Assembly (NCBI GenBank): GCA_029255525.1
Contig: JANLJK010000310.1
Coordinates: 1 to 34,384, forward strand
DNA from: Pseudolabrys sp.
Lineage (GTDB): Bacteria; Pseudomonadota; Alphaproteobacteria; Rhizobiales; Xanthobacteraceae
Length of the DNA stretch: 34,384 bases
Reading direction: 5' to 3'
Under the pieces are notes generated by a model. The model was not told the origin of the DNA. It saw nothing but the letters and a program-made list of their open reading frames with translations, and did not search any database. Positions within the stretch are counted from its first letter, which is position 1, and every line of letters starts with the position of its first letter. This document shows positions 1 to 34,384 of the stretch, piece after piece. A program made the translations under genes and the position numbers.

Positions 1-565
1 CGGGCAGGTTCTTGACGTCGGCGGAATAGGCCACGTTGCCGATGCGGAAGCCCAGAGACGAGATGTCGCCATGGTTCTGCAGGATGGGCGTGGCCTCGAC
101 ATCGCCGCCCTGCCCGGAAAGCGTGACCGTTTCGCCCGGCACCAGTCGCCGCTCATGCGCGATCGGCGGATATTCGCTGCCCGGCGGCGTCATGAAGCAA
201 TAGCCGAAGCGGGCGTGCATCGAGCGCGAGGTCGGCTCGTCGAGATAGACGTCGACCTTGCGCCGCTTGTGGACGAACAGCGGCCGCAGGTCATCGATGC
301 CGTGGATGTGGTCGGCGTGCTCATGCGTGATGAGGACGCCGTCGACCCAGTCGACCTCGGTGTCCAGAAGCTGGTAGCGCAGGTCCGGCGAGCAGTCGAT
401 CAGGACGCGCGTTCTGTGGCCCTGCGCGTTGGTCCGGGTGATCAGCATCGAGCAGCGGCGGCGGCGGTTCTTCGGGTTGTTCGGGTCGCACGAGCCCCAG
501 CCGAGCGCGACGCGCGGCACGCCCATGGAGGAGCCGCAGCCGAGGATGGTGTAGGTAAGACTCAT
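1..565 (-). CDS. MBL-fold metallo-hydrolase (PhnP-like), 3' end outside the window
   Basis: This gene is absent from the ORF track because it runs off the left edge; I translated it from the minus strand. About 188 N-terminal residues are visible, starting MSLTYTILGCGSSMGVPR. The metal-binding signature of the metallo-beta-lactamase fold is present as THEHADH followed by GIDDLR, as in PhnP-type cyclic phosphodiesterases and related hydrolases. The N-terminal GCGSSxGVP and a Cys/Asp-rich segment (SCDPNNPKN) are typical of this subfamily, which is regularly found beside tatD. The ATG overlaps the tatD stop codon in the sequence ATGA, so the two are translationally coupled and belong to the metG-tatD operon. 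The true substrate is unknown. Confidence 0.9.
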   Translation of the reverse strand, partial: MSLTYTILGCGSSMGVPRVALGWGSCDPNNPKNRRRRCSMLITRTNAQGHRTRVLIDCSPDLRYQLLDTEVDWVDGVLITHEHADHIHGIDDLRPLFVHKRRKVDVYLDEPTSRSMHARFGYCFMTPPGSEYPPIAHERRLVPGETVTLSGQGGDVEATPILQNHGDISSLGFRIGNVAYSADVKNLP

Positions 566-1356
566 GCTGCTATTTCAATGGCCTGAGGGACTTTATCGAA
601 AAGCCGGTAGAAGTTTTCCGTGGTCTGCCGGGCGATCTCGGCCGGGGTCACGCCGCGCACGCCCGCCAGCATCTTGGCCGTTTCCGCCACGAACGCCGGT
701 TCGCAGCGTTTGCCGCGGAACGGCACGGGCGCGAGATACGGCGAGTCTGTTTCAACCAGAATACGGTCGGCCGGCAGCGCCTTGGCGAGATCGCGTAAGG
801 GTTCCGAGGTCTTGAAGGTCAGGATGCCGGTGAAGCCCACATAATGCCCCAGATCCACGGCGGCAAAGGCCAGATCGCGGCCGCCGGTGTAGCAATGCAG
901 CACGGCCTTGAAGGCGCCCTGCCGCATCTCGTCTTTCAAGATCCGCGCCATGTCGTCGTCGGCTTCGCGCGTATGGATCACCAGCGGCAGGCCGGTTTCA
1001 CGCGCCGCCGCGATGTGCTGGCGGAAATGAGCGGCTTGATGCTCCTTCGGCCCGGTGTCGTAGTGATAGTCGAGCCCCGCCTCGCCGATCGCCACGACCT
1101 TGGGATGCTGGGCGATGGCGATGAGCGCCCCGGCATCGATCTCGGGCTCTTCATCGACGTGGTGCGGATGGGTGCCGACCGAACAGAAGACGTCGGGAAA
1201 CCGCTCCGCGATCGCCAGGATTTGCGGATGTCTTTTCACGCGGGTCGAGATCGACACCATCCGGCCAACCCCGGCCGCGCGGGCCCGCGCCACCACTGCG
1301 TCCAGCTCGGGCGCGAACTCCGGAAAGTCGAGATGGCAGTGGCTGTCCACCAGCAT
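562..1356 (-). CDS. tatD: TatD family metal-dependent hydrolase/DNase
   Basis: 264 aa, the usual family length. The TIM-barrel metal ligands are all visible: H6 and H8 in DSHCHLD, E92 in GEAGLDYHYD, H128 in VIHTREADDD, H154 in LHCYTGG and D204 in ETDSPYLAP. TatD proteins are cytoplasmic Mg-dependent 3'-5' exonucleases that also act in quality control. The start ATG lies 3 nt after the metG stop and the stop overlaps the following MBL gene, so the three genes form one minus-strand operon. Nothing in the sequence looks degenerate. Confidence 0.95.
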   Translation of the reverse strand: MLVDSHCHLDFPEFAPELDAVVARARAAGVGRMVSISTRVKRHPQILAIAERFPDVFCSVGTHPHHVDEEPEIDAGALIAIAQHPKVVAIGEAGLDYHYDTGPKEHQAAHFRQHIAAARETGLPLVIHTREADDDMARILKDEMRQGAFKAVLHCYTGGRDLAFAAVDLGHYVGFTGILTFKTSEPLRDLAKALPADRILVETDSPYLAPVPFRGKRCEPAFVAETAKMLAGVRGVTPAEIARQTTENFYRLFDKVPQAIEIAA

Positions 1357-1359
1357 GCG

Positions 1360-2988
1360 TCAGGCCTTGTCCTTCGGCTTGGGCTGCTTGTCTTGCTTGT
1401 CTTTCTTGGCGCCCTTCTCTTTGGGCGGCTGCGGCTCGGCGTCCGGCTCGATATAGCGCGGGAACACCGGCGCCGGCGGCGGTAGCGTCGTGCCGGGCGT
1501 GATGCGCTGACCCGGTGCCAGCGCCGCGAAGCTGCGTTCGTCCGCGGGCACGGCCAGGATGTCGAGGAGCTTGCCGGCCGACGCCGGCACGAAAGGCTGC
1601 GCCAAGATGGCAACCTGACGGATCACCTCCGCCGTCACGTAGAGGATGGTGCCCTGCCGCTGCGGATTGGTCTTGGCCTGCGCCCAGGGCGCTTCGGCGG
1701 CGAAATAGCGGTTGGCGTCCGCCACCACGGCCCACACCGTGTGGAGCACCTGATGCAGCTGATAGGTCTTCATCTGCTCGCGCGCGGTGGCGACCATGGC
1801 ATCGGCCGCGGCCAGGATGGCTTGGTCCTCGGCGGTGAACGCGCCCGGCTCAGGCAACACGCCGCCGAAGGCCTTGGCGATCATCGACAGCGAGCGCTGC
1901 GCCAGGTTGCCGAGGTCGTTCGCCAGGTCCGCGTTGATGCGGTTGACGATGGCCTCGTGGCTGTAATTGCCGTCCTGGCCGAACGGCACCTCGCGCAGGA
2001 AGAAATAGCGGAACTGGTCGACGCCATAGGTGTCGGTCATCGTGAAGGGGTCGATGACGTTGCCGACCGACTTCGACATCTTCTCCCCGCGGTTGAACAG
2101 GAAGCCGTGGCTGAAGATGCGCTTCGGCACCGCGACACCGGCCGACATCAGGAAGGCCGGCCAGTAGACCGCGTGAAAGCGCACGATGTCCTTGCCGATG
2201 ACGTGCAGGTCGGCCGGCCAGAAGCGCTTGAACTTCTCGCTGTCGGTGTCGGGGAAGCCGGCGGCGGTGATGTAATTGGTCAGCGCATCGACCCACACAT
2301 ACATGATGTGCTTGGGGTTGCCGGGCACCTTGATGCCCCAGTCGAAGGTGGTGCGCGACACCGAGAGGTTCTGCAGGCCGCCCTTTACGAAGCTCGCGAC
2401 CTCATTGAGCCGCTCCTTCGGCAGCACGAAGTCGGGGACCTTTTCGTAGAGGTCCAGAAGCTTCTGCTGATAGGCCGAGAGCTTGAAGAAATAGCTCTCC
2501 TCCTCCACCCACTCGACCGGCGTGCCGGTCTTGGTGGCGATACGCTTGCCGTGCTCGTTGAGATGCGTCTCGTCCTCGGCGTAATAGGCCTCGTCGCGCA
2601 CCGAGTACCAGCCGGCGTATTTGTCGAGGTAGATGTCGCCGTTCTTCTCCATCGCCTCCCAGATGGCGATCGAGGAGCGGTGATGGCGCTCTTCCGTCGT
2701 ATGGATGAAGTCGTTGTTCGAGCAGTTCAGCCGCTCAACCATCTTCTCGAACAGCGGCACGTTGCGGTCGCGCAACTGGCGGGCGGTGAGCCCCTCCTTC
2801 GCCGCCGTCTGCTGCATCTTCTGCCCGTGCTCGTCGGTGCCGGTCAGGAAAAAGACGTCGTAGCCGTCCAGCCGCTTGAAGCGGGCGATGGCGTCGGTGG
2901 CGACCGCCTCATAGGCGTGGCCGATATGCGGCGCGCCGTTCGGGTAGGAGATCGCGGTGGTGATGTAGAAAGGGGTCTTGTCGGCCAT
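1360..2988 (-). CDS. metG: Methionyl-tRNA synthetase
   Basis: Charges tRNA-Met with methionine in the cytoplasm. The class I signatures are present as PHIGHAYEA (HIGH) and [10 protein letters not shown] (KMSKS), with TGTDEHGQK in between. The insertion domain lacks CxxC zinc knuckles ([14 protein letters not shown]), which places it in the zinc-free short MetRS class common in alphaproteobacteria. The ORF track starts at 3045, but [10 protein letters not shown] at 2988 is the family start and is preceded by GGGGAAG about 9 nt upstream; this gives 542 aa. The C-terminus is a lysine-rich, low-complexity tail ([19 protein letters not shown]), possibly an RNA-binding extension. It is first in an operon with tatD and the MBL gene. 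Confidence 0.96.
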
Positions 2989-3251
2989 CGTCTTGTTTTG
3001 TCTTCCCCGGGCGGGCGCCGGGCGAAACGCCCCTGGCCCGGTCATCCCGTATGCGGCGGCACGACCGCCCTGCCCCGGCCATCCCTCTCGAAAACCACGG
3101 GTTTTTCAAGGATCTGGACAGCCCGGACAGGCCCGCCATGACGAGTCAGAGGGTTAGGTAGCAACGCCTAAGGGGTGGGGCAAGTTGGCCCTCTCTCAGT
3201 CGGCGATGCACGACGCAGTAGCCGCGACTGAGGCAGCGGCCGCTCTTCCCG
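2989..3251. other. metG upstream intergenic region with repeat-like palindrome
   Basis: Non-coding stretch between the L,D-transpeptidase stop and metG. It holds a short dyad AAAACC-acg-GGTTTT (3091-3105) inside sequence resembling the 'accacgggttttt' intergenic repeats I recall from Bradyrhizobium-type genomes. A possible metG promoter on the minus strand is CTTGCC (3179-3184), 18 nt, TACCTA; it matches consensus poorly. The ORFs drawn here are not supported. Confidence 0.3.
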
Positions 3252-4514
3252 CTACCACGCCTGCGCGCTGGCCCGGTCGAACAGGCCGGTGGATGCGGAT
3301 GCGTAGCGGCCGGAATCGCGGCGGCCCTTGCCGCGGGCCACCAGTGCTGGCGGCGTGCCGTTCATGCTCGCCACCACGACCATGCGATCGACCTCGCCGT
3401 CGAGGAAGGCCTGCAGGAACTTGTCGTAATCCTTGAAGGACACGCAGCCGTTCGACTGGCCGTTGGGGCCGAGCATATAAGTATGCGCCAGGATGCCGTC
3501 GCGGCCGTGCATCTTGTCTTCGTCGACAGGATTGAGACGGATGGCGCGCACGCCGTGGAACAGCTTCTCGCGCATCGTCAGCTTGTAGACGTTCGGCGGC
3601 GTCGCCCCGCGCATGCGCACGTGGATGTAGCGCGGATCGTCCATCTTCTCGCCGAGGCCGGAATGCGCCTCGAGCTTGTCGCCGTTGGGCAGATACACGG
3701 TCCGCGCCGAGATGTCGTAGACGGCGGTGCGGGCGTCCCGTTCGATGAGCTCCGGGCCCTTGTTATGAACCGGCTGCACGACCGCGGGCTTCTCCACGAC
3801 CGGCGGGGGCGGCGGCGGTGCGACCATGGCGACCTGCTGCGGCGCCTCGGCCGGCGGCCGCACGGCTTCACGCACGGCTGGATAAGGCCGCGGCAGCGGC
3901 ACCATGGCCGTTGCTTGTTCCGGGGCGGCCTTCACCGGCGCCGGGCTCACCGTCACAGGTGGCGGCAGGCTGGCGAGCTGCATTGATGTGGTTTGTGCAG
4001 AGCTGGCCTGATCCAATTGGATAGACTTGATATTTTCCCGTTGAGTGGGGCGTGGCGGGGCCCGTGTCGGTAGCGGTACGGGGACAGGCGCAGCCTCCAG
4101 AGCCGGCAGGGATGCCAGCGCCCAGCGCGCGCCGAAGCTCTCGCCAGCGCCTCTGACGCTTTCGGTCCCTTCGGCAACATCGGTCGCTACCGGTGCTGGC
4201 GGGAAGGCGTCAGGGGCGGCGGCCAGGATCGGGCCGTATTGGCCGAGGGCAAACGTGCCCTGCCCCAATGCTCCCAGACCCATGGCGGCTTGCGTACGGA
4301 GCTGCGGATGGGCGCTGATGGCGTTATTGGCGATCTTGAGGGCGGCGACCGTGGTTCCGACGACCAGCACGGAGCCGATGGCGAGGATGGCGACCGAGGC
4401 GATGAGGCCGTCGCCGAGCGCGCGCAGCGCCGGCAGAATCCGGCGATAGTCACCGAGTGAGATACGACCGTCGAAAGAAGTGACGTCGCAGAACGCCGCG
4501 GCCGTATCCGACAT
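3252..4514 (-). CDS. DUF2778-type L,D-transpeptidase-like protein, membrane-anchored
   Basis: 420 aa. Residues about 36-60 form one hydrophobic segment after a short cytoplasmic N-terminus, followed by a Pro/Ala-rich linker (roughly 95-250) and a C-terminal DUF2778 domain. The catalytic motif is visible as AHTYMLGPNGQSNGCVSF, giving a His344-x12-Cys357 pair in an NGCVS context, the equivalent of the L,D-transpeptidase SxGC motif. DUF2778 includes the Tlde1 toxins of type VI secretion, but the long membrane-anchored form with a proline-rich spacer is widespread in Rhizobiales and is better read as a housekeeping peptidoglycan cross-linking or editing enzyme (inference). No immunity gene or secretion gene is adjacent. 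No strong Shine-Dalgarno precedes the ATG. Confidence 0.8.
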   Translation of the reverse strand: MSDTAAAFCDVTSFDGRISLGDYRRILPALRALGDGLIASVAILAIGSVLVVGTTVAALKIANNAISAHPQLRTQAAMGLGALGQGTFALGQYGPILAAAPDAFPPAPVATDVAEGTESVRGAGESFGARWALASLPALEAAPVPVPLPTRAPPRPTQRENIKSIQLDQASSAQTTSMQLASLPPPVTVSPAPVKAAPEQATAMVPLPRPYPAVREAVRPPAEAPQQVAMVAPPPPPPVVEKPAVVQPVHNKGPELIERDARTAVYDISARTVYLPNGDKLEAHSGLGEKMDDPRYIHVRMRGATPPNVYKLTMREKLFHGVRAIRLNPVDEDKMHGRDGILAHTYMLGPNGQSNGCVSFKDYDKFLQAFLDGEVDRMVVVASMNGTPPALVARGKGRRDSGRYASASTGLFDRASAQAW

Positions 4515-4654
4515 AATCTACGCTACTCGAACCCGAATGCTTACAGGGACGGCTTCGCGGGCCGCAAAGCGACCGCGCGCAGCGTTGAGTGATGCGTCAA
4601 TATGCGGGGATTAAGGTTAAACGGCTGTAAACGCGGCTAGCGTCGCGCCCGGGC

Positions 4655-4906
4655 TTATTCCGGCGCGACTTCAAGGATCTTCTGCGCGCTCTTTTCGGAA
4701 TCGTAGATCGAAACTTGAACGATCGGATAGGCCTTCTTGATGGCGAGGCCGGCGGTCTCGGCCTCTTCGGCTGTGTCGAAGGCCTTCTTGGTCTGGCGGT
4801 CGACCTGGAGCCGGAAACGCCCGAGCGCTGGACGGCTTTGACCGAGCTTCGGCGGCGCGACCTCGTCGGCGGGTTCCTTGCTCTTCACCGTGATCTTCGC
4901 GGCCAT
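4655..4906 (-). CDS. Small conserved-looking hypothetical protein (83 aa)
   Basis: I do not recognise a named family. The track ORF begins at 4975, but ATG 4906 (MAAKITVKSKEPADE) has AAGGAG 7 nt upstream and is the better start. The product is a soluble, charged protein with no signal peptide or membrane segment; its pattern of short beta-like and helical stretches (FRLQVDRQTKKAFDTAEEAE) resembles a small alpha/beta fold. A hairpin TGCCGG-N9-CCGGCA lies in its 5' leader. It sits between the sensor kinase and the L,D-transpeptidase on the same strand, with gaps of more than 100 nt on both sides, so it is probably a separate transcript. Confidence 0.7.
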   Translation of the reverse strand: MAAKITVKSKEPADEVAPPKLGQSRPALGRFRLQVDRQTKKAFDTAEEAETAGLAIKKAYPIVQVSIYDSEKSAQKILEVAPE

Positions 4907-5017
4907 GCATGTGCTCCTTAGGGCGTGCCGGACGGAAAGCCCGGCATTCCCTCCATATAAGCGCGCCGCCGGCATCTGGCGAGCGCGCCGTAGCGACCGG
5001 ACTGTGGCGAATGTATC

Positions 5018-6709
5018 TCAGGCCCGGGTGTCCGCCGGGGCTTTGGCGCCCGCGGCCAGGCCTTGCTGCCTCAAGGGAAATTCGCAGCGGAAGATCAGCC
5101 CCTCGGCCCGGAAGTCGAACGTCGCCGTGCCCTTGAGCTCATGACGGATGCTTTCCTCGATGAAACGGGTGCCAAAGCTCTTTCTCTCTGGTGCCGTCAC
5201 CGGCGGCCCGCCCTGCTCGGCCCACTGCGCCGTAACAGTCGCGCCGCCCGGCGCATGCGGCTGCACCGACCATTCGATGGCGACGCTCCCCTCCGGCTGC
5301 GTCAGCGCGCCGTATTTGGCGGCGTTGGTGTAAAGCTCGTGCAACACCATGCCGATGGTGAGCGCGGCGCGCGGATAGAGCGGCACCGGCGGGCCTTTCG
5401 CCGCAATCCGTCCGGGGCCGGAAACGCTGACGCAGACTCGCTGCACCAGTTCGGCCATGTCGGCTTCCACCCACTCGCCTTCGCTTAAGGCATCGTGCGC
5501 CTGCGACAGCGCGACCAGACGGCCGGAAAAGGTCTCGAAGAACGCGGTGAAATCGTCGGCCTTGGTCGCGCTCTGGCGCGCGATCGACAGCACCGTGGCG
5601 AGCGAGTTCTTCACCCGGTGATTGAGTTCCTTGATCATCTGGCTCTTGGTCTCCTCGTCGCGGATAAGCGACGCAGAGGCGCTGGCCAAGGTCTCGCTCA
5701 CGGCATTGAGCTCGACGATGCCGGTATTGAAGCTCGCCACGCGTTCGCGGCGGCTCAGCGCCAGGGCGTTGTCGCGCAGACGCCAGATCGGCGGCGTGAC
5801 GTAACGGCTGTAGAGCACGGCGAACAGCAGCGAGCAGATCAAGCCAAGCGCGCCGGCGGCGCCGACTGCGATGGCCGCCTGCCGCACCGACTGATTGACG
5901 GCGGAGACCGGCATCGCGGTGATCACCGTCCAGCCGGAGAGCGGCGATTTGTAATAGCCGTCGATCACAGGTGCGCCGTCCAGCGTGGTCGAGCTGACCA
6001 CGCCTTCGGTGCCCGTGAGTTTCTGGATGAAGCCGTCGCTGGCGCTGCGGCCGACGAAGTTCTCGTGGTCGCGGGTGCGGGCGATGACGCGGTGGTTGCG
6101 GTCGATCAGGATGACCAGCCAGTCCTGGCTGACGGCGCTGCTTTGCTGGATCAGCCGCAGGAATGTCTCGGGCGGGATCGCGATGTTGAGAAAATGCGCG
6201 GCACCCTCATACATGACCGGGACGTTGAGCATCACATAGCGCTGGCCCGTCGACGCGCCGGTGTAGAGGTCGGAGATGACCGGCTGCATGGTGCGCAAGG
6301 CGGCCTCGTCCGAGGCGTTGAGCACCGTGTCCTTGGTCTGCGACAGCGGCTCGCCCCAGGCGCGCGCGGTATTGAGCAATTGCCGTCCGTCGGGGCGGCG
6401 CAGGCCGACCAGGCTGCCCGGGAACATGCCGGCGACACGCGACGCGTGCTGATAGAAAGCGGCGAGATCGCCCTGCGCCAGCGATTGGGCGTAGGCCAAA
6501 GTCCGTAGCGTGCTCAGGCCGCCGGTGATCTCGCGGTCGATGCTGCTGGAGAGGTCCTTGGCGGTGTTGACGAGGTCGTGCTCGGTCGCTGCCCGCTCGG
6601 AGTTGACATAAAGGACGGCGAGCACGGCACCGGCGAGGATAAAGGGAACCGCCGTGAGGGCGCCGAGAATGCCGAGATGGAACCGAAAATTATGCTTGCG
6701 GCGGCGCAT
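5018..6709 (-). CDS. Cache-domain sensor histidine kinase, HWE family
   Basis: 563 aa. TM1 is about residues 12-34 and TM2 about 278-300, bracketing an extracytoplasmic double-Cache-like sensor of about 240 residues. A linker follows, then a kinase core. The phospho-acceptor is H364 in ELNHRVKNSL; the N box is HELYTNAAKYGAL (H457, N462); the WxE of the G1 region is QWAEQGG (W496, E498). The conserved His of the N box with WxE defines the HWE class, common in Rhizobiales and often linked to general stress or light responses. No response regulator is adjacent, so it is an orphan here and its output is unknown. The ligand is also unknown. Confidence 0.9.
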   Translation of the reverse strand: MRRRKHNFRFHLGILGALTAVPFILAGAVLAVLYVNSERAATEHDLVNTAKDLSSSIDREITGGLSTLRTLAYAQSLAQGDLAAFYQHASRVAGMFPGSLVGLRRPDGRQLLNTARAWGEPLSQTKDTVLNASDEAALRTMQPVISDLYTGASTGQRYVMLNVPVMYEGAAHFLNIAIPPETFLRLIQQSSAVSQDWLVILIDRNHRVIARTRDHENFVGRSASDGFIQKLTGTEGVVSSTTLDGAPVIDGYYKSPLSGWTVITAMPVSAVNQSVRQAAIAVGAAGALGLICSLLFAVLYSRYVTPPIWRLRDNALALSRRERVASFNTGIVELNAVSETLASASASLIRDEETKSQMIKELNHRVKNSLATVLSIARQSATKADDFTAFFETFSGRLVALSQAHDALSEGEWVEADMAELVQRVCVSVSGPGRIAAKGPPVPLYPRAALTIGMVLHELYTNAAKYGALTQPEGSVAIEWSVQPHAPGGATVTAQWAEQGGPPVTAPERKSFGTRFIEESIRHELKGTATFDFRAEGLIFRCEFPLRQQGLAAGAKAPADTRA

Positions 6710-6911
6710 CGGGTGACTGGGACGTCTCTGGTGCCGTCAGCGGCCCCGCGTCGAACTTAGAGGAAGCGCGGCGAAAGTCCAAAGCGGCCTGTATGAGGCA
6801 TGCTGAAACTTTTGCCGCAGGCCGCGCGGGCGGCGGTGCGATGTCGCCTTGTGGAGGACCTGCGTTCTCCGTCACCCTGCGGCTCCTGATTCCCGTTACC
6901 GAGGATGGACA

Positions 6912-7187
6912 ATGCCGGCAATGCTGAAGACGACCGCCTTGGCGGGGCTCTTGTCCCTCTTTATGTCTTTCGTTCTTTCCGGACTGTTCGCCCCCACCCC
7001 GGCGGCCGCCGCCGCGATGCGCTGCAGCGGCGAGCAGACCGCCTGCATCGCCGCCTGCAAGAAGAGTTCGCCGGCCGCGGCACTGTCGATGTGCATCACC
7101 AATTGCGGCCAGCGTCAGGCCATTTGCATGAAGACGGGCTGCTGGGATAGCGGCACGGAGAAATACTGCGGGCTGTTGCGCCAATAG
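6912..7187 (+). CDS. Small secreted 8-Cys protein with twin CX3C motif
   Basis: 91 aa from ATG 6912, which has GAGGA 6 nt upstream; the track start at 6849 has no such support. Residues 1-35 form a signal peptide (MPAMLKTTALAGLLSLF..., ending in an Ala run). The mature part is only about 55 residues with eight cysteines spaced C-x6-C-x3-C-x11-C-x3-C-x6-C-x4-C-x8-C. The CX3C-x11-CX3C core would suit a disulfide-linked helical hairpin in the periplasm. I recognise no named family. It stands alone between divergent or convergent neighbours. Compare the 8-Cys protein at 23830-24186. Confidence 0.75.
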   Translation: MPAMLKTTALAGLLSLFMSFVLSGLFAPTPAAAAAMRCSGEQTACIAACKKSSPAAALSMCITNCGQRQAICMKTGCWDSGTEKYCGLLRQ

Positions 7188-7214
7188 AGCGCGGGGACCA
7201 GGCCGAACGTCAGT

Positions 7215-8183
7215 TCACGGCAGCCCGCCTATATGCGCGGCCGGTTCGTCCATGGATGGGTCCCAACAAACGACGCGGTTTCTTCCTCGTGTCTTGGCGA
7301 CGTAGAGGGCTTTGTCGGCGCGGTCTATCGCGACCTCGACGGACTTATGCGCATCCAATGCCGCGAGCCCGACCGATACCGTGACGAAGAAATCTCCTTT
7401 GCCCTGCGCTTCATGCGGCAGCGACGCGAGCTCTTCGCGCAGGCGGTCCATGATGACGTGCGCGGTTTCCACGGGGGTGTCTGCCAGACACAGCAGGAAT
7501 TCCTCGCCGCCGTAACGGAAGATCTTATCGTAAGGGCGCAGATGGTTCACAATATAGTGCGCAAAGTCTATCAAGACCTTGTCGCCAGCCAGATGACCGT
7601 AGCTGTCATTGACGGATTTGAACTGGTCCAAATCGATCATCGCAATCGAACAGGAATGGTCGCGCCTGACGAATTCGTGCTGTTCACGCAGCTTGGTCAG
7701 CATTTCGATGCGATTATTGACGCCCGTCAACGGGTCGAGATTGAAGAGCGCGCCTTCCATCTCGCGCTGAACTGTCACGATTTCCAATCGCATGCGCTTC
7801 AACGCGGTCAGGAAGCGCTCGAAGTCCTTGACCGAGATTGGCACGCCGTCAGCGGAGGCGCGCAGCAGACTTGCTGCATACTGATGCATGCGCTCGTGCT
7901 CGATGCCGATCTCAACGAATCCTGGATGGCGTTCGAGGCCTGCGATGCCGGATTTATAATACCATTGTCCGAACCGGCAGGTTCGATGCGCGTTCTGGCT
8001 GGCGTCGCGTTCATCCGGCGCCAATCGGCAGATCAAGGTGCCGTAAAGCGTTTCGGTCCATTGGTCGTGGTTGTACAAAGCCTGTTCGAGTTCCTTCAGC
8101 GTGGTACGCATCTGCTCGTCGGACATGTGGGGAAGCGGCATGGGGACACTCGTCGGAGGCAGTACCGGAAGCGTTCGGTTCAT
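7215..8183 (-). CDS. Diguanylate cyclase with N-terminal zinc-binding CZB domain (DgcZ-like)
   Basis: Makes c-di-GMP from two GTP. Numbering from ATG 8183 (322 aa), the CZB domain spans about 30-110, with candidate zinc ligands H39, C69 (TCRFGQWY), H96 and H100 (EHERMH). The spacing 30-27-4 equals that I recall for E. coli DgcZ (H22, C52, H79, H83). The GGDEF domain spans about 150-310, with YGGEEF (215-219) and an inhibitory site RPYD (206-209) exactly five residues upstream. Zinc would be expected to inhibit the cyclase, as in DgcZ. The start is uncertain: the track uses GTG 8264, which lacks a ribosome site; a start at MSDEQM also keeps both domains. Cytoplasmic, no membrane segments. Confidence 0.9.
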   Translation of the reverse strand: MNRTLPVLPPTSVPMPLPHMSDEQMRTTLKELEQALYNHDQWTETLYGTLICRLAPDERDASQNAHRTCRFGQWYYKSGIAGLERHPGFVEIGIEHERMHQYAASLLRASADGVPISVKDFERFLTALKRMRLEIVTVQREMEGALFNLDPLTGVNNRIEMLTKLREQHEFVRRDHSCSIAMIDLDQFKSVNDSYGHLAGDKVLIDFAHYIVNHLRPYDKIFRYGGEEFLLCLADTPVETAHVIMDRLREELASLPHEAQGKGDFFVTVSVGLAALDAHKSVEVAIDRADKALYVAKTRGRNRVVCWDPSMDEPAAHIGGLP

Positions 8184-8521
8184 CCCGAAATGACCTGCCG
8201 CGCTTGGGATGCCGGTCCGGCGAGGATGCGCCCCCTCCCTTCCCATGGGGAAGTAATCTTGCACCGCAATAATTTTTAGAAATCCGTCACGCGAATCGCT
8301 TAGCCTTTGGGCATGGCGGTTCGTACCTTACGGATCGAGAGGCAAGCTGGTCAGTCGGGACCTACACGACCCCGGACGCGCGTTTGCCTGACACCGCCAC
8401 AAACCCCGCGACAACTGCCGTTCTTGTACCCGCGCGCTCGATCTCGGCTTGACCCGAGTTCTGGTGGCGTGGGCCGTTGGCGTATGCACTTCACATGCTT
8501 TCTATCGAAAGGAGTCGGCCT
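8184..8521. other. Divergent intergenic region between CZB cyclase and phoH
   Basis: 338 nt between two divergent genes, so it should hold both promoters. It has an AT-rich patch (aataatttttagaaatccg, about 8270-8288) and a TTGACC at 8449-8454 on the plus strand without a well-placed -10. Apart from the phoH ribosome site at its right end I see nothing else convincing. Confidence 0.4.
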
Positions 8522-9256
8522 TTGGCTAAGAACCTCGCGAAGAAGAGACGCCGTCATGAGCGCATGCTTGGATCCGCCGAGATCATAGAGTTCCAGAACT
8601 CGAAATTCGAAGCTGAACGCGCGCTTCCCCCGATCAAGGCGCTCAACCCGACCCAAGCCGACTATCTCGACGCCCTTCGCAAGTCGCCCCAAGTCATCGT
8701 GCTGGGGCCTGCCGGCACCGGCAAAACCTGGATCGCGGCCACCCACGCCGCCGACCTCTACCGCAACCGCAGCATCGACAAGATCATCCTGACGCGGCCG
8801 AACGTGCCATGCGGCCGCTCGCTCGGCTTCTTCCCCGGCTCGCTCGAGGACAAGTTCGCGCCCTGGGCCGTGCCGGTCACCGAGGCGATCAAGGAACGCA
8901 TCGGTAAGGCGGCCTTCGACATCGCGCTCAAGAACGGCTCGATCGAGATGGTGCCGTTCGAGGTCATGCGCGGGCGCTCGTGGAAGAACGCCTTCGTGCT
9001 GCTCGACGAGGCGCAGAACTGCACGCCGGCGGAGATCAAGACGTTCCTGACCCGTATCGGCGACGACTGCACCGTCGTCATCAATGGCGACGTCAGCCAA
9101 TGCGATCTGGCCGCCGACAGCGGGCTCAAGGTGGTCATCGACATGATCGCCGGTCAGAACCTGCCGGTGCCGGTGGTTTCGTTCGGGCGTGAGGACATCG
9201 TGCGCTCCGGCGTCTGTGCCATGTGGGTGCACGCCTTCGCCGAGGCCAACCTCTAG
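8522..9256 (+). CDS. PhoH family P-loop ATPase
   Basis: 244 aa from a TTG start at 8522. AAAGGAG (8508-8514) sits 7 nt upstream, whereas the track start 8477 and the ATG within it overlap or precede this ribosome site. The N-terminus is then MAKNLAKKRRRHERM, a basic, possibly RNA-binding tail. Walker A is GPAGTGKT (62-69) and Walker B is VLLDEAQN (159-166), both in PhoH form. PhoH proteins are ATPases linked to RNA metabolism or helicase-like activity; the short single-domain form here lacks KH or PIN additions. It is followed by a strong hairpin, so it appears monocistronic. Confidence 0.9.
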   Translation: MAKNLAKKRRRHERMLGSAEIIEFQNSKFEAERALPPIKALNPTQADYLDALRKSPQVIVLGPAGTGKTWIAATHAADLYRNRSIDKIILTRPNVPCGRSLGFFPGSLEDKFAPWAVPVTEAIKERIGKAAFDIALKNGSIEMVPFEVMRGRSWKNAFVLLDEAQNCTPAEIKTFLTRIGDDCTVVINGDVSQCDLAADSGLKVVIDMIAGQNLPVPVVSFGREDIVRSGVCAMWVHAFAEANL

Positions 9257-9271
9257 GCGCGGTCGAGACGT

Positions 9272-9301
9272 CGAGCCCCGGATCAGGTCGTCCGGGGCTC
9301 G
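9272..9301 (+). terminator. Terminator-like hairpin after phoH
   Basis: Perfect 11-bp stem CGAGCCCCGGA / TCCGGGGCTCG with an 8-nt loop, 16 nt after the phoH stop. No T-run follows, so it may end transcription only weakly or protect the 3' end. Confidence 0.55.
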
Positions 9302-9402
9302 TGCGGCTGGCCGCCAGGCCGGTGGCCCGCCCGATTTTTCGGTTGCGGAACAAGGCGCTCCTGGCGCAAACAGCGGCCCGAAGCGAAAGCCGGGGGCTGT
9401 TC

Positions 9403-10029
9403 ATGACCGCGATTCAGAAATGGGGCTCAGGCCTCGCCGCCACCGCTGCGGCCTGCGCGGCGGCCTATCTGTGGCTCGACCGGCCGATCGCGCTGACTGC
9501 GCACGCGTATCACGTCTATCAGAACAGCTTCGCGCTCCTCACCTATATTCCTGAACCGCTGGTCCCCCTCGCCTGCGCGGCCTTCGCGCTGACGGGGCTG
9601 TGGGCGCTGGCCGGCCGGCCGCTTTCATCTTGGGGCACCGTGGCGGTCCTGTGCAGCATCAGCGTGCTGGTCACCGAGCTGTCGAAGAGCCAGCTCAAAT
9701 ACGTGTTCGGCCGCACCTGGCCGGAGACTTTCGTGCAGAACAATCCGTCCTTCATCCGTGACGGCGTGTTCGGCTTCAACTTCTTCAAAGGCGGCGCGGC
9801 CTATGCCTCGTTCCCGTCGGGCCATACCGCGGCGATCTGCGCGCTGGTCTCGGTGTTGTGGATCATGGCGCCGAAGCTGCGGCCGTTGTGCATCCTGGCT
9901 GTGCTGGTCGTCGTCGTCGGCCTCATCGGCGCTGATTATCACTTCCTCAGCGACATCATCGCCGGCGGCTTCGTCGGCACGTCCATCGGCTGGATGACGG
10001 TGGCCTTCTGGCGCGCGCGCCAATCGTGA
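9403..10029 (+). CDS. PAP2 superfamily membrane phosphatase
   Basis: 208 aa from ATG 9403; the 60 residues added by the track ORF are GC-rich filler overlapping the phoH terminator. Six hydrophobic segments are visible. PAP2 motifs: C1 is K99-YVFG-R104-T-W-P, with Trp where the usual RP arginine stands; C2 is FPSGHT (138-142), intact; C3 is GADYHFLSD with H180 and D184 but no arginine six residues before the His. PAP2 enzymes dephosphorylate lipid phosphates such as undecaprenyl pyrophosphate or phosphatidate. The altered phosphate-contact residues suggest a subfamily with other specificity. The stop overlaps the GTG of the next gene (GTGA). Confidence 0.85.
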   Translation: MTAIQKWGSGLAATAAACAAAYLWLDRPIALTAHAYHVYQNSFALLTYIPEPLVPLACAAFALTGLWALAGRPLSSWGTVAVLCSISVLVTELSKSQLKYVFGRTWPETFVQNNPSFIRDGVFGFNFFKGGAAYASFPSGHTAAICALVSVLWIMAPKLRPLCILAVLVVVVGLIGADYHFLSDIIAGGFVGTSIGWMTVAFWRARQS

Positions 10030-10664
10030 GTATGCCGGTCATGCGACCTTCCGTACTGCTGCTGGCACTTTGCGCATTGTTGCCGGTGCCTGCCTTTGCC
10101 CAGACCAAGCCGGGCAAAATCGACATCAAGGATGCCGCCACGCTGATCGGCAAGACGCTCGACGAGGACACGCAATACGCCGCCGGCGGCCCCGACGCCG
10201 CGCGCGTGACCGTGAACGACTGGAGCTACGGTTTCGCCTTCGACGATCCGGGTTTGCAGCGTCTCGCTAGCACCAAAGAAGGCGGCAAAGGCACCGCGCT
10301 GCTGTCGACCGTGATGATTTACAACCAGCGCTGCAAGCGGACCGATAAAGCCGTGCCGTTCGCCTTCGACGGCGACGAGCGCTTTCCGCTCAAGGGCAGC
10401 GTCGCCAAAGGCCGTCGCGCCGAAGCCTGGGTGCATTTCAGCAAGAACAATGCTTATGAGCCCGCGCCCACCAGGATCGGCATGACGTTTTCCGAGAACG
10501 ATGGCGCGCTCTATTTCAAACTCGATCCGGCGCAATTGGCGCGTTACGAGCGCATCGCGCTCTGCCCGACCGCGGCGGCGCCTGACGCCAAACCCACGCG
10601 CTGCGCGATTTTCAGCCTCGCCGGCTTCGTCCGCGCCTACGACTTCGTCTGCGATGCCAGATAA
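10026..10664 (+). CDS. Secreted hypothetical protein coupled to the PAP2 phosphatase
   Basis: 212 aa from GTG 10026, which overlaps the PAP2 stop by 4 nt (GTGA); an in-frame ATG at 10032 is an alternative. A signal peptide is clear (MRPSVLLLALCALLPVPAFAQ, cleavage after AFA). The mature protein has four cysteines (IYNQRCKR, ALCPTA, PTRCAIF, DFVCDAR) that could make two disulfides, and a beta-rich pattern. I recognise no family. Translational coupling suggests a shared envelope role with the phosphatase, but this is inference. It ends 6 nt before the convergent cyclase gene. Confidence 0.75.
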   Translation: MSMPVMRPSVLLLALCALLPVPAFAQTKPGKIDIKDAATLIGKTLDEDTQYAAGGPDAARVTVNDWSYGFAFDDPGLQRLASTKEGGKGTALLSTVMIYNQRCKRTDKAVPFAFDGDERFPLKGSVAKGRRAEAWVHFSKNNAYEPAPTRIGMTFSENDGALYFKLDPAQLARYERIALCPTAAAPDAKPTRCAIFSLAGFVRAYDFVCDAR

Positions 10665-10670
10665 CCGACG

Positions 10671-12866
10671 CTAGAGCGCGACGATGGTCGGCGCGACGGT
10701 CATCTCGGCCACGAAGGCGACGCGATCGCGCCCGCCGATCTTGGCGGCATAGAGCATCTCGTCGGCCCGGGCGATCAGGAACTCGGCCGTGTCGTCCTTG
10801 CGATATTCGGTGATGCCGAAGCTGCAAGTTACCGACGGCATGTTGTCGTAGGCGAGCGAGCGGATGCCCCCACGCAGCTTCTCGGCGAGTGCCACGGCTT
10901 CCTTGATCTGCAAGCCGGGCGTCAGGACCATGAATTCCTCCCCGCCCCAGCGGGCCAGCACGTCGCTGGTGCGGATGTGCGCCGAGACGAAGTGTGCAAT
11001 TTCAACCAGGACTCTGTCGCCGGCCTGATGGCCGTAGGTGTCGTTCACGTGCTTGAAATGGTCGACGTCGAACAAAATGAGCGACAGCGGCATGGCATAC
11101 CGCTGCGCGCGCAAAATTTCGCCGGCGAGTACGCGGTTGAACTTGCGGCGGTTATAGATACCGGTCAGTGGGTCCGTGGCGGCGCGGAAATCGAGGTGAC
11201 GCGCAAGCTCTTCGAGTTGCAGCCGCTTCTCGAGCTGCACGTTGTCGTACAGCGAACGCTCGCGCCCGACCAGATAAAATACCGCGAGAATGGCCATCTG
11301 TAAGGTGACGATGATGCCCAGCACGCGACTGGCGAAGATGCCCTGCGGCGAATTGAGCGTCACCAAGGACCAGTCGCCATGCAGCAAGGCGCGCCGTTGC
11401 ACATAGTCCCGGGTGTTATCGACGACCACCCAGGCCGGATTGAATACTTCCTCCTTGAGCAGCGGACGCGTGTTCAAGTTGCCGTAATCACGCGCGAGCG
11501 CCTGCCGGATCGCCTCGGGTTGCGGCCACATCATCCGGTACATCATCGATGGCCGGTTGGTCATGACCACGACGCCATCGCCGTCGACGATGAAGAATGA
11601 ACGTTCGAAGTGGCGCAGGCTGCCCTCGACGGTATCGATGTTCTTGACCATGACGGCGGCGCCGACGATTGAGCCGCCTTCGGCGCGGACCGGAAAACTC
11701 GCATAATAGTTACGGGTTTGACTGCCAGGATCGACAGTAAAATGAAAGCCTGCCTGTCCGACCAAGGCGGCGACGAAATAAGGCGCGTTGGCGTTGTTCC
11801 GGTTGCGCGCCGCGTTGCCCTTCGCGGCACCGGCGACCACGTGGCCAGACAGGTCGAGCAAAAAACCGTCGCTGGCGTCGGACACCGCGACATCGCGATT
11901 CAGCACCGAGATGGCGCGGGCATTGTCGCCGCCCGCGGATAGCAGGTCGCGCACTTCGGGCGTTTCCGCCGCTGCTTTGGCTGCATTTTCGACGGGTGCG
12001 GTTTCACCGGCAAGACGGCTTGCGATGAGGTCGAGGTCGCCAAGCGCGGCCGTTTCAACATGGCTGCGATAGACGCCACCGAGGTATTCCGTCAGGCACC
12101 AGCCCACGACCAGGATCGATGTCATTACGAAAAGCGTGCGCAGAAACTGCCGTTGCATGAAAGCCGAATAACGCGGCGAGGCCACGCTATCGACCTGCCG
12201 TTGGCTCCAGGCGCCCCAGAGGCTGAACGCGATGAGGCACGCCAATAGCGCGCGCACGAGTTGGATCGGCGTGTGCGTGACATCGGAGAAGACCGCGTAG
12301 TCGACCATATCGAACGGCAGAAAATCGGTTTCAGGTGCGATGAGCCCGCTTGCGCAGGCATAAAGCGCGAAGCCGATGGCAGCCGACATCTTCCAGCGCC
12401 GGTTCGCCGACGCGGCCGTTCTCGCATGCAAGGCGAGCACAAGGCCGGTGGCCAGCGCCGCCGGGAAGCCGATGCCATAGCGTCCGAAAGCATTGGCGCT
12501 GAGCAGGCCGGCATGAAATGCGCCGACGGCCATGAAGATCGCCAACGGAAGATAAATCCAGCGTCCCGGCGCCTTGTAACCGAGATAGACGGCATCGAGC
12601 CGCGCGAACTCCGCGAGCGCCAGGAAGGAGATCATCATTGTGGCCAGGCGCACGACGGTGAACGACACCGAGTCGCCGATGACCAGCGCCAGCAGATCGA
12701 GCCATTCAAGCATGCCGTGAAGAAAGCCGAAGGCCGCCATGAACAGCCATGGCATCCGCTGTTCCGCTCCACGTGCGAGCGCAAGGCTGACCCATCCGAG
12801 CAGCACAAAGGCCAGCCCGTAAAAGAAGAAGATGAAGTCGAGTTGCGCGGCGAAAAAGACGGCCAT
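10671..12866 (-). CDS. Membrane diguanylate cyclase: multi-TM + Cache-like + GGDEF
   Basis: 731 aa from ATG 12866; the longer track ORF starts at a TTG (12977) that would coincide with the predicted transcription start. About eight hydrophobic segments form an N-terminal membrane sensor of MASE or 7TM type (from FFAAQLDFIFFFYGL to about residue 230). A ninth segment (about 250-275) leads into an extracytoplasmic Cache-like domain of about 240 residues. A further TM (VLGIIVTLQMAILAVFYLVG) and a short coiled coil join it to GGDEF. The active site is WGGEEF (641-645) with the inhibitory RTSD five residues upstream. It should make c-di-GMP in response to an external ligand; the ligand is unknown. 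Confidence 0.88.
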   Translation of the reverse strand: MAVFFAAQLDFIFFFYGLAFVLLGWVSLALARGAEQRMPWLFMAAFGFLHGMLEWLDLLALVIGDSVSFTVVRLATMMISFLALAEFARLDAVYLGYKAPGRWIYLPLAIFMAVGAFHAGLLSANAFGRYGIGFPAALATGLVLALHARTAASANRRWKMSAAIGFALYACASGLIAPETDFLPFDMVDYAVFSDVTHTPIQLVRALLACLIAFSLWGAWSQRQVDSVASPRYSAFMQRQFLRTLFVMTSILVVGWCLTEYLGGVYRSHVETAALGDLDLIASRLAGETAPVENAAKAAAETPEVRDLLSAGGDNARAISVLNRDVAVSDASDGFLLDLSGHVVAGAAKGNAARNRNNANAPYFVAALVGQAGFHFTVDPGSQTRNYYASFPVRAEGGSIVGAAVMVKNIDTVEGSLRHFERSFFIVDGDGVVVMTNRPSMMYRMMWPQPEAIRQALARDYGNLNTRPLLKEEVFNPAWVVVDNTRDYVQRRALLHGDWSLVTLNSPQGIFASRVLGIIVTLQMAILAVFYLVGRERSLYDNVQLEKRLQLEELARHLDFRAATDPLTGIYNRRKFNRVLAGEILRAQRYAMPLSLILFDVDHFKHVNDTYGHQAGDRVLVEIAHFVSAHIRTSDVLARWGGEEFMVLTPGLQIKEAVALAEKLRGGIRSLAYDNMPSVTCSFGITEYRKDDTAEFLIARADEMLYAAKIGGRDRVAFVAEMTVAPTIVAL

Positions 12867-13246
12867 GGAAACCTGGAAGCGCGATCGAGCGGGCACCTGC
12901 GATGCGCAGGTCTTGGCATTCCAATGCAAGGCAGTGGGCGCGCGCGGCGCCTGCTTCCGCGCCGTTGTAAGGGACAACTCTTACTAAAACTACGCTGAAG
13001 TATTGTTAATTGGTGCTGTCAGGAAGTGATTACCTGTCGTTGCGCCTTTTGCGTGTGCCCCGACAGGCTGCACCTGATTTGCTGGCGGTGTGACGGTCCG
13101 CCGGCCACCGAAAGCCTGCGATTGAACCAAAGGCGGCTAAGTTCCGACCAAGCCGTGGGTGGCCAATGACGGCCGGCCGAAGAGACGACGCCAGCCGCGG
13201 CATCGCTGCAGCGGCGGTGTGCGATGGCATTTTGGAGGACGTGACG
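12867..13246. other. Divergent intergenic region between membrane cyclase and module-repeat protein
   Basis: 380 nt. It holds a good minus-strand promoter (listed separately) near an AT-rich core at 12975-13020, and the GGAGG ribosome site of the rightward gene at 13233-13237. The 100-nt leader of the cyclase contains GC-rich inverted repeats but no recognisable riboswitch. The minus ORF over 13019-14026 is a shadow. Confidence 0.4.
12981..13009 (-). promoter_or_regulatory. Candidate sigma-70 promoter of the membrane diguanylate cyclase
   Basis: TTAACA (13004-13009), 17 nt, TAGTAA (12981-12986) on the minus strand, in the most AT-rich stretch of the intergenic region. It would start transcription near 12974 and leave a leader of about 108 nt before ATG 12866. 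Confidence 0.45.
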
Positions 13247-15100
13247 ATGAGAGGCTTGGCGCGGGTTTCGACCCTGGCGATTGTGTGCGCGATGGGCTGG
13301 GCGTTTACCCTGCCCGCGTCGGCGTTGGAGATGCTGGATACCAGCCGGCTGCCGCGCGTCACCGGCGCCAAGGACTCCTTCGCCAGCCCGGCGACCACGA
13401 TCTATTTCACGCCGGATACGGTCGCGCGCACGGCCGAGGCCACGCGCAAGGCGCTCGCGGCCGGCGGCTGGCAGCTTTATAGCGCGCCGCATACCGCGCG
13501 TGCGCAAGTGCCGACCATGGAGATCATGACCTTCAAGAAAGGGCCGCAGGCGCTCAACGTCTACATCACGCAGGCGCCGGCGCGGGGCAATGCGACCAGT
13601 GTGAGCTATACGGCGATCACGCTGTTGAACGATCTGCCCTTCCCGGCCGGCGCGGCCGATATCGAATTCGATCCGAACCGCCCGCTGCTCACTTGCGTCA
13701 GCGCCGAACCGGTCGACCAACTGCTCGCTTATTACCGCAAGGAGCTCGGTGCGCGCGGCTGGTCGCTGTGGTCGGCCAAGGCTGGCAAGCTGCCGGACGG
13801 CGGGCCCAATGGCGAGCTCACCGAAAAAGGCGCCTACGGCTATTACATCCGCGAGAACCAGACGCCGCTTATTCTGGTGCTGCAGCGCGTCGCCGATGGC
13901 CGCACCAAGATCGACATCAAGAGCGTGCCGGCCAAGGTGCTCGCCGATGCGCGCGAAGCCGAGCTCAACCGCGACAAGCCGAAGACCGTGGCGGAGCCTG
14001 CGCCCGCCCCGGCAAAGCCGCAGCACACCGCCGCCGACGACATGGCGGATCAGATGATGAAGCAGGCGCAGGACATCATGCGTCAGGCGACCGCCGATGC
14101 GTTGTCGGGCGCGAAGGCGCCGACACCGAAGCCGGCGACGGAACCCGCCGCGCCATTACGTGCGCGCGTCGACAGCGATGTGCCAGTGCCGATGCCGGAG
14201 AATGCCGACGACATCGATTACAATGCCGCCGATGGCAAGCTCGACTATGAGAGCACGGCAAGCGTCAGGTCATTGGCGGCCTTCTATCGCGAGGCGATGA
14301 AGGCAGAGGGCTGGCGCGAGCATAAGACGGTCATCAACGGACCGAAAATGACCGTGCTCGACTTCTCCAAGGCCGACAAGAAGATCTCGTTCACGCTGAT
14401 GCAGATGGGCGCCAGCACCAATGTGAAGGCGGACGGCTCCGGCCTCATCTCGGCGGCAGCGTCCGCAAAGAAGGATGACGCCTCTGTTGCGGTGAGCGCC
14501 GCGCCGGCTTCCGCGGAGGATCTGACCGCCGAAGAATCCAGCGGTCTACCGGTGCCGAAGCGGCGCACCTTGACACAGAGCGAGCGCACGCCGTTCCGTC
14601 AGCAACTCACCGTCAATATTCCGCTCGAACTTTCGGCCGTGCTCGGCTTCTACCGCCGCGAGCTCGAAAAGCGCGGCTGGAAAGAGGACGTCAAAGGCGC
14701 CGTCATCGCCGCCGACAAAGCGAATGTGGCTTTCACGACTCCGGAAGGCAGCGCCGTGCTGAAGCTTGCCCGCAAGGACAATGAGACGACCGTCACGCTT
14801 CGTGTGAGGAACCCGGAAGCCGCCAAGAAAGCGGGCGTGTTGCCGAATGCCGGCCAGACCAAGGTGCTGTTCGGCAACATGACTGCAAGCGAGGCCTCGA
14901 TCACCATCGACAACAAGACCATCAAGATCGGCGCCGGTGTCGGCGCTAAGAAGCCGGACGGCCCGACGCTCGACCTCAAGCCCGGCAAGTACAAGGTCAC
15001 GCTGAAGGGCGGCCAAAGCGAAGAGATCGACGTCGCGGCCGACGAGGCCTGGGGACTTCTGGTCGGGCCCGGCGGCGTGCTGCCGTTGAACGTCTATTGA
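13247..15100 (+). CDS. Secreted protein of four repeated 'YR-x-E-L...GW' modules plus C-terminal beta domain
   Basis: 617 aa from ATG 13247, which has GGAGG 9 nt upstream; the track ORF is 27 residues too long. A signal peptide covers residues 1-27 (cleavage near ASA-LEM). Four divergent copies of a module follow, each with a helix ending in a Gly-Trp: ATRKALAAGGW (GW 74-75), AYYRKELGARGW (171-172), AFYREAMKAEGW (355-356) and GFYRRELEKRGW (477-478). Each is followed by beta-strand-like sequence. A charged Ala/Pro-rich linker (about 230-310) separates copies 2 and 3. The last 100 residues (KVLFGNMTASEASITI...KPGKYKVTLKGG) look like a PEGA-type or similar beta sandwich. No enzyme motif is seen; a periplasmic binding or structural role is inference. 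Confidence 0.8.
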   Translation: MRGLARVSTLAIVCAMGWAFTLPASALEMLDTSRLPRVTGAKDSFASPATTIYFTPDTVARTAEATRKALAAGGWQLYSAPHTARAQVPTMEIMTFKKGPQALNVYITQAPARGNATSVSYTAITLLNDLPFPAGAADIEFDPNRPLLTCVSAEPVDQLLAYYRKELGARGWSLWSAKAGKLPDGGPNGELTEKGAYGYYIRENQTPLILVLQRVADGRTKIDIKSVPAKVLADAREAELNRDKPKTVAEPAPAPAKPQHTAADDMADQMMKQAQDIMRQATADALSGAKAPTPKPATEPAAPLRARVDSDVPVPMPENADDIDYNAADGKLDYESTASVRSLAAFYREAMKAEGWREHKTVINGPKMTVLDFSKADKKISFTLMQMGASTNVKADGSGLISAAASAKKDDASVAVSAAPASAEDLTAEESSGLPVPKRRTLTQSERTPFRQQLTVNIPLELSAVLGFYRRELEKRGWKEDVKGAVIAADKANVAFTTPEGSAVLKLARKDNETTVTLRVRNPEAAKKAGVLPNAGQTKVLFGNMTASEASITIDNKTIKIGAGVGAKKPDGPTLDLKPGKYKVTLKGGQSEEIDVAADEAWGLLVGPGGVLPLNVY

Positions 15101-15105
15101 AGAAA

Positions 15106-15138
15106 GTCATTCCGGGGCGCGCGCGAACCCGGAATGAC
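15106..15138. repeat. Palindromic repeat, small copy (GTCATTCCGGG dyad)
   Basis: Perfect 11-bp inverted repeat GTCATTCCGGG / CCCGGAATGAC with an 11-nt loop (GCGCGCGCGAA), lying exactly between the convergent stops of the module protein and holB. Its ends are identical to those of the longer element at 16848-16982. It may also act as a bidirectional terminator hairpin, though no T-run is present. Confidence 0.85.
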
Positions 15139-15141
15139 AGC

Positions 15142-16165
<1,024 letters not shown>

Positions 16166-16173
<8 letters not shown>

Positions 16174-16837
16174 CGGTCGCCGTCTCCGCCTCTAAGTGTT
16201 CGAGGCCCGGATGCAGCCGCATCTGCACCGTGTTCCAGATGCGCTCCGCGACGATATCGCGCGGGGCGCGGCCGTCGACGACGATGATGCGCTTGGGCTC
16301 GCGGTCGGCGAGCGCCCGATAGGCGGTGCGCAGTTGCTCGTGGAATTCGACCGACTCGGATTCGAAGCGGTCGGCCGCCGCTTTGCCGCGCCGCGACTTG
16401 GCGCGCGCGAGCCCCACGGCCGCCGGCACGTCGAGCATGAAGGTCAATTCCGGCCAGCAATCGCCGACGGTGACGCGTTCGAGCCCGCGGATCAGCTTGC
16501 CGTCGACGTTGCCGAGCACGCCCTGATAGACGCGGGTGGAGTCGATGAAGCGGTCGCAGATCACCCATTTGCCGGCCTCGAGCGCCGGCCGGATGGTGTT
16601 GTTGACGTGGTCGTCGCGCGCGGCCGCGAACAGGATTGCCTCGGTCTCGGAGCCGAGCGGCTTGGCGATGCCCGACAGGATGATGTGGCGGATGATCTCG
16701 GCGCCCGGCGAGCCGCCCGGCTCGCGCGTCAGCACCACCTCGATGCCGGCCGATTTGAGATGCGCGGCGAGCGTCGCCGCATGCGTGGACTTGCCGCTGC
16801 CCTCGCCGCCTTCGAAGGTGATGAAATGTCCGCGCAT
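16166..16837 (-). CDS. tmk: Thymidylate kinase
   Basis: 223 aa, normal length. Phosphorylates dTMP to dTDP. P-loop GGEGSGKST (10-18), TREPGGSP for substrate binding, DRFIDSTRVYQG (the DR(Y/F) motif) and a LID segment RRGKAAADRFESE are all visible. Basic residues in the LID and none beyond Gly/Ser/Glu in the P-loop fit the E. coli-type kinase. It overlaps holB by 8 nt. The 188 nt upstream, before dac, is largely filled by a nested palindromic repeat. Confidence 0.95.
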
Positions 16838-16847
16838 CTACTGTCCG

Positions 16848-16982
16848 TCATTCCGGGACGCCGCCATAAGAGCGGCTACGCGCGTCTTCGACGCGCTATG
16901 GCGGCGGGCCCGGAATCCATACTCCGCAGCGCCGGGGTTATGGATTCCGGGCTCGCGGCCTTCGGCCGCGCCCCGGAATGAC
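16848..16982. repeat. Nested palindromic element, cloverleaf-like (135 nt)
   Basis: The outer stem is GTCATTCCGGG (16848-16858) with CCCGGAATGAC (16972-16982). Inside are three hairpins: CCGCCATA (16861-16868) with TATGGCGG (16897-16904), extended by GCGCGTC-ttc-GACGCGC (16880-16896); CCCGGAATCCATA (16909-16921) with TATGGATTCCGGG (16939-16951), 13 bp perfect; and CGCGGCC-ttc-GGCCGCG (16954-16970). It lies between dac and tmk. It resembles the REP/BIME-like repeats common in Rhizobiales intergenic DNA and shares its ends with the small copy at 15106. Confidence 0.88.
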
Positions 16983-17025
16983 AAGGTGAGAGTGGCGAGG
17001 CCGAGAGCGCACCGAAGGTACCTCA

Positions 17026-18264
17026 TCATAACTTTTCCGCCCCGGCGCGGAACAGCGCGATTGCCATTTCAGTCACAGCATCCAGGGCGCGCTGCGGCAG
17101 CGAGCCGCGCTCAACGCTTTCGGTCGCCTTCAAAGGCTGCGTCAGGATCAGCGTGTCGTTGCGCCAGACCTTGAGGTTGCCGATCGGCTGGCCTTGCGCG
17201 ATAGGCGCGGCCACCGGCCCGGTATAGGCGATGCGGGCGATCAGGCGGTCGCCGCCGGCCTTCGGCATCATCACCCGTACCGGCCCGTTCGCCATCAAGG
17301 CGACGCGGCCGGTGGCGCCGCCATACACCTTCGCCGTGCCGATGACCTGGCCTTCGGCGAACAGGATGCGCTGCTCGAAGCTGCGGAAGCCCCATTCCAG
17401 GAGCTTCTTGGCCTCGTCGGCGCGCTCCTTCGCGGACTTGAGACCGTTGACCACCACGATCAGCCGCAGACCGTTCTGCACCGCCGAGCCGACCAGACCG
17501 TAACCGGCATCCTTGGTGAAACCGGTCTTGAGGCCGTCGGCGCCGATGCCCATCGGCAGCAGCGGGTTGCGGTTCGGCTGCTTGATCTTGTTCCAGGTGT
17601 AATCGGTCTGCCCGAACAGCTTATAGAAATCGGGATAGGTCAGGATGATGTGGCGGGAGAGCGTGGCGAGCTCGCGGGTCGTCACCTTGGTGCCGGGATC
17701 GGGCAAGCCGTTTGAGTTTGTGAACACCGACTGCGTCAGGCCGATCTCTCTCGCGCGCTGCGTGATCTTGGCGCCGAACTCGGCTTCGTTGCCGGCGATC
17801 GCCTCCGCCAGGACGATGCAGGCATCATTGGCCGACTGGATGATCAGGCCGTGCAGCAGGTCGTCGACGCTGACGCGGCTGTGGAGCGCGGCGAACATGG
17901 TCGAGCCGCCGGACGGCGCGCCGCCTTTGCGCCAGGCATTCTCGCTGACCGGGTATTCGTCGGACAGATTGATGCGGCCTTGCTTGATCTCGTGGAAGAC
18001 GTATTCGGCCGTCATCAGCTTGGCGAGCGAGTCCGGGAAGATCAGCTTGTCGGGATCGCGCTCGAACAGCACACCGCCATTGTCGGCGTCGATCAGGATG
18101 GCGTGCGGCGCCGTGATCTGCGGCTCGTCTTTCTTCGGCTGGGCGGTGGCGTCGCGCTTCTGCGCCCAGGCCGGCAGGCCGCAGGCCACGACGGCGATCG
18201 CGGCCGCCGCCAGGGCTGCCATCGTCCAACGTCCGATCATCGGGGAAGCGCGCCGGGCCATCAT
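17026..18264 (-). CDS. D-alanyl-D-alanine carboxypeptidase (PBP5/6 family)
   Basis: 412 aa. Trims the terminal D-Ala from peptidoglycan pentapeptides in the periplasm. A signal peptide covers about residues 10-35 (ALAAAAIAVVACGLPAWAQ). Active-site motifs are SLAK (Ser79, Lys82), SAN (144-146, in QSANDAC) and KTG (246-248, in DGLKTGFT). The C-terminal PBP5-type beta domain follows to about 385, ending in an amphipathic helix (TEMAIALFRAG) that could lie on the membrane. Several in-frame ATGs (MMARR, MIGRW) compete as start; the longest is given. It lies between rlpA and tmk on the same strand. Confidence 0.93.
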   Translation of the reverse strand: MMARRASPMIGRWTMAALAAAAIAVVACGLPAWAQKRDATAQPKKDEPQITAPHAILIDADNGGVLFERDPDKLIFPDSLAKLMTAEYVFHEIKQGRINLSDEYPVSENAWRKGGAPSGGSTMFAALHSRVSVDDLLHGLIIQSANDACIVLAEAIAGNEAEFGAKITQRAREIGLTQSVFTNSNGLPDPGTKVTTRELATLSRHIILTYPDFYKLFGQTDYTWNKIKQPNRNPLLPMGIGADGLKTGFTKDAGYGLVGSAVQNGLRLIVVVNGLKSAKERADEAKKLLEWGFRSFEQRILFAEGQVIGTAKVYGGATGRVALMANGPVRVMMPKAGGDRLIARIAYTGPVAAPIAQGQPIGNLKVWRNDTLILTQPLKATESVERGSLPQRALDAVTEMAIALFRAGAEKL

Positions 18265-18342
18265 CCATGCCTTTCGTCGCCGGATTCGCCCAAACGGCGG
18301 ATCACGACGAACAATGGCGATGATGTGGCGAAAAAATACGGC

Positions 18343-19254
18343 TCAGTAAAGGCCGCGACCGCTCATGAAGCTGCCGCGGCTTTCGACCGCGGGCGTGGCG
18401 AAGGAAGAAACCGGCGCGGCGGTGCGCTCCGCCGGCTCATCCGGCACGGAGCGGACCGAGGCGAGCGCGAAATCCGGCTGGCGCTGTGGCGCTGCTGGCG
18501 CCGCGGTGACGGTCTGGTGGTCGCTGTCGTCGCCCAGGCGGTAAGGCCGCTCGGGCGGCAGCGCCGGGGCCCGGCTGGCGACCTGGGACATCGGACGGGA
18601 ATCGAAATAGGGCGCGAAGGGCTTGCCGGCGGAGGCGACCATCACCGGCGCCTGGGCCGGTGTGCCCTCCCGCAGGGTCGCGACCAGCTTGCGGTCGTCG
18701 GAGCCTTGGAGCGGGGCGCGGCCGATATACTCGACCTTCACCTTGGCGACGCCGTGGCCGTGGAAGTCCAGGAGCCTCGCGGTCTTGACCGACAGATCGA
18801 TGAGGCGGTTGCCGACATAAGGCCCACGGTCGTTGACGCGCACGACGATGGACTTGCGGTTGGCCATGTTGGTGACGCGGACATAAGACGGCAGCGGCAG
18901 CGTCGGATGCGCGGCCGTGATCGACTCCATGTCGAAGATTTCGCCATTGGCGGTGTAGCGGCCGTGGAAGTCGTCGCCGTACCAGGAGGCGAGCCCGACC
19001 GCGCTGTAATGCGGGTCCTCTTCCGGGACATAGACGCGGCCGGCGACCGTATAGGGCTTGCCGACGCGGTAGACGCCGCCGCCCTTCGGCACCGGCTGGC
19101 CGGGCTCGACCACGCGGGCGCTGGCGGCCACGCCGTATTTCGGATCGATCTTGCTGGAGACGCCGCTCGAACAGTTCGCGAGCGTCAGGCAGCCGGCGCC
19201 CAGGGCGAGCAGGCGCGCACAACGGCTGAACTGGCCGATCCCCCCGAAATCCAT
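18343..19254 (-). CDS. rlpA: RlpA-type septal ring lytic transglycosylase, lipoprotein
   Basis: 303 aa from ATG 19254; the 69 extra residues of the track ORF are arginine-rich filler. The N-terminus is a lipoprotein-like signal with LANC as the lipobox, Asn at -1 being atypical. The double-psi beta-barrel domain spans about 85-180, from GLASWYGDDFHGRYTANGE to RVNDRGPYVGNRLIDLS, with the catalytic Asp in NDRGP. RlpA cleaves denuded glycan strands at division sites. The C-terminal SPOR domain of E. coli RlpA is absent; instead there is a Pro/Ala-rich disordered tail. It is first in the rlpA-dac-tmk-holB run. Confidence 0.9.
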   Translation of the reverse strand: MDFGGIGQFSRCARLLALGAGCLTLANCSSGVSSKIDPKYGVAASARVVEPGQPVPKGGGVYRVGKPYTVAGRVYVPEEDPHYSAVGLASWYGDDFHGRYTANGEIFDMESITAAHPTLPLPSYVRVTNMANRKSIVVRVNDRGPYVGNRLIDLSVKTARLLDFHGHGVAKVKVEYIGRAPLQGSDDRKLVATLREGTPAQAPVMVASAGKPFAPYFDSRPMSQVASRAPALPPERPYRLGDDSDHQTVTAAPAAPQRQPDFALASVRSVPDEPAERTAAPVSSFATPAVESRGSFMSGRGLY

Positions 19255-19556
19255 GCTGCGACCTTGAATCCCCTGCGAAGCGCTCACATTAACCTGAACG
19301 GGCCGCCTGGGAAACCTCCAGCGCGACGTCGTGGTAAACGAACGGTTGTCCGCAAGGCCGTCGCGGGGCCAGCACGTTCGCGTAGACGCCTTTGCCGTCA
19401 AGGACTTAAGGCGCGGCCCTCGGCTTCTTGGCGCAACGGCCGGCTTTGAGACCCCTTGCAACGGCGCGCCGCATCGACCATTGGATGACCCGCGCGCGCG
19501 ATAGCCGCCCTGCCCGGTTTTCGGGACGAGGACCGGCGTCCGGTGCGCTCTGCGAT
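19255..19556. other. Intergenic region between rlpA and tRNA-Ser
   Basis: 302 nt with divergent rlpA and tRNA promoters expected. A TTGACG on the minus strand (19396-19401) is followed at 17 nt by AACGTG, a poor -10. I see no convincing tRNA promoter or other feature; the overlapping ORFs have atypical arginine-rich composition. Confidence 0.35.
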
Positions 19557-19646
19557 GGAAGGGTGGCCGAGTGGTTTAAGGCACCGGTCTTGAAAACCGG
19601 CGTGGGTGCAAGCCCACCGTGAGTTCGAATCTCACCCCTTCCGCCA
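19557..19646 (+). tRNA. tRNA-Ser (anticodon TGA)
   Basis: 90 nt including an encoded CCA. Acceptor GGAAGGG pairs with CCCTTCC; the D arm begins GCCGAGTGGTTTAAGGC; the anticodon stem CCGGT / ACCGG encloses CTTGAAA with TGA at 34-36; a long class II variable arm GTGGGTGCAAGCCCAC and a T arm GTTCGAATC follow. It reads UCN serine codons. Confidence 0.97.
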
Positions 19647-19657
19647 TTTTGGCCCCT

Positions 19658-19704
19658 CGGGTAGCGATCCCTCGCCGCGTGATTGTTTGCGCTTTCGCTA
19701 CCCG
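19658..19704. repeat. Inverted repeat downstream of tRNA-Ser
   Basis: CGGGTAGCGA (19658-19667) with TCGCTACCCG (19695-19704), 10 bp perfect, separated by 27 nt. It begins 12 nt after the tRNA and may be a tRNA transcript terminator, though no T-run follows. Confidence 0.5.
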
Positions 19705-19960
19705 TCACCGTTCGTCGTCAATGGCGATACTGAGTTGGTAGCGGGTGTGCCGCAGCTCGCCTGTTTTTTTTGAGTGCCCCCTTCTCGACAAGGTCTTGCA
19801 AGTCTCTTGTTGCCGTGGCGCAGACGCTCGCTGCAAAACTCGGCCAGCATGCCCTTGGCCTGACCGACGACCAGACTGTTGAGCTGATCGCTCCCCGCGC
19901 CTTGCACGCCATCGTGTGGTTGGCCGCTTGACGCAGGTCAATATGGCGCCGGAAGGCCAT
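19705..19960 (-). pseudogene. Frameshifted remnant of a Fic/winged-helix C-terminus
   Basis: In one minus frame the text reads CATATRDLQDLVEKGALKK, and in the next frame, after a run of eight A (19764-19771 on the plus strand as T), it reads KKTGELRHTRYQLSIAIDD and then stops. Joined by removing one A this resembles the C-terminal winged helix of Fic/DOC family proteins (ATATRDLxDLVxKGAL...G...TRYxL), from memory. No Fic catalytic motif (HPFxxGNGR) is present, and the part upstream is out of frame or lost. It sits just after the tRNA gene, a usual site for integration and decay of acquired genes. A sequencing slip at the homopolymer cannot be excluded, but even then only the C-terminus remains. 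Confidence 0.45.
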
Positions 19961-20081
19961 GCCAATTGTACATCAGTTGGGCGCGAAATGACGCCTCCTG
20001 TGTGCCGGGATTGCGAAGCTTAGGCCCTGTCAGGGCAATGCCTCCTCCATCGCCGGCAATGCCCTCCCGAAGGAGAGGCCG

Positions 20082-21776
20082 ATGACCGACATGCGCGAAA
20101 GCCTGCCCGAGACCTTGCTGGCCGAACAACTGATCGACGCCATTCCCAGTCCTATTTCATACAAGGATGCCGACGGCCGATATCTCGGCTGCAATGCGGC
20201 CTTCGAAGCCTATTGCGGACTTAAACGTGAGGTCCTGCTTGGCAAGACCGTCTACGACATCTGGCCCAAGGATCTTGCCGACAGCTATCGCGCAGCGGAT
20301 CTCGAGGTCCTGCAAAGTCCGGGCAGGCATATCCACGAAGGTGAGTTGATCTACGCCGATGGCAGTCGTCGCCAGGTCGTATTTTACCGCACCACCTTCT
20401 TGCGAGCGGACGGCAGTCTCGGCGGGATTGTCGGCATCGCCTGGGACGTCACAGACAGGGTCCGCGCCGAACAGGCGCTACAGGATCAACTTCGTTTCGC
20501 CGAGCAAATGATCGACACCGTGCCCAGCCCGATTTTCTTCAAGAAACCGGATGGGCATTACCTGGGCTGCAACCGGGCCTTCGAAGAATTTTGCGGCCTG
20601 AAGCGTAAAGATATCATCGGCAAGACCGCATTCGATATCTGGCCGTTGGAGTTGGCCCAAACCTACCATGTTGCCGACGAAGCTTTGCTGGCGAAAGGCG
20701 GCGTCCAGGTTTATGACGCGCTCCTCCGCTCGGCCGATGGTGTGGATCACAACGTGATCTTTCATCGCGGGGTCTTCAGGAAGGCCGATGGCAGCATCAA
20801 CGGCATTATCGGCGTGTTTTGGGATGTCACCGAGCGTAAGCGCGCGGAGCAAGCCTTGCGCCGGAGTGAGGAGCGGTTTCGGCGCATGGTGGAGAACGCG
20901 CCATTCGGCGTTCGCCTGACCGATGACAATGACGCTATCGTTTTTACCAACCGCAAATTTGAGGAATTGGTCCATTACCCGCTCGAACGGATAGAGACGC
21001 TGAAGGATTGGCAAACCCTTGCCTATCCGGACGAGAAATACCGTGCCGAAATCATGGCCCAGCAAGCCAAGGACATCGATCTCCTGCGATCCGGAGAATT
21101 GGCGTCGTCGCCGGTACGGGAAGCCCAGATCATGTGTGGCGATGGTATCGTGCGGGATATGGAGATCGTTGCCACGATCGAGGACAATCTCGTCTACTGG
21201 GTCTTCAATGACGTGACCGCGCGTAACCGTGCCGAGCAGGCATTGCGCGAAGTACTGCAAGCCGAGGCCCTGCACGATCCGCTGACCGCGCTCTTCAACC
21301 GACGCTATCTGGACCAGGAGATGGAGCGTGAATTCTCGCGCGCAGCTCGCTCGGGCAAGCCGGTATCGATCGTGATGGCCGATGTCGACCACTTCAAGCT
21401 GGTCAATGACAACTTTGGGCACGATTGCGGCGACAAGGTGCTGCAAGCCATCGCGCGGATACTGAGCACACATATTCGCAAGGGCGACACGGCCTGCCGC
21501 TATGGTGGCGAGGAGTTCACTTTGGTGATGCCGGACGCTCCCCTGGACACGGCCGACGAGCGGGCAAATCGTCTGTGTGAGTTGGTCCGTGACATGTCGA
21601 TCTCCAGCAATGGCAAGCCCATCGGCGCCGTGACCATGTCGTTTGGCGTCGCCGCCTATCCTCAGCATGGCGATACGCCGGAAAAGGTCATCAAGGCGGC
21701 CGACGAGGCGCTGCAGCGCGCCAAGAAGGAAGGACGGAATCGCGTCGCTTCCGCATATCAGTACGTCGTGTCTTAG
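20082..21776 (+). CDS. Diguanylate cyclase with three PAS domains
   Basis: 564 aa, cytoplasmic. AAGGAG lies about 9 nt before the ATG. PAS1 (about 13-130) and PAS2 (about 138-255) are near-duplicates, both with IPSPI/VPSPI, YLGCN and WDVT landmarks. PAS3 (about 262-385) is more divergent. The GGDEF domain ends the protein, with YGGEEF (475-479) and the inhibitory RKGD five residues upstream, so it should be an active, feedback-inhibited c-di-GMP synthase. Ligands of the PAS domains cannot be told from sequence. It stands alone between the tRNA-linked region and the convergent LysR gene. Confidence 0.92.
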   Translation: MTDMRESLPETLLAEQLIDAIPSPISYKDADGRYLGCNAAFEAYCGLKREVLLGKTVYDIWPKDLADSYRAADLEVLQSPGRHIHEGELIYADGSRRQVVFYRTTFLRADGSLGGIVGIAWDVTDRVRAEQALQDQLRFAEQMIDTVPSPIFFKKPDGHYLGCNRAFEEFCGLKRKDIIGKTAFDIWPLELAQTYHVADEALLAKGGVQVYDALLRSADGVDHNVIFHRGVFRKADGSINGIIGVFWDVTERKRAEQALRRSEERFRRMVENAPFGVRLTDDNDAIVFTNRKFEELVHYPLERIETLKDWQTLAYPDEKYRAEIMAQQAKDIDLLRSGELASSPVREAQIMCGDGIVRDMEIVATIEDNLVYWVFNDVTARNRAEQALREVLQAEALHDPLTALFNRRYLDQEMEREFSRAARSGKPVSIVMADVDHFKLVNDNFGHDCGDKVLQAIARILSTHIRKGDTACRYGGEEFTLVMPDAPLDTADERANRLCELVRDMSISSNGKPIGAVTMSFGVAAYPQHGDTPEKVIKAADEALQRAKKEGRNRVASAYQYVVS

Positions 21777-21809
21777 CGCATTGATGTCGTTTGCCGCGCG
21801 TTCTCGCGG

Positions 21810-22700
21810 TCAGTCGACATGCGCTTTCAGCCCCTGCACCAGCGCGTCGAACACGGCGCGGCAGCGTGGTGTGGTGCGCAGATTCTCGTGCATGACGATC
21901 CAGGTGTCGAGCTTGAGATCGAAGGCGCCGGGCAATACCTGCATCAGGTCGGGGTCGCGTTTGGCGATGGCGACCTGGCAGATGCCAATGCCGAAGCCCG
22001 CGCGGATCGCCGCCAGTTGGGCGATGTCGCTGTCGGAGCGCAGCGCGAAGTGAACGTCGGCGAAGCCGGGGATGCGGCTGCGCATGGCGCGGATGGCCGG
22101 GGTCTCGCGGTCGTAGCCGATCAGGCTGTGCGCGCCGAGCGCGGCGATATCCTGCGGCGCGCCGTGGCGGTCGAGATAGCGCCGATGCGCGTGCAGGCCG
22201 AGCGCGACGGTGCCGATGCGCTGCACCACCAGCGCCTCCTGCATCGGCTGCACCATGCGTACGGCGACGTCAGCGTCGCGCCGGAGCAGATTCTCGATCT
22301 CGTTCGACAGCACCAACTCTATTTCGAGCTGCGGATAGCGCTCGCGTAACGCCGCCAGGATCGGCGGCAACACCTCGGCGCCGATGATCTGGCTGGCGCT
22401 CACCCGCACCGTCCCGCGCACCGCTTCGCCCTGCCCTGACGCTTCACGCACTAACGCTGCGGCGGTAGCGGCCAGCGCCTCAGCGTAGGGCTTCAGCGCC
22501 AGCGCGGCTTCGGTGGCCTCCAGTCCACGCTGCGAGCGGGTGAACAGCGCGAAGCCGACGGCCTGTTCCAGCGCGTCGATATGGCGGGCGATGGTCGGCT
22601 GGGTCAGCGCCAGAGCGCGGGCGGCGCCGGACAGGGAGCCTTCCTCCAAAACGGCGAGAAAGGTGCGGTACAGGTCCCAGGCGGGTTCCGACGAGCTCAT
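21810..22700 (-). CDS. LysR family transcriptional regulator
   Basis: 296 aa, standard length. The N-terminal winged helix-turn-helix (about 8-67: YRTFLAVLEEGSLSGAARALALTQPTIARHIDALE) is typical; the effector domain begins near 90 (GTVRVSASQIIG). LysR proteins generally control the divergent neighbour, here the NAD(P)-binding oxidoreductase, in response to a small ligand. The short AT-rich intergenic region holds an inverted repeat overlapping both putative promoters, consistent with autoregulation. The ligand is unknown. Confidence 0.93.
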   Translation of the reverse strand: MSSSEPAWDLYRTFLAVLEEGSLSGAARALALTQPTIARHIDALEQAVGFALFTRSQRGLEATEAALALKPYAEALAATAAALVREASGQGEAVRGTVRVSASQIIGAEVLPPILAALRERYPQLEIELVLSNEIENLLRRDADVAVRMVQPMQEALVVQRIGTVALGLHAHRRYLDRHGAPQDIAALGAHSLIGYDRETPAIRAMRSRIPGFADVHFALRSDSDIAQLAAIRAGFGIGICQVAIAKRDPDLMQVLPGAFDLKLDTWIVMHENLRTTPRCRAVFDALVQGLKAHVD

Positions 22701-22704
22701 CTAT

Positions 22705-22735
22705 TTTAGTATAGTGATGACAAGAAATTATACAA
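22705..22735. promoter_or_regulatory. LysR-SDR divergent promoter and operator
   Basis: Inverted repeat GTATA (22709-22713), 15 nt, TATAC (22729-22733). On the minus strand TTGTAT (22730-22735), 16 nt, TATACT (22708-22713) is a plausible promoter for the LysR gene and is covered by the dyad. On the plus strand TATACA (22729-22734) could be the -10 of the oxidoreductase gene. The stretch is far more AT-rich than its surroundings. Confidence 0.45.
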
Positions 22736-22798
22736 TTCCGTTTAGATGGGCTGGAGGGCATCTTGCCGTCATCGAAACCGGCAAGGCGGAGGCCCTCC

Positions 22799-23833
22799 GT
22801 GACATCGAACCTGACGGCGCTCGTTCTGGGCGCGACCGGCGGTATCGGCGGCGAGGTCGCCCGTCTGCTGGTGGCGCGCGGCTGGACGGTGCGCGCCCTG
22901 CATCGCCAGCCCGAACGGGCAAAGGCCGGAGGCCCCGTCGGCGTCACCTGGATCGCCGGAGATGCCATGGCCGCGGCTGACGTTGCCACCGCGGCGAAGG
23001 GCGTCTCGGTCATCGTCCATGCGGTCAATCCGCCCGGCTACCGCAACTGGGGCGAATTGGTGCTGCCGATGCTCGACAACACCATCGCCGCCGCGCGCGT
23101 CAACGGTGCCCGCATCGTGCTGCCAGGCACGGTCTACAATTTCGGTCCCGATGTCTTCCCGGATGTTACCGAGCAATCGCTCCAGCATCCCCTCACCCGC
23201 AAGGGTGCGATCCGTGTCGCGATGGAGCAGCGTCTGCGCGATGCCTCGACGCGCGGCGCCAAGGTCTTGATCGTGCGCGCCGGTGATTTCTTCGGACCGC
23301 GCGCCGCCAATAACTGGTTCTCGCAAGGCCTGGTGAAGCCCGGCCGGCCGGTGCGCAGCATCACCAATCCCGGTCGCGCCGGCGTCGGCCATCAATGGGC
23401 CTATCTGCCCGACGTGGCGGAGACGATGGTGCAACTCCTGGCCCGCGCCGACGCGTTCGACGATTTCGCTGTGTTTCACATGCGCGGCCATTGGGACATC
23501 GACGGCACAGAAATGATCGCGGCGATCCGCCGCGTGGTCGGCCAGCCGGCGCTGAAGATCCGCGCCTTTCCCTGGCTCATGGTCCGCCTCGCCTCGCCCT
23601 TCGTGCCATTGTTCCGCCAGCTGTTGGAGATGCGGTATCTCTGGGCGACGCCGCTGCGCATGGACAATGCGCGCTTGGTGGCGATCCTTGGCGTCGAACC
23701 GCACACGCCACTCGACGAGGCCGTCCGCGCGACGCTCGCAGGCCTTGGTTGTCTTCCGGCATCCAGCGAGCTTGCGCCAGGTCACGTCGGCCATGATGTC
23801 GCGACCGACGCCGAACGTCGCGCCGCCTCCTAG
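22799..23833 (+). CDS. NAD(P)-binding Rossmann-fold (SDR/NmrA-like) protein
   Basis: 344 aa from GTG 22799, with GGAGG 6 nt upstream and the family-typical beginning MTSNLTALVLGATGGIGGEV. The track start is a TTG at 22763, which also has a GGAGG, so the choice is not certain. The dinucleotide motif GATGGIGG is at 11-18. The protein resembles extended/atypical SDRs (NAD-dependent epimerase/dehydratase or NmrA-like); the YxxxK pair is not clear, which fits the atypical groups. The substrate is unknown. It is divergent from the LysR gene and its stop codon shares a CTAG with the convergent 8-Cys gene. Confidence 0.88.
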   Translation: MTSNLTALVLGATGGIGGEVARLLVARGWTVRALHRQPERAKAGGPVGVTWIAGDAMAAADVATAAKGVSVIVHAVNPPGYRNWGELVLPMLDNTIAAARVNGARIVLPGTVYNFGPDVFPDVTEQSLQHPLTRKGAIRVAMEQRLRDASTRGAKVLIVRAGDFFGPRAANNWFSQGLVKPGRPVRSITNPGRAGVGHQWAYLPDVAETMVQLLARADAFDDFAVFHMRGHWDIDGTEMIAAIRRVVGQPALKIRAFPWLMVRLASPFVPLFRQLLEMRYLWATPLRMDNARLVAILGVEPHTPLDEAVRATLAGLGCLPASSELAPGHVGHDVATDAERRAAS

Positions 23834-24186
23834 AAGTCGAAGATGTCCGGGACCAGCGGTCCACCGCGCGTACGACATTCGCGCTGGCAATAGCGGTCGC
23901 ATCTGTCGGTGAGCTTGAGACAGCGTCCTTGCGGATCCGTCTCGAGGCATGCGGCCTGCCCCCAGGTACAATAGGACTGGCAGTTCGACCAGCAGGTGTT
24001 CGACGCAAAGACCGACTGCGAGCGCGATGTGCGCGGAAACGGCAGTTCGTTGCTATGCCGATTGTAACGCCAGGTTTCCGAACGTGTCGTGGCCGTCGAC
24101 GGATCGCCCGCGTGGCGGCTATCGGCGGCTTGGACGGAACCCGCGAGCGTCAGGAATAGCGATAGGGCAATCAAGACACGAGACAT
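23830..24186 (-). CDS. Small secreted 8-Cys protein with mirror-symmetric Cys spacing
   Basis: 118 aa from ATG 24186 (CAGGAAAA upstream); the track start at 24240 is longer by 18 residues without support. A signal peptide (MSRVLIALSLFLTLAGSVQA) is followed by a polar spacer, then a Cys-rich domain of about 40 residues with spacing C-x3-C-x3-C-x6-C-x8-C-x6-C-x3-C-x3-C, which reads the same in both directions. This suits two antiparallel helices joined by disulfides. I recognise no named family. The stop overlaps that of the convergent SDR gene at CTAG. Confidence 0.78.
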   Translation of the reverse strand: MSRVLIALSLFLTLAGSVQAADSRHAGDPSTATTRSETWRYNRHSNELPFPRTSRSQSVFASNTCWSNCQSYCTWGQAACLETDPQGRCLKLTDRCDRYCQRECRTRGGPLVPDIFDF

Positions 24187-24362
24187 GAGGTTTTCCTGTT
24201 CGGTGCGAAGGTTACCGCCGCCAAGCCCATTCCGCCACATGCTTTGGACGCATGCATCCTTGCATCCCCCAACTTCCGTGGATGGGGGCCGGACGCTATT
24301 GTGACAGTCCTAATTTTAGGCTCTTAGGAGGTGAAACGCGGGGGCGTTTTCAGGAGCAGCCG

Positions 24363-25181
24363 GTGACCGTCGCAGATCAGCATTCCGTCCAGGAGCCGCC
24401 CGCCCAGCGGTTCGGCACCGACGGCATCAAGCCCATGGGACGGCCGAGCCTCGTCACGCGCATCTTCATGCGCATCGTCGCCTTCGTCGAGCGGCTGAAT
24501 GTGAGTTTCAGCAAGGTCGGCAATCCGCCGATCTACGACAAGGCGGTGTTCCCCTGGGCGCGCGCGGTCGAAGTGGCGTTTCCCGCGATCCGAGCCGAGC
24601 TCGAGCGGGTGCTGACGCGTAAGGACGACCTGCCCGGCTTCCACGAGCTGTCGACGGACGTGACCACCATCAGTCAGGACCGCGGCTGGAAGACGTTCTT
24701 CCTCGCCGGTTATGGCTTCAAGTCAGAGAACAATATCAAGCTGTGCCCGCAGACCTGGGCAGCGTGCCAGAACATCCCCGGTTTGATTACGGTGATGTAT
24801 TCGATCCTGGAGCCGGGCAAGCATTTGCCGCCACACCGTGGGCCCTATAACGGCGTGCTACGGCTGCATCTCGGTCTGATCATCCCGGAGCCGCGCGAGC
24901 AACTGGGTATTCGGGTGGAGAACGAAGTCTATCGCTGGCGCGAGGGCGAGGCGGTGATCTTCGACGATGCCTACGAGCACGAAGCGTGGAACAAGACTCC
25001 GCATACCCGGGTGGTGCTGTTCGTCGACTTCCGCAAACCGTTGCGGTTTCCGGCCAATTTCCTCAACTGGCTGCTCTTGAGCCTCGCCGTGTTCACGCCC
25101 TTCATTCGCGAGGGCCTGGACAACCAGAAGGCCTGGGAGAAGAAGTTCTATGAGGAAGCGGAGGCGTTGCGGAATCGGTGA
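24363..25181 (+). CDS. Aspartyl/asparaginyl beta-hydroxylase family dioxygenase, LpxO-like
   Basis: 272 aa from GTG 24363, with AGGAG 8 nt upstream; the track start 24252 is not supported. Fe(II)/2-oxoglutarate dioxygenase signatures are present: HLPPHRGPYNGVLRLHLGL supplies the first metal His (H158) and the conserved Arg/His (R167, H169), and DDAYEHEAWN supplies the distal His (H206). A hydrophobic helix near the C-terminus (FLNWLLLSLAVFTPFI) suggests membrane association, as in LpxO, which 2-hydroxylates lipid A acyl chains. Peptidyl Asp/Asn hydroxylation is the alternative. The gene is monocistronic by spacing. Confidence 0.85.
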   Translation: MTVADQHSVQEPPAQRFGTDGIKPMGRPSLVTRIFMRIVAFVERLNVSFSKVGNPPIYDKAVFPWARAVEVAFPAIRAELERVLTRKDDLPGFHELSTDVTTISQDRGWKTFFLAGYGFKSENNIKLCPQTWAACQNIPGLITVMYSILEPGKHLPPHRGPYNGVLRLHLGLIIPEPREQLGIRVENEVYRWREGEAVIFDDAYEHEAWNKTPHTRVVLFVDFRKPLRFPANFLNWLLLSLAVFTPFIREGLDNQKAWEKKFYEEAEALRNR

Positions 25182-25258
25182 TCGCCGAGCCGACGTTCCG
25201 CGCGCCGTGGCGATCTCCTGTCGGCTTCGGCTCGGCGTCTTGACCGATCGGCTATGCC

Positions 25259-26104
25259 TTAGGGGACTTGCTCGGCCGTTGCACTCGTACCCGCGCCCGA
25301 ACCTTTGTCGGTCCATTCCGGCGGCGTGCCGACAACGCCGCTGACGAGGCCTACCAAGCCGGGCTCGCGGCCGAACGCCTCGCACGCCGGATATTTCGGC
25401 GCGCCGCCCGCCAAGGATTGAATGCGCTCGATCGACGGTGGCGACGGAAGAGTTCCGAACGGACTCTTGCCGGTGACCAGCATCTTGCTGAAATCGTCTC
25501 CGAACGCGCTTGCGAACTCGTAGGCGTCGCCCGATGACGAAATCCGTGCCGAACCGGAAAGCGCATTCGCCCCACGGCCCCATACCATCGCGGCATTCTG
25601 CCGCCCATCGTGGCCGAGCGCTTCCGCTTCCACGGAGAGTGTACCGAGCCCGATCGGAAGACGCGGCGTCGGAACGGGCACGCCTGGCAGCAAGACCGTT
25701 TTTGCGACGGATGCTGCTTTCGTTGCTGCGACTGCCTTCTCGTCGGTAGGGGTCATTTGCGTGACCAACGCACGGACGGTGAGGTCGGCGTCGTCTGTGG
25801 TCACCACCTTGAAGCGTTCACTGAGGCCGGCGCAGAGGGAGCGGTCGACCGCGTTTGCGATAAGCTTGCGCTGCTCGTCCGTAATCCCCTCCACCTGCGC
25901 CTTGGCCGCAAATGCCGTGGGCACGATCCTCACGGTGCGCGCCGCAAGCACTTCGTTCTTATTGACCGCGAGCTTCGATTTCGCGAACAGCCCATCGGAT
26001 GGCTTGAGGTCGTCATAGGACGTCAGGGAGCCGCCCCCATCCAGAGCGGCCGACGCGCAGCCGGACACCATGAATACCGTGGCGAAAATGGCGGTCATCC
26101 GCAT
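25259..26104 (-). CDS. DUF3313-like lipoprotein
   Basis: 281 aa from ATG 26104. The N-terminus [19 protein letters not shown] is a lipoprotein signal with lipobox VSGC. The track ORF adds 84 residues that overlap the rimO upstream region. The mature protein begins with [15 protein letters not shown], as in DUF3313 proteins, and continues as an alpha/beta domain with [15 protein letters not shown]3313 is a family of uncharacterised outer-membrane-type lipoproteins. Two prolines-rich stretches and a low-complexity C-terminus ([14 protein letters not shown]) follow. It is divergent from rimO; function unknown. Confidence 0.78.
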
Positions 26105-26378
26105 TGGCGGCCGCCGTGCCGGATATTGTCCTGGCCTGACTGTCGGATTCCGCAGCCCATACGCGCTTGGTCGGAGGTTATGCGAAGCCATTTGCGGCTG
26201 TACTCTGAGCGGGACTGGAAGATGCCGGCCGTATGCAGATGCACGGGAGATTTGGGCGGATATATGTTCCGGGCTGGTCGGTGGCGGCTGGATGCTCCGT
26301 CTTCGCCGGCATGAACGGGCATCCGCGGCTCCTCTACGGGTTGCTATTCGGCGCAATCGCCTCTACCTCCCTCCCCGC

Positions 26379-27722
26379 ATGCTTGATCTCGATAAGAATA
26401 CCGACCCCGCCGCCCCCAAGGTGAGCTTCGTGTCACTCGGCTGCCCGAAGGCGCTGGTCGACTCGGAGCGCATCATCACGCGCCTGCGCGCGGAAGGGTA
26501 CGAACTCACGCGCCAGCACCAGGGCTCGGACCTGGTCATCGTGAATACCTGCGGCTTCCTCGACAGTGCCAAGGCGGAATCGCTCGGCGCCATCGGCGCG
26601 GCGCTCAAGGAAAACGGCAAGGTCATCGTCACCGGCTGCATGGGCGCGGAACCCGAGAATATAACGGCCGCCTATCCGGGCGTATTCGCCATCACCGGTC
26701 CGCAGGCTTACGAGAGCGTGTTGGAGGCCGTGCACCGCGCCTCGCCACCGCAGCACGATCCGTTCATCGATCTGGTGCCGCCGGAAGGCATCAAGCTGAC
26801 GCCACGGCACTACGCCTATCTGAAGATTTCCGAGGGCTGCAACAACCGCTGCACCTTCTGCATCATCCCGAAGTTGCGCGGCGATCTCGTCTCGCGGCCG
26901 GCTGCCGACGTGCTGCGCGAGGCCGAGAAGCTGGTTGCCGCCGGCGTCAAGGAGCTGCTGGTCATATCGCAGGACACATCCGCTTACGGCGTCGACATCA
27001 AATACGCGGCGAGCAAATGGCGCGACCGCGAGGTGCGCGCCAAGTTCGTCGATCTGGCCGAGGGCCTGAGCGAACTCGGCGTCTGGGTGCGGATGCATTA
27101 CGTCTATCCCTATCCGCATGTCGACGACGTCATCCCGCTGATGGCCGACAAGAAGATCCTGCCCTATCTCGACATGCCGCTGCAGCATGCCGCACCCGAC
27201 GTGCTCAAGCGCATGAAGCGCCCCGCCTCGCAGGAGAAGACGCTGGAGCGCATCCAGCGCTGGCGCGAGATGTGCCCGGACCTGACGCTGCGCTCGACTT
27301 TCATCGTCGGGTTTCCCGGCGAGACCGAGGCTGACTTTGAAATGCTGCTGCAATGGCTCGACGAGGCCGCGCTCGATCGCGTCGGCTGTTTCAAATACGA
27401 GCCGGTCAAGGGCGCGACCGCCAATGAACTGGCCGAAGCCGTGCCCGAAGAGGTGAAAGAAGAGCGCTGGCACCGCTTCATGCAGGCACAGCAAAAGATT
27501 TCCGCGCGCCGTCTCAAGCGTAAAGTGGGAACGCGCCAGCAGGTGATCATCGACGAGGTCGGCCCGACCGTGTCGAAGGGCCGCTCGATGGCCGACGCGC
27601 CGGAGATCGATGGCACCGTCTATGTCGCCAGCCGTAGGCCGCTGCGTGTCGGCGAGATCGCCACGGTGAAGATCGAGCGCGCCGACGCCTACGATCTGCA
27701 CGGCTCCGTCGTCGGATTCTAG
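26379..27722 (+). CDS. rimO: Ribosomal protein S12 methylthiotransferase
   Basis: 447 aa from ATG 26379; the track ORF adds 103 unsupported residues. RimO methylthiolates an Asp of ribosomal protein S12. The N-terminal UPF0004 domain has its three cluster cysteines C22 (SLGCPKA), C58 (NTCGF) and C87 (TGCMG); the radical-SAM cluster is C154, C158, C161 ([13 protein letters not shown]). A TRAM domain ends the protein ([11 protein letters not shown]...). [12 protein letters not shown] favours RimO over MiaB. No clear Shine-Dalgarno precedes the ATG. The stop codon shares a CTAG with the convergent trpS. Confidence 0.95.
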
Positions 27723-28744
27723 CCGCCGTCGAGCGAAAATAGCCCGAGGCCCGATCGCACCTCGTCGAGCGTCGCCTGCGTGACGGCTTTCGCTTTTGCG
27801 GTGCCGGCGCGCAAAAGATCGAGCACATAGCCCGGATCGCGCGCGTAGGCCGCACGACGCTCGCGGATGGGCGCCAGCAATTCTTGCAGGATGGAGTCCA
27901 GTCGCCGTTTCACGGCTACGTCGCCGAGCCCGCCACGGCGGTATTGTGCTTTCAGCTCGGCAACAGCCGTCTCATCGGTGTCGAACGCATCGAGATAGGT
28001 GAAAACCACATTGCCTTCGACCGTTCCCGGATCGCTCGCGCGGACGTGGTTGGGGTCCGTGTACATACGGTGTACGGCTTGGCGTATGTCGTCGGGCGTC
28101 GCCGATAGCGGGATGGCGTTGCCCTGCGATTTGCTCATTTTCGCTTTGCCGTCGATGCCAGGCAGCCGCCCAATGCGCGGGATGACGGCCTCGGCCTCCA
28201 CGAGCAACGCGCGGCCGGTCTGGTTGTTGATGCGCCGCACGATCTCATTGGTCTGCTCGATCAGGGGCGCCTGATCCTCGCCGACGGGGACGATAGATGC
28301 TCTGAAGGCGGTAATATCAGCGGCCTGGGAAACCGGGTAACATAGGAATCCCGCTGGGATATCGCGGCCGAAGCCGCGCGCGCGAATCTCATCTTTGATC
28401 GTCGGGTTGCGCTCGAGGCGAGCGACGCTGACGAAATTGAGATAGAGCGTGGTCAGTTCGGCCAAAGCCGGCAAAGCTGATTGCACGCAGATCGTTGTCT
28501 TCGCCGGATCGATGCCGACGGCGAGGTAGTCCAGCGCCACGGCGAGAACGTTGCGGCGCACCTTCTCCGGGTCGTGCGCATTGTCGGTCAGTGCCTGCAG
28601 GTCGGCCAGCAACAGGAACTGACGATGCGTGTCCTGCAACGTCACCCGGCTTCTCAGTGATCCGACATAGTGCCCGATATGGAGTGGTCCGGTCGTCCGG
28701 TCCCCGGTGAGAATGATCGGCGCTTGAGATAGATCGATTGGCAT
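27719..28744 (-). CDS. trpS: Tryptophanyl-tRNA synthetase, probable auxiliary type, attenuator-controlled
   Basis: 341 aa from ATG 28744, with GGAG 7 nt upstream; the track ORF runs on through the attenuator. Charges tRNA-Trp. Class I signatures are HIGH (22-25, in [13 protein letters not shown]) and KMSKS (202-206). The sequence [18 protein letters not shown]...[11 protein letters not shown] with GRDIPAGF and YRRGGLGDV matches, as I recall it, the TrpRS subgroup often found as a second copy, whereas Rhizobiales usually have a trpS of the FSGVQPTGNLHLGNY type elsewhere. Whether another trpS exists cannot be seen here. Expression is predicted to rise when charged tRNA-Trp is scarce (see the leader features). 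Its stop overlaps that of rimO. Confidence 0.93.
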
Positions 28745-28792
28745 TCGGCGTCTCCAGTGCGGAGCCGCCGTGAGCGGAAGACCTGATCGCTT

Positions 28793-28828
28793 AAAAAAAA
28801 CGCCGCCTGCCGGTTCACGGCGGCAGCG
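28793..28828 (-). terminator. trpS attenuator terminator (3:4 hairpin, U8)
   Basis: CGCUGCCGCC (28828-28819) pairs with GGC-A-GGCGGCG (28811-28801), ten pairs with one G-U and one bulged A, loop GUGAACC, followed at once by eight U (28800-28793). It lies between the Trp leader peptide and trpS, on the same strand, so it should stop trpS transcription unless an alternative fold forms. Confidence 0.9.
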
Positions 28829-28872
28829 GGTCAAATTGAACAAATGACGACGTGCCGCTCCTAGAGGGAGCG
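28820..28872 (-). promoter_or_regulatory. trpS attenuator switch: 1:2 hairpin and 2:3 antiterminator
   Basis: Region 1 CGCUCC (28872-28867) pairs with GGAGCG (28861-28856) around loop CUCUA; region 1 begins right after the two Trp codons. Region 2 GCGGCA (28858-28853) can instead pair with UGCCGC (28825-28820), which is part of the terminator's 5' arm. A ribosome stalled at the Trp codons would cover region 1, free region 2 and block the terminator; a ribosome at the stop would cover region 2 and allow it. The 6-bp antiterminator is short, with a 27-nt loop. Confidence 0.7.
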
Positions 28873-28911
28873 CCACCAATAAGCCCGGGCGGGTTTCATC
28901 ACGTCGACCAT
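28861..28911 (-). CDS. trpS leader peptide MVDVMKPARAYWWRSL
   Basis: 16 codons, too short for the ORF track. Tandem TGG codons (28878-28873) stand four codons before the TAG stop, which lies inside the 1:2 hairpin. The predicted transcript starts near 28922, leaving only about 11 nt before the first ATG; an in-frame ATG at 28899 would give a 12-residue peptide. No Shine-Dalgarno is obvious, so initiation may be leaderless-like. Tandem Trp in such a short ORF just before an attenuator is the hallmark of ribosome-mediated Trp attenuation, as in the WWW peptide of Sinorhizobium trpL. Confidence 0.8.
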   Translation of the reverse strand: MVDVMKPARAYWWRSL

Positions 28912-28928
28912 GGGCGGTGAATGCCACG

Positions 28929-28957
28929 CAATAGGGCCCCGCGCAAGCCACCGTCAA
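28929..28957 (-). promoter_or_regulatory. trpS leader promoter
   Basis: TTGACG (28952-28957), exactly 17 nt, CTATTG (28929-28934) on the minus strand. The predicted start near 28922 lies just upstream of the leader peptide ATG. Confidence 0.7.
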
Positions 28958-28998
28958 CCCTGCGACGTGTCCTGCCGATTGGATGGCGCGGTGCGGCA

Positions 28999-29038
28999 AT
29001 AAAAAAGTGACGGCCGCGGCGGCCGAGCCGCGGCCGTC
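28999..29038 (-). terminator. Intrinsic terminator of the LTXXQ gene
   Basis: Perfect 11-bp stem GACGGCCGCGG / CCGCGGCCGTC (29038-29028 with 29019-29009 on the minus strand), 8-nt loop, then AC and six T. It separates the LTXXQ gene from the trpS promoter downstream. Confidence 0.9.
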
Positions 29039-29077
29039 CACTCCATTGCCCAATATGGGGGACGGACAGTGGAGCGA

Positions 29078-29770
29078 TCAGAACGGGCCGCGCGGTCCCG
29101 GCGGCGGTGGCGGCGGCATGAGCGCGGCGCGCTGATCGGCCGAGAGCGTGTCGTAGAGCGCGCGTGCCGGTCCGCTGACCGCCTGCAGGAATTCGGCGCG
29201 GGCGGCGGCCTGTTTTGCCGCGAACTCAAGGGCATCCGGCATCGACGGTGGCGCTCCGGCTGTCACGGGCAATTGCGCGCAGATCTGATGCAGCTTGGCG
29301 ACGGCGGGTTCCGCTGCCTCTTCAATCTTGCGCCAGACTTCCTTCTGCGCGCCCTGGAGCTGCAGCTTGCTCTTGATGTAGCCGGCCATCGCGGCGTGGC
29401 GGTTGATGCCTTCCTCGCAGGAGGCGCGGTCGAACGGCGGTGGTCCGGGCGGCATATGCATTGCCGGCAGGGGACCGGCCAAGGGCTCGCCCGCCATCGG
29501 GCCGTGCGGCGGGCGCGATCCTATAGCCTCGTCGCCTTGCGGCGGCATGCGGCCGGCGCCAAAGGGCGGCTGCGGCCGTGCGGCCTGGGCGAGTTGCACC
29601 AGAGTGCCGCCCGTGTCCCGGCCCGCGCCATACTGGAAGCCCGACGGCATCCGCGCCTGCTCCTTGGCTGGCATCGCCACGCCATGGTCGGAGGCCGCCC
29701 GCACGGCAACGCTGGTCCCAACCGCCACCAGGGCCGTCGCCAGCAGCAAGGCTTTGACCGAAAGCTTCAT
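29078..29770 (-). CDS. Periplasmic LTXXQ-motif (Spy/CpxP-like) protein
   Basis: 230 aa from ATG 29770, with AAGGAG 7 nt upstream; the track ORF is 57 residues too long. A signal peptide (MKLSVKALLLATALVAVGTSVAVRAA) is followed by a long Pro/Gly/Met-rich, probably disordered half (about 30-120), then a helical domain with paired cysteines (RASCEEG, HQICAQL) and an LTXXQ-type motif YDTLSADQRAAL. The C-terminus is PPPPPPGPRGPF. Spy/CpxP-type proteins act as periplasmic chaperones or envelope-stress adaptors. The Met/Pro-rich half might bind metal, which is speculation. It is divergent from the metallophosphoesterase gene. Confidence 0.85.
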   Translation of the reverse strand: MKLSVKALLLATALVAVGTSVAVRAASDHGVAMPAKEQARMPSGFQYGAGRDTGGTLVQLAQAARPQPPFGAGRMPPQGDEAIGSRPPHGPMAGEPLAGPLPAMHMPPGPPPFDRASCEEGINRHAAMAGYIKSKLQLQGAQKEVWRKIEEAAEPAVAKLHQICAQLPVTAGAPPSMPDALEFAAKQAAARAEFLQAVSGPARALYDTLSADQRAALMPPPPPPGPRGPF

Positions 29771-29996
29771 GTTCGTACTCCTTCTCGACGTCGCCTGCAG
29801 GCGCTGTTCTCCTTCGGCATAGTTGCGTTGGTGTGGTCGTGGCGTTGAAATTTGTTTCGGCGGCTTCTCGTTTTGTTTCTGGCTGGCGGTATCGGCCCGG
29901 ATTCCGCCTCGATCGGGTTCGCGTCCGGCGCGATTTGACAAAGATCATGGTCCGGTATGGCAATCCCGCCACGTTCGTGACACGCAGGACCATCCC

Positions 29997-30737
29997 GTGC
30001 TGATTGCCCTCTTCGCCGATATCCATGCCAATCGACAGGCCTTCGAGGCCTGCCTGGACCGGGCTCAGGATCAAGGCGCTCAACGTTATGTGTTGCTCGG
30101 CGACTACGTCGGCTATGGCGGCGATCCGGACTGGGTCGTCGACCGCGTCATGGACATGGTCGACAAAGGCGCCGTCGCCGTGCTCGGCAACCACGACAGC
30201 GCCGTAAGCGCGGCGCGTGAGCAGATGAACCCCGAGGCGCAGTTGGCCATCGAATGGACCAGCGGCGTTCTCGACACGGCGCAGCGGCGTTTCCTGGCCG
30301 ACCTGCCACTGACGCGCTCAGAGGACGATCGCCTTTACGTCCATGCCGATGCCAGCGATCCCAAAAAGTGGATTTACGTGCAGAGCACGCTGGAAGCCTC
30401 GCGTAGCCTGAGCGCCACGCATGAGCAGCTCAGCTTCTGCGGGCATATCCACCGCCCGGCGCTCTACAGCCTGTCGTCGACCGCCAAGATGACCTCCTTT
30501 ACGCCGCAGGCCGACGTGCATATCCCGCTGCTGCCGGGACGGCGCTGGCTCGGCGTGCTCGGCTCGGTCGGCCAGCCGCGCGACGGCAATCCGGACGCGG
30601 CCTATGCCATGCTCGACACCGCCAAGCGCGAACTGACCTATTGCCGCGTCGCCTACGACATCGAGGCGGCGGCCGCGCGCATCCGCAGCCGAGGCCTGCC
30701 GCCGGTCCTGGCCGAGCGGCTGTTTCGCGGGATGTGA
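29997..30737 (+). CDS. Calcineurin-like metallophosphoesterase
   Basis: 246 aa from GTG 29997, with AGGA about 8 nt upstream; the track start 29823 lies within the divergent gene's leader. All metal motifs are present: DIHAN (D8, H10), GDYVGYGGDP, GNHD and GHIH. The pattern is close to MJ0936/YfcE-type phosphodiesterases and small Ser/Thr phosphatases. The ATG of the kinase-USP gene is 4 nt after the stop, so the two form an operon. A kinase and phosphatase in one operon suggests the phosphoesterase may act on the kinase or its targets, which is inference. Confidence 0.9.
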   Translation: MLIALFADIHANRQAFEACLDRAQDQGAQRYVLLGDYVGYGGDPDWVVDRVMDMVDKGAVAVLGNHDSAVSAAREQMNPEAQLAIEWTSGVLDTAQRRFLADLPLTRSEDDRLYVHADASDPKKWIYVQSTLEASRSLSATHEQLSFCGHIHRPALYSLSSTAKMTSFTPQADVHIPLLPGRRWLGVLGSVGQPRDGNPDAAYAMLDTAKRELTYCRVAYDIEAAAARIRSRGLPPVLAERLFRGM

Positions 30738-30741
30738 GCCG

Positions 30742-32175
30742 ATGGTCAAGCCGCTGCTCCAACCCGGATCGGTGATCGACGGCTTTCGCATTGGCGAGCC
30801 GGCGCATCGCGGCGGCATGGCGACGCTCTGGCGCGTGACGCGCGACGGCGACACGACGCCGATGTTGATGAAGGTGCCGAAGATCGCCGAGGGCGCCGAT
30901 CCGGCCGCCATCGTCTCCTTCGAGATGGAGCAGATGATCATCCCGCGGCTGTCGGGCCCGCACGTGCCGAAGTGCTTCGGCGTCGGCGACTTCGCCGTGC
31001 AGCCTTATGTCGTGATGGAGCAGATCGCCGGCAAATCGCTGCTGTCGCGTCTGGGCAACCTGCCCTTGCCCTATGACGAGGTGGCGGCGATCGGCGTGAA
31101 GGTCGCGACCGCGCTCGACGATCTGCACCGGCAGCATGTCGTGCATCTCGACATCAAGCCGAGCAACATCATGTTCCGCGAGAGTGGCGAAGCCGTGCTG
31201 CTCGACTACGGCCTGTCGCATCACGAGCAGCTACCCGATTTGATGCAGGAGGAATTCCGCGTCCCCTTCGGCACCGCGCCTTATATGTCGCCGGAGCAAC
31301 TGCGCGATATCCGCAACGACCCGCGCAGCGATCTCTTCGCGCTCGGCGTGCTCTTGTATTTCTTCTCGACCGGCGAGCGCCCTTTCGGCGAGAGCGAGAC
31401 CTTGCGTGGCATGCGGCGGCGTCTGTGGCGCGATCCCGTGCCGCCGCGCAAGCTGCGACCGGACTATCCGCCGTGGCTGCAGGAAATCGTGCTCAAGTGT
31501 CTGGAGATCGAGCCGGCCTGGCGCTATCCGACCGCCGCGCAACTGGCTTTCGATCTTGCCCATCCCGATCAGGTGAAGCTGACGCACCGGTCGGAGCGGA
31601 TGCAGCGCGACTCCTGGGCCGTCGTCCTGCGCCGGCGCTTCAACAAAGACATCATGCAGGCGGCGCCGAAGAAGATGGCGGCGCAATTGTCGTCGGCGCC
31701 GATCGTGACGGTCGCCATCGACCTCGGCGAGGAAGCCGCGGCCGTCAATGACGCGCTGCGGCTATCGGCGCAGCGCCTGTTGGCCATGCTGCCGTCGGCG
31801 CGGCTTGCTTGCGTGAACGTGCGCAAGCTCGGTCGCATCGCGCTCGATACCACGCTCGACGAGCAGGGCCACAACAAGCAGATCGATCGTCTGGTGGGTT
31901 TGCGCGCCTGGGCGGCGCCGCTCAAGCTCGATGAAGAGCGCCTCACCGTGCATGTGCTGGAGGCGGTCGACCCGGCCGCGGCCATTCTCGAATTCGCCGA
32001 CGCCAACCGCGTCGATCATATTCTGATCGGCGCGCGGCAGGCGTCGGTGATGCGAAAATTGCTCGGCGGCGTGTCGGCCAAGGTGGCTGCGGAAGCGGAA
32101 TGCAGCGTGACTGTCGTCCGCCCGCCTCGTGGCAAAATGCCTGCGGCGCTGACTGCGCCACAGGCTTCTTCGTGA
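30742..32175 (+). CDS. Ser/Thr protein kinase fused to a universal stress protein domain
   Basis: 477 aa. The kinase domain covers about 14-285: glycine loop GEPAHRGGMATLW, lysine K44 (MLMKVPK), catalytic loop HLDIKPSN (135-142, HLD in place of HRD), DYG (155-157, in place of DFG), and the APE-like motif as APYMSPEQ. All key Lys, Asp and Asn residues are kept, so it should be active. A linker is followed by a UspA-like domain (about 309-463: APIVTVAIDLGEE to AECSVTVVR) with a degenerate nucleotide motif IGARQASVMRKLLGGVS. No membrane segment is visible. Such fusions occur in Rhizobiales; the substrate is unknown. It is co-transcribed with the phosphoesterase. Confidence 0.9.
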   Translation: MVKPLLQPGSVIDGFRIGEPAHRGGMATLWRVTRDGDTTPMLMKVPKIAEGADPAAIVSFEMEQMIIPRLSGPHVPKCFGVGDFAVQPYVVMEQIAGKSLLSRLGNLPLPYDEVAAIGVKVATALDDLHRQHVVHLDIKPSNIMFRESGEAVLLDYGLSHHEQLPDLMQEEFRVPFGTAPYMSPEQLRDIRNDPRSDLFALGVLLYFFSTGERPFGESETLRGMRRRLWRDPVPPRKLRPDYPPWLQEIVLKCLEIEPAWRYPTAAQLAFDLAHPDQVKLTHRSERMQRDSWAVVLRRRFNKDIMQAAPKKMAAQLSSAPIVTVAIDLGEEAAAVNDALRLSAQRLLAMLPSARLACVNVRKLGRIALDTTLDEQGHNKQIDRLVGLRAWAAPLKLDEERLTVHVLEAVDPAAAILEFADANRVDHILIGARQASVMRKLLGGVSAKVAAEAECSVTVVRPPRGKMPAALTAPQASS

Positions 32176-32185
32176 TCTTCGGCGA

Positions 32186-32476
32186 TCAGCAACGGCCGCG
32201 ATAATAGCGGCCGCGATAATAATAAGGGCCGCACGGGCCTTGATAGGGGCCGGAATAGACGGTCACCCAACGGCAACGCTTGACCCAGCGATAGCCGTTC
32301 CAAAAGGTGCGACAGACTTGGACCAGTCGGGTCTTCTCGATGCTGCCGATCTGATCGGCGGCCGCGGCAATGCCGGACGAGGCAGCCGGTGTCAGCGCCT
32401 GCGCTTGAGAGGCCGGCAGAAGCAACGCCGCCGCGACCGTGGCGGCGGCAAGCGCTTTGAGCATGGTCATACGCAT
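32186..32476 (-). CDS. Small secreted Tyr/Arg/Gly-rich protein
   Basis: 96 aa. GGAG lies 7 nt before the ATG. A signal peptide (MRMTMLKALAAATVAAALLLPASQAQA) is followed by a helical stretch, then a motif-rich tail: VCRTFWNGYRWVKRCRWVTVYSGP and a C-terminus of YYYRGRYYRGRC. Four cysteines are present. The tail resembles the GxRxxYRGR ends of many small exported Rhizobiales proteins of unknown function. It is convergent with the kinase gene and separated from the amidohydrolase by about 130 nt. Confidence 0.75.
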   Translation of the reverse strand: MRMTMLKALAAATVAAALLLPASQAQALTPAASSGIAAAADQIGSIEKTRLVQVCRTFWNGYRWVKRCRWVTVYSGPYQGPCGPYYYRGRYYRGRC

Positions 32477-32607
32477 GGGTTGTCTCCGTTTGTCACAGCC
32501 GAGAGGAAGCGCCCTGCACTTCCCAATCGCCGTTAACTAAACGAAAGCACGCGTCGCCTCTGTTGATTTGAATCAAGCAAAGGTCGACTGCGTATTCATG
32601 CGTAGTC

Positions 32608-33498
32608 TCACAAGCGGTAAAATTCGACCGCGTTGTCGTGCAGCACCGCGCGTTGCTCAGCTTCGGTGTATTCGGCCAACACCTTGCGATAGAGGCCGAA
32701 GAAGTCGGCGTAACTCGCATGCAGCTTTTCGAGCGGAAAGTTGCTGCCGTAGATCGTGCGCTTTGCGCCGAAGATCTGGATCGTGTCGCGGATCATTTGG
32801 CGTGCTTGCGGCAAGGTAAGGCCGAGGCTGTACATGCCGAGCCCCGATATCTTCACATGCAGATTAGGGAACGCCGCCATGGCGGTAAGCGCTCCCCGCC
32901 ACTGCTCGATCGCCTGCGGCGTGCGGTCGGTGAGCATGCCGGCATGCACCAGGATCATCGGCACGTTGGGAAAGGCCTTGAGCAGTTCGACCGCGTAAGC
33001 CGCCTGCGGCGCATAGACCTGCAGCTCGAAATGCAGGCCGTACTTCTCCAACAGCGCGAAGCCGCGGCGGAAGTCCGGCGCGTTGCAATAGTCCGGTCGC
33101 GGCACCGATTGGCGCACCGGCGCGCCGTCCCAATACAGCATCTGACGCACGCCGCGCATATTAGGAAACTGCTTCTGCGCCTTCAGCGCCGCGTCGGCTT
33201 CGGGATCGGCCAGATCGACTTGCGCGACGATGCCATGCGGAAAGCCGTGCTGGTCGGCGATCTGCTGCAGCCAGCGCGTTTCGTCGAGCGGCCGGCCCCA
33301 ATTGGCGGTGACATGTACCGATTTGGTCACGCCTTCCGGCATGACGTCCCGCATGAACTCCTCGACCGGATAATCGCGGCGGATGCCGAAATAGTCGCCG
33401 AACATACGCGGGATCGGCGGCTCGGCGAGCCAGGGCACATCTTTGCGCAGCCAGATGTGGTGGTGGGTGTCGATCACCGGCCCGGTATAGGCAGTCAT
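32608..33498 (-). CDS. Amidohydrolase-2 family TIM-barrel hydrolase
   Basis: 296 aa. GGAGG lies 6 nt before the ATG. The metal motif is DTHHHIW (D10, H12, H14); an ILVHAG His and GSNFPLEKL (an Asn in place of the usual GSDFP Asp) follow at the barrel ends. The family includes lactonases, decarboxylases and aromatic-ring hydrolases; the specific substrate cannot be told. The Asp-to-Asn change in GSNFP is common in some subgroups with one metal. Its start is 13 nt after the bioA stop, so the two are probably in one operon, but a role in biotin synthesis is not evident. Confidence 0.88.
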   Translation of the reverse strand: MTAYTGPVIDTHHHIWLRKDVPWLAEPPIPRMFGDYFGIRRDYPVEEFMRDVMPEGVTKSVHVTANWGRPLDETRWLQQIADQHGFPHGIVAQVDLADPEADAALKAQKQFPNMRGVRQMLYWDGAPVRQSVPRPDYCNAPDFRRGFALLEKYGLHFELQVYAPQAAYAVELLKAFPNVPMILVHAGMLTDRTPQAIEQWRGALTAMAAFPNLHVKISGLGMYSLGLTLPQARQMIRDTIQIFGAKRTIYGSNFPLEKLHASYADFFGLYRKVLAEYTEAEQRAVLHDNAVEFYRL

Positions 33499-33511
33499 CC
33501 GAATCCTCCCG

Positions 33512-34384
33512 CTAGGTCATTGTGTGCGCCACTTTGATCACGGCGCTTGTGAGCGTGTTTAGCTCATCCGGCGTGATTGTGAAGGCGGGAGCGAGATAAA
33601 TGATATTGCCGAATGGCCTTATGAACACGCCTATGTCCGCGAAGCGCGCGCGCAACATCGATAAGTTATCGATCCGGTCGAACTCGACCACGCCGATCGC
33701 GCCTTTCACGCGCACGTCTTTCACGTTGGGAAATTCGCGCGCGGGAGCCAGCCCCTGTTCGAGCGCGTCGGCGATGGTTGCCACCTGCGCGAGGCGCGGC
33801 TCGCGCTCGAACAGATCGAGCGAGGCATTGGCGGCGGCGCAGGCCAGCGCGTTGGCCATGAAGGTCGGTCCATGCATCAGCGCCTTCATCGGGTCGTCCG
33901 ACCAGAAGGCGTCGAACACCTTGGACGTGGCGATGGTGGCGGCGAGCGGCAGCGTACCGCCGGTCAAGGCTTTCGACAGCGTGATGATGTCGGGCGTGAC
34001 GCCGGCCTCCGTGCAGGCGAACATCGCGCCGGTGCGGCCGAAGCCGGTGAAGATTTCGTCGAAGATCAAGAGCAGGTCGTGCTTGTCGGCAAGCGCGCGC
34101 AGACGCCGCAGCACCGCGGCATCGTGAAACTTCATGCCGCCGGCGCCCTGCACTAACGGTTCGACGATGATCGCGGCGATGTTGTCGCCCTGTTTTGTCA
34201 ATAACGCATCGAGCGCGGCCGTATGCTCGTCGCTATCGGGCAGATTAGTGATGATGTGCTGCGGCAGGAGCCCTGCGAACAGCGCATGCATACCCTCGTC
34301 CGGATCGCAGACCGCCATCGCCCCGGTCGTGTCGCCGTGATAGCCGCCTTTGAAGGCGACGAACTTGGTGCGGCCGCGCGCGCC
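33512..34384 (-). CDS. bioA: Adenosylmethionine-8-amino-7-oxononanoate aminotransferase, 5' end outside the window
   Basis: The reading frame is open to the right edge; the track ORF's M at 34318 is internal. 290 residues are visible of about 420. BioA transfers the amino group of S-adenosylmethionine to make DAPA in biotin synthesis. Visible marks are FKGGYHGDTTGAM (the YHG motif), IFDEIFTGFGRTG, TLSKALTGGTLPLAAT with the PLP lysine, and HGPTFMANALACAAANASL, which is specific to the BioA branch of class III aminotransferases. Other bio genes are not in the window. The amidohydrolase follows directly. Confidence 0.93.
   Translation of the reverse strand, partial: GARGRTKFVAFKGGYHGDTTGAMAVCDPDEGMHALFAGLLPQHIITNLPDSDEHTAALDALLTKQGDNIAAIIVEPLVQGAGGMKFHDAAVLRRLRALADKHDLLLIFDEIFTGFGRTGAMFACTEAGVTPDIITLSKALTGGTLPLAATIATSKVFDAFWSDDPMKALMHGPTFMANALACAAANASLDLFEREPRLAQVATIADALEQGLAPAREFPNVKDVRVKGAIGVVEFDRIDNLSMLRARFADIGVFIRPFGNIIYLAPAFTITPDELNTLTSAVIKVAHTMT

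Follow-up and report, generated by a model that had tools for sequence, protein, structure and literature searches.

Plant alpha-hairpinins, among them VBP-8, Nigellin-1.1, and the vicilin leader peptides, are secreted peptides with a CX3C-xn-CX3C arrangement of cysteines and two antiparallel helices held by nested disulfide bridges, and they have been defined by a 4C motif of CX3C-x4-20-CX3C with a helix-loop-helix structure (PMC11591084). A twin CX3C motif and an oxidised helical hairpin are also found in the mitochondrial small Tims (zf-Tim10_DDP, PF02953), and CHCH (twin CX9C) proteins form helical hairpins with paired disulfides. At the level of regulation, a -10-like element closely follows GANTC in alphaproteobacterial cell cycle promoters under CcrM and GcrA control; in Caulobacter, those cell cycle transcription starts that have GANTC between -35 and -10 fall into a single timed cluster (PMC4287350). 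Here, we describe gene X, located in a 34,384-nucleotide stretch of Pseudolabrys sp. DNA (the window), whose product is predicted to share several of these protein features and whose upstream region resembles such promoters. We consider it an evenly balanced proposition that X is a cell-cycle-timed periplasmic envelope protein, a disulfide-stapled helical hairpin with CcrM/GcrA-timed expression.

Features of the locus are collected in Table 1. The open reading frame of X, which ends with its stop codon at 7187, contains a further in-frame ATG at 6921 as an alternative start and translates as MPAMLKTTALAGLLSLFMSFVLSGLFAPTPAAAAAMRCSGEQTACIAACKKSSPAAALSMCITNCGQRQAICMKTGCWDSGTEKYCGLLRQ. Its eight cysteines (C38, C45, C49, C61, C65, C72, C77, and C86) are separated by gaps of 6-3-11-3-6-4-8. 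We confirmed that the gene is real and that its first six cysteines have the 6-3-11-3-6 spacing given in the preliminary description. X is single copy in the source genome. An antisense open reading frame (6690-7184) was rejected as a gene and is only a shadow, since it is the X frame that is conserved. In all homologues that can be read from an ATG, the N terminus includes a comparably strong hydrophobic stretch, and the mature proteins all carry a charge of +4 to +7. The exported miniprotein comprises ~56 residues, and the earlier view of X as a secreted 8-Cys miniprotein holds, given the signal peptide and eight conserved cysteines. When the mature sequence was shuffled, a palindromic six-Cys run appeared in 1.3% of shuffles, as did a twin CX3C with a loop of 7 to 16 residues (also 1.3%). 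The single sequence alone is therefore weak evidence for either pattern; the cysteine pattern is firm because it is conserved across relatives.

Table 1. Coordinates of gene X, its product, and associated features in the window
Feature	Coordinates	Strand	Basis
Gene X coding sequence, 91-aa precursor	6912..7187	+	Open reading frame; homologues; GAGG 7 nt before ATG 6912
Sec signal peptide of X, h-region LAGLLSLFMSFVLSGLFA, cleavage ~AAA/AM, no lipobox	6912..7016	+	Sequence; homologues
X helix 1 (predicted), residues 35-52, C38/C45/C49 on one face	7014..7067	+	AlphaFold2, pLDDT 79.4
X helix 2 (predicted), residues 55-75, carrying C61/C65/C72	7074..7136	+	AlphaFold2
X C-terminal beta-hairpin (predicted), residues 77-86 (CWDSGTEKYC)	7140..7169	+	AlphaFold2; conserved tail
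GATTC, a CcrM site (GANTC), 24 nt before the X ATG	6888..6892	+	Upstream comparison
TTACCG, at the position of the putative -10-like TA element	6896..6901	+	Upstream comparison; inferred
Degenerate CtrA-type box TTAAACGGCTGTAA, ~100 nt upstream of the Tlde1_dom gene	4617..4630		Matches full boxes of relatives
Tlde1_dom (L,D-transpeptidase-like; PF10908) membrane-anchored protein	3252..4514	-	Domain match; neighbour in relatives
Other 8-Cys secreted protein, comparator, separate family	23830..24186	-	Homologues; profile-profile comparison; model

A profile search identified a strong X orthologue in 31/44 Pseudolabrys genomes (E values of 1e-30 to 3e-19). By scanning GTDB representatives, we fetched 22 X loci from Pseudolabrys and other Hyphomicrobiales, and the spacing 6-3-(10 or 11)-3-6-4-8 was present in all 22. 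The middle loop measured 10 residues in 15 loci and 11 in the other 7, as it does in the window; a loop of exactly 11 is not the family norm. X is under purifying selection, with dN/dS of 0.04 to 0.50 in comparisons of close pairs and of 0.26 between the window and L093, its nearest relative. A broad profile matched 21/150 genomes in the same family, 14/398 in the order, and 4/299 in the phylum, counts in which members can be missed because only some candidates were scored per genome and in which the weakest matches may be chance. Moreover, the relatives are linked by phylogeny and cannot be counted as independent events. The columns without variation in 15 diverse members were the eight cysteines and the G and W of a GCW motif. 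Distant relatives kept all eight cysteines and the GCW...C tail, with a central loop of ~7 to 11 residues and, in several, CX4C in place of the second CX3C. This variation makes the exact twin CX3C core a feature of the near family only.

Pfam, NCBIfam, and PDB sequence searches with X and its homologues returned nothing above noise, and none of the libraries searched describes the family. No match to X was found in a single-sequence scan of genome contigs or in a plasmid collection. X and its relatives make up a family of exported, disulfide-rich miniproteins of bacteria that has no name. An X-like 8-Cys module was also observed at the C-terminal end of a 542-aa open frame (L042) in an 8-Mb genome of the same bacterial family (G024), possibly a fusion of the module to a larger protein.

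The mature X sequence from the window and 22 aligned relatives were used as input for AlphaFold2, with X modelled as a monomer (mean pLDDT 79.4, pTM 0.62, 11 residues at 90 or above). The model contains helices at residues 4-21 and 24-44 and strands at 46-48 and 53-55, with cysteines at 7, 14, 18/30, 34, 41/46, 55 (model numbering). Two antiparallel helices and a C-terminal beta-hairpin support the helical-hairpin reading of X, and the paired helices anticipated for it are present in this model (pLDDT 79). By helix geometry, spacings of 7 and 4 put three cysteines per helix within ~40 degrees of one face. Spacing symmetry, from which the pairing was deduced, would join C49-C61, C45-C65, and C38-C72 (model 18-30, 14-34, and 7-41) as a three-rung ladder, and a fourth bridge, C77-C86 (model 46-55), would close the beta-hairpin. 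Eight invariant cysteines within 56 residues might instead bind metal, which we regard as very unlikely: X has no CXXC or CXC pairs, the symmetry of the spacing is what rungs joining two helices would give, and the protein is exported to an oxidising compartment, with DsbB encoded in the source genome. The most conserved surface of the family is the C-terminal hairpin (GCWDxG..YCGL), which, as we tentatively propose, would bind a target in the envelope while the helices serve as its scaffold.

A PDB fold search with the model gave weak matches only (Foldseek E values of 5 to 9, not significant). Of 13 matches, 4 belong to plants, either alpha-hairpinins or leader peptides of seed proteins related to them (2nb2, 6o3q, 9q1l, and 7lxk); the best of these 4 was 6o3q (TM 0.73; 0.8 A rmsd over 38 columns). 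Together with the positive mature charge and the CX3C-x11-CX3C core with predicted helix-loop-helix, which fits the 4C motif (PMC11591084), these matches speak for an alpha-hairpinin-type role, in which X would be secreted as a cationic peptide that acts against microbes or inhibits enzymes. However, we consider this reading unlikely, since the Foldseek values are not significant, X is single copy here, vertically inherited, and under purifying selection, and immunity or export genes are absent nearby; furthermore, four extra cysteines in other spacings exclude X under the published criteria (PMC11591084). The resemblance is an analogy of design, structurally weak, and not evidence of descent.

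The preliminary description had likened X to the small Tims. The twin CX3C (C45-C49 and C61-C65) and the helical hairpin stand as points of resemblance, but kinship does not. Neither PF02953 nor PF06747 in Pfam matched any of 25 X homologues at E ≤ 1, and PF02953 matched neither window X at E ≤ 10 nor the 15 diverse members. A PDB sequence search with X had no match, and no Tim or CHCH protein was among the 13 fold matches. Judged by these comparisons, X is not kin of the mitochondrial small Tims, and the likeness is at the level of design only. A periplasmic holdase chaperone of small-Tim type would be in keeping with the 11-residue loop between the CX3C pairs, the oxidising compartment, and the helical hairpin; nevertheless, we rate it as extremely unlikely, as the X helices are just 18 and 21 residues long, two further disulfides are predicted, Tim sequence or fold matches are absent, and the second CX3C becomes CX4C in some relatives in the wider family.

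The window also encodes a second 8-Cys secreted protein (Table 1), and the two had been suggested to represent one class of exported helical-hairpin proteins. Profile-profile comparison ruled out this kinship (hhalign probability of 0.5 to 1.8%). The cysteine frameworks differ (6-3-11-3-6-4-8 in X versus 3-3-6-8-6-3-3 in the second protein), as does the order of elements, which is helix-helix-hairpin in X and helix-hairpin-helix in the second protein (the latter from a single-sequence model with a pLDDT of 66). As had been expected, the second protein also has two predicted helices in that model. This protein is conserved in 37/44 Pseudolabrys genomes, and its mirror-symmetric framework is invariant in every relative read. 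At best, the two proteins are independent inventions that share exported paired helices but no ancestry. GANTC was absent from the second family at a comparable upstream position. We also observed that this family has conserved LPFPR, CDRYCQR, and GGP stretches, that the 6C motif of plant alpha-hairpinins is similar to its outer CX3CX3C pairs, and that its gene lies 17 to 60 kb from X in several assemblies.

Thirteen of the 22 fetched relatives share one syntenic slot, in which the Tlde1_dom gene is the immediate divergent neighbour of X. All 13, and the window, have GANTC 17 to 24 nt before the X ATG; when every ATG in these loci is considered, only 1.4% have it at that distance. Across 11 representatives, the GANTC columns were invariant or 10/11, whereas the preceding 22 nt had only 36% identity. 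Slot relatives show GANTC, ~3 nt, a T[AT]-type -10-like element, and then ~6 to 8 nt before the ATG. In most of them no Shine-Dalgarno sequence is evident, and this arrangement suggests that X transcripts may be leaderless in slot relatives. The window differs, with 10 nt from the -10-like element to the ATG, plus GAGG. Both GcrA (E = 1e-55) and a RAMA-domain CcrM-type methylase are encoded in the source genome, as in CcrM/GcrA-regulated Alphaproteobacteria, and the RAMA model matched only Caulobacter among 14 control genomes. No ECF/EcfG-type promoter motif (GGAAC-N-GTT) was found. Because most relatives outside the slot lack GANTC, the control of X is clade-specific. This link to the CcrM/GcrA cell cycle circuit offers a direct route to function and is the most useful new lead from the analysis.

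Within the slot, metG usually lies further left, and phoH lies on the other side of X, sometimes after a GGDEF gene. The window represents the same slot, but an HWE histidine kinase gene and a 106-aa open reading frame (no Pfam match) separate Tlde1_dom from X, and a GGDEF-CZB gene follows X; these three genes, at 4655-8264, do not lie around X in the compared relatives. Divergent adjacency in the 13 loci, with an intergenic regulatory region in common, raises the prospect that the Tlde1-domain L,D-transpeptidase-like enzyme has in X its own periplasmic partner, inhibitor, or immunity protein. We find this unlikely: the arrangement is not operonic, the two genes are 2.3 kb apart in the window, and neither the remaining 9 fetched loci nor the 20 genome stretches from outside the slot have a Tlde1_dom gene close to X. 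Since metG and phoH of the slot are conserved too, shared descent explains the linkage. Beyond the slot, neighbours are unrelated and vary by clade (PfkB kinase, alpha/beta hydrolase, MsrB, PepSY-TM, IGPS, and glycosyltransferase), with no conserved X partner. Shared descent is the best reading of the adjacency, although X may be a partner. A Tlde1 partnership was rejected as a general explanation of X because the linkage is confined to one syntenic slot; the constant adjacency of an effector-immunity pair was not seen (13/22 loci, none outside that slot). Two further observations concern the surroundings: the window has no sign of a type VI secretion context for the Tlde1_dom gene, and it contains a 644-aa open reading frame without any Pfam match at 13166-15100 (+).

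The Tlde1-X intergenic region contains a full CtrA-type box (TTAA-N7-TTAA) in 7 relatives; related loci totalling 176 kb have 8 of these boxes, of which 7 are located there. Its distance is approximately constant to the Tlde1_dom gene and not to X, suggesting that the box probably serves Tlde1_dom first; in the window, 2.3 kb now separates the box from X. Boxes of the CtrA type have also been described ahead of L,D-transpeptidase genes in Agrobacterium (PMC11527210).

We infer with good support that X is oxidised in the periplasm, forms a stapled hairpin, and is timed by CcrM and GcrA. CcrM methylation and GcrA acting on GANTC between -35 and -10 would probably time X transcription, after which the Sec machinery would export the precursor and the DsbA/DsbB system would oxidise it. 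The oxidised protein would then fold as the antiparallel hairpin with its three rungs, the fourth bridge closing the beta-hairpin that is probably the binding site. X would most likely function while cells grow and divide, in their periplasm or envelope, and perhaps together with the adjacent Tlde1-domain enzyme. A more specific version, in which this Xanthobacteraceae/Hyphomicrobiales family of disulfide-laddered miniproteins is a CcrM/GcrA-timed envelope effector whose conserved beta-hairpin would bind an L,D-transpeptidase-like enzyme of peptidoglycan or restrain it, seems to us rather improbable. If the envelope role is true, X would be a rare cysteine-stapled helical hairpin in alphaproteobacterial growth or division.

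Compared with described CcrM/GcrA promoters, the putative one of X is absent outside one syntenic clade. Unlike CHCH proteins, X has CX6CX3C pairs with 10 residues between the outer cysteines rather than CX9C, and it has no PF06747 match; relative to the small Tims, it has extra cysteines, a signal peptide, and shorter helices. The nearest solved folds are those of the alpha-hairpinins, to which sequence kinship is undetectable; X is bacterial, and beyond their design it has an outer CX6C cysteine pair, a predicted disulfide-closed C-terminal beta-hairpin, and a GCW/YCGL signature. Its predicted fold thus parallels the eukaryotic twin-CX3C hairpins, apparently by convergence.
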